64,000 bases of DNA from contig PKEY01000070.1 of the NCBI GenBank assembly GCA_002919265.1, positions 1-64,000 on the forward strand, written 5' to 3'. The stretch is from Hyphomicrobiaceae bacterium (GTDB lineage Bacteria > Pseudomonadota > Alphaproteobacteria > Rhizobiales > Hyphomicrobiaceae). A model generated the notes under the pieces. It ran no database searches. It had not been told where the DNA came from and worked only from the letters and a program-made list of their open reading frames with translations. Of this stretch, positions 1 to 64,000 are shown in pieces; position 1 is the first letter of the stretch, and every line of letters begins with the position of its first letter. A program made the translations under genes and the position numbers.

Positions 1-278
1 AACGCCCACATACTCACCTACCCTTTTCACGAACGAACTCGATATCCGTGAACAGGACTGTGGCAGCAAAAGGAAATTTGGTGCAGGTAGTGATGACCTT
101 CGACAAGCCAGTCGCCATAGCGAGAGCGACTTCGGGCCGCTGGCCACGTGCTCGACTTACGGTTTGCGCCATAGGACGCCATGGAGCTTGAACCGCTCTG
201 GCCCCCTCTCCTATAGCGCATAGAGGTTCTCTGAGAATGTGAGGACTCGTTCGGAGTCGTCGGAGGAGAGATACACAC
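1..278. other. Left-edge region without a recognisable gene
   Basis: The listed ORFs here are minus-strand frames without recognisable motifs. A short plus-strand open frame from the window edge could be the 3' end of an upstream gene but is too short to identify. The last bases hold a strong ribosome-binding site (GGAGGAG at about 262-268) for the TTG-initiated gene at 279. A small dyad, CTAT-N5-ATAG, lies near 213-225; its meaning is unknown. Confidence 0.4.
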
Positions 279-1409
279 TTGACCCTGTCTTCCAAGGAAT
301 GCGACGTCGCCATCGTCGGCGGTGGGCTTGTAGGTGCGGCCGTCGGATATGGCCTTGCCCGCCTGCGGCAGCGCGTGGTCCTACTTGACGAGGGCGATGC
401 AGACATTCGCGCTTCGCGAGCGAATTTCGCGCTGGTCTGGGTACAGGGCAAAGGATTTGGCTACACGCCCTATGCCCACTGGACCGCGCGGTCATCGAAC
501 TCTTGGATCGAGTTCGCGGCGCTTCTGCGCGATGAGACTGGTCTGGATGTCGCCTTCCAACGTCCGGGAGGTTTTCATCTCGCGCTTTCTGAAGAGGAGC
601 TTGCGAGGCGAGCCGCTTATATCGATCAGCTTCACAGCCAATCGCCAGAGTTCCCCTACCGCGTTGAAATTCTGGACCGATCACAGGTCGCGGCAATGCT
701 GCCTGACATCGGCCCTGACGTGGTCGGCGGAAGTTATTGTGCGCTCGATGGCCATTGCAATTCGCTGAAACTCTATCGGGCGCTGTTGAAAGCGGCTGCG
801 AAGCACGGCGGCAAATATCTGGCTAGCCATCGCGTGGAAAAGATCGCCTACGAAAATCACGAATTTCGGATTTCGACTTCCGCGGGTGAAATTCACGCGG
901 AAAAGGTCGTGCTAGCCGCCGGAAACGCCACCATGCATCTTGCACCGATGGTGGGCCTCGAAGCTCCCATGCAGCCGGAGCGCGGACAAATCATGGTCAC
1001 AGAGCGTGTGACGCCGTTCCTGAATTACCCCGTCGTCACCATCCGGCAAACTGATGAAGGCACTGTTATGATTGGCGACAGCAAGGAGGAAGGGACGACC
1101 CCAGATGGCCTGAATTTGTCGATCAGTGCCGTTATGGCGTCGCGCGCTATTCGCATGTTCCCCCTGCTCGGCCGTCTCAATGTCGTACGCATGTGGGCAG
1201 GTGTGCGCGTTATGACGGCCGACGGTTTTCCCATTTACGACCAGTCGGAGACGTGCCCTGGGGCATTCGTGGCGTGTTGCCACTCGGGCGTCACCCTTGC
1301 GGCCAATCACGCTTTGACGCTAGCTCCAATGATCGCCGCCGGTCGCCTCGATGCCGAAGTGGTCGGCGCATTCAGTGCGCGGAGGTTCCATGTTTCGAAG
1401 GCTGCCTGA
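279..1409 (+). CDS. FAD-dependent amine/D-amino-acid dehydrogenase, DadA family
   Basis: This 376-residue flavoprotein opens with a dinucleotide-binding fold (VAIVGGGLVGAAVGYGLA, residues 10-27) and ends with the DAO-type closing region (ADGFPIYDQ and CCHSGVTLAANHA). The family oxidises amino, imino or N-methyl groups, passing electrons to FAD. TTG is chosen as start because GGAGGAG lies ten bases upstream and the FAD motif follows at once. Its 3' end overlaps a small [2Fe-2S] gene, which is followed by a large FAD/NAD subunit. That three-part arrangement is known from hydrogen cyanide synthase (HcnABC), opine oxidases and D-hydroxyproline dehydrogenase. This gene is the substrate-oxidising subunit of such a complex. 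The actual substrate cannot be read from sequence. Confidence 0.82.
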   Translation: MTLSSKECDVAIVGGGLVGAAVGYGLARLRQRVVLLDEGDADIRASRANFALVWVQGKGFGYTPYAHWTARSSNSWIEFAALLRDETGLDVAFQRPGGFHLALSEEELARRAAYIDQLHSQSPEFPYRVEILDRSQVAAMLPDIGPDVVGGSYCALDGHCNSLKLYRALLKAAAKHGGKYLASHRVEKIAYENHEFRISTSAGEIHAEKVVLAAGNATMHLAPMVGLEAPMQPERGQIMVTERVTPFLNYPVVTIRQTDEGTVMIGDSKEEGTTPDGLNLSISAVMASRAIRMFPLLGRLNVVRMWAGVRVMTADGFPIYDQSETCPGAFVACCHSGVTLAANHALTLAPMIAAGRLDAEVVGAFSARRFHVSKAA

Positions 1410-1686
1410 AACAAGTGCCGCCACGGTCACCGTTAGCATCGATGGTGCAGACGTGCAGGTTCGCGCTGGGGACACCGTCGCGGCAGCCTTGCTCGCCGCC
1501 GGCGTCCATCCATATCGCGCGTCCACGGTGAGTGGAGCCCCACGAGCGCCTTATTGCATGATGGGCGTGTGTTTCGAATGCCTAGTGACCGTGGATGGCG
1601 TCGGCAACCGCCAAGGCTGCCTTATTCCGGTTCGAGAGGGAATGCGCATCGAAACGCAACACGGCAAACGGGAGGCACACCGGTGA
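1390..1686 (+). CDS. [2Fe-2S] ferredoxin-like small subunit of the dehydrogenase complex
   Basis: A 98-residue protein with a plant-type [2Fe-2S] loop (CMMGVCFECLVTV, then a fourth Cys in RQGCL), like HcnA and the small subunits of opine oxidase and hydroxyproline dehydrogenase. It should pass electrons between the two flavin subunits encoded on either side. The ATG at 1390 follows GGAGG directly upstream and lies inside the preceding gene, giving a 20-base overlap and implying translational coupling. The ORF-track start at 1351 lacks such a site. The stop overlaps the GTG start of the next gene. Confidence 0.8.
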   Translation: MFRRLPETSAATVTVSIDGADVQVRAGDTVAAALLAAGVHPYRASTVSGAPRAPYCMMGVCFECLVTVDGVGNRQGCLIPVREGMRIETQHGKREAHR

Positions 1687-3110
1687 ATGGAGCACCCGTG
1701 TTTGAAAATACATACGACGTCGCCGTGGTCGGTGCGGGACCTGCCGGGCTCGCGGCGGGAGCCACGGCAGCCAAGGCTGGCCTTACTACAATTGTTCTGG
1801 ATGAGAATCCGGCCCCCGGCGGTCAAATTTATCGCGCTATTACGACGACCCCGGTCCGCCGAGAAGAAATTCTCGGAGAGGATTATTGGGACGGTCAAAA
1901 GCTCATTCAAGAATTCCAGTCGAGTGGCGCTCAGCTTGTTTCGGGCGCAACCGTTTGGAGTATTTCGCGCGCCCTTGAAATCAACGTTTCCCAAGGCGGT
2001 CAAACGCATCTCATCAACGCACGTTGGATAATTCTTGCAACAGGCGCGCAGGAACGCCCCTTCCCGATCCCGGGCTGGACGCTTCCTGGCGTTATGACGG
2101 CAGGCGGTGCTCAAACGTTGCTGAAAGCATCGGGTCTGGTGCCATCCGGTCGGGTCATTCTCGCTGGCACTGGCCCGCTCTTGTGGCTCCTTGCCGCCCA
2201 AATCCTTCGTGCTGGCGGCGACATTACCGCGATCCTCGATACGACACCGCTTGAAAACTACGTTCGCGCATTGCGCCAGTTGCCTGGCTTTCTGCTGTCT
2301 CCCTACTTTGCGAAAGGCCTGCGCCTTCTCACCGAAGTTCGGCGGAAAACACGGGTCATTAAAGGCGTCACAAAGCTCGAGGCCCAGGGCAAGGACAAAT
2401 TGGCGGAGGTGCTATTCGCCACGGGAAGTCAACCCGCAACGCGCATGGCAGCGGACCTCCTCTTGCTGCATCAGGGCGTCGTTCCTAACGTCAATCTCGC
2501 GATGTCGATCGGCATCGACCATCGGTGGGATGAATTGCAGCTTTGCTGGGTCCCGGTTTTGGATCAGTATGGAAACAGCTCCGTTCCTGGCATTGCTATC
2601 GCCGGTGACGGTGCTGGAATAAGCGGCGCGCTTGCAGCTGCCGAACGAGGGCGCCTCGCCGCTTATGCCGCGGTGAAGGCTCTTAAACCCGAGGCGCTCA
2701 GCCATCTTCCCGCCGAGCAGATTCTTCTTCAAGCGCTGGCAAAAGCGCAGGCCGGGCGCGCTTTCCTTGACACGCTTTACCAGCCGCCGAAGCACTTCCG
2801 AATTCCCGAGAAGAACGAGACGCTCGTCTGCCGCTGCGAAGAGGTTACCGCTGGGCAAATCCGGGAAATGGTCGCGCTTGGCTGCGAGGGTCCGAACCAG
2901 CTGAAATCTTTTCTTCGCTGCGGCATGGGGCCCTGTCAGGGCCGCCTGTGCGGCTTGACCGCTACGGAAATGATCGCTGCCGAAAGAAACGTTTCTCCGC
3001 AGCAGGTGGGCTATTATCGGTTGCGGCCGCCAATCAAGCCTATTCAACTGGCCGAAATCGCTGCGATGCCTCAATCCGAAACAGCAGTAAAGGCGGTTGT
3101 ACGCGGATGA
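1683..3110 (+). CDS. FAD/NAD(P)-binding oxidoreductase subunit with C-terminal [2Fe-2S] domain
   Basis: A 475-residue protein of the HcnB/OoxA/hydroxyproline-dehydrogenase alpha type. It has an N-terminal FAD motif (VAVVGAGPAGLAAGATAA), a second dinucleotide site (RVILAGTGPLLWLLAAQ), a flavin-closing segment (GIAIAGDGAGISGALAAA) and a C-terminal BFD-like iron-sulfur module with CRCEE and CGMGPCQGR cysteines. The GTG at 1683 is preferred: it follows a GGGAGGC site, overlaps the upstream stop, and the residues before it in the ORF track are the small subunit read in another frame. It probably forms a heteromer with the two upstream products and relays electrons toward a quinone or cytochrome acceptor. 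Confidence 0.8.
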   Translation: MNGAPVFENTYDVAVVGAGPAGLAAGATAAKAGLTTIVLDENPAPGGQIYRAITTTPVRREEILGEDYWDGQKLIQEFQSSGAQLVSGATVWSISRALEINVSQGGQTHLINARWIILATGAQERPFPIPGWTLPGVMTAGGAQTLLKASGLVPSGRVILAGTGPLLWLLAAQILRAGGDITAILDTTPLENYVRALRQLPGFLLSPYFAKGLRLLTEVRRKTRVIKGVTKLEAQGKDKLAEVLFATGSQPATRMAADLLLLHQGVVPNVNLAMSIGIDHRWDELQLCWVPVLDQYGNSSVPGIAIAGDGAGISGALAAAERGRLAAYAAVKALKPEALSHLPAEQILLQALAKAQAGRAFLDTLYQPPKHFRIPEKNETLVCRCEEVTAGQIREMVALGCEGPNQLKSFLRCGMGPCQGRLCGLTATEMIAAERNVSPQQVGYYRLRPPIKPIQLAEIAAMPQSETAVKAVVRG

Positions 3111-4234
3111 GCCACACAGCCGATGTCATCGTCATTGGTGCTGGAATCCATGGGTGTTCGACGGCTTTGCATTTGGCAATGCGCGGTCTTAAGCCAGTCG
3201 TAATCGAAAAGGATCACGCTGGCCGTCACGCCTCCGGTGTCAATGCAGGTGGCGTCCGACAACTCGCCCGCCACTTTGCGGAAGTCCCCCTATCCGTCGC
3301 TTCGATGGAGCTGTGGGAGCGGATCGAGGATCTCGTGGGGGACGACTGCGGCTTTACTTCCGAAGGACAGGTGCTGGTTGCAGAAACCGAGGCCGAGCTC
3401 GAAAGCTTCCGCGCTCGCGTGGACGAATTGCGGGCAATGGGCTTCACCCATGAGGAACTGATCGATCGCGTCGAGCTGAAAAAGCTCGTCCCCGCTGTAT
3501 CCGACAGCTGTCCCGGCGGGGTCGTTTCCCGTCGCGACGGCGCCGCAAACCCGTTTCGAGCGACGCAGGCATTCCGACGCAAAGCAATTCAACTCGGCGC
3601 GAAGGTCGTAGAAGGCGTCTCGGTAACGGGATTTACACGCCAAGGTGCGGCATGGCGCGTCTCGACGACAGCAGACACTTTCGAGGCACCAGTTATCGTC
3701 AATGCTGCGGGAGCTTGGGCTGGCAGAATTGCGGCGATGTTCGGGGAGCCTGTTCCGCTCGAGGTTATCGCGCCTATGCTGATGATCACCTCCCGCATGC
3801 CGCACTTCATTCGTCCCGTCGTGATACTGCGCGGCCGCAAACTGTCGTTCAAACAATTCAATAACGGTACAGTACTGATCGGTGGCGGCCATCTGGGCCG
3901 CGCCTATCCTGATACGAATTACACGGAGCTAGACTGGACCAAGCTCAGAGAAAGTGCCCGTACGGTGTGGGACCTCTTCCCGATTATGCGGCAGGCGACG
4001 ATCGTTCGCGCCTGGGCCGGGATAGAGGCACGCATGCCTGACGACATCCCAGTCATTGGCCCCAGCTCTACGGCCGAAGGCGTTTATCACCAATTCGGAT
4101 TCTCGGCGCACGGCTTTCAGCTTGGACCCGGCGTCGGAGCTTTAATGGCTGAACTTATCACCACCGGCTCGACAAACTTGCCGATAGCTCCTTTCTCGAT
4201 AGCGCGTTTCTCAAACGCTATCCCAAAACACTGA
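3107..4234 (+). CDS. Second DadA-like FAD-dependent oxidoreductase
   Basis: A 375-residue flavoprotein with an N-terminal FAD motif (VIVIGAGIHGCSTALHLA) and a DAO fold resembling sarcosine oxidase beta subunits and glycine/D-amino-acid oxidases (MPDDIPVIGPS and FGFSAHGFQLGPGVG near the C-terminus). It is a distant relative, not a copy, of the gene at 279. The ATG overlaps the previous stop as ATGA, so it is translated as part of the same operon; the ORF-track start at 2948 lies deep inside the upstream gene and is rejected. Having two substrate-type flavoproteins suggests either consecutive oxidations or two substrates sharing one electron-transfer partner. A terminator follows. Confidence 0.78.
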   Translation: MSHTADVIVIGAGIHGCSTALHLAMRGLKPVVIEKDHAGRHASGVNAGGVRQLARHFAEVPLSVASMELWERIEDLVGDDCGFTSEGQVLVAETEAELESFRARVDELRAMGFTHEELIDRVELKKLVPAVSDSCPGGVVSRRDGAANPFRATQAFRRKAIQLGAKVVEGVSVTGFTRQGAAWRVSTTADTFEAPVIVNAAGAWAGRIAAMFGEPVPLEVIAPMLMITSRMPHFIRPVVILRGRKLSFKQFNNGTVLIGGGHLGRAYPDTNYTELDWTKLRESARTVWDLFPIMRQATIVRAWAGIEARMPDDIPVIGPSSTAEGVYHQFGFSAHGFQLGPGVGALMAELITTGSTNLPIAPFSIARFSNAIPKH

Positions 4235-4240
4235 CGCCCA

Positions 4241-4268
4241 GTCTTTCCTCCGGGAAGACCACTTTTTT
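4241..4268 (+). terminator. Rho-independent terminator of the dehydrogenase operon
   Basis: An 8-bp stem (GTCTTTCC / GGGAAGAC, one G-T pair) with a 3-base loop is followed, after three bases, by six T. It sits seven bases after the last gene of the plus-strand operon and just before the convergent stop of the gamma-glutamyltransferase gene. Confidence 0.8.
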
Positions 4269-4274
4269 CTTTGA

Positions 4275-5888
4275 TCAAATACCGTACGCGACCCCGTCTC
4301 TGCCAGGATCCGCGCCTCCTTCAAGGCGAGCCGGATGGATTTTGATCGCGTGAACCCAGCCAATCGTATAACCATACGGATTGCGTATGACCTCGTACCC
4401 GTCGGCTTCTAGGGCACGCGTTACGTATCGCGGAATGCGATTTGAAACATCTATAGGATTTCCAGTCGACGAGAACCGTGGAGCGGCAACGGCCTCCTGA
4501 ATCGACATTCCAAAGTCGATCACATTGAGAATGGTCTGTAATACGCCCATGACGATTTGGGTTCCGCCAGGTGCGCCGAGAACAAGACTCGGGTGATCGT
4601 CTTCGAAGACGATCGTTGGGCACATGGCGCTGAAGCGGGACTTCCCAGGCGCGATGCTTCCCGCGCGCCCCGGGCGCGGATCGAAAACCCCCATGCAGCC
4701 GTTGTAGAAAAAGCCAAGCCCGTCGGTGATCACACCCGATGGCATTCCCAGAGAATGGGTCATCGCCACGCAATTGCGCTCGCTGTCGACGACGGAAATG
4801 TGCGTCGTGTTCTGCGGTGCCGGATCGGGCCCTTGCAACCGCGGCACACGCGCTTTTTCCCCGCGGCGTATCTCGTCAGCTAAGGTCGCAGCGTAAGCCT
4901 TGCTGGTTAGACGATCCAGCGGGACGTCGAAGAAGTCCGGATCACCAACGTAGCGATCTTTGTCGATGGTCGCCCGCTTCATTGCTTCCGTGACAACCCG
5001 GATGTATTCTGGCGAATTGTGCCCCAGGCTTGCGAGATCGAAATTCTCGAGAATGTTCAGCATTTCGAGAAGCATGACCCCGCCGCCAGGCGGACGATTT
5101 GTTGTAATTCTGCGCCCGCGATAAGTCCCGACAAGCGGCTTCACATACCGCGGCTGATAGCGCTCGAGGTCCTGTCTTGACAGCAGACCCCCGTGGGCCT
5201 GGATATCGCTGATCATTCGATCGGCGATCTCGCCAGTGTAAAAAGCCTCCGCTCCTTCTTCCGATATTTTGCGCAATGTCTGCGCATAATCTGGATTGCG
5301 AATTGTCTCCCCAATTCGCTTCGGACTTCCGTCGGGCGCACAATAGAGGGTGCGGCCCGCTGCAGTGTACGTCAGCCTTTCCGCCGTTGCGGCCCGCCCC
5401 ATTTTCCCGTCTTCGAGGAAAAAGGTGTACATCGCAGGCCTGACGAAGAAACCTTCCTCTGCCCACCGTATTGCCCCCTCAAGAATGGCACTCCACGGCA
5501 ATCGACCATAAGTCCGGTGTGCCCGTTCGAAAGCTCTCAATGCGGCGGGAACACAGATCGACTGATAACCGAGCTCGTTCACGCGCCCTTCGAGAATGAA
5601 GCCGAAGCCGTCGCGCGTTTCACCTCTGATGAGGTGCGCCCACATTTCGGGACTGGCTGCGAGCGGAGCGGGAGCATGGAAATCGATATACTCGTGGACG
5701 CCGCGCTCTGGGATGTAGATTGCCATGCTCCCGAAACCGGCAATTCCGCACATGAGCGGATCGACAACCGTCTGCGCCATCGCGCAGGCGATGGCGGCAT
5801 CAACTGCATTGCCGCCGGCTTTTAGGATTTCAATTCCGGTCTCGGCTGCTTCTGGCTGAGGGCAAACAACCATCCCGCTCTGCGCCAT
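4275..5888 (-). CDS. ggt: Gamma-glutamyltransferase family protein without signal peptide
   Basis: A 537-residue N-terminal nucleophile hydrolase precursor. It carries the processing/nucleophile motif NTTHISVVD (Thr about residue 360), the oxyanion-region motif GAPGGTQ, and the expected two-part organisation. The family cleaves gamma-glutamyl bonds of glutathione and related amides, and some members act as acylases. No signal peptide is visible (the protein begins MAQSGMVVC), unlike classical periplasmic Ggt, so the enzyme probably acts in the cytoplasm on imported substrate. The start follows an AGGAGGA site. It is the last gene of the minus-strand peptide-uptake operon, which suggests that imported peptides or conjugates carry gamma-glutamyl groups. 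The motif after the nucleophile is not the textbook GGT signature, so an acylase function is possible. Confidence 0.82.
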   Translation of the reverse strand: MAQSGMVVCPQPEAAETGIEILKAGGNAVDAAIACAMAQTVVDPLMCGIAGFGSMAIYIPERGVHEYIDFHAPAPLAASPEMWAHLIRGETRDGFGFILEGRVNELGYQSICVPAALRAFERAHRTYGRLPWSAILEGAIRWAEEGFFVRPAMYTFFLEDGKMGRAATAERLTYTAAGRTLYCAPDGSPKRIGETIRNPDYAQTLRKISEEGAEAFYTGEIADRMISDIQAHGGLLSRQDLERYQPRYVKPLVGTYRGRRITTNRPPGGGVMLLEMLNILENFDLASLGHNSPEYIRVVTEAMKRATIDKDRYVGDPDFFDVPLDRLTSKAYAATLADEIRRGEKARVPRLQGPDPAPQNTTHISVVDSERNCVAMTHSLGMPSGVITDGLGFFYNGCMGVFDPRPGRAGSIAPGKSRFSAMCPTIVFEDDHPSLVLGAPGGTQIVMGVLQTILNVIDFGMSIQEAVAAPRFSSTGNPIDVSNRIPRYVTRALEADGYEVIRNPYGYTIGWVHAIKIHPARLEGGADPGRDGVAYGI

Positions 5889-5936
5889 TCCAGGATCCTC
5901 CTGCTTCCCATCTTACGCAGTCGAGTTGGGGCGCCA

Positions 5937-7964
5937 TTAAAGACGCACATCGTGGCGCGGCCGTCCCCAGTTCCTGGCTTCGGCCACGGCCCGCTCTACG
6001 TCCTCTTCGAGCATAAAGCCTTCCTCTACGAGCGACAAAGCAGCTTTGCGGATCGCCTCAACATACCACTCCGGCGATCCATAGCGTGCCAGGATTGAAC
6101 GCCGTGGATCACCGAGTTGCATTCGCTCATCCTCTGTATCCGGAAACGGAATATAGCTGCCCGTAATACCAACCATGGCGCCGTGGCCGAATTCCCTGCG
6201 TCTCAGACTCCAGCCTGTGTAGGTTCCCAGCGGTACCTGCACCATTGGAGCACGCACACCCGCAACATCATTGCCATCCTCATCGACGGCAGGCACGAGC
6301 ACAGGATACTCCTCCCCTGGCACGATATCCGGCGGCTCCTTGGTGATGATGCCCCTGTCGATGTCGGGGCCAAAATCCAGCCGTTCCAGTCGACTTGGCC
6401 CCCGCGGCGTGGCGATACCTGGAATGCGCGGAAACATTTTCCGCCACTCCTCGATATCAACCAGTGTACCATCAGCGCGACGAGGAATCCGACTTGGAGG
6501 TGGCTCAATCCCCTTGCTCACCCAATCGTCTAACAGATCGAGACAAGCGCGGAAAAACATCGTGGTGGCCACGACATTGAAATAGGTCTGCGCGAGACCT
6601 TTGGCCGGAGCGGCAACGTTGGGTGCCGCGAAATGCTGTGAGCTAGCCCAGAAATAAATCCGCACATCGTCCGGCTGTGGGAGGTCGTTACCCCGAGTGT
6701 CTGTGTGCACAAGGGACGCGCGACGATGCCAATATTCGCACGCCGTATCCGTGTGGATGACCTTCGGATCCGTTTCTGGTCTCTTCAGAATGCCATCCGT
6801 ACGACCAGTGAAATGATCGGTGGAAATAGCGTATGAGAAGGGAAACCGATCGACCGGGCTGAAATGGTTTTCATGTTCTTGACCCGGTAGCAGAACGACG
6901 TTCGCGAACCGATGGTTCATCCACATCTTGCCCGCGCCCGCCACGTGGGGCATCACGCCATCGAAAACACGCCTGCCTTCTTCATCCGCATTGAAGCCGA
7001 GGTAGATGAAATCGCGAATACAGCGCCCTGTTTGAGACCGGCCCCAGGCATAAGCGTACTCGATCCGAGTTGGGCCGTCCCTTAGGGGATTAGGCATTCC
7101 TGAACTCGTCTCAGCTCCGTATTTCAAAAAGCTGATGAAGTTCCGAACAGCAACGTGGCCAAGGCCGAGCACGAGTGGGTTCTTGGCCCGATAGACTAGC
7201 TCGTAAATCCAGCCTGGCTCGAAGCCCGACGGGAGATAGATGTGGCTGTCGGACGGTACGACGGCGCGCTCCAGGCCCTGATTATCGACGCCGGAGCCTT
7301 GATCTAGCCGGGCGAAGAACCACTGATCCGATGGAATCTCTTCGCGCTGGCTCAAGGCATAACGGCGGCGTGTCAGTCGTGCCGTCCTCGTGTCTAGCGA
7401 TGCTGTCGGATTGCTGCGGGTGGAAATCAATGAGCTCAGCGGGAAGACTTTCGTTCCTGGCTCAACGGCGATAAATTCCGTTCTTGCAATGCCCGTAATG
7501 GGCTTACCATTATCCGTCGCTACGGGAACTTTCAGCAGCATCCGGCCATCGCCGGGCAACAGGTCTCCCTGCCACCCGAGCCACGCAATCGTGTAACCGC
7601 GCCGCATAAGAAAGCCATTTCCAGCATCGGCGAGCGTTCGCGGATCATTCGAAGGTGGCGCATCATTGAAAAACTGCAGCGCGCGCTTATTCCCCCGATT
7701 GCCATAATCGAAGAAAAGCCTCCGATTGCCCCGGCTTAGGTCGACTGGTTTAAGTATGCAGAAATCGGCTTCAAACCGAACCAGCCCATCTTCGTCAGTG
7801 GGGGCAAACTCTATGTCGACCACGCCCTGCTGCGCCTCAGCCTTGGGATCGACACGGAAAACCACGGTTCCCGACAGCCGCTCGTACGCGCCTGCATCTC
7901 CGAACTCATGGCCGTCGGCAAAGAGGCATTGCTCTCGTACAATCAAATCGATGTGAGAAGACAT
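5937..7964 (-). CDS. Alpha/beta-hydrolase domain protein (Abhydrolase_10 type)
   Basis: A 675-residue protein I place, from general appearance, in the large alpha/beta-hydrolase family PF20091. A likely nucleophile elbow is WGRSQTGR in the middle of the chain, preceded by a long beta-rich N-terminal half. No signal peptide is visible. It sits between the ATPase genes of a peptide importer (13 bases downstream of dppF-like) and gamma-glutamyltransferase, all on the same strand, so it probably hydrolyses an ester or amide in the imported compound. The exact substrate is unknown. Confidence 0.7.
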   Translation of the reverse strand: MSSHIDLIVREQCLFADGHEFGDAGAYERLSGTVVFRVDPKAEAQQGVVDIEFAPTDEDGLVRFEADFCILKPVDLSRGNRRLFFDYGNRGNKRALQFFNDAPPSNDPRTLADAGNGFLMRRGYTIAWLGWQGDLLPGDGRMLLKVPVATDNGKPITGIARTEFIAVEPGTKVFPLSSLISTRSNPTASLDTRTARLTRRRYALSQREEIPSDQWFFARLDQGSGVDNQGLERAVVPSDSHIYLPSGFEPGWIYELVYRAKNPLVLGLGHVAVRNFISFLKYGAETSSGMPNPLRDGPTRIEYAYAWGRSQTGRCIRDFIYLGFNADEEGRRVFDGVMPHVAGAGKMWMNHRFANVVLLPGQEHENHFSPVDRFPFSYAISTDHFTGRTDGILKRPETDPKVIHTDTACEYWHRRASLVHTDTRGNDLPQPDDVRIYFWASSQHFAAPNVAAPAKGLAQTYFNVVATTMFFRACLDLLDDWVSKGIEPPPSRIPRRADGTLVDIEEWRKMFPRIPGIATPRGPSRLERLDFGPDIDRGIITKEPPDIVPGEEYPVLVPAVDEDGNDVAGVRAPMVQVPLGTYTGWSLRRREFGHGAMVGITGSYIPFPDTEDERMQLGDPRRSILARYGSPEWYVEAIRKAALSLVEEGFMLEEDVERAVAEARNWGRPRHDVRL

Positions 7965-7977
7965 TGATAACTCTCAG

Positions 7978-8961
7978 TCAGGAAGCTGCAGATGTCAGAG
8001 ATGCTTCAACCAAATTCAGCGGATAATGGCAGCGATAGCTGCGCTGCTCGCCGCGTGTAGCTGGCGCTATCCGCGAACAGTCGGCTTGTGCATATGGACA
8101 ACGCGGATGGAAAGCACATCCGGATGGAGGATTGAGGGGGCTGGGAAATTCGGCCTGCAATCCGAGATCCGGCAATCGCGATCCTGGCCTCGGGATCAGC
8201 ACGGCCTTCAATAGAGCATCAGTGTACGGGTGATGCGGCCGCTCGAAAATTTCTTCGCTGGGGCCACGTTCCACGATCTGGCCGAGGTACATGACGGCAA
8301 CTTCGTCTGCCAGATGATGCACGACGGCCAGATTATGGCTAATGAGGATCATGGTCAGATTGAGTTCCTGCTTCAATCGATGCAGGAGATTCAGGATTTG
8401 CGACTGAACCGAAACGTCCAAAGCGGACGTTGGCTCGTCGCAAATCAGGATCTTCGGCTCGCCGATGAGCGCTCGCGCGATCGCTACACGCTGCCGCTGC
8501 CCGCCTGAAAGCTGACTGGGATAGGCATCGACGAGATGACGAGGAAGACCAACCTCTGCAGCGAGCTCCTCGACCCGTTTGCGGCGTGAAACACGCGTCC
8601 CCACTCCCCGAACCGCCAACGGCGCCGAAATGATGGCCTCCACGGTCATACGTGGATTGAGCGAGGAATAAGGATCCTGAAACACCGGCTGAATGAGCTT
8701 TGCACGCTCCAGCCGGTCGTAGGAATTTAGGGGGCGTCCATCGACCAACACGATTCCTGCTGTTGGCTCTTCGACGCCGAGCAAAATTTTCGCCAAAGTC
8801 GACTTGCCGCAACCGGATTCACCGACGAGCCCGAGCGTCTGCCCGCGAGAGACGGTGAGATCAATGCCACGCAAGGCTTTGAGCGTTTTTTTCTTCGCGA
8901 ATGGTCCCCCGACGGCGTATTCCCGTGTGACCCCCCGCATGATCAGGACATCATTTGTCAT
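7978..8961 (-). CDS. Oligopeptide/dipeptide ABC transporter ATP-binding protein, DppF/OppF type
   Basis: A 327-residue ATPase with Walker [10 protein letters not shown], signature LSGGQRQRVAIARAL, Walker B ILICDEPTSALD, H-loop and the C-terminal oligopeptide-transporter extension with clustered cysteines (GCAFHPRCPYAQADC). The ATG at 8961 overlaps the stop of the upstream ATPase as ATGA; the longer ORF-track version starts inside that gene and is rejected. It pairs with the upstream ATPase to power the permease encoded just before. Confidence 0.9.
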   Translation of the reverse strand: MTNDVLIMRGVTREYAVGGPFAKKKTLKALRGIDLTVSRGQTLGLVGESGCGKSTLAKILLGVEEPTAGIVLVDGRPLNSYDRLERAKLIQPVFQDPYSSLNPRMTVEAIISAPLAVRGVGTRVSRRKRVEELAAEVGLPRHLVDAYPSQLSGGQRQRVAIARALIGEPKILICDEPTSALDVSVQSQILNLLHRLKQELNLTMILISHNLAVVHHLADEVAVMYLGQIVERGPSEEIFERPHHPYTDALLKAVLIPRPGSRLPDLGLQAEFPSPLNPPSGCAFHPRCPYAQADCSRIAPATRGEQRSYRCHYPLNLVEASLTSAAS

Positions 8962-9977
8962 GATGCCTCCGCCAACCGATTCCACGCTTGAGGATCGCGT
9001 TTTTCTGCAGGAATAGCACAACGGACCTCGCGCCCATTGCCAACCGCGCTCAGAGGCACAGGGCCCGTTGCACAACTTTCGACGGCATAAGGGCAGCGAT
9101 CTATGAACCCGCATCGCGTGCGCTCGCCGACCTGGCGAGGTACAATTCCGGGAATAAAGCCAAGTAGATCGCCGCGCTTCGTCTGGCCCGGCACCGGAAT
9201 GGAGCGCATCAGGCCTTCCGTGTAAGGGTGCAGAGGACGGCTGAGGATATCATCGCAGGCACCGACTTCGACGACCTCACCGCCGTACATCACCACGATC
9301 CGGTCCGCCATGCCTGCGACGACGCCAAGATCATGTGTGATGAGGATGAGGCCAATACCAGTGTCGCGCTGGATTTCGCGCAGAAGGCGCAGAATTTGCG
9401 CCTGGATCGTCACGTCGAGCGCTGTAGTTGGCTCATCGGCAATGATCAGTTCCGGCTCGCAGAGCAGAGCCATGGCGATCATCACTCGCTGGCGCAAACC
9501 ACCGGAAAGCTGATGGGGAAATTGAGAAAGCCGCTCTTCTGGCGACGGAATGCCGACCTTACGCAAGAGCTCGAGCGACCTCTCGCGCGCAGCCTGACTC
9601 GAAATCCGGCGATGTTGCTGCAGGATCTCACGCATCTGATCGCCGATGCGGTAGCAGGGATCGAGCGCGGTCATCGGATCCTGGAAAATCATCGCGATCC
9701 GATCGCCTCTCAGCTGCCGCCATCTGCGTGGTGATGCATTGGTGAGGGCCTCGCCCTTGAGCGTAATGCGTTCGCACGTATATCGTGCGGCCCGCGGCAA
9801 GAGTCCCATGATGGCGAGCGCCGTGAGGCTCTTGCCACAACCTGACTCACCGACCACCGCGACAGTCTCGCCGCGAGATACGCTAAGGTCGACGCCCCGA
9901 ACTGGCCGTAAAACTGCGCCTTCTACGGGAATTTCAACCTGCAGCCCCTTAACCTCTAGGATCGGTTCGCCACGCAT
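8958..9977 (-). CDS. Oligopeptide/dipeptide ABC transporter ATP-binding protein, DppD/OppD type
   Basis: A 339-residue ATPase with Walker [10 protein letters not shown], signature [15 protein letters not shown], Walker [13 protein letters not shown] and the family C-terminal cysteine region ([15 protein letters not shown]). It starts one base after the upstream permease stop and overlaps the downstream ATPase by four bases. It is one half of the heterodimeric motor of a peptide or peptide-like solute importer at the inner membrane. Confidence 0.9.
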
Positions 9978-9978
9978 C

Positions 9979-10881
9979 TCACGCTCTTCCCTCAGGCGTC
10001 GTCACGTCCCGGATGGCGTCACCGATGAGATTGATTGCGAAAATAAGTGCCACGAGCGCAGCGCCTGGAATGGCGACCATCCACGGACGGAATAAGAGCT
10101 GCGTCTTAGCCTCCGAAACCATCAATCCCCAGGACACCTCAGGAGGCTGCACACCGAGTCCCAGGAACGACAAAGCAGCCTCAAGCAAAATCGCGTGCGC
10201 GAACTCGATCGAAGCAACTACAATCAATGGGCCGGTGATGTTGGGGAGAATTTCCTTCAGCAAGATACGGCTTGTCGAGCTGCCGATCGTCCGCGCGGCT
10301 ATGATGAATTCGCGCTGCGCCACCTGTTGAGTCGCACTTCGAACCACAATGGCAAAGCGATCCCACAACAATAGCCCGATGACGACAATCATCAGGGAAA
10401 GGGAGCTTCCAATCAGGGCGACGACCACCAATGCGACGAGCACGACCGGAAGCGTCAGACGGATGGTCACCACGAAGTTGATGATGAGATCAACCCAACC
10501 GCCCCAGTAACCGGCAGCCACGCCGAGCGCCGTGCCGATGACCCCGGAAATAAGTACGGTGAACAATCCGATAATGAGGGAGATGCGAGCGCCGTAGAGG
10601 AGCCGCGCCAGATAATCCCGCCCAAGGTTATCGGTTCCTAGAATATGCTCCCAGGAACCCTTGTCAGCCCAAATGGGTGGCAGAAATCGCCGCGCCAGAT
10701 CCTGTGCCGTCGGATCATGATGGGTGAGCACCGGAGCGAGAATCGCTGCAATCGTAATCGCGAGGAGGATGAGCCCGCCAACCCAAAAGCTGCCATGCCG
10801 GAGCGCGCGCCGCAGGGCCACTCGGCCCGGCGACATGGAGCGGTCAATCGTCGGTGCTGCGGAATTAGCTGCGACTGTCAT
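9979..10881 (-). CDS. Peptide ABC transporter permease, DppC type
   Basis: A 300-residue inner-membrane protein with about six hydrophobic segments. It has the DppC N-terminal domain (HHDPTAQDLARRFLPP, then LGTDNLGRDYLARLLYGAR) and the EAA loop region (EFIIAARTIGSSTSRIL). It follows the DppB-type gene by five bases and is followed by the ATPase pair, completing the standard order binding protein - B - C - D - F. Confidence 0.9.
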   Translation of the reverse strand: MTVAANSAAPTIDRSMSPGRVALRRALRHGSFWVGGLILLAITIAAILAPVLTHHDPTAQDLARRFLPPIWADKGSWEHILGTDNLGRDYLARLLYGARISLIIGLFTVLISGVIGTALGVAAGYWGGWVDLIINFVVTIRLTLPVVLVALVVVALIGSSLSLMIVVIGLLLWDRFAIVVRSATQQVAQREFIIAARTIGSSTSRILLKEILPNITGPLIVVASIEFAHAILLEAALSFLGLGVQPPEVSWGLMVSEAKTQLLFRPWMVAIPGAALVALIFAINLIGDAIRDVTTPEGRA

Positions 10882-10886
10882 TGCAC

Positions 10887-11804
10887 TCAGGACATCCGAA
10901 TGCGCGGATCGAGAACCGCGTTCAGCAAGTCAGCAAGAAGGGTAAGAAAGGCATAAGCTGTGGCAATGACCAACAGAATCGCCTGGATCACCTCGATATC
11001 CGCACGCTGAATGGACTCCCAAGCCAGATACCCAAGGCCCTTCAATGAAAAAATCGTCTCAATGACGATCGAGCCTCCAAGCATGAAGCCGAGCTGGACG
11101 GCAGCGAGTGACACGACCGGAATAATCGCATGCCGAAGTCCGTGCCGAACAACGACGCGCCAAGGGGCGAGGCCATAGGCGCGAGCCGTGCGAACATGAT
11201 CGGATTGCAGCACGTCCATCATGCCCGAACGCGTCAACCGCATTATAGCAGGAGTTGCATAGTAACCCAGCGCAATAGCAGGCATGATGAAGTGGGCCCA
11301 TGTAGCGCCGCCTGAAATCGGCAGCAGTCGGAAATAGACGCCAAATATGTACATGAGCCCTAAAGCGAACACGAATGAGGGCAGCGCCTGACCTGCAACA
11401 GCTAGCCAAAGCGCTATGCGATCGATCAACGTATTGGGGTAGAGCGCCGCGAGAACACCTAACGGGATCGAGAGAAGTAGCGCGAAGCTGAGTGCCAGCA
11501 CGCCAAGAGTTGCTGTCACTGGCATATGATCGGCAAGGACATCGGCGACATCCATACGCAAATAATAAGAGCGGCCGAACTCGCCCTGCAGCACACGGCC
11601 AATCCAATCAAAATATTGGACTATCAATGGCCGGTCGAAACCATAGAGCTGTCTGACGGCAGCAATGTCACTCTCGGTAGCACCCTCCCCAGCCATTGCC
11701 GCAGCGGGGTCGCCCGACAAATGGACAAGCAAAAAGGCGACCACCGAAGTAACAGCGATCACCAGAAACGTCACGCAAATACGCTTGAGGATAAAATACG
11801 TCAT
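10887..11804 (-). CDS. Peptide ABC transporter permease, DppB type
   Basis: A 305-residue inner-membrane permease starting with the typical short N-terminal helix (TYFILKRICVTFLVIAVTSV), then the GDPA segment and the EAA motif (DHVRTARAYGLAPWRVVVRHGLRHA). It lies 43 bases downstream of the solute-binding protein gene on the same strand and forms the transmembrane channel with the DppC-type partner. Confidence 0.9.
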   Translation of the reverse strand: MTYFILKRICVTFLVIAVTSVVAFLLVHLSGDPAAAMAGEGATESDIAAVRQLYGFDRPLIVQYFDWIGRVLQGEFGRSYYLRMDVADVLADHMPVTATLGVLALSFALLLSIPLGVLAALYPNTLIDRIALWLAVAGQALPSFVFALGLMYIFGVYFRLLPISGGATWAHFIMPAIALGYYATPAIMRLTRSGMMDVLQSDHVRTARAYGLAPWRVVVRHGLRHAIIPVVSLAAVQLGFMLGGSIVIETIFSLKGLGYLAWESIQRADIEVIQAILLVIATAYAFLTLLADLLNAVLDPRIRMS

Positions 11805-11847
11805 ATCCCTCGGTGGGGTGCGGGGTTATTCCCGCACCCGTTCTGAG

Positions 11848-13389
11848 CTATTTCCACTTGGCCATGTAGAAGTGTGCCATCTCGTCATCAGTCAGAGGAT
11901 AGTCGAGATCGCTCGTGAAGGCATACGTCCGGCCATAGATGAATAGCGGAAGGTAATACGCCTGATCGGCGATCTTCTTCAGCGCCTTCGAATAGAGCTC
12001 CTTGCGGACTGCCGGATCCATCGTCTTTTCTGCTTTGGCAAGCCAATCTCGCACCTCTTCATCACGGGCGTAGTCGTCCGGACTGAACTGGAAATAATGG
12101 CCGGTCGAAGCTGACGCGTCGAGCATTCCATTCGAGCCGAAGGTCAGGTGTGCAATCGGCGTCTTATTGTCTACAATGAGGGGACGCAGAGCCCGCCACT
12201 GCAGGAACTGCAGTTCCGCATTGATCCCTACTGCCCTCAGATAATTGATAACAGCTTCAGAATACGGCCGATCGCGATAGGCGTAAAACTGAACAGTGAA
12301 ACCATTCGGATACCCAGCTTCGGCGAGCAACTGCTTTGCCTTTTCCGGATTATACTCGTATTGTACCACGTCCGTTTCGCAGCCGAATTGTATCGGCACG
12401 CACAGCGACTTCTGAACAGCTGCACCTTCACCGACGAGATTCTTTGCGATTGCCTCACGGTCGATCGCATGGGCAATGGCCCGCCGGACACGCACGTCTG
12501 TCAGAGGATTTTTGCCTGTGCGGCCCGCTGCGTCGAGCGCCAGGAACGACATACGCATGGTTGGCGCGGAGACCACGGTAATATTGGGCATCGTGTTCAG
12601 CATGTCCGCATTCTCGGGCGGAACGCCCCAGATCCAGTCGACACCGCCGGTCACCAGCTCCGCGACTTGTGTTTCAGTATCCTTGATCGTCCGATAAACG
12701 ATCTTGCCGATCGTGGGTTTTCCTTTCGGACTTCCCTCGAAATAGTCAGGATTCTTGACGAGCGTAAGCGACTGACCCGGCTGGTAACTCTCAATCTTGT
12801 ATGGCCCGGTACAGACTGGAAGAACTGCGCCCCAATCGCGGCGCGTTTTGCCATCAGCGCCCGGAACTTCGGGAGCCTTTTGATAGTGCCCCGATGGATA
12901 AATCGGCGAGGTACCAGAGAGGTATTCAAACGCAGCTGGTGTAGGCCCTTTCGTGTGAATGCGAATCTTGTGCGTGTCGACCACCTCGACATTCTTAATC
13001 CAGTCGACGACCACGCGGATCTTCATGTCGCTGTCGGGGGCAGCGAGGTGATTCAGGGTGTCAGCCACGTCCTGGGCATCGAAATCTGTTCCGTCGTGGA
13101 ACTTTACGCCTCTGCGAAGTTCCATCTCAAGCGTGGTATCATCCAGCCACCTCCAACTCGTTGCGAGCAAAGGCAAATACTCGTTTGTCTTGGGATCGCG
13201 GTACAGAAGACTGTCGCACTGCGCGTACGCGGTGATCAACGCCTCGCGCTGATTTCCGTAATACAAGTCGGGCGTGTCCATCTCGGTCGCTGTCGCCCAG
13301 ATCAACGTATCATTGTCCTTCCCCGCAAAAGCTGGGAAAGATGCGAGGACGGCAAAACTGATCGTCCAGAGGGCCGATTTTACTCTCAT
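11848..13389 (-). CDS. Periplasmic solute-binding protein of the peptide ABC importer (SBP family 5)
   Basis: A 513-residue secreted protein with a clear signal peptide (MRVKSALWTISFAVLASFPAFAG) and the family-5 body (LLATSWRWLDDTTLEMELRR, VKFHDGTDFDAQD, then VRRAIAHAIDREAIAKNL). The ATG at 13389 has a GAGAGG ribosome site and overlaps the stop of the upstream hydrolase gene by four bases; the ORF-track start 14 codons upstream lies inside that gene. It captures the substrate in the periplasm. SBP-5 proteins bind peptides but also nickel, opines and sugars, so peptide import is an inference from the neighbouring hydrolases. Confidence 0.9.
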   Translation of the reverse strand: MRVKSALWTISFAVLASFPAFAGKDNDTLIWATATEMDTPDLYYGNQREALITAYAQCDSLLYRDPKTNEYLPLLATSWRWLDDTTLEMELRRGVKFHDGTDFDAQDVADTLNHLAAPDSDMKIRVVVDWIKNVEVVDTHKIRIHTKGPTPAAFEYLSGTSPIYPSGHYQKAPEVPGADGKTRRDWGAVLPVCTGPYKIESYQPGQSLTLVKNPDYFEGSPKGKPTIGKIVYRTIKDTETQVAELVTGGVDWIWGVPPENADMLNTMPNITVVSAPTMRMSFLALDAAGRTGKNPLTDVRVRRAIAHAIDREAIAKNLVGEGAAVQKSLCVPIQFGCETDVVQYEYNPEKAKQLLAEAGYPNGFTVQFYAYRDRPYSEAVINYLRAVGINAELQFLQWRALRPLIVDNKTPIAHLTFGSNGMLDASASTGHYFQFSPDDYARDEEVRDWLAKAEKTMDPAVRKELYSKALKKIADQAYYLPLFIYGRTYAFTSDLDYPLTDDEMAHFYMAKWK

Positions 13390-15248
13390 GGTTTTCCTCT
13401 CGTCTTGGACTGAATCCCTCCCTGACGCCAAGGAAGCGTCAGTGCCGAAGCCATACGTCCGCCGCGCTGAATGCCGAGGACCGGAGGGCGTCCGTGGGGC
13501 AACTGGACATAATGATCACAGTCTGCGCCAGCGATTGACATGCGAATTCTGCTACCGCGCTGGAAGACCCAAGCCGTCGGAAGCAAAGCAAAGCGCATTC
13601 GCGCTGGCTCACCCGGTGTGAGCGGCTCTGCATTTGCTCTCGAAAAATCACGGAAAGGCCATGTCCACTTCTGGAAACGCTGGGGCTCCGCTTCTTTTCG
13701 GTGTAGCGCGCGCAGAACTCCTTCCGTTACGTAACGCACTGTGCCATCGGCCTCAACTTCAGATAAGTAGATATGCAGAACCGCATCGCGTTCGCTCGAT
13801 TTTAGCCAAAGATCGACCACAGGATGACCAGCAATCTCGACCTTTTCTTCTAGAGGCGGAGACGTATACGAAAGCATGCGCTCATCACGCCCCTGCCAGT
13901 CAGTATAGTACTCGGAGGTATCGATTGCTGAGAGGCGTTCGTGACGCGTCAACGAACCGGTGCCAACTGTGAAATCGACCCGATAGATGTCCTCGCCTGG
14001 ACTGCCGATAGCTGCACTAAGAGCGCCGCTAGCTGAAAGATAAAAAATTTTGCTGTCCTCGATCGGAGGCCACGAAGTCGCCTCGCGCCATTGTTCTTCG
14101 TGCAGACAGAAATAATGGATCGGTGACTCGTGCTGGAGGCCGGTATCTAACCCCATGAGGTAGTGGTCAAAGAACCGCAGCACCTCAGCCAGGACATTGA
14201 ACTCAGGTTGGACGCTTTTGCGCCATGGCGAAACATTGGTCCTCGCGCCGTGGTCCCACGGCCCGAGAAGCAGGTGCTGTTTCTTGTTCGGCAGGGACAA
14301 GTAGCGAGCGATGGAGCCGTTGGAAAAGCCTGCGCCATCCATCCACCCCGAAATCGAATAGATGGCTACGTCAGGGTCAATGCTCTCAGCGTAATGGTAC
14401 GGGCTAAACGAGAACGCGCCGAAAGCCTCGTCGTAAGGCAATCGAGAATCGGCAAATTGAAATTCCGAAATGAAATCCGGCATATGAAAATTGGCCAAGT
14501 GCTCCCTGACCGCAGCGCGGCAGAGAGACCCGTCGACGTCCTCATCCACCGGCTGAGGCCCGGCGAAGTCCGGATTACTAAAGTAGGGCTGGCGCGCGAG
14601 AATATCTCGACGATCGTGATCGAGGCCGATCATCAGCTCATCGTAGGTCCGGGCCAAGTTATTCAGCAGGACTCCGCCAGGATAGAGATGGTCGGCGTAC
14701 GTGTTCCACACCGCGAAAAGCGGGGCGATTGCCTTAACCGCTTTATGCCCAGTGCTCGCAAGGAAGCAAGCCGCAGCACCGAGGTAAGAAATACCCGTTG
14801 AACCAATGATCCCTTTCGACCACGGCTGGGCGACGATCCAATCCGCAATCTCGCGGTAATCCTCCCGTTCAACCGGTGACCGGAAGGAGTCCCGTGTGCC
14901 GAAGCTCGCACCCGTACCCCGTACATCGACAACGACGAGTGCGTACCCTCGCGGAACAAAAAAATCCCGATACTTGCCTGCATTTGGGCTCGGATCCGTT
15001 GTCGGAGAGGCGCCTTCGCGCAGCGCGAAACGCCGATAGTACGGCGTAAGAATAAGAATGGTCGGGAAACCGCCTACCGGCGTCTCACCCAGTGGCAAAT
15101 AGATGTCTGCAGCGAGGCGGCAGCCGTCTCGCATCGTGAGATAGAGCGAGCGAGGCCGTTCAGGCAGACGGAAGCGCGGGGGCCTCTCCTCCAAGTAACG
15201 CGACGGTGGCTTGCGCCAGGCCGAGCACATTGCGTCGCTGTCCGACAT
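13386..15248 (-). CDS. CocE/NonD family hydrolase
   Basis: A 620-residue serine hydrolase of the X-Pro dipeptidyl-peptidase/cocaine esterase group. It has an N-terminal alpha/beta-hydrolase domain with LTMRDGCRLAADIYLP, VDVRGTGASFG and nucleophile elbow GSTGISYLG, and a C-terminal jelly-roll domain (LWLKSSERDAVLHIYLSEV). The ATG at 15248 follows GGAGGGG; the ORF-track start eight codons earlier has none. No signal peptide is visible, so it is probably cytoplasmic. It is the first gene of the uptake operon and is translationally coupled to the binding protein. It may cleave an ester, amide or acyl-peptide bond of the substrate. Confidence 0.85.
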   Translation of the reverse strand: MSDSDAMCSAWRKPPSRYLEERPPRFRLPERPRSLYLTMRDGCRLAADIYLPLGETPVGGFPTILILTPYYRRFALREGASPTTDPSPNAGKYRDFFVPRGYALVVVDVRGTGASFGTRDSFRSPVEREDYREIADWIVAQPWSKGIIGSTGISYLGAAACFLASTGHKAVKAIAPLFAVWNTYADHLYPGGVLLNNLARTYDELMIGLDHDRRDILARQPYFSNPDFAGPQPVDEDVDGSLCRAAVREHLANFHMPDFISEFQFADSRLPYDEAFGAFSFSPYHYAESIDPDVAIYSISGWMDGAGFSNGSIARYLSLPNKKQHLLLGPWDHGARTNVSPWRKSVQPEFNVLAEVLRFFDHYLMGLDTGLQHESPIHYFCLHEEQWREATSWPPIEDSKIFYLSASGALSAAIGSPGEDIYRVDFTVGTGSLTRHERLSAIDTSEYYTDWQGRDERMLSYTSPPLEEKVEIAGHPVVDLWLKSSERDAVLHIYLSEVEADGTVRYVTEGVLRALHRKEAEPQRFQKWTWPFRDFSRANAEPLTPGEPARMRFALLPTAWVFQRGSRIRMSIAGADCDHYVQLPHGRPPVLGIQRGGRMASALTLPWRQGGIQSKTRGKP

Positions 15249-15356
15249 CCAGGCCCCTCCGGAACACCACACCTTCTTGACACCCTAAAGCCGTTGCTTC
15301 ATGCGTCAATTTCATATTACGCAAATGTTCATGCATTATGCGCAAGGATGATTTGA
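15249..15356. promoter_or_regulatory. Divergent promoter region with candidate LysR operator
   Basis: This 108-base AT-richer region separates the uptake operon from its divergent LysR gene. An imperfect-length dyad TGCGT-N12-ACGCA lies at 15302-15323, followed by a related ATTATGCGCAA at 15335-15345. LysR regulators usually bind dyads of this size in the shared promoter region. Assignment rests on position and symmetry only. Confidence 0.4.
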
Positions 15357-16259
15357 GTGAATATCAAGGGGTTAGAGGCTCTTAGAGCCTTTATGGAGGG
15401 TGGTTCGCTCAACGAGGCAGCGCAGCGACTGCACAAGACGCAGCCTCAAGTGAGCCGTCTGTTAGCTGCGTTGGAACAAGAGGTTGGATTTCCGCTTTTC
15501 AACCGCGAGAAACGGCGTCTTGTTCCTACTTCTGAAGCGCGAGCATTCTACTCGCATGTCGAGCACGCGCTACACAGCCTTGACGAAGTCAAACTCGCAG
15601 CTGAGCGCGTCCGCACCCAACAGCGCCAACACGTCCGCATACTTACGGCACCTCACGTCACGGAGGCGTTGATTGCCGAGGCGATAGCAAGAATGACAGC
15701 CGAATATCCAGGCTTCACGGCATCCATCGACGCCCGCTCTCGCCTCGACATCGAACTTTGGCTCGGAAAAGAACAGTTTGATCTTGGAATTACCGTTCTC
15801 CCACTAGACAGCGACATTATCGAAATTGAACCCATGGTCACGATCAGCGCCGTCGCAGTTATGCGCGAGGATCATGAGCTTGCGACCAAAAAAACAATTC
15901 ATGTTTCCGATCTAGTAGGGCAACCCTTAGTTGCCAACGCCCCGCGAACAGTCATGCGGCAACGGCTTGACGCGACGTTTCGGACTATCGGCGCAACGCC
16001 GAATATTCGGCTGGAGACACCAAATGGACTTGTAGCTTGCGAACTTGCTGGGCGCGGCCTAGGGATCGCCGTTGCTGACGCTTTTGTTGCACGCTCCAGC
16101 CTAAAGCCTGGCATGGCCATACGATCCTTCGAGCCAGCTATCGAACTGACGTATATCCTGATATTTCCTCGGTGGAAGGAGCAAACCCAGGTGGTTAAAC
16201 GACTTGCTACACTTGTACGGGACGCTGCTCACCAGCAGGTAGCGAACAGCTTGGTGTAA
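15357..16259 (+). CDS. LysR-family transcriptional regulator
   Basis: A 300-residue LysR protein with an N-terminal winged helix-turn-helix (AFMEGGSLNEAAQRLHKTQPQVSRLLAALEQEVG, cited only as the first ~40 residues) and a C-terminal effector-binding domain. It starts at GTG with AAGGA eight bases upstream. It is transcribed away from the CocE-peptide ABC operon, the classic arrangement for a regulator of the adjacent operon, and probably responds to the imported compound or a breakdown product. It ends 20 bases before the convergent TadE-like gene. Confidence 0.9.
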   Translation: MNIKGLEALRAFMEGGSLNEAAQRLHKTQPQVSRLLAALEQEVGFPLFNREKRRLVPTSEARAFYSHVEHALHSLDEVKLAAERVRTQQRQHVRILTAPHVTEALIAEAIARMTAEYPGFTASIDARSRLDIELWLGKEQFDLGITVLPLDSDIIEIEPMVTISAVAVMREDHELATKKTIHVSDLVGQPLVANAPRTVMRQRLDATFRTIGATPNIRLETPNGLVACELAGRGLGIAVADAFVARSSLKPGMAIRSFEPAIELTYILIFPRWKEQTQVVKRLATLVRDAAHQQVANSLV

Positions 16260-16264
16260 TTAAC

Positions 16265-16282
16265 TGAGCTTTTTGAAGCTCA
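16265..16282. terminator. Weak bidirectional hairpin between lysR and tadE-like gene
   Basis: TGAGCTT-TTTG-AAGCTCA forms a 7-bp perfect stem with a 4-base loop, overlapping the minus-strand stop codon. There is no long T tract, so termination activity is uncertain. Confidence 0.4.
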
Positions 16283-16858
16283 ACCGCACGTCATGCCATT
16301 GTACTGTACATAGCTCGACAGACGAGGCTTAAGATAATGAGTCTCCTTCAGAGAAAACGCGGACTTAATGAAATAACTGAAAATCATGGGCACATAGTCG
16401 TATTCCACTTCGGTAACGATAACGCTGCCTCCCGGCTCAACGACGTCGTCGGGTAGAGGATAGGGCTCTCCGTCGGTATACGTGGCTGTGCCACCATTGT
16501 ACTCAAACGACCAGCAAACCCTCGTATCATTTGGTCTGCTGATATTTGCGATGACGTTGAGGATCGTTACTCGCAGCCGCTGAGGATCATAGGGGCGCAT
16601 AAGGTGGCCAACAATCTCCATGATGCCCGCGACTTCGCTGGTCGTAATCGATTTTGTCTGCGCCACAAGATCAGCCGTCGCGTTCGCTACCTGGCTCACG
16701 CGCCGTTCGACGGTCAGCGCCTGACTGAACTCGATGGTGCCAGCAAAAAGCATAAAAAGGATCGGAACAATCAGGGCAAATTCGACTGCCGCCACTCCTT
16801 GCCGGTCCCGCAGGTAGCAGGTGAAATACCGAGCAGTATTCCCTAGCCAGCCCTTCAT
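16280..16858 (-). CDS. TadE/TadG-type minor pilin
   Basis: A 192-residue protein with a short basic N-terminus, the TadE motif (RDRQGVAAVEFALIVPILF, residues 17-35) and one long hydrophobic helix, followed by a periplasmic domain. TadE-type pseudopilins are processed by the prepilin peptidase and prime Flp pilus assembly at the inner membrane. It lies ten bases after a second TadE-type gene, so the two are co-transcribed, divergent from the main tad operon. Confidence 0.85.
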   Translation of the reverse strand: MKGWLGNTARYFTCYLRDRQGVAAVEFALIVPILFMLFAGTIEFSQALTVERRVSQVANATADLVAQTKSITTSEVAGIMEIVGHLMRPYDPQRLRVTILNVIANISRPNDTRVCWSFEYNGGTATYTDGEPYPLPDDVVEPGGSVIVTEVEYDYVPMIFSYFIKSAFSLKETHYLKPRLSSYVQYNGMTCG

Positions 16859-16868
16859 GCCGCTTCCC

Positions 16869-17438
16869 TCAGTCCCCGTAAGGTTCCGTTCGAAACGTGG
16901 CCGAAGCCTGTATAAGCGCGGCGCCGCTTGGCATGTTGCCTAGCTTTAAGAAGGGCAGGAGGCCAGCCATATCCCACTCGTAACAAATCGTGACCAACAC
17001 CACTTCACTCGCTCCACCAGTATTGTAGCTTGTGCCGTGCGGCGGCACGAGATTACCCTCTGTATCGGTGCAGGCCGGGGGTATTATAGAGGCGAAATCG
17101 GAATAGCTCTGCACGTTGACACGCATCTTGCCGTCGCAATCAACAAATGCCGGCAATCTCTTGCACACCTCCTGCTTGAACTCCTCCGCCGTCATCCCGC
17201 TTTCCTGCACAAAACCGACGCGGATCAAGCGGGAAGCCTGCTCGACGGCGCTTTCGAGAGAAAATGTCGTAAAAAAATAAAGCCCCAAACCAAAGATGCC
17301 GAAAAGAAACATAAAAAACGGGAGACCCACCAGTGCGAATTCGATGGCTGTAGTTCCCCTTTCATCTCGCGCCCAGGATCGTGCGAGACCAACCGAACGT
17401 TGCTGAGAAACCGAACGCACGGGGCTAACTAAATACAT
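16869..17438 (-). CDS. TadE/TadF-type minor pilin
   Basis: A 189-residue protein with a basic leader, the processing motif DERGTTAIEFALVGLPFF (residues 25-42), a transmembrane helix rich in Phe and Leu, and a C-terminal domain with four cysteines that could form disulfides. It should act with the downstream TadE-like protein and the prepilin peptidase CpaA in Flp pilus assembly. Whether it corresponds to TadE or TadF cannot be settled by eye. Confidence 0.83.
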   Translation of the reverse strand: MYLVSPVRSVSQQRSVGLARSWARDERGTTAIEFALVGLPFFMFLFGIFGLGLYFFTTFSLESAVEQASRLIRVGFVQESGMTAEEFKQEVCKRLPAFVDCDGKMRVNVQSYSDFASIIPPACTDTEGNLVPPHGTSYNTGGASEVVLVTICYEWDMAGLLPFLKLGNMPSGAALIQASATFRTEPYGD

Positions 17439-17543
17439 AATCCGCTCTCTCGACCGCTCATTCGCAGAAATCGGCCCCGGGGCGACGCTAGGCGGTTACC
17501 GAGTTCGCTGACACTCCGCAAAAGCATTCCGATCCAAGGCGCA

Positions 17544-18035
17544 TCAATTGGCGTCTGCACTACCCGCCCCGGAGGAGAGTTTTATTTTGCGCTCCGAAAG
17601 CTTCGCCACCGTCTCGAAGTACTCCGGATCGTCACCAATGGTGGTCATTGGATTGCACTGAGGTGAGCAGTTGTAGCTCTCTCGCTTGCCGCCCTTGTGG
17701 AGATTCACGACCTTTCGCTCATCCCGTTGGACGAGAACACGCCGCTCGGCAACCACTTCACGATTAGCATCAAGCGCAATGATATTCGTGATGCCGAACG
17801 ACTTACCGGTGACCACGAGAAGATCGTTACTTTGAATGGTGACATCCGCGATGGTGGGATTACCGATGATGATCTCGGTGATTGGCCGCTCAAGCCGCCA
17901 AAGCTGCGACTGATCATATTTGACGATGAGATCGTCCGCCGCGGCGTCGCCTGCTGATGCCGTCAATGCAGTCAGCCCCGCGACAATTGAAGCCACTGTG
18001 AAGCGAGCACCAATCTGAACGCGATACAAAGACAC
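17544..18035 (-). CDS. Stand-alone pilus assembly N-domain protein (CpaC N-terminal-like)
   Basis: A 163-residue secreted protein. After a signal peptide (cleavage near ASAGDAAA) it contains the domain found at the N-terminus of Flp-type secretins (WRLERPITEIIIGNPTIADV, DLLVVTGKSFGITNIIALD). It lacks the secretin channel and ends with a short Cys pair (NCSPQC). Small proteins of this kind accompany tad loci in Hyphomicrobiales. It may sit in the periplasm and help the secretin, but its exact role is not known to me. It is in the same minus-strand block as the minor pilins, 105 bases upstream of them. Confidence 0.8.
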   Translation of the reverse strand: MSLYRVQIGARFTVASIVAGLTALTASAGDAAADDLIVKYDQSQLWRLERPITEIIIGNPTIADVTIQSNDLLVVTGKSFGITNIIALDANREVVAERRVLVQRDERKVVNLHKGGKRESYNCSPQCNPMTTIGDDPEYFETVAKLSERKIKLSSGAGSADAN

Positions 18036-18443
18036 AGCCTCCCCCTGATATCATTTGAGTCAATCGGATTAGGGCGCGGAAGCGTGAAAAATTCGGAAAC
18101 GGCGCACGAAGGCTACGGCAGCCGCTCGGCTATCTAACTGGAAACCGCAGTACTTCCTTTCAAATCTACAGAATTGTTGAGTTTTACAACATTTTAACGA
18201 TGCTATCGCCGCGACCACACGGCGATTTTCCGCACAAAATTCGGGACACTTCCAATTACAATCAAAACGTGCGAAATATACCTATAAGTCATGGCCCCAC
18301 ACGCCGAAGTAGAGCAAACTTTTCAAAGTTCAGCTTCGACTTTTACTTCTCGGCAAGAGATCAAATCTAATTTTGCTCGTGTTCAGCTCAAATGCAGCAG
18401 AACACGGCGCGGAGGCGCCAAACACGAGTGGGAGTTGAGTCAT
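18036..18443. promoter_or_regulatory. Divergent promoter region of the tad locus
   Basis: A 408-base region of lower GC content between the minus-strand minor-pilin block and the Flp pilin. No real gene is seen; the ORF-track start at 18291 is a 5' extension of the pilin. A dyad TGTTG-N7-CAACA at 18175-18191 is a candidate regulator site, and TATAAG at 18283-18288 could be the pilin promoter -10. The long leader is common upstream of highly expressed pilin genes. These site calls are tentative. Confidence 0.4.
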
Positions 18444-18617
18444 ATGAACATGTTCAAGCGTTTCCTTAAGGACGAGTCCGGAGCGACGGCTATCGAGTAC
18501 GGGCTGATTGCTGCCTTGCTGGCGGTTGCAATCATTGCCACTCTTGGCGCCGTTGGTGGTCAACTTGATGCTACATTCGAGAAGGTCCAGAGCAAGCTTG
18601 AGGAAGCGAATAACTAA
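18444..18617 (+). CDS. Flp/Fap family major pilin
   Basis: A 57-residue prepilin with a short basic leader (MNMFKRFLKDESG), the Flp processing motif with cleavage expected after Gly in SGATAIEYGLIAALLA, and a hydrophobic helix. The CpaA peptidase encoded next should cut and assemble it into the adhesive Flp pilus. The ATG at 18444 has GGGAG upstream and gives a typical pilin size; the 108-residue ORF-track version would add an implausible leader. A hairpin follows the gene. Confidence 0.92.
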   Translation: MNMFKRFLKDESGATAIEYGLIAALLAVAIIATLGAVGGQLDATFEKVQSKLEEANN

Positions 18618-18650
18618 TTGATCCAGCTTACGTTCGCACCAAACTCTGTC

Positions 18651-18673
18651 GCCCGGCTCGGCTAGAGCCGGGC
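18651..18673 (+). terminator. Hairpin after the pilin gene
   Basis: GCCCGGCTC-GGCTA-GAGCCGGGC is a perfect 9-bp GC-rich stem with a 5-base loop, followed by ATATTTCT. It lies 33 bases after the pilin stop. It could act as a partial terminator or stabilise the pilin mRNA, letting pilin exceed the downstream assembly genes in expression. Confidence 0.65.
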
Positions 18674-18727
18674 ATATTTCTGGTGGCACATCCCAGGTGA
18701 GTAAGACCATCGAAACGTTGGGATCCT

Positions 18728-19231
18728 ATGGCAATTTATCCTCCACTTTTGGTATTCCCTTTCGCAATGGCTCTTGCCGGCATAATGGATTTAATAACAT
18801 TTAAGATCCCGAATTGGATTTCTACGGGCCTAGCTGTAGGTTTTTTTGTGTCAGCCATCGCTTCGAATGCAAGTTGGTCATTCTTTCTCGTTCACTTCGG
18901 CGCAGGACTGCTCACACTCACCGTCGGCTTCGTCATGTTTGCACGCGGTTGGCTAGGAGGGGGAGACGCAAAATTGATGTCTGCCGCCGCGTTGTGGCTG
19001 GGTTTTGAAAGCATGCCCTTATTCTTGCTATGGACGGCAATGTTGGGTGGAATCCTTGCATTCATGCTTCTAGTCTATCGTCGCACGCTACCACCGGTCT
19101 GGCTTGTGCGGCATCCTTGGGCTATGCGGCTACATAACCCGAAGGAAGGGATTCCCTACGGAATCGCGCTCGCTGGCGCAGGACTCATTGTATTCCCCCA
19201 AACCATTTGGATGATAGGTGTTCCCAGCTAA
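18728..19231 (+). CDS. cpaA: Prepilin peptidase CpaA (TadV)
   Basis: A 167-residue polytopic membrane aspartyl protease. The catalytic aspartates are in the first loop (GIMDLITFKIPNW) and in GGGDAKLMSAAALW, matching the type IV prepilin peptidase family, without the methyltransferase domain as is usual for Flp systems. It processes the Flp pilin and TadE-type minor pilins. Confidence 0.92.
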   Translation: MAIYPPLLVFPFAMALAGIMDLITFKIPNWISTGLAVGFFVSAIASNASWSFFLVHFGAGLLTLTVGFVMFARGWLGGGDAKLMSAAALWLGFESMPLFLLWTAMLGGILAFMLLVYRRTLPPVWLVRHPWAMRLHNPKEGIPYGIALAGAGLIVFPQTIWMIGVPS

Positions 19232-19348
19232 CGTTGGTTTCTGTCCACCTTGGGTCACGTCCAGCTGACAGTTAACCGCACATTGAGAATTATCACTCAA
19301 ACTTGGTTCTGAGCGGAAGGGAGACCCGCTCTTTGGGGGCAACGTGGT

Positions 19349-20146
19349 ATGAGACGTTCACAGGTACTCGGGATTGCAGTGGCACTAGGCGCCGGACTGG
19401 CGGCGTTCCTGGGCATGCGGGGTCTGTTGAACAAGCCGGCCACGGTCACAAAAACAGAATCAGTTGAACTTGCGCAAGTTCTGGTTGCGAGAACTGCAGT
19501 CTCGCTTGGACAGATCGTCAACGAGGGCAACTTCCGCTGGCAAGATTGGCCTAAGGAAGCGGTCGGAGCTAGCTTCATCACGAGAGCCAGCCGACCGGAT
19601 GCGATTAGCGCTTTAACAGGTGCCGTTGCACGCGCGCCCCTCCTCGCTGGCGAGCCCATCACGGACGAAAAATTGATCAAGCCAGGTGGTGGCGGCGTAT
19701 TGGCGGCCATCCTGACACCCGGTATGCGGGCCGTCTCAACAAAGATTTCCGAACAGACCGCAGCCGGAAAGCTCATTTTGCCAAATGACCACGTCGACGT
19801 GATCCTGATTCGCCGCACCCAGGGGGGCGAGGGGCATGTCAGCGAAGTCCTCTTCCGCAACGTTCGGGTGCTCGCCATTGGCCAAACCATTGAGGCTCGG
19901 GAAGGCAAGAAGGGCTCGGAGGGCAATGTGGCCACCCTTGAGCTGACACCGGCCCAGGCCGAACAGCTCGCGCTCGCCAATACCGTTGGGGAAATTACGC
20001 TTGTCCTCCGCAGCATTGCTGATGCGGCAGAAACACCGAGCGATCCAGGCCCAGATGCCACCCAACTAGCTGCCAGCAAATCTAAAGAGCGCGATACAAT
20101 CAGTGTGCTGCGTTACGGCGTAAAGTCCCGCGCTTACGTCAATTGA
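19349..20146 (+). CDS. cpaB: Flp pilus assembly protein CpaB (RcpC)
   Basis: A 265-residue protein with one N-terminal membrane helix (LGIAVALGAGLAAFLGMRG), an SAF-type domain (VLVARTAVSLGQIVNEGNFRW) and the RcpC domain (TPGMRAVSTKISEQTAAGKLILPNDHVD region). CpaB lies in the periplasm, where it contacts the secretin and may bind peptidoglycan. It is the second gene of the assembly series, preceded by a 117-base gap after cpaA. Confidence 0.9.
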   Translation: MRRSQVLGIAVALGAGLAAFLGMRGLLNKPATVTKTESVELAQVLVARTAVSLGQIVNEGNFRWQDWPKEAVGASFITRASRPDAISALTGAVARAPLLAGEPITDEKLIKPGGGGVLAAILTPGMRAVSTKISEQTAAGKLILPNDHVDVILIRRTQGGEGHVSEVLFRNVRVLAIGQTIEAREGKKGSEGNVATLELTPAQAEQLALANTVGEITLVLRSIADAAETPSDPGPDATQLAASKSKERDTISVLRYGVKSRAYVN

Positions 20147-20219
20147 GTTCGTTTTTCCGAGTGAGTTCGCGTGTGTCAGTTGCGTCTCGAGTCGGGGTTC
20201 CGGTCAGAGGTCTTGATCC

Positions 20220-21764
20220 ATGCGGACGCTATTTCGGAGTTTCGGATTTGCGGGGCTCTTCGCAACCGCTGTCTTAGGATTTTATAGCGACGCAAGAGCG
20301 CGCGATAACGGCTATTACGCTATCGACCAGGCTACGCCAACGCGTACGCGTGGCCATAATTCGGTTCTGCGTATCCAGCGCAGCGAACTAGGTCAGAGCC
20401 GGGCTGTCCAGCTTGGCCGCAACAAATCCATGCTCATCGAGCTGCCGCAAGAGTTGCGCGATGTAGTGGTTTCGAACCCTGAGATTATCGATGCCGTCGT
20501 GCAAAGCTCGAACCGCGTCTACCTGATCGGCAAGGCAAACGGTCAGGCCAATGCGTTCTTCTTCGACAGTAACGGCGATCAAATTCTGACCCTGGAGGTT
20601 TTGGTTGAGCACGATACCGCGGCCCTCGACGCTCTCCTTAACCGCTTACTGCCGGGCGCTAACATCAAAACCGAGATTCTCAACGAAACCGTCATTCTGA
20701 CCGGTAGTGTTCGCAATCCTGCCGACGCCAATCGCGCCGCTGATATCGCTTCTCGCTTCATCGTCAGCAGTTCCTCAAGCAACAGCCGCGACAGCGCGAA
20801 GGTCATTAACATGCTCTCCGTCGCTGGCGAAGAGCAGGTCATGCTGCGTGTTACGGTGGCGGAGGTTCAACGCTCCGCGCTGAAGCAGCTCGGAATCAAC
20901 ATCGGAGCTATCGTCAACTCGGGTAACTTCATTACGACCCTACTTACCGAAAATTCGTTACCCCTTACGGCAGCTCGAGGACTAGGAACACTGCCGCTTC
21001 CTGGTATCAAAGACGGCGAACTCCGCCTTTATAATCAAGGACCAGAAAATGCCTTTGGCAATTCTGGTCTTGTGGGTGGTTGGACGAATAGTCGAAATAG
21101 CGTCCTAGGCACGATTCGTGCGCTTGAACGCAACGGCCTTCTAAAGACATTGGCCGAACCAAATTTGACCGCTGTATCTGGCGAGAGCGCAAAGTTCTTG
21201 GCTGGCGGCAAGTTTCCGATTCCCGTTCCTGACGGTGACGGTGGTTACGGCATTCAATTCGAGGAATTCGGCGTTCGGCTGACCTTCACTCCTCAAGTCC
21301 TCTCCGAAGGCCGCATCAGCCTCAAGATCGAAACTTCCGTCAGTGAGCTCACTAACGAAGGCGCGATAGTTATGGACAGCATCGCTGTCCCGGCTCTGAA
21401 GTCGCGTGAAGCTCAATCGACAGTTGAGCTACCTTCCGGTGGTTCACTCGCGATTGCCGGTCTTATTCGTGACGAGGTCCGTCAAAACATTGATGGTTTC
21501 CCAGGCCTCAAGAATCTCCCCGTTCTGGGCACCCTTTTCCGTAGCCGCGATTTCATCAAGGAAGAAACAGAGCTCGTCATAATCGTCACGCCGTACACTG
21601 TCAGGTCTGTATCGCGCGACCAGCTGGCACGCCCAGACGACGGGCTTGCACCGGCGACGGATATGAAGGCCAATTTCCTTGGTCATCTGAACCGGATCTA
21701 CGGCAGGATCGATCCGCTGCCGCAGGGCAGTTTAAAGGATGATTACGGATTTATTGTCGAATAA
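20220..21764 (+). CDS. cpaC: Flp pilus outer-membrane secretin CpaC (RcpA)
   Basis: A 514-residue secretin with a signal peptide, the pilus N-domain (LGRNKSMLIELPQELRDVVV), a BON-like repeat (ETVILTGSVRNPADANRAAD) and the secretin core ending with VELPSGGSLAIAGLIRDE and LPVLGTLFRSRDF, then ELVIIVTPYTVR. It forms the outer-membrane pore for the pilus. The downstream cpaD start lies 23 bases after its stop. Confidence 0.93.
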   Translation: MRTLFRSFGFAGLFATAVLGFYSDARARDNGYYAIDQATPTRTRGHNSVLRIQRSELGQSRAVQLGRNKSMLIELPQELRDVVVSNPEIIDAVVQSSNRVYLIGKANGQANAFFFDSNGDQILTLEVLVEHDTAALDALLNRLLPGANIKTEILNETVILTGSVRNPADANRAADIASRFIVSSSSSNSRDSAKVINMLSVAGEEQVMLRVTVAEVQRSALKQLGINIGAIVNSGNFITTLLTENSLPLTAARGLGTLPLPGIKDGELRLYNQGPENAFGNSGLVGGWTNSRNSVLGTIRALERNGLLKTLAEPNLTAVSGESAKFLAGGKFPIPVPDGDGGYGIQFEEFGVRLTFTPQVLSEGRISLKIETSVSELTNEGAIVMDSIAVPALKSREAQSTVELPSGGSLAIAGLIRDEVRQNIDGFPGLKNLPVLGTLFRSRDFIKEETELVIIVTPYTVRSVSRDQLARPDDGLAPATDMKANFLGHLNRIYGRIDPLPQGSLKDDYGFIVE

Positions 21765-21786
21765 GAGCAGGCTGCGGAGTCGATCC

Positions 21787-22527
21787 ATGAAAGTTTGGGG
21801 CTTCAAGAATAGAACAGCCTGCGCCACGTTTCGGCGGACCGCTATGAATACTGCCGCAATTACCTTTACGGCATTAGCGGCAGCAGCCTGCATTCACAAT
21901 GACCAGGGATCCATGGTCGCTGGCTGGGCCATTACTGATCCGGCGCAACGGCACCCCATCATGGTCACAGCACACCCCGAGACCATTTCGTTTAGGGTTC
22001 CGCGAGGGTCATATGGCCTCACGCCTCAGCAACGCGCCCAGCTCACCGCATTTGCTGAGCGTCAGCTACCGCGTGATTCTCGAAACGGCAAAATCGTTAT
22101 TCATGCCCCGACCGGCTCGGGTAACGAAGTCGATTCGATGCAGGCTGTCGGCGAAATAAGAGAGTATCTGATCGAAGCCGGCTTTGACGCGCCTTCGGTG
22201 GCTCTTGAAACCTACCATGACCGCGGTCACCAGCCACCTATCCGCGTTTCTTACGTTCGGTACACCGCCGAGGCACCAGAGTGCGGCTATTGGGGCAGCA
22301 ATCTTGCGGAAGATCCGTTGAACGTCGGCGTGCCCAATCTGGGCTGCGCGACGCAAGCAAACTTTGCGGCCATGGTTTCGAACCCCGCTGATCTTCTCGG
22401 TCCACGGAACGAGACGGCGCGCAGCTCAGAACGCCGCGACGTGGTCTGGCAGAAGTACATCAAGGGTGATTCAACCGTCGCGAAAAAGTCCGAAGACGAG
22501 CGGGCCAAGGTCGATATTGGCAAGTGA
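21787..22527 (+). CDS. cpaD: Flp pilus assembly lipoprotein CpaD
   Basis: A 246-residue lipoprotein with a basic N-terminus, a hydrophobic stretch and lipobox AAAC (cysteine about residue 36), followed by a periplasmic domain ending in MVSNPADLLGPR, characteristic of CpaD. It probably pilots or stabilises the secretin at the outer membrane. The start at 21787 is preferred because it supplies the positive n-region and lies after the cpaC stop; the ORF-track start overlaps cpaC. A shorter start at 21844 is possible. Confidence 0.85.
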   Translation: MKVWGFKNRTACATFRRTAMNTAAITFTALAAAACIHNDQGSMVAGWAITDPAQRHPIMVTAHPETISFRVPRGSYGLTPQQRAQLTAFAERQLPRDSRNGKIVIHAPTGSGNEVDSMQAVGEIREYLIEAGFDAPSVALETYHDRGHQPPIRVSYVRYTAEAPECGYWGSNLAEDPLNVGVPNLGCATQANFAAMVSNPADLLGPRNETARSSERRDVVWQKYIKGDSTVAKKSEDERAKVDIGK

Positions 22528-22534
22528 GGGCATG

Positions 22535-23839
22535 ATGAGTAGTCACGCGTCATCTGAACTCCTGGATGCGCCTATCACTGATACGGATTTCGCGGCAGGT
22601 GTTGAGGCCGTTGAAGCGATGCGTGTGCGCGCACGGCCGATTCCCCGAATCACAATTCAAGTCTTCTGCGAGTTCGCGGAGACCGCCGCTGCGATGCAGA
22701 GCGCGGTGGAGGATCGACGTCTGGCCAAGACCCATGTCAACATTCAGATGGGTGGTATCCAGGCTGCGGTGGCGCATTTTGCCGATAACCCCACGCCGAA
22801 TTTGATTATTGTCGAGTCGTCTCTCGATCGCGGTGGCATGCTGACAGAGCTCGACCGGCTGGCAGAGACGTGCGACGCCGGGACCAAAGTCATTGTCGTC
22901 GGTCACCTCAACGACGTCGTGCTTTATCGCGAGCTGTTGAAGCGTGGCGTAAGCGAATATCTGGTCGCACCAGTTTCACCGCTTCAGCTCATGGAGAGCA
23001 TCTCAAATCTTTACACCGATCCAGAAACGGACCCTATCGGTCAGGTTATCGCCTTCATCGGAGCGAAAGGCGGGGTCGGCTCCTCGACCATTTGCCACAA
23101 TGTTGCTTGGACCATGTCCGAGCAGCTGAAAGCAGATGTCGTCATTGCGGATCTCGACCTCGCTTTCGGCACAGCAGGCCTCGATTTTAATCAAGATCCC
23201 GTCCAGGGAATTGCGGAAGCTCTGGCCACGCCTGAGCGACTGGACGAAGTACTACTGGAACGGCTGCTCACCAAATGCTCGGATTATCTGAGTATTTTTG
23301 CTGCCCCGGCTGTTCTGGATCGCGACTATGACGTTTCGCCTGATTCCTGCGATATCGTTCTTGATGTCGTCCGCCAAAACGTTCCCTACGCGGCTGTTGA
23401 CCTGCCGCATATGTGGACTAATTGGACCAAGCGCATTTTACTCAGTGCCGACGAGGTCGTGATAACTGCAGTGCCGGATCTTGCCAATCTGCGCAACGCA
23501 AAAAACCTTCTCGATTTGTTGCGGCAGCACCGCCACCATGACGGACCGCCTCATCTTGTCCTCAACATGGTCAATCTGCCGAGGCGGCCTGAGATCTCGG
23601 TCAAGGAGTTCTGTCAAAACCTCGATCTGAAGCCCGCAGCGATCATCGAATTCGATGCCGAGAATTTTGGGCAGGCTGCCAATAACGGTCAGATGATCGA
23701 GGAGCTTAACAAAAAGGCAAAAGCTGTTCAGCCATTGCGAGAGCTTGCGATGGCTCTGACCCATCGCAAGGATCTCGCGCAGCGCCAGCAAAAATCACCG
23801 CTCGCACCTCTGCTCGAAAAGCTGAAACTGAAGCGATAA
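22535..23839 (+). CDS. cpaE: Flp pilus assembly protein CpaE (TadZ), MinD/ParA-like ATPase
   Basis: A 434-residue protein with an N-terminal receiver-like domain (IQVFCEFAETAAAM, ending near residue 150) and a C-terminal deviant Walker A ATPase domain (GAKGGVGSSTICHNVAW; ADLDLAFGTAGLDF). TadZ/CpaE proteins localise the Tad machinery at the pole. GAGGG precedes the ATG at 22535 by four bases; the ATG one codon earlier is too close to it. The ORF-track extension lies inside cpaD. Confidence 0.9.
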   Translation: MSSHASSELLDAPITDTDFAAGVEAVEAMRVRARPIPRITIQVFCEFAETAAAMQSAVEDRRLAKTHVNIQMGGIQAAVAHFADNPTPNLIIVESSLDRGGMLTELDRLAETCDAGTKVIVVGHLNDVVLYRELLKRGVSEYLVAPVSPLQLMESISNLYTDPETDPIGQVIAFIGAKGGVGSSTICHNVAWTMSEQLKADVVIADLDLAFGTAGLDFNQDPVQGIAEALATPERLDEVLLERLLTKCSDYLSIFAAPAVLDRDYDVSPDSCDIVLDVVRQNVPYAAVDLPHMWTNWTKRILLSADEVVITAVPDLANLRNAKNLLDLLRQHRHHDGPPHLVLNMVNLPRRPEISVKEFCQNLDLKPAAIIEFDAENFGQAANNGQMIEELNKKAKAVQPLRELAMALTHRKDLAQRQQKSPLAPLLEKLKLKR

Positions 23840-23851
23840 GAGTTTACGAGT

Positions 23852-25312
23852 ATGTTTGGTAAGCGTTCGAGTACCGCCGTATCGCGCAAGTTTTCAGCGC
23901 CTCAGCCAGCGCCCGCCGTAACTGCCACGGCTGTTGTCGAAGCTCCTTCACCTTCGGCACCTCCGCGGCGCCAGGAGTTCGAGCTCGAACCCCAAAGGCG
24001 CCACTCGGAAGAATACTACGACGTCAAGACAACCGTATTTAACGCGCTGATCGATACGATCGACCTGACCCAGCTCGCCAAGCTGGAGCCAGCGTCGGCA
24101 CGCGAAGAAATTCGAGACATCGTCAGCGAGATTATCCAGCTCAAAAACGTTGTGATGTCCATCGCGGAGCAAGAAGAGCTCCTTGAGGACATCTGCAACG
24201 ACGTCTTGGGGTATGGCCCCCTCGAGCCCCTGCTCGCCCGCGATGACATCGCTGACATCATGGTCAACGGCGCGGAGACGACCTACATCGAGGTCGGCGG
24301 CAAGGTGGTCCGCACGAATGTGCGCTTTGCAGACAATCAGCAGCTGCTCAACATTTGCCAACGCATCGTCAGCCAGGTTGGCCGCCGCGTCGATGAATCC
24401 AGCCCAATCTGCGATGCGCGCTTGCCGGATGGATCGCGCGTAAACGTTATTGTTCCGCCGCTGGCCATCGATGGCCCAGTTCTGACAATTCGCAAATTCA
24501 AGAAAGACCGGCTGAAGCTGGATCAGCTCGTTCAATTCGGCTCGATTTCGCCGGAAGCGAAAACACTTCTCGAAATCATCGGGCGTGTTCGCTGCAACGT
24601 CATCGTCTCAGGCGGCACGGGCTCTGGCAAAACCACGCTTCTCAACTGTCTTTCGAGCTGCATCGATCCCGATGAGCGGATTATTACTTGTGAGGACTCA
24701 GCGGAGCTGCAGCTTCAGCAGCCGCACGTTGTGCGTCTTGAGACACGGCCGCCGAACCTCGAAGGTGAAGGCCAGGTCACCATGCGTGACCTCGTCAGAA
24801 ACTGCCTTCGTATGCGGCCCGAGCGCATCATCGTCGGCGAGGTTCGCGGACCCGAAGCGTTCGACCTGCTTCAGGCCATGAATACCGGCCACGATGGTTC
24901 GATGGGTACACTCCACGCAAACAGCCCGCGTGAGGCGATCAGCCGTCTCGAGTCGATGATCATGATGGGCGGGTTTACGCTGCCCACGAAAACCATCCGC
25001 GAAATGATCACGGGCGCCGTGGACATCATCGTGCAGGCAGCCCGACTACGCGATGGATCTCGCAAGATCACGCACATCACCGAAGTGGTCGGCATGGAAG
25101 GTGACGTCGTGATCATGCAGGATTTGATGGTTTTCGAAATCCTCGGCGAAGACCCAAAAACCGGAAAGATCATCGGTCGCCACCGTTCCACCGGCATAGC
25201 CCGGCCGCGGTTCTGGGAGCGCGCAGAATACTATGGGGAGCAGCACCGCCTCGCCGAGGCTTTGGCCGCTGCCGAGGTGGGCGATGAAAACGGCAACCCG
25301 CTGGGAGCGTAG
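23852..25312 (+). CDS. cpaF: Flp pilus assembly ATPase CpaF (TadA)
   Basis: A 486-residue secretion ATPase with Walker [15 protein letters not shown], Asp box, Walker B region ([19 protein letters not shown]) and His box ([18 protein letters not shown]). The N-terminal 60 residues are proline/alanine-rich and variable. It energises pilus extension and retraction at the cytoplasmic face. The downstream tadB start begins two bases after its stop. Confidence 0.95.
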
Positions 25313-25314
25313 CC

Positions 25315-26313
25315 GTGATTGCGGAAGATCTCAGCCAGATCGCCGTGCTTGCACTCGGTGCGGTCGCCATAGGGGCGCTGGCCTACAGCCTGCTTTATCC
25401 TTATGTCTCCGGAGAAAAGCAGGCTGTAAAGCGCCGCCAGGTCATAGTAGAACAAAAAACGCCCCGCCTTGCGAGAACGCCTCAAAACGAGCAGGCATCG
25501 CACCGACGAAAAGCTGTCGCTGAAACCCTGAAAGAACTAGAAGAGCGTCAGAAGGCCAAGGAAAAGCCCACACTGCGCTTGCGACTCCAGCAGGCGGGGC
25601 TCGACATCTCTCCACGCGCCTTTTGGATTGCGAGCGCGATTTCTGGAGCGCTCACAGCCCTTTTGATGATGCTTGTGTTTCCGACGGTGCCTCTCATTAC
25701 AGCTGCCATCGGGGCTTTCGCCGGCACATTCGGCTTACCTCGCTGGATTCTCAACAAACTGATAAAGCGGCGACAAGCCAAATTCCTTGACGAATTCGCA
25801 AACGCGATCGACGTCATCGTCCGCGGCGTCAAGTCGGGCCTTCCCCTGAACGACTGCCTCGGAATTATCGCTCGGGAAAGCCCTGAACCTCTTTGCACGG
25901 AGTTCCGTGAGCTTGTTGAACAGCAGCGCGTAGGTGTCCCGCTTTCGGAATGCTTCGAGAAAATGATGCTGCGCGTTCCCCTACCGGAAGTGAAGTTTTT
26001 TGCTATCGTGGTCGCCATTCAGCAGCAATCGGGCGGTAGCTTGTCTGAGGCGCTTGGCAACCTGGCGGGTGTCCTGCGGGACCGCAAGCGACTGCAGGCG
26101 AAGGTGAAAGCACTTTCTGCAGAGGCAAAGGCTTCCGCAGCCGTGCTCGGCGCTTTGCCGTTCCTTGTGATGCTGATGGTCTATATCTCGACGCCTGATT
26201 ACATATCGCTGCTTTGGACAACGAAATCCGGGCAATTCATGCTCGCTTTTGCCGCCTGCTGGATGACCATCGGCATAGCGGTCATGAAGAAAATGATTAA
26301 CTTCAAATACTAA
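25315..26313 (+). CDS. tadB: Flp pilus inner-membrane platform protein TadB
   Basis: A 332-residue type II secretion F-domain protein with an N-terminal helix, paired central helices and the F-domain (FANAIDVIVRGVKSGLPLNDCL and QQSGGSLSEALGNLAGVLRDR). GTG start immediately after cpaF. With TadC it forms the membrane platform on which CpaF works. Confidence 0.92.
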   Translation: MIAEDLSQIAVLALGAVAIGALAYSLLYPYVSGEKQAVKRRQVIVEQKTPRLARTPQNEQASHRRKAVAETLKELEERQKAKEKPTLRLRLQQAGLDISPRAFWIASAISGALTALLMMLVFPTVPLITAAIGAFAGTFGLPRWILNKLIKRRQAKFLDEFANAIDVIVRGVKSGLPLNDCLGIIARESPEPLCTEFRELVEQQRVGVPLSECFEKMMLRVPLPEVKFFAIVVAIQQQSGGSLSEALGNLAGVLRDRKRLQAKVKALSAEAKASAAVLGALPFLVMLMVYISTPDYISLLWTTKSGQFMLAFAACWMTIGIAVMKKMINFKY

Positions 26314-26365
26314 ATTGCGATCAAAGCGCGGCTTGGGGTGTGTCTAGCGTAAAGAGGCAGCTGTC

Positions 26366-27346
26366 ATGATGGACGTCATTGAAGCGGTAATGCAGCCGCA
26401 GTTCATCGTCACGACAGCTGCTGCCGTGGCCGCCTTCGCTACTGTCTTGACTCTCATTACACCACTGCTCAGCCGCGATCGAATGAGCCAGCGCATGAAA
26501 GTCATGGCGCTGGAACGCGACAAGCTACGGGCGGCCCGCATTGCCGATCTCAAGATGGGCGGAGAGTCACCCACGCGTCTGAGGCAAGCGCCCAAGGGAT
26601 TCATGCAAGAGCTTGTTGACCGCCTCAATCTGCGGTCCGTTTTCGAAACCGAGGAGCTCAAAGCCAAGCTCAAGATGGCAGGCTTGAGGGGGCAGGCGCC
26701 GCTCGTCACCTATATGTTTTTCCGGGTGGTTATGCCCATCATCCTGACGATCGTTGCCCTGTTCTACATGTTTGTCGTGCTGACGAACTTGACCTATCCA
26801 CCGATCGTCAAGATTGCCATCGCTCTCGGCGTCGGGTTTGGAGGCTTCTACCTCCCGAACCTTATGCTCGAAAACCTTATCCAGAGGCGGCAGGCATCGC
26901 TCAAGGAGGCATTTCCTGACGCTCTCGACATGTTGCTGATATGCGTACAGGCCGGTATGTCAATCGAGGCGGCGTTCGGAAAGATTGCCAAGGAAATTGC
27001 CAATCAGTCGGTCGAGCTGGCAGAGGAATTCAGCCTGACAACCGCCGAGTTGTCCTACCTGAGCGATCGGCGTCAGGCTTATGAAAACCTTGGCAAGCGA
27101 ACGGGAATTGCGGGCATAAAAGCCGTCGCAACAGCGCTCATCCAGGCTGAACGGTACGGTACGCCTGTTGGTCAAGCGCTGCGTGTCATGGCAAAAGAGA
27201 ACCGCGACATGCGCATGTCCGAAGCCGAAAAGAAAGCCGCGGCGCTTCCCCCAAAATTGACGGTGCCAATGATCGTCTTCTTCCTACCAGTGCTTTTTAT
27301 TGTCATTCTCGGGCCGGCGATCATTCAGGTCATGAAGCTCGGTTGA
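26366..27346 (+). CDS. tadC: Flp pilus inner-membrane platform protein TadC
   Basis: A 326-residue F-domain protein (FPDALDMLLICVQAGMSIEAA; QAERYGTPVGQALRVMAKENR) with helices at both ends, partner of TadB. It is the last gene of the plus-strand tad operon here; the TPR gene tadD that often follows is absent, and a strong terminator lies 17 bases downstream. Confidence 0.92.
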   Translation: MMDVIEAVMQPQFIVTTAAAVAAFATVLTLITPLLSRDRMSQRMKVMALERDKLRAARIADLKMGGESPTRLRQAPKGFMQELVDRLNLRSVFETEELKAKLKMAGLRGQAPLVTYMFFRVVMPIILTIVALFYMFVVLTNLTYPPIVKIAIALGVGFGGFYLPNLMLENLIQRRQASLKEAFPDALDMLLICVQAGMSIEAAFGKIAKEIANQSVELAEEFSLTTAELSYLSDRRQAYENLGKRTGIAGIKAVATALIQAERYGTPVGQALRVMAKENRDMRMSEAEKKAAALPPKLTVPMIVFFLPVLFIVILGPAIIQVMKLG

Positions 27347-27363
27347 TCGCGATAGCAAAGAAA

Positions 27364-27406
27364 AAACGGCCCTCACTCCAATTCGCTTTTGGAGTAAGGG
27401 CCGTTT
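27364..27406. terminator. Strong bidirectional terminator between tadC and an SBP gene
   Basis: An 18-base inverted repeat (AAACGGCCCTCACTCCAA with TTGGAGTAAGGGCCGTTT, one mismatch) around a 7-base loop, flanked by A and T runs on both sides. It separates two convergent genes and can serve both. Confidence 0.9.
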
Positions 27407-27415
27407 CCTGGACAG

Positions 27416-28621
27416 TTACTTCTTCACAAGCGAGCACTTGCTCTCGGACAGAGGTTGCGCCGCCTGATCACCCGGGATTGTACGGACGATCTTGTAATAG
27501 TCCCACGGCCCTTTGGACTCTTCCGGCTTCTTCACTTCGACGAGATACATGTCGTGGATCAAACGCCCGTCTTCACGGATCTTTGCACCTTTAGCGAAGA
27601 AATCGTCGACCGGCATTTCGCGCATTTTCTCGGCAACGACCTTGCCGTCGTCCGTGCCGGCTGCCTCGACTGCCTTCAGATAATGCAGAACTGACGAATA
27701 GACGCCCGCCTGCACCATGCCGGGCTTGCGGCCTGTTTTTTCCTCGTAGCGCTTCGCGAATTCGCGGCTAGCATCGTCACGATCCCAATAATAGGCCGTG
27801 GTGGCCACAAGTCCCTTTGCGCCGGAAAGGCCCATCGCGTGTACGTCGCTGATGACAAGTACTAGCCCGACGATTTTCTGCCCGCTATCGGCCAATCCGA
27901 ACTCAGAGGCCTGCTTCACGGCGTTCACCGTGTCCAGGCCAGCGTTCGCGAGACCAACGATCTGCGCGCCGGAGCTTTGCGCCTGAAGGAGGAAGGACGA
28001 AAAATCGCTTGAGCCGGTGGGATGCCGAACCTCTCCGAGTACCTTCCCCCCACCCGCAGTGACCTCCTTGGTCAAATCGGCTGCCATTTGATGGCCGAAC
28101 GCATAGTCGGCAACCAGCAGGAACCATTCCTTGCCGCCTTCCTGCAAAATGGCGCGGGCACTGCCAATGGCTTGCGAATAGGTATCAAAAGTCCAATGGA
28201 ATCCCGTCGGTGAGCAATCCTCGTTTGTCAAACGGGTCGTTGCCGGACCCGAATGAAGCGCGATCTTGCCGCGCTCTTTGGTCAGGTTCTGAACGGCCAG
28301 GGCGACCGCGGAGTTGGTGAGATCTGCAAACGCGTCGACGCCCTCAACGTCCATCCACTGACGCGCGATGTTGGAGGCGATATCGACTTTGTTCTGGTGG
28401 TCTGCAGAAAGCACCTCTATCGGCTTACCGAGAACCTTCCCGCCGAAGTCCTCCACGGCCATGCGTGCCGCAATCACCGAGCCGGTGCCACCGAAATCCG
28501 CGTACAATCCGGATTGGTCGTTCAAGACGCCGATCTTGACAACGTCTCCCGAGATCTGGGCCGAAGCCGTTCCGGCGCAGAGACATGAGGCTGCCAGCAA
28601 GGTCAGCCACCCTTGGCGCAT
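27416..28621 (-). CDS. Branched-chain amino acid-type ABC substrate-binding protein (orphan)
   Basis: A 401-residue periplasmic protein of the Leu/Ile/Val-binding family (type I fold) with signal peptide (MRQGWLTLLAASCLCAGTASAQ) and the family start VKIGVLNDQSGLYADFGG. The ATG at 28621 has GGGGAG upstream; the ORF-track start is a TTG just before it. No permease or ATPase genes are adjacent, so it must use an importer encoded elsewhere, or act as a sensor. Ligands of such proteins include amino acids, amides and aromatic acids; none can be assigned here. Confidence 0.9.
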   Translation of the reverse strand: MRQGWLTLLAASCLCAGTASAQISGDVVKIGVLNDQSGLYADFGGTGSVIAARMAVEDFGGKVLGKPIEVLSADHQNKVDIASNIARQWMDVEGVDAFADLTNSAVALAVQNLTKERGKIALHSGPATTRLTNEDCSPTGFHWTFDTYSQAIGSARAILQEGGKEWFLLVADYAFGHQMAADLTKEVTAGGGKVLGEVRHPTGSSDFSSFLLQAQSSGAQIVGLANAGLDTVNAVKQASEFGLADSGQKIVGLVLVISDVHAMGLSGAKGLVATTAYYWDRDDASREFAKRYEEKTGRKPGMVQAGVYSSVLHYLKAVEAAGTDDGKVVAEKMREMPVDDFFAKGAKIREDGRLIHDMYLVEVKKPEESKGPWDYYKIVRTIPGDQAAQPLSESKCSLVKK

Positions 28622-28739
28622 CGTTACTCTCCCCTTCAAAAAATTGATGTTAGGGGTTGTACGATTGCGCGAAGGAGGATGATAGGCAAGCTGTCTATTC
28701 GTTTGTCCGTAGGATCGGCCAGAGAAAGGAACACTCTAG

Positions 28740-29153
28740 TCAGATTCTTTGATGGCGCGCTTTAGCTGCCCGCTCAAGAGCTGCGCAGACCAGCGCGTCG
28801 AGATTGAGTTTTTCGGCCAGCATGTCGAGGAAGCGCACTTCCTCAAGCTTTACCTTCAGGTCCGACGCAGCAACCTCGGCGGCCAGAACGTAGGCAGTTT
28901 CCCGTAGACGTTGCGGCAATGCCTCAGCAATTTGCTCAAGGACGCTCTGTAGACCATCAGGCTTTGCGAGCGCCGCACCGCACTCCTGGGCTTTCCGCAC
29001 AAGCCATTCCTGGTCGTAGCCGTGAAACGGAGGCAGCTGCTGCACGATGGAGCCGATCCGGGACAACTCGTCGTCGGTCATGGCGCGATCCACCGCAGAG
29101 GTGGTGATCATAGTATAAACGAGCGCCTCCTGCGGCGACAGGCGAGCAGTCAT
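28740..29153 (-). CDS. TerB-like (tellurite resistance family) protein
   Basis: A 137-residue all-helical acidic protein with the TerB pattern: an acidic calcium-site-like segment near the start (SAVDRAMTDDELSRIGSIV) and a repeat of it near the end (ASDLKVKLEEVRFLDMLAEKL). No membrane segment. It is divergent from lysK, as in many Hyphomicrobiales. The function of such isolated TerB proteins is not established; tellurite resistance should not be assumed. Confidence 0.8.
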   Translation of the reverse strand: MTARLSPQEALVYTMITTSAVDRAMTDDELSRIGSIVQQLPPFHGYDQEWLVRKAQECGAALAKPDGLQSVLEQIAEALPQRLRETAYVLAAEVAASDLKVKLEEVRFLDMLAEKLNLDALVCAALERAAKARHQRI

Positions 29154-29302
29154 GGGTCTCCCCTTTCAAGCATCCATTTTTCTTCATTAGCACACGTCAT
29201 GAAGACATGAATGCGACCCATACGATTGACGCCCAAAACGCAGGCACATAGGTTGCGCCGCAAACAATCTCAACCCGAGGCCTCGGACTTGTACGTTCGC
29301 TC

Positions 29303-30925
29303 ATGACCAGACCCATCGACCCCGATCTCGCAGCTGCTGCTCACCAGTCTCGTGCCTGGCCGTTCGAGGAGGCGCGCCGTGTTATTCAGCGCCTCGAGAA
29401 GCTCAAAGCCGGGCCGGAGAAAACGGTGATCTTCGAGACGGGCTATGGGCCGTCGGGGCTTCCGCACATCGGCACGTTTGGCGAGGTCGCGCGCACAAGC
29501 ATGGTGCGTCACGCCTTCGAAATTCTGACTGAAGGCAAGTGGAAGACACGCCTCATCTGCTTCTCGGACGACATGGACGGCATGCGGAAGGTGCCGGACA
29601 ACGTGCCGAACAAGGAGATGCTGCAACAGCATCTCAACAAGCCGCTGACCAGCGTTCCCGATCCCTTCGGCAAATACGAGAGCTTCGCGCATCACAACAA
29701 CGCGATGCTACGGGCTTTTCTTGACCGGTTCGGCTTCGACTACGAGTTCTACTCGGCGACGGAATGCTATCGCTCCGGCCGGTTCGACGCGACGCTGCTT
29801 AAAATGCTCGAGGTGTACGACCAGGTGAAGGAGATCATCCTTCCCACACTCGGGCCGGAGCGGCGTGCGACCTACTCGCCGTTCCTGCCAATTTGCCCGC
29901 GTACGGGCCGCGTCCTGCAAGTTCCCACGGTGGAACGGCACCCGGACAAGGGCACTATCGTCTACATCGATCCGGAAACGGGTGAGAAAGTCGAGACGCC
30001 GGTCACTGGCGGCCGTGTAAAGTGCCAGTGGAAGGCGGATTGGGCTCTGCGCTGGACCGCCCTCGGCGTCGACTACGAGATGGCCGGCAAGGACCTGACA
30101 GACTCGGTGATACTATCGTCGAAGATTTGCCGCGTACTTGGCGGAACGCCGCCCGAGGGCTTCATCTACGAGCTGTTCCTCGATGAGAAGGGCCAGAAGA
30201 TCTCGAAGTCGATCGGCAATGGCCTCACCATCGAGGAGTGGCTGACCTACGCCACTCCGGAGAGCCTAGCGCTGTTCATGTTCCAGAAGCCGCGCTCGGC
30301 AAAGCGGCTCTACTTCGACGTCATTCCGCGCACGGTCGATGAGTACCTGCAGCTCTTGGCGGCCTATCCGAACCAAGGGCCGAAAGAGAAGCTCGACAAT
30401 CCGGTATGGCACATTCACGCGGGTGAGCCGCCGGCAGCCGAATTGCCGATCAGCTATGGCCTGCTCCTGAACCTGGTCGCCGCATCCAACGCGGAAGACA
30501 AGGATGTGTTGTGGGGTTTCATTCGCCGCCTCGCGCCGGATGCGACGCCGGAGAAATACCCCGTGCTCGACCGGCTTGCCGAGTACGCGGTGGCCTATTA
30601 TCGTGACTTTGTTCGGCCGACAAAGAAGTACCGCTTGCCGAACGACACGGAGCGGCACGCGCTCGAAGTCCTGGAAAAGGAGCTTGCCGCCGCTCCCCCG
30701 AATGCGAGCGCGGAAGACCTGCAGAACATCGTCTACGAGGTTGGCAAGGCCAATGGCTTTGCGGACCGGCTACGCGACTGGTTCCGTGCCATCTACGAGG
30801 TGCTGCTCGGTCAGTCCCAAGGGCCGCGGTTCGGCTCGTTCATCGAGCTTTACGGAATTGAGAACACGCGGGTGTTGATCCGAAAAGGCCTTGCCGGCGA
30901 GTTGGCGGCTGAGACTGCAGCTTAG
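29303..30925 (+). CDS. lysK: Lysyl-tRNA synthetase, class I
   Basis: A 540-residue class I aminoacyl-tRNA synthetase with the HIGH-type motif PHIGTFGE (about residue 57) and KISKSIGNG matching KMSKS (about residue 299). It charges tRNA-Lys. The class I enzyme, instead of class II LysS, is common in alphaproteobacteria and archaea. It ends three bases before the convergent DUF262 gene stop. Confidence 0.95.
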
Positions 30926-30928
30926 CGA

Positions 30929-32698
30929 CTACGCCGACGAAACTGCCCGGCGGCGCCGGGCAGTGAACGAGTTCACCTCTCCGCTACGGTCGAGCAGCGC
31001 CGACAAGTCCAACTGCCAAATATGGGCGAGGATGCGAAGAAAGCGCTCCTCACGTTCGCGAACCTGGACGGGCGTCCAGACCTCAGCTTCCTGAACCTCT
31101 CGGGTCAGCGCCGGCATCTCACCTTGCGCGTACTTGAAGTAGATCGCCTTCTTGCGGGCGAAATCCTGGTTGCTGGCCTTATCGTTCTGGGTACGCCGGA
31201 CGAGCACAAGGTTTCCGAGCGACTGCGTCAAGTACTCGCGCTCGTCGTTGTCAGGAAACCACTGGCGCCATTGTCCATTCCGTCCCGGACTTTGCGGCAG
31301 AACATGCTCAACAGTCCAATCCGCGGGATCAAGGTTCTGTGGCGCGCCTGCCAGCTCGTCGTTAAGGCGTAGAAGCACCAGTTTGCACGTCTGTGGATGC
31401 CGCTCGTGGAGGTTTCTCAAGTTGTATGTGATGTGCCGCTGCTCGTCGGCCGTCAGCTTACAGGGTGATAGGTCTGCATCGAACAGAGTGCCGTCATCGA
31501 TGGCAGACATCACGCCGGAAAATCGTGCCGCACGCTTGCCTGCGCCAATGCAAAGCAGGCGGAGCGCAAAGGAGAATCGCTCCATAAGCTCAAGAAACCG
31601 CAGAATTTCCGCGGGGTTTGCCCGATAGCGGGTTAGCCACTTCATCGTTGGCGGCACCCATTCCGAGCTACCAAGCCATTTGAGATAGCGAAGTCGGCGC
31701 GTGATTTCCGCGGATTCCGGAGCGCCCTCGTGGATACCGCGGCAAATCATCTCGAAGGCTTCGCTCGCGGGGAGGAAAAGGTTCGTCATGAACCTTTCGC
31801 TCCCACCTGCCTGTTCCCGAACAGCACGGATTCCGGCGATAATCGGCAGCCGGCCTTTCCCCTCAATGACGCGTAAATGACTGAAGAACGCGTCGAACTC
31901 CTCGCCAAGCCGCCTTTCTGTCGCGTTCCATAGCGCGAGCATTGTCTCAGCGATTTCGGGTCTCAGTCCGCTCAGAACCTCTGCCTTGATGATGTCCTTG
32001 CGTGCCAGCGGCCGCCCGCGATCATTGAGCACGGAAAACATGCGATGGCCGTGGTCGATGTCATTCGCGACGATGACGACGGCGTGACATCGCGTCAGCA
32101 AGTAATCGGCGAGCTTCCATCGTTCCGCAGGCGACAAACCCTGAAGCTCTGCCAGGAAATGATCGCGCACTTCGAGGATCGCCTCAGCGCTCGGTTCGAG
32201 GCTATCGCCGTCAGGCTCAGCCCGGCGGCCCTGTGCCGCAGCCACACAGAGGCCGATGACATCGTTATCGCAGCCGCGGAGCTGCAGGCGGCTCGTCGCA
32301 CCCACTGGATTCCCGGTCACATTGATGAGACCGTCCAGCTTCGCAGACCACGGCAGGCCGTCTTGCTGCGCCAGATCTCGCAGTACGGCAATGAGGATTG
32401 TCAGCGTGATCAGCCTCTGCTGGCCGTCGACGATCTCCAGCGTACGTGGCGTACGAGGGAGACCGTTGCGCCATTCTGCCTGTGCTCCCGCGTCGGTGAG
32501 CAGGATGGCGCCCAAGAAATAATCAGCTTCGGCGAGCTCGTCCCCATCGCCGATGGCCAGAAAAATGTCATCGAGGAGCTGGCCGGCCTCCTTCGTGGTC
32601 CAGGAGTATCGGCGCTGATAGGGTGGGACCGTGTAGCGGAAGGGATCGGAGAACAGCTCGATGATGCGAAGGGGCGCAGTGAAAAGGTTTGGGAACAT
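30929..32698 (-). CDS. DUF262-DUF1524 protein, GmrSD-like nuclease
   Basis: A 589-residue two-domain protein. The N-terminal DUF262 (ParB/Srx-like) domain shows YTVPPYQRRYSW and EIVDGQQRLITL. The C-terminal DUF1524 domain shows an HNH-type nuclease pattern (VEHVLPQ, then LGNLVLVRRTQNDKASN and ARKKAIY). In GmrSD this pairing makes a modification-dependent (type IV) restriction enzyme that cuts glucosylated hydroxymethylcytosine DNA; many single-chain homologues are thought to be antiphage nucleases. No methylase or partner gene lies nearby. The ATG at 32698 is chosen because the conserved domain begins soon after; the alternative TTG at 32746 has no ribosome site either. A role in phage defence is inferred. 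Confidence 0.8.
   Translation of the reverse strand: MFPNLFTAPLRIIELFSDPFRYTVPPYQRRYSWTTKEAGQLLDDIFLAIGDGDELAEADYFLGAILLTDAGAQAEWRNGLPRTPRTLEIVDGQQRLITLTILIAVLRDLAQQDGLPWSAKLDGLINVTGNPVGATSRLQLRGCDNDVIGLCVAAAQGRRAEPDGDSLEPSAEAILEVRDHFLAELQGLSPAERWKLADYLLTRCHAVVIVANDIDHGHRMFSVLNDRGRPLARKDIIKAEVLSGLRPEIAETMLALWNATERRLGEEFDAFFSHLRVIEGKGRLPIIAGIRAVREQAGGSERFMTNLFLPASEAFEMICRGIHEGAPESAEITRRLRYLKWLGSSEWVPPTMKWLTRYRANPAEILRFLELMERFSFALRLLCIGAGKRAARFSGVMSAIDDGTLFDADLSPCKLTADEQRHITYNLRNLHERHPQTCKLVLLRLNDELAGAPQNLDPADWTVEHVLPQSPGRNGQWRQWFPDNDEREYLTQSLGNLVLVRRTQNDKASNQDFARKKAIYFKYAQGEMPALTREVQEAEVWTPVQVREREERFLRILAHIWQLDLSALLDRSGEVNSFTARRRRAVSSA
30942..30964. repeat. GC-rich hairpin at the lysK / DUF262 junction
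   Basis: ACTGCCCGG-CGGCG-CCGGGCAGT is a perfect 9-bp inverted repeat 17 bases after the lysK stop and inside the 3' end of the convergent gene. It lacks a T tract but could help terminate lysK transcription. Confidence 0.45.
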
Positions 32699-32855
32699 CG
32701 GGTACTTGTCGTTGGGGCGAAAGGGACGCCCGGCTGTGTGATCCAAAGGAGGACGTTAACACCCGCTTTGCGACAGAAACAGGCCGAAATGCCGAATTTC
32801 TCGGCACTTGTACATAAGTTGAAGCCCTGACAGGGGCTCTCAGATCAGGGAATCC

Positions 32856-33236
32856 ATGGTGAGCGACTTTGGCGACGAGCGAGTAGGCGTGCTCGTCTAC
32901 AAGATTTTGCCCGAGTCAGACTGGCAGGAAGCCTGCCGGTTAGGAAAATACTTCGGGTCTGAAGATGATTTGCGTGACGGATTCATCCACCTCTCCGCTG
33001 GACATCAGGTGGCTGGAACAGCTGCGCGCCATTTCCGAGGGATGAAGAACCTGATCCTTGTCGCATTTGCCGCCGGCGATCTGGGCGATGGCCTCAAGTG
33101 GGAGCCTTCACGAGGCGGAGACCTGTTCCCGCACCTTTATGGCCCGCTTCCCACAAACGCCGCTCTCTGGACCAAGCCATTACCGCTTGGCGCTGATGGC
33201 GTGCCTGTCACGCCGGAGGAGGTCAACGCATGTTGA
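32856..33236 (+). CDS. DUF952 domain protein
   Basis: A 126-residue protein with the DUF952 pattern: VYKILPESDWQEA at the start, DGFIHLS (residues 46-52), and HLYGPLP near the C-terminus. The fold is related to glutathione S-transferase-like or ADP-ribosyl-type small domains, but no function is established. It overlaps the start of pyrD by seven bases, an association common in Hyphomicrobiales. Confidence 0.85.
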   Translation: MVSDFGDERVGVLVYKILPESDWQEACRLGKYFGSEDDLRDGFIHLSAGHQVAGTAARHFRGMKNLILVAFAAGDLGDGLKWEPSRGGDLFPHLYGPLPTNAALWTKPLPLGADGVPVTPEEVNAC

Positions 33237-34324
33237 GAACGACCATCGAGCTGGCACGGCCGCTGCTGTTCGCACTCGATCCGGAGAACGCGCACGAGCT
33301 GACTCTCAGGTCGCTGGAAGCGGGCATCTATCCACGAGCAAGGAAGCTGGATGATCCGCGGCTGTCGGTCAAACTATGGGACTGCGAATTTCCCAATCCG
33401 ATCGGCATCGCAGCCGGGTTCGACAAAGATGCGCGCGTGCCTGACGCCATTCTGCGAATTGGATTTGGCTTTGCCGAGGTCGGCAGCGTCACCCCTCGCC
33501 CTCAGGTCGGGAACCCGCGGCCGCGCGTTTTCCGACTTATCAGTGAACGGGCCATCATCAATCGACTCGGCTTCAACAGCGCGGGCCATGAGGTCGTTCT
33601 CAAGCGTCTGCAGCAGCGCGCGCGAGTTGGTGTGGTCGGCGTCAACCTCGGGGCGAACAAGGAAAGCGCAGACCGCACGGCCGATTATGTGCTGGGGATC
33701 GAAAGGTTCTACGACGTGGCGAGCTACCTCGCCGTGAACATCTCCTCGCCCAACACACCAGGCTTGCGGGATCTGCAAGCCCCGGCGGCGCTCGATGACC
33801 TGCTCAGCCGCGTAATGGCTGCAAGGGAGCACCGTTCGAGCAGCAGCGGCAGGCGTGTGCCGATCATTGTGAAGATTGCGCCCGACATCGCCGAACAGGA
33901 CCTGCCCGCCATCACCGAGCGATTGCTGAAGCACAACGTCGACGGCATTGCCGTTTCGAACACCACGCTCACTCGGCCAGGGTTAGTCAACACACCGATT
34001 GCGCAACAGGCCGGAGGATTGTCCGGGCGGCCGCTGTTTCACCGCTCGACCGTCATGCTCGCTCGCGTTTATCAGCTCACTGGCGGTCGCATTCCGCTCA
34101 TCGGCGTCGGTGGTATCGACAGTCCTGAGGCTGCGCTGGCAAAGATCGAGGCCGGGGCGACTCTGATTCAGCTCTATACCGGGCTCGTCTACGAAGGCCC
34201 GGGCTTGATCGAGAAGATCAAGGAGCACCTCGTATCCGCCGTCGCGTGTGCAAACGCGCCCAGTTACACGGCGTTGGTTGGGCGTAGGGCCGACGAATGG
34301 GCGCGAAAATCACTCGATGGATGA
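33230..34324 (+). CDS. pyrD: Dihydroorotate dehydrogenase (quinone), class 2
   Basis: A 364-residue flavoenzyme of pyrimidine synthesis, oxidising dihydroorotate to orotate with quinone as acceptor at the inner membrane. The N-terminal amphipathic region (LARPLLFALDPENAHELTL), class 2 motifs GVNLGANKES, the catalytic serine segment NISSPNTPGLRDLQ, and VSNTTLTRPG are present. The start overlaps the DUF952 stop. Confidence 0.96.
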   Translation: MLRTTIELARPLLFALDPENAHELTLRSLEAGIYPRARKLDDPRLSVKLWDCEFPNPIGIAAGFDKDARVPDAILRIGFGFAEVGSVTPRPQVGNPRPRVFRLISERAIINRLGFNSAGHEVVLKRLQQRARVGVVGVNLGANKESADRTADYVLGIERFYDVASYLAVNISSPNTPGLRDLQAPAALDDLLSRVMAAREHRSSSSGRRVPIIVKIAPDIAEQDLPAITERLLKHNVDGIAVSNTTLTRPGLVNTPIAQQAGGLSGRPLFHRSTVMLARVYQLTGGRIPLIGVGGIDSPEAALAKIEAGATLIQLYTGLVYEGPGLIEKIKEHLVSAVACANAPSYTALVGRRADEWARKSLDG

Positions 34325-34327
34325 CGT

Positions 34328-35698
34328 CTAGTGAGCCTGCGCGGGCGGATGGAATGCCGCTCGCTCCAAGGCCGAAAAGCGCGCCATCAGCGACACCGCT
34401 CGGACAACGTTGAATATGAGCATCGACACCCACAGCCCGTGATTGGCGTAAAGCGGCTGCAGCACCGCCCAGACCGCAAAGAAGATCAGCACGCTCAACA
34501 ACATCATGTTGCGCATGTCGGCGGTGCGCGTCGCGCCAATGAAGATGCCATCGAGCTGATAACACCAGACACCGACAATTGGCAGCAACGCCGCCCACAC
34601 CAGATACTCGCGGGACGCGACGCGCACGTCCGCGCTGGTGGTCATGAAGTCAATGATCGCGGGGCCTGCAAGCCAGATGACGAGCGAGAGCAGTGCGCCC
34701 GTTAGCGCTGCCCAGATGGTCGACAGGCGAACAGCCTCCCGGAACCGCTGCTGCGCCCGCGCCCCAATCGCCCTACCGACGAGGCTTTCGGCGGCGAACG
34801 CAAAGCCGTCGAGCAAATAGATGGCCACCATCGTGATCGAATTGAGCACGGCGTTGGCGGCGAGGATCACGTCTCCCGATCGTGCGCCCTGCGCCGTAAA
34901 GAAGACGACTACGGTCAATGCCAGGGCTGTTCGGATCATGATGTCAGTGTTGACCTGGAACGTGCGCCGCAAACGCGCGAGGTCCAGTACCTGCCTCAAA
35001 TCTGCTCGGTAGCCGCGCCGAGCGAGAATGGCCCAGGTGAGATAGAGACCAAGAAACGTTGCCGCCCATTCGGCGATGAGCGCGGCAGCTCCCACGCCGG
35101 CGACACCGAGTCCGAGGCCGACGACGAACAGGACGGCCAACAGCATATTGAGGACGTTCAGGAATATCTGGATCACAAAAGCGAGGCCGGCCCGCCCCAT
35201 GCCGATAAACCAGCCCAGCAGCGCAAAGTTGATGAGGCCCGCAGGCGCCGCCCAGATGCGGATCGAGAAGTAGGTGTAGGCTGCTTTCTCAACGGCTTCC
35301 GAGGCGCCCATCACGTAGAAAGCGGTGAGCGCTATGAGGCTTTGCCCAGCGATCATCGCCAGACCGGCAGCGCCTGCGATCAGGAGCGCGCGATGAAGGT
35401 TGGCCGCGATCTCGACGCCATCCTGGGCCCCAAGGGCCTGCGCCGTGAGGCCCGTGGTCCCCATCCGCAGAAAGCCGAAAACCCAATAAAGATAGCTGAA
35501 GATGGTCGCCCCGACGGCCACGCCGCCTATGAGATAGGCCTCACCCAGTTGCCCCACCACCACCGTATCGACGAAGCCGATCAGCGGCACCGTCGCATTG
35601 GAGATCATGATGGGAAGAGCAATGGTCACCACATCGCGGTGACCAATCGGCCTGGCACTTGCGAGGGGCTGCCGCTCCTCGGAAACATTGGCGCTCAT
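34328..35698 (-). CDS. MATE-family efflux transporter (DinF-like)
   Basis: A 456-residue polytopic protein with about twelve hydrophobic segments and MATE features (IALPIMISNATVPLIGFVDTVVVGQLG near the N-terminus, with the second half repeating the pattern). Members export drugs or metabolites by sodium or proton antiport. It converges on pyrD with three bases between the stops and lies 18 bases downstream of a small membrane protein gene. Confidence 0.9.
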   Translation of the reverse strand: MSANVSEERQPLASARPIGHRDVVTIALPIMISNATVPLIGFVDTVVVGQLGEAYLIGGVAVGATIFSYLYWVFGFLRMGTTGLTAQALGAQDGVEIAANLHRALLIAGAAGLAMIAGQSLIALTAFYVMGASEAVEKAAYTYFSIRIWAAPAGLINFALLGWFIGMGRAGLAFVIQIFLNVLNMLLAVLFVVGLGLGVAGVGAAALIAEWAATFLGLYLTWAILARRGYRADLRQVLDLARLRRTFQVNTDIMIRTALALTVVVFFTAQGARSGDVILAANAVLNSITMVAIYLLDGFAFAAESLVGRAIGARAQQRFREAVRLSTIWAALTGALLSLVIWLAGPAIIDFMTTSADVRVASREYLVWAALLPIVGVWCYQLDGIFIGATRTADMRNMMLLSVLIFFAVWAVLQPLYANHGLWVSMLIFNVVRAVSLMARFSALERAAFHPPAQAH

Positions 35699-35716
35699 GA
35701 TCGCAGGCGGCCCTGA

Positions 35717-35992
35717 TCAATTTTTGTCGGAACGGCGGGCCATGCCGATAAGACGTGCAATGAACCAGATCGGGAACACGATTACTGCGCCAATGAGGAA
35801 GTACTGCAGCAGCCACTCCAGCGAGGCAAATCCCAGATCGAAGATCCGACGCACCATGACGTCGAGACGGTGGAGAAAATCCCAGGGCGTGATATCGAGC
35901 GCCGACAGGACGACCCCGACCACGACTGAAAGCAGTGCCAGCCGGATGAGGACACCGACGGGGTTGCCGCCAAAAAATTGATTGCCTTGCAT
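35717..35992 (-). CDS. Small membrane protein (DUF6460-like)
   Basis: A 91-residue protein with two hydrophobic helices (VLIRLALLSVVVGVVLSAL and LQYFLIGAVIVFPIWFIARL) and a short charged tail. It starts at the ATG at 35992; the ORF-track extension lacks a better start. I recall similar small proteins next to MATE genes in Hyphomicrobiales, annotated DUF6460, but the function is unknown. Co-transcribed with the MATE gene. Confidence 0.72.
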   Translation of the reverse strand: MQGNQFFGGNPVGVLIRLALLSVVVGVVLSALDITPWDFLHRLDVMVRRIFDLGFASLEWLLQYFLIGAVIVFPIWFIARLIGMARRSDKN

Positions 35993-36125
35993 GATCCGGA
36001 GCCTCGTGGTGAGCCGTTGCGCTGCAGCGGAGCGCCCTGCCCTCGCGCGCAAGCTGCCTCTAGCATAGTTCTCTCGGGGACTGAACCTGAACCGCTGAGG
36101 AGCCGCAGACTGGACCCGAAGAGAA

Positions 36126-38681
36126 ATGCGTAGGAAGCGTCCGGGTGCCCCATCCGTGTCAGGCGGACACGGCGCCGAGCCATTGCTGCCAGAGCCTTTT
36201 GCTCGCTGGTTTGCCTCGCGCGGCTGGACGTTGCGCGAGCATCAGCGCGCGCTGCTGGAGAAGGCGCGCGAGCGGCGGTCCACGCTTCTCATCGCCCCAA
36301 CCGGCGCGGGCAAGACACTTGCCGGCTTTCTTCCCAGCCTTGTCGAGCTGACAACAGGCGTCTTGCCCCGTCGCGGCGCAGGTCTCCACACCCTCTACAT
36401 TTCGCCGCTCAAGGCGCTTGCGGTCGACGTCGCACGCAATTTGCTTACCCCAGTCGAAGAGATGCAGCTGCCCGTCCGCATCGAAACCCGAACGGGCGAC
36501 ACCTCAGTGGGCAAGCGGCAACGGCAGCGCTTCCGGCCTCCCGACTTCCTTCTGACCACACCCGAGCAGCTCGCGCTTCTCCTGAGTTACGCGGATTCGG
36601 CGTACCTTTTCGCAGATCTGCGAATGATTGTGCTTGACGAGTTGCATGCGCTCGTCGGTTCGAAGCGCGGAGATTTGCTGGCGCTCGACCTGGCCCGTCT
36701 CGGCACCATTGCCCCGGACGCCATTCGGATCGGCCTGTCGGCGACGGTCGCGCGACCGTCCGAGTTGCGAGCGTTTCTTCAGCGCCAAACTGATCCGCAG
36801 CACGCCATCTACCTAGCCGATCTCGTGGTTACGAGCGGCGGGGCCAAACCGGATGTCCGGCTTCTCGAAAGCGAAAACCCTCTGCCGTGGGCGGGGCACA
36901 CCGCACGCTACGCGGTTCACGACATCTACGCCGCGATCAAGGCGCATCGCATGTCGATTTTGTTCGTAAACACGCGCATGCAGGCCGAGCTGTTGTTCCA
37001 CGAGCTCTGGCGGATCAACGACGACAACCTGCCGATCGCGCTCCACCACGGGTCGCTGGATGCCACCCAGCGACGTAAGGTCGAAGCGGCCATGGCTGCG
37101 GGCCGTCTGCGAGCCGTCGTCGCGACCTCCACCCTCGATCTCGGCATCGACTGGGGTGATGTGGACCTTGTCATCAACGTCGGCGCACCCAAAGGCGCGA
37201 GCCGCCTTATTCAACGCATTGGCCGCGCCAATCACCGCCTCGATGAGCCCTCCAAGGCCCTGCTCGTGCCATCGAACCGCTTCGAGGTGCTCGAATGTCA
37301 GGCCGCACGCGATGCAGCGCTGGCTGGCGTGCAGGACGTGGTGCTGACGCGCACGGGCGCGTTGGACGTGCTTGCCCAGCATGTCATGGGTGTGGCCGCG
37401 GCAGGGCCGTTCAACCCTGAGGAGCTGTATTCCGAAATCACCTCGGCGCAGCCCTACGCCCACCTCAGCCGCAGCGATTTCGATCGCGTCGTCGACTTCG
37501 TGGCAACTGGCGGATACGCGCTGCGCACCTACGAGCGTTATGCTCGCCTCAAGCCCACGGGCGATGGACGCTTACGCCTCGCACATCCACGCCTCGCACA
37601 ACAGTACCGGATGAACGTCGGGACAATTATCGATGCGCCGATGCTCCGCGTGCGCTTGGTGGGCCGCAAGCGCGGACCGCCCGGCCATCCGTCCAGGCTC
37701 ATGGGTGGTCGTGTGCTTGGCGAAATCGACGAGATGTTCGTCGCCGAGCTGAGCATTGGCGATACGTTCGTCTTTGGTGGCGAGGTTGTAAGATTCGAGG
37801 GCCTGCGCGAAACAGAGGTGTTCGTCTCACGCGCCACGGACGACGAACCTAAAATCCCGAGCTATCCCGGCGGGAAGTTTCCGCTTTCCACACACCTTGC
37901 CTCGCGCGTGCGCACGATGCTGGCTGACCCGAAATCCTGGGCCAGCTTGCCGGAGCCGGTGGCTGAGTGGCTTGAAATTCAACAGAGAAGATCGGTCATT
38001 CCGTCGCCGGATGAAGTGCTGGTCGAGACCTTCCCACACGGCAAGCGGCATCACCTCGTGATCTACTCGTTCGAAGGTCGCCTTGCCCATCAGACGCTTG
38101 GCATGTTGCTGACACGTAGGCTGGAGCGGGCCCGAGCCAGACCGCTGGGCTTCGTTGCCAACGATTACGGACTTGCTGTCTGGACCGCGGCCGACCTTTC
38201 AGCTCTCATTGCGCAAGGCGCACTTAACCTCGCGAACCTCTTCGACGAGGACATGCTGGGCGACGACCTCGAAGCGTGGCTTGCGGAATCGAACCTGATG
38301 AAGCGCACGTTCCGCATGTGTGCGGTTATCGCCGGCCTCATCGAACGCCGCCATCCAGGTCGCGAAAAAACAGGCCGGCAGATTACGTTTTCCGCCGATC
38401 TCATCTACGACGTGCTACGGCGACATGACCCCAACCACATTCTGCTCGAAGCCGCATGGGCCGACGCCGCAACGGGCTTGCTGGATGTCGCACGCCTCGG
38501 CGATTTCCTTCGCCGCATAAAAGGACGAATCAGGCATCAATCGTTGTCGAGTGTTTCGCCGCTCGCCGTGCCCATCCTGCTCGAGATCGGGCGAGAGCCG
38601 GTTCACGGTGCGGCGCGCGAGGGGTTACTGCGAGATGCTGCGGAAGCCCTCATTGCGGAGGCGGTTGGAGAAGAGGGTTGA
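36126..38681 (+). CDS. Lhr-type DEXH-box DNA helicase (ligase-associated family)
   Basis: An 851-residue superfamily 2 helicase with motif I APTGAGKT, DEXH box VLDELH, TLDLGIDWGDVD and QRIGRANH, followed by the Lhr winged-helix and DEAD/Assoc regions. It matches the ligase-associated DNA-damage-response helicase family, which co-occurs with PdeM, an exonuclease and an ATP-dependent ligase. Here only pdeM follows, overlapping by one base (TGATG), so both are translationally coupled. Role: DNA repair, by association. Confidence 0.9.
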   Translation: MRRKRPGAPSVSGGHGAEPLLPEPFARWFASRGWTLREHQRALLEKARERRSTLLIAPTGAGKTLAGFLPSLVELTTGVLPRRGAGLHTLYISPLKALAVDVARNLLTPVEEMQLPVRIETRTGDTSVGKRQRQRFRPPDFLLTTPEQLALLLSYADSAYLFADLRMIVLDELHALVGSKRGDLLALDLARLGTIAPDAIRIGLSATVARPSELRAFLQRQTDPQHAIYLADLVVTSGGAKPDVRLLESENPLPWAGHTARYAVHDIYAAIKAHRMSILFVNTRMQAELLFHELWRINDDNLPIALHHGSLDATQRRKVEAAMAAGRLRAVVATSTLDLGIDWGDVDLVINVGAPKGASRLIQRIGRANHRLDEPSKALLVPSNRFEVLECQAARDAALAGVQDVVLTRTGALDVLAQHVMGVAAAGPFNPEELYSEITSAQPYAHLSRSDFDRVVDFVATGGYALRTYERYARLKPTGDGRLRLAHPRLAQQYRMNVGTIIDAPMLRVRLVGRKRGPPGHPSRLMGGRVLGEIDEMFVAELSIGDTFVFGGEVVRFEGLRETEVFVSRATDDEPKIPSYPGGKFPLSTHLASRVRTMLADPKSWASLPEPVAEWLEIQQRRSVIPSPDEVLVETFPHGKRHHLVIYSFEGRLAHQTLGMLLTRRLERARARPLGFVANDYGLAVWTAADLSALIAQGALNLANLFDEDMLGDDLEAWLAESNLMKRTFRMCAVIAGLIERRHPGREKTGRQITFSADLIYDVLRRHDPNHILLEAAWADAATGLLDVARLGDFLRRIKGRIRHQSLSSVSPLAVPILLEIGREPVHGAAREGLLRDAAEALIAEAVGEEG

Positions 38682-39403
38682 TGTTGGGGCTGAAGCCGGA
38701 GCGTTTCGATCTCGGTGAGTTTATGACGCAGCCGATTACGCTGTGTGGCAAGTCATTCCTGGCGGACCAGTCGGGGGCGCTTTACTGGCCAGTCGAAAAA
38801 ACGCTCATCGTCGCCGATCTGCATTTGGAAAAGGGCTCCGCCCACGCCAGTCGCGGTACGTTTCTGCCGCCTTACGATACACGCCAGACGTTGCTCCGCC
38901 TGGCCGAGGTCATCGACCGTCTCGAATCTGAAACCGTCATCGCTTTGGGTGACAGCTTCCATGATGGCGGCGCGGCTGAACGCCTTTGCGATGAGGATTT
39001 GCAGATCCTGAAAATTATTCAGGAGGATCGGCGCTGGATCTGGATCACGGGCAACCATGATCCTTCGATCCCGGAGGAATTCGGTGGCCAGCGTTTCGAG
39101 GAGTTTGATCTTGGCGGGATCAAGTTGCGGCATGAGCCACGGCCCGGCGGCATCACGCACGAGATCGCGGGCCACATGCACCCCGCCGCGCGCATTTCCA
39201 TCCACGGCACGTCAATCCGGCGGCCATGCTTCGTCGGTAATGGTTTGCGCCTGATCCTTCCTGCCTTTGGCGCGTATACGGGGGGCCTGAACGTCCTCGA
39301 TGACGCTTTCCTCCCCTATTTCGGGAATGACGGCTTGAGTGTCTGGATCCGCGGTGAGGAGGGTCTCTACCCCATTGCGACGCGACTACTGCGGCGCGAC
39401 TGA
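38681..39403 (+). CDS. pdeM: Ligase-associated DNA damage response endonuclease PdeM
   Basis: A 240-residue metallophosphoesterase with ADLHLEKGS, ALGDSFHDGG, ITGNHDPS and IAGHMHPAARIS motifs that bind two metal ions, as in the PdeM family. The ATG at 38681 overlaps the helicase stop and has GAGGG upstream; ATG 38723 is an alternative. It should nick DNA in a repair pathway together with the helicase. Confidence 0.88.
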   Translation: MLGLKPERFDLGEFMTQPITLCGKSFLADQSGALYWPVEKTLIVADLHLEKGSAHASRGTFLPPYDTRQTLLRLAEVIDRLESETVIALGDSFHDGGAAERLCDEDLQILKIIQEDRRWIWITGNHDPSIPEEFGGQRFEEFDLGGIKLRHEPRPGGITHEIAGHMHPAARISIHGTSIRRPCFVGNGLRLILPAFGAYTGGLNVLDDAFLPYFGNDGLSVWIRGEEGLYPIATRLLRRD

Positions 39404-39420
39404 TCTGTGGTACCTGATAC

Positions 39421-40767
39421 TTAGGCAGCCGCCCGAATTTCCTGATCTACCAGCGCCTTGAGAAGCTCCGCGTATTCGTCGACGAACGATACAAGCACGT
39501 TTCTGAGCGTCTGCCGGTGTGCATCCGTCATCGGCAAGGACTGGTAGAAGTCCCCTCGACTGGCAATCGCTACACCGTTGAGCAGCGCATACATATGGAA
39601 AAACTGCCCAACGCGCCGGCTCGTGGGCGTGACGTCTGCCGCCGTCCGAATTCCGTTCGGTGAAAGATGCATGGTGAACAGCGAGCCCTGGCCGGTGAAG
39701 CGCAGAGGCACCTTGCGCGCGACCATTTCATCGTTCAACCGAACACGGAAGGCTTCACACTCCACGAGGAATGCGTCGGCCCGCTCCGGCGTGAATACGC
39801 GCGTCAAGCCGGCGAGACCTGCCGCCATCGAACAGACATTGTTGTTGAAGGTGCCCGCGTGTCGGAAAGCGTCGGGGCGGTGCGGATCAAATCGGTCCAT
39901 GATGTCAGCCCGGCCACCGAATGCGCCGGAGGACAGCCCGCCTCCGAGATATTTCCCGAGGGTCGTCAGATCCGGCGTCAATCCGATCTGCCCCTGAATG
40001 CCGCCCGCTCCGCAACGTGAGGTCTTTACCTCATCGAAAATGAGAAGAGCACCAACCTTCGCCGTCTCCTCACGCAGCATTTCAAGGAAGCTTCTTTCCG
40101 CCGGAATGTTACCGGCCGCTCCGAGGATCGGCTCGACGATGACGCAGGCGAGATCGTCCTTGTGCGCCTGGATCAGGCTGCGCGTCGCCTCATAATCGTT
40201 GTAAGGCGCGATGACGTAGTCGAAAGGAATGTTGATTGGATTGCCGCCCTTGGAAAAAACCAGCACGCCACCGTGATAGGCGCCGTCGAATACGAGGATC
40301 TTGGACCGCCCAGTAACCTGGCGCGCGGTTACAAGCGCCAGAATATTGGCCTCGGTTCCCGAATTACAAAAACGTAGCCGTTCCATGCTCGGGAAGCGCG
40401 CCTGAACGGCCTCCGCAAGCCGGGCCTCGAGAACATTCGGCGCTGCCAAAACGATGCCGCACTCGAGCGCCTCGATAATCGCCTGCTTGATAATCGGATC
40501 GGAATGCCCGTAAAGGCCGGCGGAAAATTCGCCCACAAAGTCGATGTAGGTGTGCCCATCGAGGTCCCGCACCTCGGCGCCCTGGCCCGAAACCATCGTG
40601 AGCGGGAACGGCTCATAGAAGAGAACGGAGCGCGTGTTACCTCCGGGCAAGGCTCGCGCTGCCTCCTGAGAGGCCTTGAGGCTCAGTGGATTACGTTTTG
40701 CGAATTCCTGTTTGAGCCCCGAGAACGCTTTCTCGAGCTGCTCCAACCGATGATTGCTGAGGGTCAT
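39421..40767 (-). CDS. Class III aminotransferase, beta-amino-acid type
   Basis: A 448-residue PLP enzyme of the GSA/class III family. Motifs: GGNTRSVLFYEPFPLT, FCNSGTEANILAL, FDGAYHGG, IFDEVKTSR and TLGKYLGGG, which carries the PLP lysine. From memory, the GGNTRSVLFY, GTEAN and GTFNNNV segments resemble beta-phenylalanine/beta-amino-acid transaminases from Variovorax and Mesorhizobium more than glutamate-1-semialdehyde mutase. It is the last gene of the hyuA operon, 37 bases after CoA transferase subunit B. It likely turns a beta-amino acid into a beta-keto acid. Alternative: another omega- or GSA-type transaminase. Confidence 0.75.
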   Translation of the reverse strand: MTLSNHRLEQLEKAFSGLKQEFAKRNPLSLKASQEAARALPGGNTRSVLFYEPFPLTMVSGQGAEVRDLDGHTYIDFVGEFSAGLYGHSDPIIKQAIIEALECGIVLAAPNVLEARLAEAVQARFPSMERLRFCNSGTEANILALVTARQVTGRSKILVFDGAYHGGVLVFSKGGNPINIPFDYVIAPYNDYEATRSLIQAHKDDLACVIVEPILGAAGNIPAERSFLEMLREETAKVGALLIFDEVKTSRCGAGGIQGQIGLTPDLTTLGKYLGGGLSSGAFGGRADIMDRFDPHRPDAFRHAGTFNNNVCSMAAGLAGLTRVFTPERADAFLVECEAFRVRLNDEMVARKVPLRFTGQGSLFTMHLSPNGIRTAADVTPTSRRVGQFFHMYALLNGVAIASRGDFYQSLPMTDAHRQTLRNVLVSFVDEYAELLKALVDQEIRAAA

Positions 40768-40804
40768 TGCGCTCCTGGGAGACCTTCGAAATTGGCCGGG
40801 CAGA

Positions 40805-41494
40805 CTAGCCGAGTGCTGGAGACTCTATCGTTTTCAGATTGGGGTCGATGTCCAGCGGCCCTTCTGTCGCTGCACGGACCGTCTCGACGTCCAAACCCGC
40901 AGCAATCTCGCGCATGATGAAGCGCCCGTCAGTCACGTCGAACACGCCGTAGTTGGTGAAGACGCGGGAAACAACGCCTGCGCCCGTGAGCGGATAGGTG
41001 CACCGCTTCAGCAGTTTCGGCTCGCCCTTCCGCGTCGTGTGCTCGGTTATGATGAAAACCTGCTTTACGCCCGCGACGAGATCCATCGCGCCACCCACTG
41101 CGGGCACGCCACCTTCGCCCGTCGACCAGTTCGCCAAGTCACCGTTGGCCGCGACCTGCAAGGCACCCAGGATCGAAATGTCGAGATGCCCGCCGCGGAT
41201 CATGGCGAAGCTGTCAGCGTGATGGAAGAAGCAGGCGCCGGGCAGCAGCGTGATCGGCTTCTTACCGGCGTTGATCAGCTCGGGATCTTCCTCGCCGGGC
41301 TTGGGCGGTGGCCCGAAGCCCAGTACGCCGTTCTCGGAGTGATAGATAACCTCGCGCCCCTCGGGCACGAAACGCGCCACCATCTCAGGAATGCCGATGC
41401 CAAGGTTCACATGGGCGCCATCGGGAATGTCCTGCGCAGCCCGCCACGCCATCGCCTCCCGGGAGAGGCCCAACGCTTCGGTTTTCGTGCTCAT
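40805..41494 (-). CDS. 3-oxoacid-type CoA transferase subunit B
   Basis: A 229-residue beta subunit of the family I CoA transferases, with the catalytic glutamate in SENGVLGFGPPP (about residue 47) and GGHLDISILGALQV. It transfers CoA from succinyl- or acetyl-CoA to a 3-oxoacid. It overlaps subunit A by four bases. In this operon it would activate the keto acid produced by the downstream aminotransferase. Confidence 0.9.
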   Translation of the reverse strand: MSTKTEALGLSREAMAWRAAQDIPDGAHVNLGIGIPEMVARFVPEGREVIYHSENGVLGFGPPPKPGEEDPELINAGKKPITLLPGACFFHHADSFAMIRGGHLDISILGALQVAANGDLANWSTGEGGVPAVGGAMDLVAGVKQVFIITEHTTRKGEPKLLKRCTYPLTGAGVVSRVFTNYGVFDVTDGRFIMREIAAGLDVETVRAATEGPLDIDPNLKTIESPALG

Positions 41495-42201
41495 GGATAG
41501 CGCACTCCCTCCGCCACCAGCTTCGACTCCTGAGCCGGGTTCGGAACGTGAACGACACGGTCGACGAAGATGCCGGGGGTCACGACCACTTCAGGGTCGA
41601 TTTCGCCGGCGGCAACGAAATGACGGACCTGCACGATCGTCGTCTTCGCCGCCATGCACATGATCGGCCCAAAATTCCGTGCCGTCTTGTTGTAGACCAG
41701 ATTGCCGAGCCGATCTCCGCGTTCGGCTTTCACCAGCGCAAAATCAGCGGTCAGCCCATATTCCAGAACGTGCGGCCGCCCGTTGAACTCCCGTACCTCC
41801 TTGCCCTCCGCCAGCGGCGTGCCGGCCGCAGTCGGCGTATAGAATGCCGGGATGCCGGCGCCGCCGGCCCGAATGCGCTCCGCGAGCGTCCCCTGCGGCA
41901 CCAGCTCGAGCTCGATGCGCCCCTCCCTGTAGAGTTGCTGGAAGACCTCGGAGTTCGAGGAGCGTGGGTAAGAGCAGATCACCTTGCGGACCCGCCCGGC
42001 GGCGATCAGCGCGGCAAGGCCAACGAAGCCGTTTCCAGCGTTGTTATTGATGACGACGAGGTCGCGAGCGCCCTGGTCGATGAGAGCATGAATGAGCTCG
42101 ATCGGGCTTCCCGCCTCCCCGAAGCCGCTGATCATCACGGTTGAGCCGTCCCGAATATCGGCTACAGCCTCAGCAACGCTCGCGACTTGCTTATTGATCA
42201 T
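41491..42201 (-). CDS. 3-oxoacid/3-oxoadipate-type CoA transferase subunit A
   Basis: A 236-residue alpha subunit with the glycine-rich MISGFGEAGSPIELIHALID start, INNNAGNGFVGLAALI and TPAGT-like segment TPTAAGTPLAEGKE. The sequence is close in style to PcaI of 3-oxoadipate metabolism, but no other pca genes are present. It forms the active heteromer with the downstream subunit B. Confidence 0.9.
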   Translation of the reverse strand: MINKQVASVAEAVADIRDGSTVMISGFGEAGSPIELIHALIDQGARDLVVINNNAGNGFVGLAALIAAGRVRKVICSYPRSSNSEVFQQLYREGRIELELVPQGTLAERIRAGGAGIPAFYTPTAAGTPLAEGKEVREFNGRPHVLEYGLTADFALVKAERGDRLGNLVYNKTARNFGPIMCMAAKTTIVQVRHFVAAGEIDPEVVVTPGIFVDRVVHVPNPAQESKLVAEGVRYP

Positions 42202-42297
42202 GATGGGCTTGCCCTAACCACTGCGATGCCCTGCTTCTTCCGATATCGAAGCTCGCCGGCTCCTGCAACGTATGCTTTCCCGAGAACTGCATAGCTC

Positions 42298-43965
42298 TCA
42301 AGTCTGATCCGCAGCCGGCGGGTTCGACGGATCGGGATAGTATCCCCGAATCCGGTCGCGCTCGATGAGCACAGGATCGCGCTCTGCTGGGTCTCCATAG
42401 CCGCCACCGCCAGGCGTCTCGACCTCGATCCAGTCGCCCGGCTTCAGCACGAAGCCCTCGCCCTTCGAGATATGCTCGGGCTGCACGATTTTGCCGCCCT
42501 GGCAAATCCTGATGACGTTCGGTGCTCCCGGTTTGCCGCCGAGTATACCCGGCGGCCCGAACCGCCCATGCTCCATAAGGAAAGAGGCTTTGCCCTCACC
42601 CCGCAGGATACGCGCCCGATAGCGGACACCGAAACCGCCGCGATACTTCCCGGCGCCACCAGAGCCTTCGCGCAGTGAGAATTCGTCGAAGATTATCGGA
42701 TAACGCTGCTCGAGAATTTCAACCGGCTGCGATTTCGAAATGCCGATCGTGGAGCAGCCGTTACTGATGCCGTCACCCCTCCACCAACCGCCGTAACCGC
42801 CGCCGGAGAAGTAATACATGATGTAATGGCGCTTCTCTTCTGGATCATAGCCGCCGATGCTGATGTTTCCGCTCGTGCCGGCGGGCGCAGCGAACAATCG
42901 ATCCGGAATGGCCTCGGCGAGCGCGAGGAACACGGCTTCCATGATCCGCTGCGAAACCTCGGCAGCGCAGCCGGCCACGGGGCGCGGATATTCGGCGTAC
43001 AGGAAGGTTCCACGCGGCTCTTTCACGTGTATTGGCGCGAAGCAACCCGAATTCATCGGCACATCCGGGAAGATGTGCTTCATCGCGCCGTACACGGCCG
43101 AAAGCGTCGTCGCCCAGACGGAATTGAGCGGCCCGGCGCATGGGGGGCTCGACTTCGAAAAGTCGAAGGTGATGTCCGAACCTTTGACGGTCACCTCAAG
43201 ACGAACCTCGAGCGGCTCATTCACCACGCCGTCGCTATCCAGATAGGCAACGCTAGAATATGTGCCGTCCGGAATAGTCTCGATATGTGCGCGCATCATT
43301 TTCTCGGAACGGCGGCGCAACTCCGCGATGGCCTCCTCAACTGTTTCCTTTCCGTAGCGGTCGAGCAATGCCGTCAACCGCCGTGCGCCGGCTTCCAACG
43401 CGCCGAGATGGGCCTTGATGTCGCCAATCCGCTCGTCTGCTACGCGGATGTTGGCGAGCACAAGGCTCAAAATCTCCTTGTCGATTTCCCCGCGCCGGCA
43501 AAGCTTAACCGGCGGAATGCGCAGGCCTTCCTGATGAATTTCCGTTGCCGTACTGTTGAAACCGCCAGGCACCATGCCGCCCGTGTCCGGCCAGTGTCCT
43601 GTGTTCGAGAGATAGCACCAGTGCTCACCACGATAATAAAACGGCCGCACCATTTTCACGTCCATGAGGTGCGTGCCGCCGAAATAAGGATCGTTGACAA
43701 GGATGACGTCGCCGTCGTCCAGGTCATTGCGCGCCTGGATGACCGAGCGCGTCGTCTCCTGCATGACACCGATGAAAATCGGCAGGGCGAGCTCGCCCTG
43801 GGCAATCATCGAGCCATCTTCGAGCGCGTAAATGCCGTTTGAACGGTCAAATGCTTCCGAAATGACGGGAGAAAATGCCGTCTTCTCATGGACGAGGTCC
43901 ATTTCGGTGCAGACCTGCTGCAGGCCCTTTTCGATGACGGTCAGAAGTACGGGATCCATTGCCAT
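42298..43965 (-). CDS. hyuB: Hydantoinase/oxoprolinase family subunit B (HyuB)
   Basis: A 555-residue HyuB-type protein (DPVLLTVIEKGLQQVCTEMD, then ALPIFIGVMQ and DLDDGDVILVNDPYFGGTHL, and a C-terminal GYGGWWRGDG, VETPGGGGYGDP). Together with HyuA it forms ATP-dependent amidohydrolases that open 5-oxoproline, N-methylhydantoin or lactam rings, or related carboxylases. It lies 19 bases after hyuA. Confidence 0.9.
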   Translation of the reverse strand: MAMDPVLLTVIEKGLQQVCTEMDLVHEKTAFSPVISEAFDRSNGIYALEDGSMIAQGELALPIFIGVMQETTRSVIQARNDLDDGDVILVNDPYFGGTHLMDVKMVRPFYYRGEHWCYLSNTGHWPDTGGMVPGGFNSTATEIHQEGLRIPPVKLCRRGEIDKEILSLVLANIRVADERIGDIKAHLGALEAGARRLTALLDRYGKETVEEAIAELRRRSEKMMRAHIETIPDGTYSSVAYLDSDGVVNEPLEVRLEVTVKGSDITFDFSKSSPPCAGPLNSVWATTLSAVYGAMKHIFPDVPMNSGCFAPIHVKEPRGTFLYAEYPRPVAGCAAEVSQRIMEAVFLALAEAIPDRLFAAPAGTSGNISIGGYDPEEKRHYIMYYFSGGGYGGWWRGDGISNGCSTIGISKSQPVEILEQRYPIIFDEFSLREGSGGAGKYRGGFGVRYRARILRGEGKASFLMEHGRFGPPGILGGKPGAPNVIRICQGGKIVQPEHISKGEGFVLKPGDWIEVETPGGGGYGDPAERDPVLIERDRIRGYYPDPSNPPAADQT

Positions 43966-43984
43966 TTTCGTTTCCCTTCAGCCC

Positions 43985-46036
43985 TCAACCTGCAGCGTTG
44001 AAGCCGTTCACCTCGATGAGGATATTGCCAAAGTCGTCGACGCGGCAGCGCGCGCCGGGGTCGACGACCAGCGTTGCATCCATCTGTTCGACGATGGCAG
44101 GCCCCTCGAACTGCGCTCCCGCCGGGAGAAGATCACGGCGATAGATGTCAGTTTCAACCCACTCGCCGTTGAAATAGACCTTGCGCCTTCCAGTACGCGC
44201 CTCGTTTACGTCGGTCGTGACTTGTGGGCGGAACAACGACAGATCGATACGCTCACGCACTCCAATGACGGTCGTACGGACGTTCACCAGCATAGGTGAC
44301 ATCTCTGCGAGCGAAATTCCAAACCTGTCGATGTAATGCTGGGCAAATCGCTCACCGACCTTTTGCGGATCAAAGCCTGGGCTTTCCACGGGAAGGCGGA
44401 TGACGTGCGATTGCCCGCGGTAAAGAAGGTCCGCCTCGTGCCGAGTGACGATTTCCTTTACCTCGACTTTCTCGCGGGCAAGAAGCGCACGCCCCTCTTC
44501 AACCTGCCGCGCGAAAATACTGTCGATCTCCTTCGGATCGAGCGAGGCGAGCGGCAAGTTCACCGTCTGCACGAAATCGTGCCGCACGTCGGCCAGGATG
44601 CAGCCGAGAGCAGAGGTCAATCCCGGGAAACGAGGTACTAGCACGTGGGGAATGCCCAGCTCGCGCGCAATCGCCACCGCATGCAAAGGTCCAGCGCCAC
44701 CGAAAGGCATCAGCGCAAAATCACGCGGATTATGCCCTTTTTCAATGGAAATCAGACGGATTGCACCGGCGAGCTCATTTACGGCAATGTCGAGAATTGC
44801 GGCTGCGCTCGCGACGACATCAAGGCCGAGATGCCGACCGATTTTTTCCTCGAGAATGGACGCAATTTTGTCGAGCGGTGCCGGCGCGTCCGAGCCGGTG
44901 ATAGACGTCGGGTTGATGCGCCCTAGCAAAAGATTGGCATCCGTAATCGTTGGCTCTGTGCCCCCGCGACCATAGCCGATCGGTCCCGGAAATGAGCCAG
45001 CGCTCTCCGGCCCGACGCGCAACATGCCTGCGGCGTCGATGCGCGCAATGCTGCCACCGCCCGCACCGACCGTGCTCATGTCGATCATCGGGATGCGGAG
45101 GGGCACACCGTAGGCGAGATCCTTTTCAGCGGTGATAACCGGCTCTCCGTTGACGATCACGGCTACGTCGTAGCTGGTCCCGCCCATGTCGCCAGTGATG
45201 ATATTGGGGAAGCCAGCCGCCTTGGCGATTGCAGAGGCCGCCAGCACACCGCCTGCCGGCCCCGACATCACGGTATGCACCGCGTGCTCGCCAACCACGG
45301 AGGCAGCCATCATGCCGCCGTTGGCCTGCATCACCAGCAATTCTTTGCGGAAACCCTTCTTGGCGAGCTCGTCGGCGACGCGCTCGATATAGCGCGCCAC
45401 AATCGGCCGAATAGCGCCGTGAATGGCGGCCGTGGAGCCACGCTCAAATTCCCGCATTTCACGGATGATTTCATGGCCGGCAACGACATTCTTGTTCGGC
45501 CACAGACTGCGGACAATTTCAGCGCAACGCTTTTCGTGGGTGTCGTTTGCGTAAGAGTGCAGGAAATGAATGACGACGGACTCGACATCCATTTCCAGCA
45601 GCTTTTTCACCGCCGCACGGACGTCATCTTCGTTCAGCGGCTCTACGACCCGTCCGGCGGCATCCATACGCTCGCGCACCTCGAGACGCAGCTCGCGCGG
45701 AATGAGCGCCTCGAAGGTACCCGAAAGACCGTAAGCGTAGGGCCGCGTGCGACGGCCAAGTTCAAGTACGTCCCGAAAGCCGCGAGTGGTAATCAGACCG
45801 CAACGCGCGCCCTTGCGCTCGAGAACGGCGTTAGTACCTGCCGTCGTGCCGTGAACCAGCCAGTCGATGGCCTCGAAATCCACTCCGAGCTCGGCCAGCC
45901 CCTGCATGAAGCCGCGGGCGCGATCGTCGACGGTTGTCGGAACCTTGGCGACCCGGAATTCGCGGCGCTCCGTGTCGATCATGAGAAAGTCGGTAAAGGT
46001 TCCTCCGACATCAACGCCGATGCTGATGTTGCTCAC
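43985..46036 (-). CDS. hyuA: Hydantoinase/oxoprolinase family subunit A (HyuA)
   Basis: A 683-residue HyuA-type ATP-binding subunit with the ASKHA-like start ISIGVDVGGTFTDFLMID, VHGTTAGTNAVLERKG, GDMGGTSYDVAVI and FGGAGPLHAVAIARELGI. It phosphorylates or activates the amide in the ring substrate for hydrolysis with HyuB. The GTG at 46036 has GGAGG upstream; the ORF-track ATG is upstream of it without a site. It is the first gene of the hyuAB-CoA transferase-aminotransferase operon and is divergent from an IclR regulator. Confidence 0.9.
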   Translation of the reverse strand: MSNISIGVDVGGTFTDFLMIDTERREFRVAKVPTTVDDRARGFMQGLAELGVDFEAIDWLVHGTTAGTNAVLERKGARCGLITTRGFRDVLELGRRTRPYAYGLSGTFEALIPRELRLEVRERMDAAGRVVEPLNEDDVRAAVKKLLEMDVESVVIHFLHSYANDTHEKRCAEIVRSLWPNKNVVAGHEIIREMREFERGSTAAIHGAIRPIVARYIERVADELAKKGFRKELLVMQANGGMMAASVVGEHAVHTVMSGPAGGVLAASAIAKAAGFPNIITGDMGGTSYDVAVIVNGEPVITAEKDLAYGVPLRIPMIDMSTVGAGGGSIARIDAAGMLRVGPESAGSFPGPIGYGRGGTEPTITDANLLLGRINPTSITGSDAPAPLDKIASILEEKIGRHLGLDVVASAAAILDIAVNELAGAIRLISIEKGHNPRDFALMPFGGAGPLHAVAIARELGIPHVLVPRFPGLTSALGCILADVRHDFVQTVNLPLASLDPKEIDSIFARQVEEGRALLAREKVEVKEIVTRHEADLLYRGQSHVIRLPVESPGFDPQKVGERFAQHYIDRFGISLAEMSPMLVNVRTTVIGVRERIDLSLFRPQVTTDVNEARTGRRKVYFNGEWVETDIYRRDLLPAGAQFEGPAIVEQMDATLVVDPGARCRVDDFGNILIEVNGFNAAG

Positions 46037-46084
46037 TCTCGCCTCCGAGTCCGCGACTTCCGAATAGCATTGCATCAAAGACTT

Positions 46085-46125
46085 GAGTTTCGATTATTGA
46101 AACTCTATTCTGATTTTCGATAATA
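46085..46125. promoter_or_regulatory. Candidate IclR operator between hyuA and iclR
   Basis: A dyad GAGTTTC-N7-GAAACTC (46085-46105) overlaps TTTCGATTATT, and a second copy of this motif, TTTCGATAATA, follows at 46115-46125, 27 bases on. The region is the only AT-rich stretch between the divergent genes. A similar motif occurs upstream of the TRAP binding-protein gene. IclR control is inferred. Confidence 0.55.
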
Positions 46126-46188
46126 GACGCAGAGCCGGTCTGTTTGTCAACGGACTCGGGCGTCCTATGTCGTTGGGCGAAAGGACAA

Positions 46189-46974
46189 ATGCCGAAAAAA
46201 GATCTGCAGGACGACGAGCGCAAAAGCCCGTTTGAACGCTATTTGAGCATCATCGAGATTGTGGCGGCGGCGCACGACGGGCTGACGCTGACGGATATCG
46301 CTAAGATTGCGGATCTGCCCAAACCGACCGTTCACCGGCTGACGCGTGTCTTGCTCGATTCCGGCGCGCTTGTCGCCGAAGATCGGCGACAGAAGCAATT
46401 CCGCATAGGCCCGCGCATTTGGCGCGTGCTTTACCTCGGGTTTGAACCCGACAGCCTCGTTCGCTATGCGCAGATGGCCTGCGACGCCGCGGCCAGTCGC
46501 TTGAAAGAGACCTGCTACATTGTACGTTTGGGGCGCACCGATGTGCGCACTGTCGCACGCGCGACGCCGGACCAGGGCTATCGTCTGCATGTCTATCCGG
46601 GGTCCGACCTGCCGATTCACGCCGCCGCTTCTGCGAAAGCAATTATTGCTTTTCAGCCTGAAAAAGAGGTGATGCGTTACATTCGCGAGCCATTGCCGCG
46701 GTTTACACCATATACGAACACCGATGTTTCCGTGTTTCTCGCCGAACTGAAAAAGACGCGGAAACGCGGCTACGCGATTTGCGACCGCGAGATCGACGAA
46801 CACGTCATGGCCTACGCGGTGCCGGTCCATCTGCCGAACGCGGGCGTGCTGTTCAGCGTGGGTGTGACAGGTCCCTGTAGCCGACTGCTGCAACACCCCG
46901 TGGCGTTCTACATTGACGGCCTCAAGGAAGCAGCCGACCAGTTCGCGCGAGCCCTGCAGACCACTCAAAGGTGA
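46189..46974 (+). CDS. IclR-family transcriptional regulator
   Basis: A 261-residue protein with an N-terminal winged helix (LTLTDIAKIADLPKPTVHRLTR) and an IclR effector domain (GYRLHVYPGSDLPIHAAASAKA). The ATG at 46189 is preferred, with AAGGA upstream. Its divergent position next to hyuA and convergence with the TRAP genes suggest it controls both, usually as a repressor relieved by a pathway metabolite. Confidence 0.9.
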   Translation: MPKKDLQDDERKSPFERYLSIIEIVAAAHDGLTLTDIAKIADLPKPTVHRLTRVLLDSGALVAEDRRQKQFRIGPRIWRVLYLGFEPDSLVRYAQMACDAAASRLKETCYIVRLGRTDVRTVARATPDQGYRLHVYPGSDLPIHAAASAKAIIAFQPEKEVMRYIREPLPRFTPYTNTDVSVFLAELKKTRKRGYAICDREIDEHVMAYAVPVHLPNAGVLFSVGVTGPCSRLLQHPVAFYIDGLKEAADQFARALQTTQR

Positions 46975-46977
46975 GTT

Positions 46978-48285
46978 CTAAAACAGTGCTTTCGGCAGAA
47001 CCAGGACGATCTCGGGGAACGCGATACAAATACCGATCGCCACGATCATCAGCAAAATAAACGGCGTGACCGACTTATAGATGTCCCCGAGTGAAATATT
47101 GGGAGGAACGACACCCTTCAGATAAAAAAGGTTGTATCCAAACGGCGGTGTCAGAAAACCTATTTCCATATTGATAATAAACAGGATGCCGAACCAGACT
47201 GGATCGAAGCCCAATTTCAGAATAATTGGAACGAATACCGGGACAGTGATCATAATAATCCCAACTGTATCCAGCACCATCCCGAGCAGCAGCAAAATGA
47301 CCATCATCCCCACGAGAATGACGTAGCGGTTCACCTCGAGGCCAAGAACCATCCCCTCGATCAGACGCGCAGCTCCCATCGCCGTGTAGAAGGTCGACAA
47401 GGCGGACGCGCCAATGATGATCCAGAAGATGAGACAACTGAGGAGAAGCGTCTCATCACAGGCCTCACGGACCACCTTCCAGTTGAGCTTGCGTCGCACG
47501 CCGGCAGCGATAATCGCGCCCAGGGCGCCCACTGCAGCGGCCTCGGAAACACTGGCAAACCCGGTGAGCATGGAGCCCAGCACACCAATGACAAGCAGCA
47601 CCGGAAGGATGAGCCCTTTGCTCGCGACGAGCTTTTCGCGCCAGGTAAAGCGCTCAACCGCTGAGCCACCCACCATTTCCGGCTGAAGCAGGCCGCGTAC
47701 ATAAATGTAGATGGCAAAAAGAACAGCGATGAGCAGGCCCGGGAGAATACCGCCAGCATAAAGCTTGCCGATCGAGGTGCCGGCGACCAACCCGTAAATG
47801 ATCATCGTGACGCTCGGCGGAATAAGAATGCCAAGCGAACCGCCCGCAGCGATACAACCGAGCGCAATCCCCTTGTGGTAATTCCGAGCAAGCATTGCGG
47901 GGAGCGCCAGAAGCCCCATGGAAATGGTCGCCGCTCCCGAAATACCGGCCATGGCAGCGAAAATCGTGCAAATGGCGACCGTTCCAATGGCCAACCCACC
48001 GCGCACACCGCTGAAGAAGCGGTACATAGCCTCATACAGATCGTCCGCGATCTGCGAACGCTGCAGCATAGCTGCCATAAAGATGAACAGCGGAATACCC
48101 AGATACTCGAAGCTCGATGCGCTCGAGAAAGCCTTGATCGGTAGCATCGACAGCGCATTCGGGCTCCAAAATCCGTAGATCATCCCGACGGTGAGCCCCC
48201 CGAGCGCGATGGCGATCGGTGCCCCGATCGCCAGGCAGAGAAACATGCTGCCGAATAGGAGAGCGGTAACGAACACTGGGTCCAT
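46978..48285 (-). CDS. TRAP transporter large permease (DctM type)
   Basis: A 435-residue polytopic protein with roughly twelve helices, the DctM family ion-translocating subunit (FLCLAIGAPIAIALGGL at the start, GSLGILIPPSVTMIIYG in the middle). It imports an organic anion with sodium or proton symport. Its stop is three bases from the convergent iclR stop, and it starts three bases after the small permease. Confidence 0.93.
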   Translation of the reverse strand: MDPVFVTALLFGSMFLCLAIGAPIAIALGGLTVGMIYGFWSPNALSMLPIKAFSSASSFEYLGIPLFIFMAAMLQRSQIADDLYEAMYRFFSGVRGGLAIGTVAICTIFAAMAGISGAATISMGLLALPAMLARNYHKGIALGCIAAGGSLGILIPPSVTMIIYGLVAGTSIGKLYAGGILPGLLIAVLFAIYIYVRGLLQPEMVGGSAVERFTWREKLVASKGLILPVLLVIGVLGSMLTGFASVSEAAAVGALGAIIAAGVRRKLNWKVVREACDETLLLSCLIFWIIIGASALSTFYTAMGAARLIEGMVLGLEVNRYVILVGMMVILLLLGMVLDTVGIIMITVPVFVPIILKLGFDPVWFGILFIINMEIGFLTPPFGYNLFYLKGVVPPNISLGDIYKSVTPFILLMIVAIGICIAFPEIVLVLPKALF

Positions 48286-48288
48286 GTC

Positions 48289-48795
48289 TTAGTCCGCGCT
48301 GCGAAGGCCGTTCTGCACCAGCTTGAGGATGTGTGACAACCAAGCGAGCGATAGCAGAACTACGCCGATCGGGAGGAGCGACTTGGCAACAAATACCGGA
48401 GCCTGCCATGCTCCGGTCGCGGACACTTCGTTCATCATGTAGGACTGCCACGCAAAGCGCGTGCCGAACCACAGAAGCGTGCCGGCAAACAGAACGAATA
48501 GAAGAGAGCTGATTGTCAGGTCGACGACCGCTTTGGCGCGCGGTGGCAAACGCGTGAAAAGAATGTCGACGCGGACGAACTGGCCGCGCTGCAACGTCCA
48601 CGCGCCACCAAGGAACACATAGGCGGCCAATAGCCATCCACTCAGGTCGTAAACCCAACCCCACGACATGCCGAAAAACGTTCTCGTAATCATTTCGAGA
48701 ACGATCAGCCCAGTCATGAGGAGGGTAAGCAAGGAGGCGGCTTTGCCAATCGTTTCAACTAGACGGTCGATCCAGCGGATCAAAAACTCAAGCAA
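48289..48795 (-). CDS. TRAP transporter small permease (DctQ type)
   Basis: A 168-residue protein with four hydrophobic helices of the DctQ family (GKAASLLTLLMTGLIVLEMITR, then GAWTLQRGQFVRVDIL). The TTG at 48795 is preferred because GAGGAGGGGG sits directly upstream; the ORF-track start is an earlier TTG that includes this site in the coding region. It pairs with the large permease. Confidence 0.88.
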   Translation of the reverse strand: MLEFLIRWIDRLVETIGKAASLLTLLMTGLIVLEMITRTFFGMSWGWVYDLSGWLLAAYVFLGGAWTLQRGQFVRVDILFTRLPPRAKAVVDLTISSLLFVLFAGTLLWFGTRFAWQSYMMNEVSATGAWQAPVFVAKSLLPIGVVLLSLAWLSHILKLVQNGLRSAD

Positions 48796-48885
48796 TGCCC
48801 CCTCCTCTGGCAATGTCAACTCTCGCGAGGATGAGAATACGAAGCAGCTCCGGAGAACTTGGCCGAAGCTGCTCTTGCGCTAGCC

Positions 48886-49908
48886 TTAGCGCCCCAACTC
48901 GGCGAGGAACTTCTTCAAGAGCTCGACACCTCTCGCGGCCATTTGGTCCTCGTTTGCATAGGCCTCCCAAAGCTCGCGAGCTGCGACCTCCATTTTGACC
49001 CACTCCTCCTCGGGGATAACGGAAATCTGCACACCCGCTGCCTGCATTTCGCGCATCGCCTTCGCGTCTGCCATTGCGCTAAGCGCAATATAATCGAACG
49101 AGGAAGCAACGGCCGCTTCGTTCAGAATAGCCTTGATATCGTCAGGCAGCTGGTTCCAGGCCGCCATGTTGACGGCAAAGAAGTTGTTCGGCACCGGCAT
49201 CGGCGACGGCTGCACGTAGTACTTGGCAACCTCGTGGTAGGAATTGTTCTTGTTCCCAGCCGGGCTCGCCCAACGCGCAGCATCGATCGCACCAGTTGCC
49301 AAGCCGGTATAGATATCGCCGCCGCCCATGAACACCGGCGTGGCGCCCATCTTCTCATACCACTTCGCCTCGAGCCCGAAGGAGCGGATCTTCAGACCTT
49401 TGAAATCCTCGGCCGAACGGATCGGCTTTTTCGAGACGATATCCCACGGCGGAGACAGCTGCGGACCGAGATAGAAAACGCCATGCTTGGCATACGCCTC
49501 ACGGACGAGGTCGAGGAAGCCGAATTTGTAGAAGAAGTTGTAGCGTTCAATCGGCGTGCGCAGCGATCCTGGGACGCCATTCTCGAGGTTGGCGATAGGC
49601 CCGATCTTTCCAGCGAAATAACCACCGGTCAGAACGCCCATCTCAACCATACCGGAGCCGACAGCCTCCAGGCCTTCCTGTACCGGGAAAAGCGCGCCTA
49701 CGGGGAAAACCTGAAACTTGATCCGGCCGCCTGACATCTCCTCGGCCAGCTTCACGAACTTCTCTTCGAGCGCGATGTAGCCGGGTTCGCCCGGATTTAA
49801 GTTGCTCTGAATTCGCCAATTGAAATCGGCAGCCTGAGCGGCGCCAACAGCCGCAATGGCCATTACCCCCGACGCAATTACGCTCGCCACTCCCCTCAGC
49901 AATCGCAT
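48886..49908 (-). CDS. TRAP transporter periplasmic solute-binding protein (DctP type)
   Basis: A 340-residue protein with a signal peptide (MRLLRGVASVIASGVMAIAAVGAAQA) and DctP-family segments (FEEK-like EEKFVKLAEEMSGGRIKFQVFPVGALF, shown here in part; DFKGLKIRSFGLEAK). It binds an organic acid for the TRAP importer. The ATG at 49908 is followed directly by the signal peptide; the 58-codon ORF-track extension has no support. First gene of the dctPQM-like operon. Confidence 0.92.
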   Translation of the reverse strand: MRLLRGVASVIASGVMAIAAVGAAQAADFNWRIQSNLNPGEPGYIALEEKFVKLAEEMSGGRIKFQVFPVGALFPVQEGLEAVGSGMVEMGVLTGGYFAGKIGPIANLENGVPGSLRTPIERYNFFYKFGFLDLVREAYAKHGVFYLGPQLSPPWDIVSKKPIRSAEDFKGLKIRSFGLEAKWYEKMGATPVFMGGGDIYTGLATGAIDAARWASPAGNKNNSYHEVAKYYVQPSPMPVPNNFFAVNMAAWNQLPDDIKAILNEAAVASSFDYIALSAMADAKAMREMQAAGVQISVIPEEEWVKMEVAARELWEAYANEDQMAARGVELLKKFLAELGR

Positions 49909-50249
49909 AGGCACACCTTTCCTCGACAAAGACACCCCCAAATAAGGGCCAACTTCCGGCGAATACCGCACACAGCGATGCGGCTCTCCAAGAAGCTCCC
50001 AAGGCTGTGATGGAAGTTTCGTTTTTCGATACTTGTTTTCTGTTCCTGAAACTCTGTCACGCTGCAAACAGGGTGTCAACGGTCATACATACAGCACTCA
50101 TGACCAAGCATTGATCGTCATAACCTTATAGTGGAAGGCCAATTTCTCTGCCCCGACCAATAAATCGACCAGCGGCGATGTCTGTGCAGACGATCCCGCC
50201 TCTTCCCTGGGCGAGCTTCTCAAGCTCAAAAAATTGAAGGGGAATCGGG
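49909..50249. promoter_or_regulatory. TRAP operon promoter region with shared motif
   Basis: This 341-base gap holds no gene. At 50024-50034 it contains TTTCGATACTT, closely matching the two motifs between hyuA and iclR, and flanking half-sites AGTTTC (50015-50020) and GAAACTC (50048-50054) in the same orientation as the hyuA dyad. It is the likely promoter/operator of the TRAP genes. The tlpA stop lies at its right edge. Confidence 0.5.
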
Positions 50250-50912
50250 CTACGATCCCGCGCCCAGAACCGCGCGGATCAGGCGCTTTGCATCCTCACT
50301 GTCCCATTCTGCGGGTCCAGTGAGGCGGCCGATTTCGCGCCCGTCTCCGTCAATCAAAATAGTAACGGGCAGGCCGACGGCTTTGAGCTGCGAGGTAGCT
50401 CTGGTCGTGGGATCGACGTAAAGTCCGAGAGCTTTCACATCGATCTGATTAAGAAACTTCCTGGACACTTCTGCCCCACCGCGGTCCACACTGAGCGCGA
50501 CGACCTCGAAATGCTCAGAGCCTAATGCCTGCTGCAAGCGGTCGAGTGCCGGCATTTCTTTGCGACATGGTGCGCACCAAGTGGCCCAGAGATTGAGAAG
50601 CACGACCTTGCCGCGCCAATCTGCGAGGGAGCGCTCAGCGCCAGTACCGTCAAAGAATTTGAAATCGGGCAGCGGCTCCGGCTCCTTCTTGAACACGAAG
50701 GCCGCCATGTGGCCCTTGCTCAAATCATTGGCGCCAGGGCCGCGCGGAAGCTGCCGCGGTGTCTCGGCTGCCGAGCTTCCTGAGACTGAGGTCCGCGCCG
50801 CCGTCGTCTTAACGTTGTCAGGCCGTCCTAGAGTGACGTATACCGCGCCAAATCCAATCAGCGCTGCCGCGAGAACCACGAGCAAGGATCTGGCGGTTGC
50901 TGAGTTCAGCAT
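50250..50912 (-). CDS. tlpA: TlpA-type thiol:disulfide oxidoreductase
   Basis: A 220-residue membrane-anchored thioredoxin-like protein with an N-terminal helix (SLLVVLAAALIGFGAVYVTLG), a linker, and the active site WATWCAPCRKEMP. In rhizobia TlpA reduces periplasmic thiols for cytochrome oxidase assembly. The start at 50912 is chosen because the ORF-track extension overlaps argH on the other strand. Divergent from argH, as in other Hyphomicrobiales. Confidence 0.9.
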   Translation of the reverse strand: MLNSATARSLLVVLAAALIGFGAVYVTLGRPDNVKTTAARTSVSGSSAAETPRQLPRGPGANDLSKGHMAAFVFKKEPEPLPDFKFFDGTGAERSLADWRGKVVLLNLWATWCAPCRKEMPALDRLQQALGSEHFEVVALSVDRGGAEVSRKFLNQIDVKALGLYVDPTTRATSQLKAVGLPVTILIDGDGREIGRLTGPAEWDSEDAKRLIRAVLGAGS

Positions 50913-50975
50913 ATCGCGTACTCGGCCCTTCTTTGATTGTCGCGTCGCGAACTGAAGCCGTAGGAGCCCCGATCC

Positions 50976-52397
50976 ATGGACAACGATTCGGCCAACAACT
51001 CGGCCAACAAGATGTGGGGAGGCCGGTTTTCCATGTCGCCGGCCCAGATCATGGAGGAGATTAACGCCTCCATAGACTTCGACAAGGTTCTGGCCCCGCA
51101 AGATATACGCGGCTCGAAGGCGCATGCGGCAATGCTTGCCGCCCAGGGCATCATCTCGAAGGAAGATGAAGCCAGTATTCAGGCGGGCCTCGACCAGATC
51201 ATGGCCGAGATTGAGGCTGGAACCTTCAAGTTCTCGCGGTCCCTTGAGGACGTGCATATGAACGTGGAGGCGCGCCTCAAGGACATCATCGGCGCGCCGG
51301 CAGGTCGGCTTCACACAGCGCGCTCGCGAAACGATCAGGTTGCGCTCGACTTCCGCCTGTACGTACGCGACCGGATCGATGAGTTCGACAGTGCTCTCGC
51401 GGGGTTGCAGCTCGCGCTGGCCCGCAAGGCGGAAGTGCATGCAGAAACGATCATGCCGGGCTTCACGCATTTGCAGCCCGCGCAGCCCGTGACCTTCGGC
51501 CATCACCTGTTGGCCTACGTTGAGATGCTTTCGCGCGATCGTGGTCGCCTGCGGGATGCCCGAGCTCGGCTCAACGAATGCCCGCTGGGTGCAGCGGCTC
51601 TGGCCGGCACGTCTTTCCCGATAGATCGCGAAATGACAGCCCGGGCGCTTGGCTTCGACCGCCCGACGGCCAACTCGCTCGATAGCGTTTCCGATCGCGA
51701 TTTCGCCCTCGAAACGCTTTCAGCGGCGAGCATCGCGGCAATGCACCTTTCGCGGCTGGCAGAAGAAATCGTCATCTGGATGACGCCGCAGTTCGGGTTC
51801 ATCCGCCTGTCCGATCGCTTCACCACCGGCTCATCGATTATGCCGCAGAAGCGCAATCCCGATGCGGCCGAGCTGATCCGGGCAAAAGTTGGACGCATCG
51901 CCGCCGCGTTTCAAAGCCTCCTGATGGTAATGAAGGGGCTGCCTCTCACCTACTCGAAGGACATGCAGGAGGACAAAGAGGTCACGTTCGACGCCCTCGA
52001 TAATTTCGCTCTGGTCATCGCAGCTATGACCGGAATGGTCGAGGACATGGAGCCCAACATTGAGGCCATGCGGCGCGCCGCGAGCAGCGGCTATTCAACA
52101 GCCACCGATCTTGCGGACTGGCTGGTGCAGCGATTAGGCGTGCCCTTCCGTGAAGCCCACCACATCACAGGGCGAATAGTTGCAGAAGCAGAGCGCCGCG
52201 GCGTCGAACTCGAGCATCTACCACTCGAGGCGATGCAAGCCATCGAGCCTCGCATCACCGCCGATGTTTACTCTGTTCTCAGCGTAGAAAACTCCGTTCG
52301 GAGCCGCACCAGTTATGGTGGAACGGCGCCACACAACGTCAGAGAAATGGCTCGTTTGTGGATAAACCGGTTGGGAGAAAATCAAATGCGAGGTTAA
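50976..52397 (+). CDS. argH: Argininosuccinate lyase
   Basis: A 473-residue fumarase-superfamily enzyme that releases arginine and fumarate from argininosuccinate. Signatures: NKMWGGRFS near the N-terminus, [14 protein letters not shown], and the catalytic loop [18 protein letters not shown]. Followed 58 bases later by a small secreted protein gene rather than the lptM-lysA pair usual in relatives. Confidence 0.96.
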
Positions 52398-52455
52398 GTT
52401 GCTCCTATCCCATTGCGGGGAAAGGGATAACCGAGCTTTAGGGGGACTCGGGAGA

Positions 52456-52758
52456 ATGCGGGGTATGATCGCGGCCGGCGCCGTTTGCGCCGGTTGGTTC
52501 ATGTTGTGCACCCAGAGTATCGGCGAGCCCTTCAATACCTGGACCTATTACGAATGCGTGCAGGATTGCCGGGACAATAAACCAATCGAAATGACGCTTC
52601 AGCAGTGCATCATCCTGCAGAAGTGCGATCAATATCCGCGACCGCGTCGCACCTATCAGGAATGCGTTCGATACTGTGAAGCCCAATTGGTACTGACTGG
52701 CCAGACACTGCAACAGTGCATCGCAAAGTACGTCTGCAGCCAGTATCCGCAGAGGTAA
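52456..52758 (+). CDS. Small secreted protein with two cysteine-rich repeats
   Basis: A 100-residue protein with a likely signal peptide (cleavage near QSIG-EPF) and two tandem repeats of about 32 residues, each with the spacing C-x3-C-x12/13-C-x5-C and a shared LQQCI and QYP. The pattern suggests a pair of disulfide-closed helical hairpins, similar in logic to twin-cysteine small proteins. I do not recognise the family. Start ATG 52456 (52465 is a close alternative with GGAGA upstream); the ORF-track extension has no site. It lies after argH and converges on bpt. Confidence 0.65.
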   Translation: MRGMIAAGAVCAGWFMLCTQSIGEPFNTWTYYECVQDCRDNKPIEMTLQQCIILQKCDQYPRPRRTYQECVRYCEAQLVLTGQTLQQCIAKYVCSQYPQR

Positions 52759-52819
52759 TGCGGACACTCATTGACGCTGCTATTCGCAGCATCGCGCGTT
52801 CGTGATTCGACGCTAAACG

Positions 52820-53554
52820 CTAGGCCCGTACCCAGCCATTGCTCGTGAGCCGCTCTTGCGGCTGGAAACGCGTCTTGTAGCTCATCTTGCGCGAGCCCTC
52901 GATCCAATATCCGAGGTACAGGTAGGGCAAGCCAAGCTGGCGCGTGTACTCGATGTGTTCGAGGATCATGTAGGTTCCCAAGCTGCGGCGCGGCACGCTC
53001 GTATCGTAGAAGCTGTAAACCATCGAAATGCCGTCCGAAAGCCGATCGCAAAGCGCCACCGCCGCCAGCGGCCCCGATAGCGACTCTCCGGATTCAGGAC
53101 GCACGCGATATTCGGAGAGAAACGTATCGACGATGGTGTCTTCCACCATCATGGCATAATCGAGCACCGTCATGTCGGCCATGCCGCCATCGGAATGACG
53201 GGCGTCGATATAGCTGCGGAAGAGCGCGTATTGTTCGGCGGTCGGCCGCGGTGGAATTCGCCTGACGGCAAGATCCCGATTGGCATCCATCACGCGCCTG
53301 AAGCTGCGCGAAAACTTGAACTCGTTGACGGGCACGCGCACCGAAATGCAGGACTGGCACCCCTCGCAGTAGGGCATATAGGCGACGTTCTGACTTCGAC
53401 GGAAGCCGCCCTTAAGTAGATGGTCGATGAGCGCTGGCGGTTTGTCGTGCGTGAGATGCGTGAACAGCTTACGCTCCAGCCGGCCCGGCAAATATGGGCA
53501 CGGCTGCGGTGCAGTCACATAGAATTCCGGAAAGTTCTTCTGCTGTTCTGTCAT
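52820..53554 (-). CDS. bpt: Leucyl/arginyl-tRNA--protein transferase, Bpt type
   Basis: A 244-residue aminoacyl-tRNA-protein transferase of the ATE/Bpt family with [36 protein letters not shown] (the conserved cysteine cluster) and [15 protein letters not shown] with LYLGYWI. It adds an amino acid to the N-terminus of proteins, marking them for ClpS/ClpAP degradation. ATG 53554 matches the usual start of the family (MTEQ); ATG 53590 adds 12 residues. Confidence 0.9.
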
Positions 53555-53659
53555 TCGACTGGCGTTTCGGGGCGAACGCTTGGGCTCCATGCTCGCAATC
53601 GTTGTATTGAGAGTAAGTGAGCTGCCCTCGCCTAATCAAGCGCGGTGACAATTGAGCCT

Positions 53660-54997
53660 TTATCGATACAAGCCATGCCGCGCTCCCAAGAGCCCCTCCG
53701 GCCGCCAGATCAGCAGTGCGGCCAACAGGGTGTAGATAGCCAAATCACGATATTCGATCGGAAAAAGGATCGACCAGACCATCTCGGCTCCGCCGATGAG
53801 GATGGCACCGAGAAGCGCGCCAGGGATTGATCCGATCCCGCCTGCGATAGCGGCGATCAGCGCCTTGAGGCCGAAAACAATTCCGCCGGCAAATCCAACA
53901 CCTCCGTAATAGAACGTGACGATGGTGCCCGCGAGGCCGGCCAATCCGCATGCGAGCACAAAGGTGGTCATGAGGAGGCCTCGAAAGTTTACGCCCAAGA
54001 GCGCGGCGGCGATGGGGTCGTCGGCACAGGCCCGCCAGCTGCGGCCGTACCGCGTCCACTTCATCATTGCGAGCAACCCTAACGCCACGAAAACGGCGAA
54101 TGCGCTAACCGAGATTCCAATCGGCGTAACGGTGACGACGAAGCCTTCACTCGCTGCAATGGCCGTCGGATTGTTGAAGAACGGCTCCATCCACCGCAAG
54201 GCTGAGCCCTGGGACAAGCGCATATACTCCTGCAGCGCCATAGCGAGGCCAACCGTGGCGATCAGTACTTGCTGGCCAGACGCGCGATGGAGGGGCTCGA
54301 AGATGAAGCGACTTGCGACATAACCGTGCGTCCCCGCTGCGAAGAGCCCGAGCGCGAGGCTCACGGCAAGCACGTCCGGCCAGAAAGTCAGCGCGCCGGC
54401 AAGTGGAACTCCGAGCAGAGCTGCATAACCACCCAGCGCCGCGAATTCCCCGAACGCCAGGTTGATCCTGCCGATAAGTCCGTACACAAGGGCGTAGGCT
54501 GGCGCGAGAACGGCGTAGATACCGATAAGCGGCAAGGCGGAGACGACGTGCTGGAGAACGAACGCTAGCGGTTGCGAGATTTGGGGTACGTAGCCGAGTT
54601 GGAGATACGGTGCCGGATCGGCCGCTGCCGATTCCTGCGAGCCCAGCCAGAACAGCTTCAGGATGGCGAGGCGAACTTCGCTGAGCTCTTTGCCATCACT
54701 CCAGGCCGCAACCAGCCGGTCATTCGTATCAAAAAGCACTGTTCCAAACCGGCAAAGTAGAGTGCGCGTTCGCTGATGACCGGAAGCGGTACGCACTGCA
54801 TAGCGGACCTCCACCCCACCACCAGGGGCCTTGGTCGTCGACTGGACTTGGAAGCTGCTCTCGGGCGGATTGATCGCCGGAATCAACATCCGGCAAATTC
54901 GGGCTTCGTGCGCGTCGGGCAAGCCGCTGCACCCTCCCAGCACCGTGAGCACCAGTGCCGCAACAACAATCCGAAACTCATCAGGCCAGCGCGCCAA
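53660..54997 (-). CDS. LivH-like ABC permease with lipoprotein-like N-terminal domain
   Basis: A 445-residue protein. The C-terminal ~300 residues are a branched-chain amino acid-type permease (LVYGLIGRINLAFGEFAALGGYAAL; IGSIPGALLGAILIGGAEM). The N-terminal ~130 residues are different: a signal-like helix with a lipobox-like LGGC near residue 22, then a beta-rich segment. The partner genes livM, livF, livG and a binding protein are absent nearby. It lies between hemB and bpt. Whether the extension is periplasmic or lipid-anchored is unknown. This may be a known conserved variant in the order, but I could not check. Confidence 0.75.
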   Translation of the reverse strand: MARWPDEFRIVVAALVLTVLGGCSGLPDAHEARICRMLIPAINPPESSFQVQSTTKAPGGGVEVRYAVRTASGHQRTRTLLCRFGTVLFDTNDRLVAAWSDGKELSEVRLAILKLFWLGSQESAAADPAPYLQLGYVPQISQPLAFVLQHVVSALPLIGIYAVLAPAYALVYGLIGRINLAFGEFAALGGYAALLGVPLAGALTFWPDVLAVSLALGLFAAGTHGYVASRFIFEPLHRASGQQVLIATVGLAMALQEYMRLSQGSALRWMEPFFNNPTAIAASEGFVVTVTPIGISVSAFAVFVALGLLAMMKWTRYGRSWRACADDPIAAALLGVNFRGLLMTTFVLACGLAGLAGTIVTFYYGGVGFAGGIVFGLKALIAAIAGGIGSIPGALLGAILIGGAEMVWSILFPIEYRDLAIYTLLAALLIWRPEGLLGARHGLYR

Positions 54998-55055
54998 AAT
55001 TCAGGTCCCCGGTCAGATGGCTGACCTTGGTGCATCCACCCCGCGGCCTGATGTT

Positions 55056-56224
<1,169 letters not shown>

Positions 56225-56332
56225 TTATGCTTGAGACGGTCCGGGTGTTTCCCCAAGAGCCCCCACGCACTCAAACGATGGCGGCCGGATATCTCGGCGA
56301 TGCGCCCGCCCATCATCTCAAAGATTTACGGC

Positions 56333-56614
56333 TCATATCAGCCCCCGCTCTTCGAGCAGACGGCGCACCTCGATGAGGCTTCCGACATGCTGGCCGACCA
56401 GCGCGCTCGCCTGAGACAGCGCACGGATGCTGTGCCTGAAGCTACGTTGCATGTGCCAATCAGCCGTCTTCCAGGAGGGCGCCTTGCGGCTTTCTCGGCT
56501 TGCATCTTCGGCCAATCGCAGATTCTTGCGCACCTCGGCCCAGAGCAGAAAGTCGGACGCGCCTGAACGGTGGCTCAGCGTCGGAATATGGTCGTGTACC
56601 GCTACTTGTGACAT
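56333..56614 (-). CDS. Small hypothetical protein downstream of a LexA box
   Basis: A 93-residue soluble, basic and probably helical protein starting MSQVAVHDHIPTL; third codon positions are GC-rich, supporting that it is coded. GGAG precedes the ATG by ten bases. GTG at 56689 would extend it by 25 residues and shorten the leader. A perfect GTTC-N7-GTTC LexA box lies upstream. I do not recognise the family; it could be a damage-induced protein. The overlapping plus-strand ORF at 56231 is less convincing. Confidence 0.5.
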   Translation of the reverse strand: MSQVAVHDHIPTLSHRSGASDFLLWAEVRKNLRLAEDASRESRKAPSWKTADWHMQRSFRHSIRALSQASALVGQHVGSLIEVRRLLEERGLI

Positions 56615-56922
56615 CTCGCGAAATCTCCGAGCTGCGAGAATTGGGAACCGAAAAGGAGGGGCAGCCAATCTGTGGCCGACCGGACGCACTCGCTACACGA
56701 CGCGACGAACTGTGAACTGTCTATGTTCTATATTTGTTCCAATGAATAGTCCACAGAAATTTTCACGCTTTGTTCTCGTGATCTTAGGTACCAGTCTACA
56801 CGGCGGGGACGGCGCGGCCCTCGCGTTCACTTCATCGCGTGAGAAGCTCGGCGGAAAATCCGCTAAACTACTCAGGTTTACGGTTAGGACAGGGCGTGTT
56901 CGGAGCGACTAAGGATTAGCTC
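56615..56922. other. Region between the small LexA-box gene and the extensin gene
   Basis: About 308 bases with no convincing gene. It contains the LexA box and the presumed promoter for the minus-strand small gene. A plus-strand frame starting just after the box (56743) is short and starts too close to the box to be likely. Confidence 0.5.
56725..56739. promoter_or_regulatory. Alphaproteobacterial LexA (SOS) box
   Basis: GTTC-TATATTT-GTTC matches exactly the GTTC-N7-GTTC consensus recognised by alphaproteobacterial LexA, with an AT-rich spacer like those before imuA and recA in relatives. On the minus strand it reads GAAC-N7-GAAC, 111 bases before the small gene ending at 56333. No other SOS gene is next to it. 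Confidence 0.7.
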
Positions 56923-58137
56923 CTACTCGCAGTAATTACTGTTTCTGCGCTTGGCCATGTCCAAGTGAAAATGGTTGCGGTGCGCCTCGTTGGCCTCTGG
57001 CCCGAGGACCGTTCCGAAATGTCGGCACGCGGCGCCGTGAATCGCTCGGAGAAATCGTGCAGCGCGATTATCAGGCTGAGCCTCCAGCGCCTTCATGTTC
57101 GATGTGCTTCCGGGCCCGCCAAGATGGCTGGCTGTCCTAAGAACCGGCACTTCCTTGCGCTTATCGCGTGGCGCCTTTTGCCCTTTCGCTTCGCGTTTCA
57201 CCGCCGGAGCGGTTGCCAATGCGACGGTCTTTCGGATCGGTAAGGGAACGGTCTTTCGCACCGGCAAAGGGATCGACTTGCGGACCGACAGCGGAATTGC
57301 GGATGCCATCATGATGTTTGCAGCCTGGCGGTCCCCATTTTTCGAAACCGCTTCGGACGCAGAGTTGCCAGCCGACTTGGAACTTGCCGCAGCCGCTGCG
57401 CGCTTTGCTTCTTCCTCGGCTTTGGCGCGCGCTACGATGGCTTGCACATCCCGCGCCGTCAGTCCCCATCCGGTAAGGAGATTGACCTCCAGTCCTGACT
57501 TGGTCGTGAAGCTGCCGATGTCAACGGCGTTCGCCAAAGCGTGTTCGCTGAGCCGTGTCGTCTTGCGACCGTAGGCGTTGCGGCATGAATAGGAGCTCAT
57601 GGTGCCGATCTTCACGATCGGGCCGTCGAGATGCTCCTTGGCCAATGGTTGCAGATCCTCCTTTATCCATTTCGCCAGCGAAGCGACCAGGTCGCACGTG
57701 ACGGTCACCGGTGGAGAGAAGGCGACCTCAGGATTCCGACCAATGCTGACGAGTCGCACAGGGGCAGGCGCACCGCACTGGCCTTCCTTGATGGGGTCGG
57801 CGGCTTCAATCACTGCCTCGATGCCGCGGAGAACCTTGTCGCAATGAGCCTTGGCTTCCCGGATCTCCTCCTCAGTCCACGTCAGCGGAGGCGTCGACGC
57901 AGACCCAGCCTTGTCAGTGCTGTTTGCTTTCTGGTTCTCTGATCCAGTGTTGCTGGGCTGCTCGGCCTGCGATGGACCTGCTGCATCCGATTTGCCAGAG
58001 TTCGCCTCTTTCTGAGATTTCTCTACAGCTGGTCCGCTTTTTGTGACACGAGCGCCACGTTCCTTCGCAGACACCTGGTGAGCGGCAAATATCAGCGCGG
58101 TCAGCGCCAGAAGGGCGGTAGAAACAACCTTCATCAT
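56923..58137 (-). CDS. Extensin-like C-terminal domain protein, secreted
   Basis: A 404-residue exported protein with signal peptide (MMKVVSTALLALTALIFAAHQVSA), a low-complexity Lys/Ser-rich linker, an extensin-like domain (VVTCD-like VTCDLVASLAKWI; SYSCRNAYGRKTTRLSEHALANAVDI) and a second half of the domain after a long Ala/Lys/Pro-rich insert, ending FRAIH-like FLRAIHGAACRHFGTVLGP and HRNHFHLDM. The His/Asp pattern resembles a D,D-peptidase-like metal site, so cell wall binding or hydrolysis is plausible. The insert with repeated SVRKSIPLPVRKTVPLPIR-type pieces is unusual. Confidence 0.83.
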   Translation of the reverse strand: MMKVVSTALLALTALIFAAHQVSAKERGARVTKSGPAVEKSQKEANSGKSDAAGPSQAEQPSNTGSENQKANSTDKAGSASTPPLTWTEEEIREAKAHCDKVLRGIEAVIEAADPIKEGQCGAPAPVRLVSIGRNPEVAFSPPVTVTCDLVASLAKWIKEDLQPLAKEHLDGPIVKIGTMSSYSCRNAYGRKTTRLSEHALANAVDIGSFTTKSGLEVNLLTGWGLTARDVQAIVARAKAEEEAKRAAAAASSKSAGNSASEAVSKNGDRQAANIMMASAIPLSVRKSIPLPVRKTVPLPIRKTVALATAPAVKREAKGQKAPRDKRKEVPVLRTASHLGGPGSTSNMKALEAQPDNRAARFLRAIHGAACRHFGTVLGPEANEAHRNHFHLDMAKRRNSNYCE

Positions 58138-58302
58138 CAGTGCCTGTGGTATCGCGCCACTCTGGCGCGGGACAGATACGTTTCCCCAGCGGCGTTTGAG
58201 CTGAGTTTCGCCCGATCTCCGTCCCATGTATAGGCCCATACGGTACTTCGGGCGCCGTAGTGTTCTTTTCAGGCCGCACTAACCCGAGCCTCGTTAGGAA
58301 GC

Positions 58303-59412
58303 ATGACAGAAGCAGTATCGACCGAAAGCGCTTACCGGGAGCTTACGATCACGCGAGAGGGTGCCGCGGGGCGCATTGTTCTCAACCGACCGCGCGCGCT
58401 GAACGCGCTCAATGACGCAATGCGGGCAGAAATCACCGCTGCCATCCCGGGGTTCGCCCGCGACCCGAACATCTACGCACTGACGATCAAATCCGCGGTG
58501 CCGGGCGTATTTTCGGTAGGTGGTGATCTGCGTGAGCTGAGTACAGCTGCTCGCGAACGCTCGGAGGACGCACGCAAGTATCTCGCCGCCGACTACCGCC
58601 TCAACTGGCTGCTCGAATGCTTCTCGAAGCCAACCATCTCGTTGATGAACGGGTTGGCGATGGGCTCCGGCGTTGGCCTTACCATGTACGGCACACATCG
58701 CGTGGCGGGCGAAGACTACAAGTTCGCCATGCCGGAGACCGGCGTCGGCTTTTTCCCCGACGTGGGCCTCGCCTGGGTGTTCGCCAGAATGCCAGGTCAC
58801 GTGGGGATGTATCTGGGCCTTACGGGGCGCCAGATTGGTCGGGCTGATGCCTATCGCTTGGGAATCGTCACCCATTGCATTCGGGCGACCCAGTTTGAGG
58901 AGATCGAGGCTGGTTTGCAGGCCGCCGATCCCGTCGATCCCCTGCTCGATGATCGGCACGAAGATCCGGGCCGGGGCGAATTGGAGCCCTATAGTGAAGT
59001 CATCGAGCGCTGCTTTTCGGCAGACACCGTCGAGGAAATTTTCGAGCGACTTGAGCAAGCCGCCCGCGGCGGCGGCACTGAAGGTGCGTGGTGCGCTGAT
59101 GTTCTCGCGACGCTCAAGAAGCGTTCGCCCACGGCGCTCAAGGTTACGCACCGTCACATTCGCGAAGCTGCCTTCCGCGATCTTCGGCAGACGCTCATGC
59201 TCGATTACCGGCTTGCGTGTCGGGCCATCGAGACACACGATTTCCACGAAGGCGTCCGTGCCCTGCTTATCGACAAGGACAAGAACCCGCAGTGGCGGCC
59301 GACTCACGTGAAGGACGTGACGGACACCATGCTCGACCGCTTCTTTGCGTTCCGGCCTGGCCAGGAGCTCATTCTTCCCACGCGGCAGGAAATGCAGGCG
59401 GCGCGGGTCTAA
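58303..59412 (+). CDS. 3-hydroxyisobutyryl-CoA hydrolase-like enoyl-CoA hydratase family protein
   Basis: A 369-residue crotonase-superfamily protein with GGDLRELSTAA, MNGLAMGSGVGLTMYGTHRVAG, MPETGVGFFPDVGLAWVFARM and C-terminal HDFHEGVRALLIDKDKNPQW. The FPDVG and C-terminal pattern fits 3-hydroxyisobutyryl-CoA hydrolases of valine breakdown rather than ordinary enoyl-CoA hydratases. Divergent from the extensin gene. Confidence 0.88.
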   Translation: MTEAVSTESAYRELTITREGAAGRIVLNRPRALNALNDAMRAEITAAIPGFARDPNIYALTIKSAVPGVFSVGGDLRELSTAARERSEDARKYLAADYRLNWLLECFSKPTISLMNGLAMGSGVGLTMYGTHRVAGEDYKFAMPETGVGFFPDVGLAWVFARMPGHVGMYLGLTGRQIGRADAYRLGIVTHCIRATQFEEIEAGLQAADPVDPLLDDRHEDPGRGELEPYSEVIERCFSADTVEEIFERLEQAARGGGTEGAWCADVLATLKKRSPTALKVTHRHIREAAFRDLRQTLMLDYRLACRAIETHDFHEGVRALLIDKDKNPQWRPTHVKDVTDTMLDRFFAFRPGQELILPTRQEMQAARV

Positions 59413-59469
59413 TCCCTCCGCGCCGGTTCACCCCGTTAGTGATTTATTAACCAAACCCTTTAGCAACTG

Positions 59470-59481
59470 ATTCAGTGTGTC
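59470..59481. promoter_or_regulatory. Candidate LdtR half-site upstream of ldtR
   Basis: ATTCAGTGTGTC, 61 bases before the ldtR start, matches ten of twelve bases of ATTCTGTGTGGC found in the dyad upstream of the L,D-transpeptidase gene. It is a possible autoregulatory site, identified by similarity only. Confidence 0.3.
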
Positions 59482-59542
59482 CGCGTAGCGTCACCCCGAA
59501 GCCGGCCGGGTAGGCCGCAAGTTTGAAAATGCGGGGAAAGGA

Positions 59543-60049
59543 ATGACGCTCGTCCAAACAGAAACTCATGCAGCTCCGGTTTCGACCGAAGATCTCGAAG
59601 GTGAATATCTTCAGGCTCTGAGGCTCATCGAAAGGTTGCACCGGCTACTGCTCGACGTCATCAAGGACGAGCTGGACCGGAACGGAGGCTATGACCTGAA
59701 CCCCGTGCAGGCGCTTCTGCTCCACAATCTCGGCAATGACGAGCTGACAGCTGGCGAGCTCAAGACGCGTGGTTACTATCTGGGCTCGAACGTTTCCTAC
59801 AATCTCAAGAAACTCGTCGAGCTGGGCTACATCCATTACAAGCGTTCCGACCACGATCGGCGCTCCGTTCGGGTACGGCTCACCGAAAAGGGCGAAGAAA
59901 TCTGTGCCCTCGTCCGCCAGCTCTATCGTCGTCAGCTTCGTTCTCTCGGCAGCGTCGGTGAAATTTCTTTTGAGGATCTTGAGGATCTCAACAGAACTTT
60001 AATGAGACTGGAGAGATTTTGGTCTTACCAGATCCGCTATCGCCTTTGA
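59543..60049 (+). CDS. ldtR: MarR-family regulator LdtR
   Basis: A 168-residue winged-helix regulator (NLGNDELTAGELKTRGYYLGSNVSYNLKKLVELG region; HDRRSVRVRLTEKGEEI). The position directly before an L,D-transpeptidase gene and the sequence style match LdtR, known in Liberibacter and Sinorhizobium to control the transpeptidase and stress genes. A good terminator follows. Confidence 0.88.
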   Translation: MTLVQTETHAAPVSTEDLEGEYLQALRLIERLHRLLLDVIKDELDRNGGYDLNPVQALLLHNLGNDELTAGELKTRGYYLGSNVSYNLKKLVELGYIHYKRSDHDRRSVRVRLTEKGEEICALVRQLYRRQLRSLGSVGEISFEDLEDLNRTLMRLERFWSYQIRYRL

Positions 60050-60083
60050 GCGGAATTCACCCGCTCGATCCGACAATCTGTCC

Positions 60084-60116
60084 GACGCCCGCTTAACCTC
60101 ACAGGGCGTCTTTTTT
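60084..60116 (+). terminator. Rho-independent terminator of ldtR
   Basis: GACGCCC-N13-GGGCGTC followed directly by six T, 34 bases after the ldtR stop. Confidence 0.85.
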
Positions 60117-60180
60117 ATTGCACCTTCTCACCGTTCCCGGGTGGTCCGCGAACGACGACTTCACACATCCAGTTTATTGG

Positions 60181-60199
60181 ACAGAATTTCCCATTCTGT
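60181..60199. promoter_or_regulatory. Candidate LdtR operator upstream of the L,D-transpeptidase
   Basis: ACAGAAT-TTCCC-ATTCTGT is a perfect dyad with 7-base arms, the size expected for a MarR dimer, 176 bases before the transpeptidase start. LdtR controls this gene in relatives. The binding is inferred. Confidence 0.45.
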
Positions 60200-60374
60200 G
60201 TGGCAATTGGAACGTGCTCCCGCTTAGCCAGCGCGAATGCGCCGGTCCTGATCCGAGGGCAGACGTTCGCAGGCAACGCCTCGCAAAATTGGGGCATGTG
60301 CTCAGAATTCGTTAACGCCAGTAAGGCTACTGATGCAGTGAGATATCAGGCGGACCGGGCAGCGGAGGCGAGGA

Positions 60375-61673
60375 GTGCGTGGGTTCGTAACTGGCAAAGC
60401 ATTCAGCTGCAGGTTAGGTATTAACCTCATCGGAGCACTCGCCGCCGTAACGGGCGCGTCGGTCATCTCCGCCTCCGAAACGCGTGCTTATTCAGATGGC
60501 GCAGCGTGGAATCCGTTCGCCAGCCCGGCTCCGACCTATACGCAGCCTTATGACCGCTCCTTCATCCGGGAGTGGGAGGCTCATCCACCTCGCGGCTACC
60601 CGACGATTTCAAAGGCCAACATCGAGCCTATGAAAGCCGCCATCAAGCGGTATACTGAAATTGTGGAGCGAGGCGGCTGGAAACCTGTTCCCAGGATGAA
60701 GCTGCAGGCAGGGATGACGAGCCCCGCCGTCGCAATTCTCCGCGAGCGCTTGTACTTGTCGGGCGATCTCAAGGAGCGCTCGGGCTATCCGGAGTACTTC
60801 GACTCCTACGTCGAACGCGCGGTCAAGCGCTTTCAGGCGTCGAATGGCCTTGCGCCAACCGGGATCGTCGATGAACGCACGATTGCCGCGCTCAACATCC
60901 CGGCCTCGGTTCGTCTTGCTCAACTGCGTACAAACCTTGACCGGGTCACCGCCCTCGCGCGTTCGGCTGGCAAGAGATACGTGTTGGTGAATATCCCTGC
61001 GGCCCAGGTTGAAGTGGTGGAAAACGACCGCGTGGTCTCGCGCCACTCCGGCGTTGTCGGAAAGATCGACCGACCGACGCCTATCCTCCGCTCGATGATC
61101 CACGAGTTGAACTTCAACCCGATCTGGACACTGCCGCCGACCGTCATCGCCAAGGACCTCATCCCCAAAGGCCGGGAACTGGCCCGACGGAACGAGGATG
61201 TGCTCAAGGTCTACGGGATCGACGCGTATGGGCCAGATGGGCGCAAGCTCGACAGCTCCAAAATCAATTGGTCGTCGAGCGCGGTACAAAATCTGACGTT
61301 CCGGCAGCAGCCGGGTAAAGACAACCCGCTCGGCTTCGTCAAAATCAACTTCCACAATAACTACTCGGTCTACCTCCACGATACGCCATCGGAGAGCATC
61401 TTCGGGCGAAACTTCCGCGCAGCGACCTCCGGCTGCGTCCGGGTGCAGAACATTGAGCAGCTGGCGGCGTGGCTGCTGAGGGATAATGGCTGGACGCTCG
61501 AAGATGTGCTGGCGATCAAGAAGTCCGGCGAGCGCAAGGACGTGCAGCTCAAAAAGCCGGTGCCGCTCTACATGGCATACATCACGGCGTGGGCGACCGA
61601 GGACGGCGTTGTCCAGTTCCGGCGCGACCTCTATCAGAAGGACGGCGTAGGCGCGACGGCTGCGGCCTACTGA
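60375..61673 (+). CDS. L,D-transpeptidase with peptidoglycan-binding domain
   Basis: A 432-residue exported protein with an N-terminal signal, a peptidoglycan-binding domain (SPAVAILRERLYLSG ... AVKRFQASNGLAPTG) and a YkuD catalytic domain with the active-site cysteine in ATSGCVRVQN and the upstream His in YLHDTP. It makes 3-3 crosslinks or attaches proteins in the cell wall. GTG start with GGAGG eight bases upstream. Confidence 0.92.
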   Translation: MRGFVTGKAFSCRLGINLIGALAAVTGASVISASETRAYSDGAAWNPFASPAPTYTQPYDRSFIREWEAHPPRGYPTISKANIEPMKAAIKRYTEIVERGGWKPVPRMKLQAGMTSPAVAILRERLYLSGDLKERSGYPEYFDSYVERAVKRFQASNGLAPTGIVDERTIAALNIPASVRLAQLRTNLDRVTALARSAGKRYVLVNIPAAQVEVVENDRVVSRHSGVVGKIDRPTPILRSMIHELNFNPIWTLPPTVIAKDLIPKGRELARRNEDVLKVYGIDAYGPDGRKLDSSKINWSSSAVQNLTFRQQPGKDNPLGFVKINFHNNYSVYLHDTPSESIFGRNFRAATSGCVRVQNIEQLAAWLLRDNGWTLEDVLAIKKSGERKDVQLKKPVPLYMAYITAWATEDGVVQFRRDLYQKDGVGATAAAY

Positions 61674-61685
61674 AGCTTTAACAGC

Positions 61686-61699
61686 TTGATTTCAGTCAA
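61686..61699. promoter_or_regulatory. FNR/FixK-type box upstream of hemA
   Basis: TTGAT-TTCA-GTCAA matches the anaerobox consensus TTGAT-N4-ATCAA with a single change (TTGAC half-site), which FNR, FixK and FnrL proteins accept. It lies 160 bases before the hemA start. hemA of photosynthetic and rhizobial alphaproteobacteria is known to be controlled by such regulators. Confidence 0.6.
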
Positions 61700-61781
61700 G
61701 GTAGAGAGGGGGAAAGAATGTTTTTCTCCCACCATTCTCCATTATCTTGCACAATGAAGTCGCTGGCCAACCAGTTGAACC

Positions 61782-61806
61782 GCGACATCTAGAAAGTTGA
61801 TGTCGC
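61782..61806 (+). repeat. Hairpin in the hemA leader
   Basis: GCGACATC-TAGAAAGTT-GATGTCGC is a perfect 8-bp stem 50 bases before the hemA start. It may be a second operator or an mRNA structure; no T tract follows. Confidence 0.45.
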
Positions 61807-61857
61807 CGAACTGCCTCGGCAAAAGCTAGAAAAGCTTCTCATAAAGTGGCGAGGATC

Positions 61858-63087
61858 GTGAATTATACCGAAAAATTCCAGCAGGCACTGGAAGCCATTC
61901 ATGCTGAAGGCCGGTATCGCGTCTTCGCAGACTTGCGGCGCAGGTGCGGGGCCTTTCCAGCGGCCGACTACTATGGGTCCGGCACCCAGCGGCCCATCAC
62001 CATTTGGTGCTCGAACGACTATCTCGGCATGGGCCAGCACCCTGAGGTGCTCAAGGCGATGCACGAGGCGCTCGACACAGCCGGCGCAGGTTCAGGCGGC
62101 ACGCGCAACATCTCCGGAACCACCCACTATCACGTTGAGCTCGAAGCGGAACTTGCCGATCTCCATCGCAAGGAAGCCGCCCTGCTCTTTACGTCTGCAT
62201 ACGTCGCTAACGACGCCACGCTTTCGACGCTCGTCAAGCTGTTGCCCGGTACCATGATCTTCTCCGACGAGAAGAACCATGCGTCGATGATCGAGGGCAT
62301 TCGGCGCAGCGGTGCTCCCAAGCGGATCTGGAAGCACAACGATCTCGCTGATCTCGAAGCTCACCTGAAGGATTTCGATCGCGAAACACCGAAGATCATC
62401 GCCTTCGAGTCCGTTTACTCCATGGACGGGACGATTGCGGATATCGCCGGCGTTTGTGATCTGGCCCAGCGCTACGGGGCCCTCACCTACCTCGACGAGG
62501 TTCACGCCGTTGGCTTGTACGGGCCGCGCGGCGGCGGCATTGCCGAACGCGATGGCGTTCTCGACCGGGTGGACATCATCAATGGGACGCTGGCCAAGGG
62601 CTTTGGCGTGATGGGCGGCTACATTGCCGCAAGCCAAGCCTGCGTCGATGCCATCCGGAGTTGCGCACCCGGATTCATTTTCACCACGTCATTGGCGCCG
62701 GCCATCGTCGCTGGCGCGCTCGCCAGCGTGCGGTATCTGAAATCCAGCAACGTTGAGCGCGAGCGGCATCAGGAGCGGGCGCGCACGCTGAAGCGGCGTC
62801 TCATGGCTGCGGGTCTGCCCGTCCTCGACAATCCGAGCCATATCGTGCCGGTGATGGTCGGTGATCCCGTCCTCTGCAAAAAGCTCACCGACGAGCTCCT
62901 CAGCCGCTTCGGCATCTACGTTCAGCCGATCAACTATCCGACCGTGCCGCGGGGGACGGAGCGTCTTCGCCTCACGCCAACCCCACTCCATACCGACCGC
63001 GATTTCGACCACCTGGTCTCCGCCCTTCAAACTCTGTGGCGGGAGCTGGGGCTTGCCTTCAATCCGGTTAGCTTGGCCGCGGAGTGA
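61858..63087 (+). CDS. hemA: 5-aminolevulinate synthase
   Basis: A 409-residue PLP enzyme making ALA from glycine and succinyl-CoA, the alphaproteobacterial (Shemin) route. Motifs: [40 protein letters not shown] and the PLP lysine in [16 protein letters not shown] 61858 gives the family-like start [10 protein letters not shown] and has GAGGA close upstream; the ORF-track GTG at 61846 lacks a site. The gene feeds HemB, encoded in this window. Confidence 0.94.
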
Positions 63088-63228
63088 GCCTCGGGCCCAT
63101 TTTCCGCGCCATGGCGTCTCAAGCGGACCCAGCGGTGTTGTTGGGCACGACTCGCCGTGCTATTGCGCGCAGCTGATTGTCGCTAACGCATCGCCCGACC
63201 CCTTTTTCCCTTCGGCGAGAGGATGAGT

Positions 63229-64000
63229 ATGAGCACAGCCGATCCTGCGCGCCCTTCGACGACTGCTTTTTTTGGCGAAACCCTCGCCGAGCGCGATCCC
63301 GAGCTTTACGCCGCAATATCTGACGAGCTGAAACGCCAGCGCGAGGAGATCGAGCTGATCGCCTCGGAAAACATCGTTTCGCGGGCGGTGCTGGAAGCCG
63401 CAGGTTCGGTTCTCACCAACAAGTATGCCGAAGGCTACCCCGGCCGGCGCTACTACGGCGGCTGCCAGTTCGTCGACGTTGCAGAACAGCTGGCGATCGA
63501 GCGGGCCAAGAAGCTGTTCGGATGTGCCTACGCGAACGTGCAGCCCCATTCCGGCAGCCAGGCTAATCAGGGCGTGTTCATGGCGCTGGCCAAGCCCGGC
63601 GACACCATCCTCGGCCTTTCGCTGGCCGCTGGCGGACACCTCACGCACGGCTCGCCCGTCAACATGTCGGGTAAATGGTTCAACGCCATCCATTACGGTG
63701 TGCGCCGGCAGGACCATCGCATCGATCACGATGAAGTGCGTGCGCTGGCCAAGGAGCATCGTCCCCGCATCATCATCGCTGGCGGCTCGGCCTATCCGCG
63801 CACGATCGACTTTGCAGCTTTCCGCGAGATTGCTGATGAGGTCGGCGCCTACCTGATGGTGGATATGGCGCACTTCGCCGGTCTCGTTGCCGGTGGCGTA
63901 CACCCCAACCCTGTGCCTTACGCGCACGTCGTCACGACCACGACGCACAAAACGCTCCGTGGTCCGCGCGGCGGCATGATCCTTACCAACGACGAGGAGC
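63229..64000 (+). CDS. glyA: Serine hydroxymethyltransferase, 5' part (runs off the window)
   Basis: The first 257 codons of GlyA, open to the window end. Motifs: [14 protein letters not shown]-like [58 protein letters not shown] and the PLP lysine in [14 protein letters not shown]. It converts serine to glycine plus methylene-THF, supplying glycine for the adjacent ALA synthase. ATG 63229 has GAGAGG upstream; ATG 63223 is an in-frame alternative. No glycine riboswitch is seen in the 141-base upstream gap. Confidence 0.95.

Follow-up and report, generated by a model that had tools for sequence, protein, structure and literature searches.

A conserved alphaproteobacterial gene cluster that probably opens a carboxylated ring amide to a beta-amino acid and feeds the beta-ketoadipate pathway

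Among described systems, the caprolactam pathway of Pseudomonas jessenii comes close to the locus analysed here; it comprises the caprolactamase CapAB, an omega-aminotransferase and a 6-oxohexanoate dehydrogenase (PMC6061476, PMC8453981). In both, an ATP-dependent lactamase of the HyuAB family is followed by a class III aminotransferase, and the catalytic motifs and metal tetrad are common to the two. However, the amino acid of the caprolactam pathway is an omega-amino acid and its product an aldehyde, which is then oxidised, whereas our locus, which lacks an aldehyde dehydrogenase gene, encodes a beta-transaminase together with a CoA transferase of the PcaIJ type. As for 5-oxoprolinase and N-methylhydantoinase, they belong to the same HyuAB superfamily and ATP dependence is expected, but the similarity is at the family level only and the gene context differs. 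The beta-ketoadipate pathway (pcaIJF) shares with our locus a PcaI-like CoA transferase, and PcaF is encoded in the genome; unlike that pathway, the locus would be entered from a beta-amino acid and not from an aromatic ring, and such an entry was absent from the papers searched. Apart from beta-alanine, little is known of how beta-amino acids are degraded (PMC6150868).

The window is the whole stretch of 64,000 nt that was analysed, from contig PKEY01000070.1 of a Hyphomicrobiaceae bacterium, and all coordinates are positions in it. The features are as follows.

48886..49908, minus strand: DctP, TRAP solute-binding protein (DctP family 7); Pfam DctP 153.6 bits, orthologues of the conserved clusters share 60-76% identity
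48289..48819, minus strand: DctQ, TRAP small permease; Pfam DctQ 93.5 bits
46978..48285, minus strand: DctM, TRAP large permease; Pfam DctM 273.6 bits, and the cut-off of NCBIfam dctM is exceeded
46189 (ATG)..46974, plus strand: IclR-family regulator; Pfam IclR_C and HTH_IclR, with 41-57% identical orthologues in the same place
43985..46078, minus strand: HyuA, predicted ATP-dependent subunit of a hydantoinase/oxoprolinase-type amidohydrolase; NCBIfam and PDB scores, motifs
42298..43965, minus strand: HyuB, predicted metal-site subunit of the HyuAB enzyme; Pfam Hydantoinase_B 549.7 bits, metal tetrad conserved
41491..42201, minus strand: CtA, 3-oxoacid CoA-transferase subunit A, PcaI-like; TIGR02429 360.6 bits, cut-off 128.5
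40805..41494, minus strand: CtB, 3-oxoacid CoA-transferase subunit B, PcaJ-like; TIGR02428 300.4 bits, cut-off 243.55
39421..40767, minus strand: AT, predicted beta-amino-acid aminotransferase of the KD clade; PDB scores, Foldseek, tree
46085..46105, no strand: palindrome GAGTTTC-N7-GAAACTC, candidate IclR operator in the hyuA-iclR intergenic region
50014..50054, no strand: two degenerate copies of the palindrome, with three mismatches each, upstream of dctP

Hydantoinase_A, Hydantoinase_B, CoA_trans (twice), Aminotran_3, DctP, DctQ, DctM and IclR all scored above the Pfam gathering thresholds. Together with the coordinates, this confirms the gene set given in a sequence-only reading of the window, namely co-directional genes for HyuA, HyuB, CtA, CtB and a class III aminotransferase (39421-46078) adjoined by a TRAP importer (46978-49908) and an iclR gene. 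The latter separates the TRAP genes from hyuA and is divergent from it; hyuA has two start candidates, a TTG at 46078 and an ATG at 46075. The intergenic gaps in the five-gene block are 19, 96, -4 (the 4-base overlap of CtA and CtB) and 37 bases, a spacing as in an operon.

HyuA carries the motifs DVGGTFTDF, DMGGT and SFPGP, with the phosphate and adenosine motifs present, and HyuB keeps the metal tetrad of CapB (Asp41, His99, Asp102 and His124). The NCBIfam model that HyuA matches best, CapA (526.8 bits), outscores the carboxylase models ApcC (348.7) and ApcA (201.1), all below cut-off, and in the PDB N-methylhydantoinase reaches 446 bits versus 277 for acetone carboxylase. By these comparisons HyuAB is hydrolase-like, nearer to caprolactamase and N-methylhydantoinase than to the Apc and acetone carboxylases, and it falls outside the carboxylase clades that could have undermined the earlier assignment. 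It does not qualify as a caprolactamase either, as the CapA and CapB scores (526.8 and 322.9 bits) stay below the equivalog cut-off of 1000 bits and the pocket residues of HyuB differ from those of CapB. We infer that the enzyme opens a ring, and that this ring is a lactam.

The aminotransferase had been read as a beta-amino-acid transaminase, and this call stands: it scores 450 and 425 bits against beta-transaminases in the PDB versus 210 against glutamate-1-semialdehyde mutase, and Foldseek ranks 1 to 12 are all MesAT or VpAT structures, with 2yku and 4ao9 as best matches (model pLDDT 75.8). AT keeps the beta-selectivity residues Arg41, for the substrate carboxylate, and the supporting Glu75, whose roles in beta-transaminases have been described (PMC9850050). 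Comparison with VpAT thus places AT in the VpAT/MesAT group, but the likeness does not extend to the pocket. At two active-site positions, where the beta-phenylalanine enzymes have Met and either Phe or Met (Met243 and Phe400 in VpAT), AT has Lys248 and Asp406. Lys and Asp are found in all members of a separate clade with a support of 100, the KD clade, which comprises AT and 26 other sequences.

The CoA transferase is closest to those of pcaIJF operons and not to other CtA types, as CtA is 68-69% identical to its counterparts in rhizobial IclR-pcaIJF operons and 47-49% identical to second CtA-type paralogues in related genomes. This suggests a PcaIJ-like enzyme, with 3-oxoadipate as the predicted substrate. 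The thiolase gene pcaF is absent from the operon cluster itself and is found elsewhere in the genome (contig C9), where one PcaF passes its cut-off (690 versus 597 bits). CtA is the only protein of its type found in that genome. PcaH and PcaG are also present, so we rejected the argument that PcaF must serve this operon for lack of an aromatic pathway. A PcaD (3-oxoadipate enol-lactonase) above cut-off was not found in the genome, which is 94.8% complete (best score 227.2 bits, cut-off 255.85).

The arrangement DctPQM-IclR-HyuAB-AT was found again in six other genomes, and its order and strands are identical in other alphaproteobacterial genomes; such recurrence indicates that it is not a chance neighbourhood. 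The corresponding HyuB proteins form a core clade of seven members (support 100/99). The search for the whole gene set proposed earlier was thus successful for the TRAP, iclR, hyuAB and AT genes, but CtAB lies outside this conserved core: it is present in the window and in two Sneathiella species, and missing from four of the seven clusters. A second class III aminotransferase gene directly follows hyuB in five of the seven. The window cluster has no such gene and no gene for a KamA-like protein, and the Rhizobium Q54 cluster carries a different AT (36% identity). In the aminotransferase tree, AT of the window branches separately from the other HyuAB-linked enzymes.

Elsewhere, members of the KD clade have as neighbours either the same CoA transferase, with a KamA-like radical-SAM protein and the 3-oxoadipyl-CoA thiolase PcaF, or carbamoylases. 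In gammaproteobacterial and planctomycete loci, a KD-type AT is linked to CtA, CtB and a thiolase that passes the pcaF equivalog cut-off (656.6 versus 597 bits). The AT gene immediately follows CtAB in the window and in Sneathiella, and only PcaF separates the two in the gammaproteobacterial and planctomycete loci; the pairing with a KD-type AT hence occurs in three separate arrangements. Furthermore, two loci hold independent beta-keto-acid partners near related genes, one with HyuAB, a beta-transaminase-like AT and BKACE (L136), the other with an AT, BKACE, a CoA transferase and a thiolase (L181). At another locus (L035), we dropped the identification of an Fe-ADH gene as a maleylacetate reductase, as Pfam and NCBIfam return a generic iron alcohol dehydrogenase.

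The ligand of the transporter is named neither by Foldseek nor by sequence; the best solute-binding match of DctP is a lactate-binding protein (155 bits). The best NCBIfam model for IclR is PcaR/PcaU/PobR (110.8 bits, below the cut-off of 284.75). The palindrome between hyuA and iclR is perfect, and a near-identical GTTTCAATAATCGAAA precedes hyuA in Sneathiella litorea, with a close copy in S. chinensis. Across the window, the palindrome has five matches versus 2.9 expected, and the copies upstream of dctP are weak on their own.

Altogether, the conserved cluster probably serves to take up a ring amide with a carboxyl group, to convert it by ring opening to a beta-amino acid and to channel this via a specialised AT into the beta-ketoadipate pathway. 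The TRAP system would import the cyclic amide, HyuA would spend ATP to activate it, and HyuB would hydrolyse it at the metal site to a beta-amino acid. The KD-type AT would then convert the latter to a 3-oxo acid, unstable and trapped as a CoA ester by the PcaIJ-type CoA transferase before cleavage by the PcaF-type thiolase encoded elsewhere, and IclR may regulate the process by binding between iclR and hyuA. The chain from ring amide to CoA ester proposed in the sequence-only reading is well backed by the family assignments, the conserved gene order and the PcaF or BKACE partners beside related aminotransferases, while its ring opening and lactam remain predictions. The separate Lys/Asp pocket and the PcaI-like CoA transferase point to 3-oxoadipate. 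It is tempting to guess that the beta-amino acid is 3-aminoadipate, in which case 5-oxopyrrolidine-2-acetate would yield 3-aminoadipate, 3-oxoadipate, 3-oxoadipyl-CoA and finally succinyl-CoA and acetyl-CoA. In our literature searches, 5-oxopyrrolidine-2-acetate did not appear at all and 3-aminoadipate hardly ever. As a whole, an inducible operon that takes a carboxylated cyclic amide, most likely a beta-amino-acid lactam, to 3-oxoadipate is our best explanation, which we hold tentatively at a little short of an even chance; the second aminotransferase of five clusters is superfluous in this scheme. That several undescribed routes for acidic beta-amino acids converge on one AT clade and 3-oxoadipate, starting from a lactam (HyuAB), an alpha-amino acid such as 2-aminoadipate (KamA-like aminomutase) or a ureido compound (carbamoylase), is possible but rather doubtful.

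HyuAB might instead open a six-membered 3-carboxylate lactam, tetrahydro-6-oxonicotinate or the saturated 6-oxopiperidine-3-carboxylate, to 2-(aminomethyl)glutarate, which the aminotransferase would turn into 2-formylglutarate in a variant of reductive nicotinate catabolism. The THON route has been described in alphaproteobacteria (PMC3511419). Relatives of HyuAB (about 60% identity for HyuB) sit beside 6-hydroxynicotinate reductase (L143-L147, L178, L179), several of these loci with a nicotinate-dehydrogenase-type molybdoenzyme, and we infer from this context that they are THON hydrolases. Their HyuB pocket is almost identical to that of the window enzyme, which could therefore take a six-membered lactam, and the second aminotransferase would gain a possible function. 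Nevertheless, the window HyuB belongs to a separate clade with other neighbours, clusters of its type lack the reductase and the molybdoenzyme, AT has its relatives among beta3-amino-acid transaminases, and 2-formylglutarate would leave the PcaI-like CoA transferase without a role, which makes this variant unlikely. Slightly less likely still, CtAB may be no more than the housekeeping pcaIJ for protocatechuate degradation, sharing the locus by convenience, with HyuAB and AT forming a shorter pathway in which CtAB does not activate the keto acid. PcaHG and PcaF elsewhere in the genome, the lack of another CtA and the four core clusters without CtAB all fit this idea, but the three arrangements that place CtAB beside AT do not.

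Barker and colleagues reportedly described a beta-lysine route in Pseudomonas, with the same order of activities (aminotransferase, CoA transferase, thiolase). By analogy, thiolysis could release a 4-aminobutyryl unit, whose cyclisation would provide 2-pyrrolidinone as a lactam for HyuAB to open, and the aminotransferase encoded directly after hyuB in five clusters would take 4-aminobutyrate. A KamA-like protein is indeed encoded beside a related cassette, but it has Arg in place of the lysine-binding Asp293 of lysine 2,3-aminomutase, and its scores fall far short of all aminomutase cut-offs; its AlphaFold model (mean pLDDT 41) does not allow us to claim a fold. In the genome of the window itself, the search for an aminomutase gave no more than a remote member of the KamA family (275 bits with the KamA model, 33.8 bits with the Woeseiaceae protein), and hence the KamA-like module is absent here. 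As the thiolase and CoA transferase also look specific for 3-oxoadipate and the window cluster lacks the second aminotransferase, we consider beta-lysine-type catabolism improbable. Far less probable is that HyuAB, by virtue of its superfamily, is an acetophenone-type carboxylase that re-carboxylates a ketone from a decarboxylated aromatic beta-keto acid, the substrate being an aromatic beta-amino acid. Transamination of beta-phenylalanine does yield acetophenone (PMC6150868), but the carboxylase scores are well below the hydrolase scores, the operon encodes two subunits only, and the pocket of AT differs from that of the beta-phenylalanine enzymes. Moreover, the window HyuA has Asp at the position where the caprolactamase paper contrasts CapA Asp302 with Lys281 of the carboxylase.

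The enzyme families are all known, and it is their combination that looks new. Our literature searches found no published description of the route, and no paper joining a beta-transaminase, a hydantoinase and a CoA transferase, except one on the structure of acetophenone carboxylase. The sharp active-site signature of AT in a conserved cassette provides named, testable enzymes for the degradation of beta-amino acids. If the 3-oxoadipate reading is true, the cluster would represent a non-aromatic, amino-acid entry to the beta-ketoadipate pathway, and a set of genes for HyuAB and 'glutamate-1-semialdehyde-like' aminotransferases would receive a proper annotation. As for the version with the KamA-like protein, it would, if true, constitute a new route of lysine degradation through 2-aminoadipate.

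The sequence-only reading had described co-directional genes for HyuA, HyuB, two CoA-transferase subunits (CtA and CtB) and a class III aminotransferase (AT), with a TRAP importer and an IclR regulator as neighbours, and coordinates, Pfam and NCBIfam bear this arrangement out.

48886-49908, minus strand: dctP, upstream of the hyuA block
48289-48819, minus strand: dctQ, upstream of the hyuA block
46978-48285, minus strand: dctM, upstream of the hyuA block
46189-46974, plus strand: iclR, between the dct and hyuA blocks, divergent from hyuA
43985-46078, minus strand: hyuA, family confirmed by Pfam and NCBIfam
42298-43965, minus strand: hyuB, likewise confirmed
41491-42201, minus strand: ctA, likewise confirmed
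40805-41494, minus strand: ctB, likewise confirmed
39421-40767, minus strand: class III aminotransferase gene, likewise confirmed

The five genes from hyuA to the AT gene are spaced by 19, 96, -4 and 37 bases. Elsewhere in the window, a LivH-type permease ORF (53660-54997) has a long lipoprotein-like N-terminal extension, which may reflect a wrong start or a genuine fusion.

HyuA scores highest with caprolactamase CapA (527 bits, versus 349 for ApcC and 201 for ApcA of acetophenone carboxylase), and N-methylhydantoinase outscores acetone carboxylase (446 versus 277 bits). It shares the CapA motifs DAGGTFTDF, DMGGT and GxxPGP and has Asp at the place of CapA Asp302, which is contrasted with carboxylase Lys281 (PMC8453981); HyuB keeps the metal tetrad of CapB. 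HyuB belongs to a seven-member clade (support 100/99), all members of which have adjoining TRAP and IclR genes and an AT. The next HyuAB relatives include loci L132, with a TRAP gene, and L136, with a BKACE (beta-keto acid cleavage enzyme) and a different beta-transaminase-like AT, closest to Sphaerobacter 6k8h. HyuAB, AT and BKACE genes are consecutive there (L136:885-7855), and this seems to be another HyuAB route ending in a beta-keto acid. On a Rhizobium sp. CB3060 plasmid (L181:6161-14079), BKACE, beta-AT, CoA transferase A/B, thiolase and Glu/Leu/Phe/Val dehydrogenase genes occur together.

HyuB proteins of 59-63% identity to that of the window are found with 6-hydroxynicotinate reductase, an association expected because of the described THON nicotinate route (PMC3511419). 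Their pocket residues nearly match those of the window HyuB and differ from those of CapB. On paper, the N-C-C-carboxylate arrangement common to THON and 5-oxopyrrolidine-2-acetate would reconcile both contexts. HyuAB adjoins the reductase in L143-L147, L178 and L179, some of which also have nicotinate-dehydrogenase-like genes and an AA_synth (PF06684) gene; these HyuAB are candidate ATP-dependent tetrahydro-6-oxonicotinate hydrolases of aerobic nicotinate breakdown.

The proposal that the AT is of the beta-transaminase kind and not a GSA mutase also holds, with 450 and 425 bits for the beta-phenylalanine aminotransferases MesAT and VpAT versus 210 for the best GSA mutase. The 12 best structural matches of its predicted model, of moderate quality (pLDDT 75.8), are all MesAT/VpAT, albeit with large rmsd (6-8 angstrom). 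Arg41 and Glu75, described as positioning the carboxylate of the substrate in these enzymes (PMC9850050), are retained. The window AT carries a Lys (its own Lys248) where VpAT has residue 243 and an Asp (Asp406) where VpAT has residue 400. In VpAT, MesAT and their relatives, the first site is Met (or Gln) and the second is Phe, Met, Leu or Tyr. The 27 Lys/Asp sequences in the tree form a single clade (support 100), and the pair is absent from every compared sequence outside it. Because position 243 matches what we take to be the Met of the GSA mutase DEVM motif, mutated in the gabaculine-resistant M248I enzyme (entry 3fq8), an active-site location is very likely. The pair may bind an acidic side chain; alternatively, the two residues might form a salt bridge with each other.

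The window CtA shares 68-69% identity with its counterparts in rhizobial IclR-pcaIJF operons. It is the sole protein of its type found by searching its genome (94.8% complete); second CtA-type copies in related genomes show 47-49% identity. That genome also encodes PcaF (contig C9, 690 bits) and PcaH and PcaG (contig C34), and the best PcaD candidate is under the cut-off. Judging from sequence, CtAB is the only candidate found there for the 3-oxoadipate CoA-transferase step, which supports 3-oxoadipate as its substrate. The same status in a genome with PcaF, PcaH and PcaG also favours the view that CtAB serves the aromatic (protocatechuate) pathway and not the HyuAB-AT route. The nearest plasmid CtA (77% identity) is on Tistrella mobilis pTM2 (L174:3599-11391). 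Only a few genes separate it from those for a DUF1338 protein, an aldehyde dehydrogenase and a PLP aminotransferase, a grouping that may act in lysine catabolism.

Overall, a chain from cyclic amide to beta-amino acid, 3-oxo acid and CoA ester is somewhat favoured. Its assignment to 3-aminoadipate and 3-oxoadipate is tentative, and 5-oxopyrrolidine-2-acetate as the lactam is more doubtful still. The main gaps are the absence of CtAB from four of the seven clusters and a second aminotransferase (PRK07483-like, 654.7 bits), unexplained by the route, in five. The latter gene directly follows hyuB (L070:7225-8565; equivalents in L036, L037, L038 and L091), and a 50% relative lies near the Lys/Asp AT of L035. 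Genome counts refer to samples of 298 genomes of the order and 385 of the class rather than to the cluster's full spread; L036 and L068 represent one organism, and several comparison loci are MAG contigs. We found no published description of the route in the open-licence papers searched.

A perfect palindrome, GAGTTTC-N7-GAAACTC, lies between iclR and hyuA (46085-46105). The matching place in Sneathiella litorea reads GTTTCAATAATCGAAA, with a close copy in S. chinensis; two copies with three mismatches each lie upstream of the window dctP. The palindrome is missing from the remaining clusters and is at most a candidate operator.

The Lys/Asp clade occurs in three contexts. TRAP, IclR and HyuAB genes accompany it in the window, Afifella pfennigii, S. 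litorea, S. chinensis and two further genomes. Gammaproteobacterial MAGs (mostly Woeseiaceae, Xanthomonadales) and two planctomycete MAGs share a second arrangement (L055-L078, e.g. L057:4994-12466), in which a KamA-like radical-SAM gene is divergent from an RpiR regulator gene followed by CtA, CtB, thiolase (PcaF) and AT genes. The thiolase tested scores 656.6 bits, above the NCBIfam pcaF equivalog cut-off of 597. The radical-SAM protein (484 aa, no Pfam match) resembles lysine 2,3-aminomutase only distantly, several 2,3-aminomutase models giving 68-88 bits, far under their cut-offs. It has an Arg aligned to Asp293 of 2a5h, presumably a lysine-binding residue, and could represent a novel 2,3-aminomutase acting on an acidic amino acid. 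In the third context, M20 carbamoylase genes adjoin the AT gene (L035, L072 and L082); L035 (4177-11405) also encodes a nitrilase-like protein, the second aminotransferase type and a hydantoin-5-propionate-amidohydrolase-like protein (493.5 bits, cut-off 600). HyuAB, the KamA-like protein and the M20 carbamoylase could each supply a beta-amino acid.
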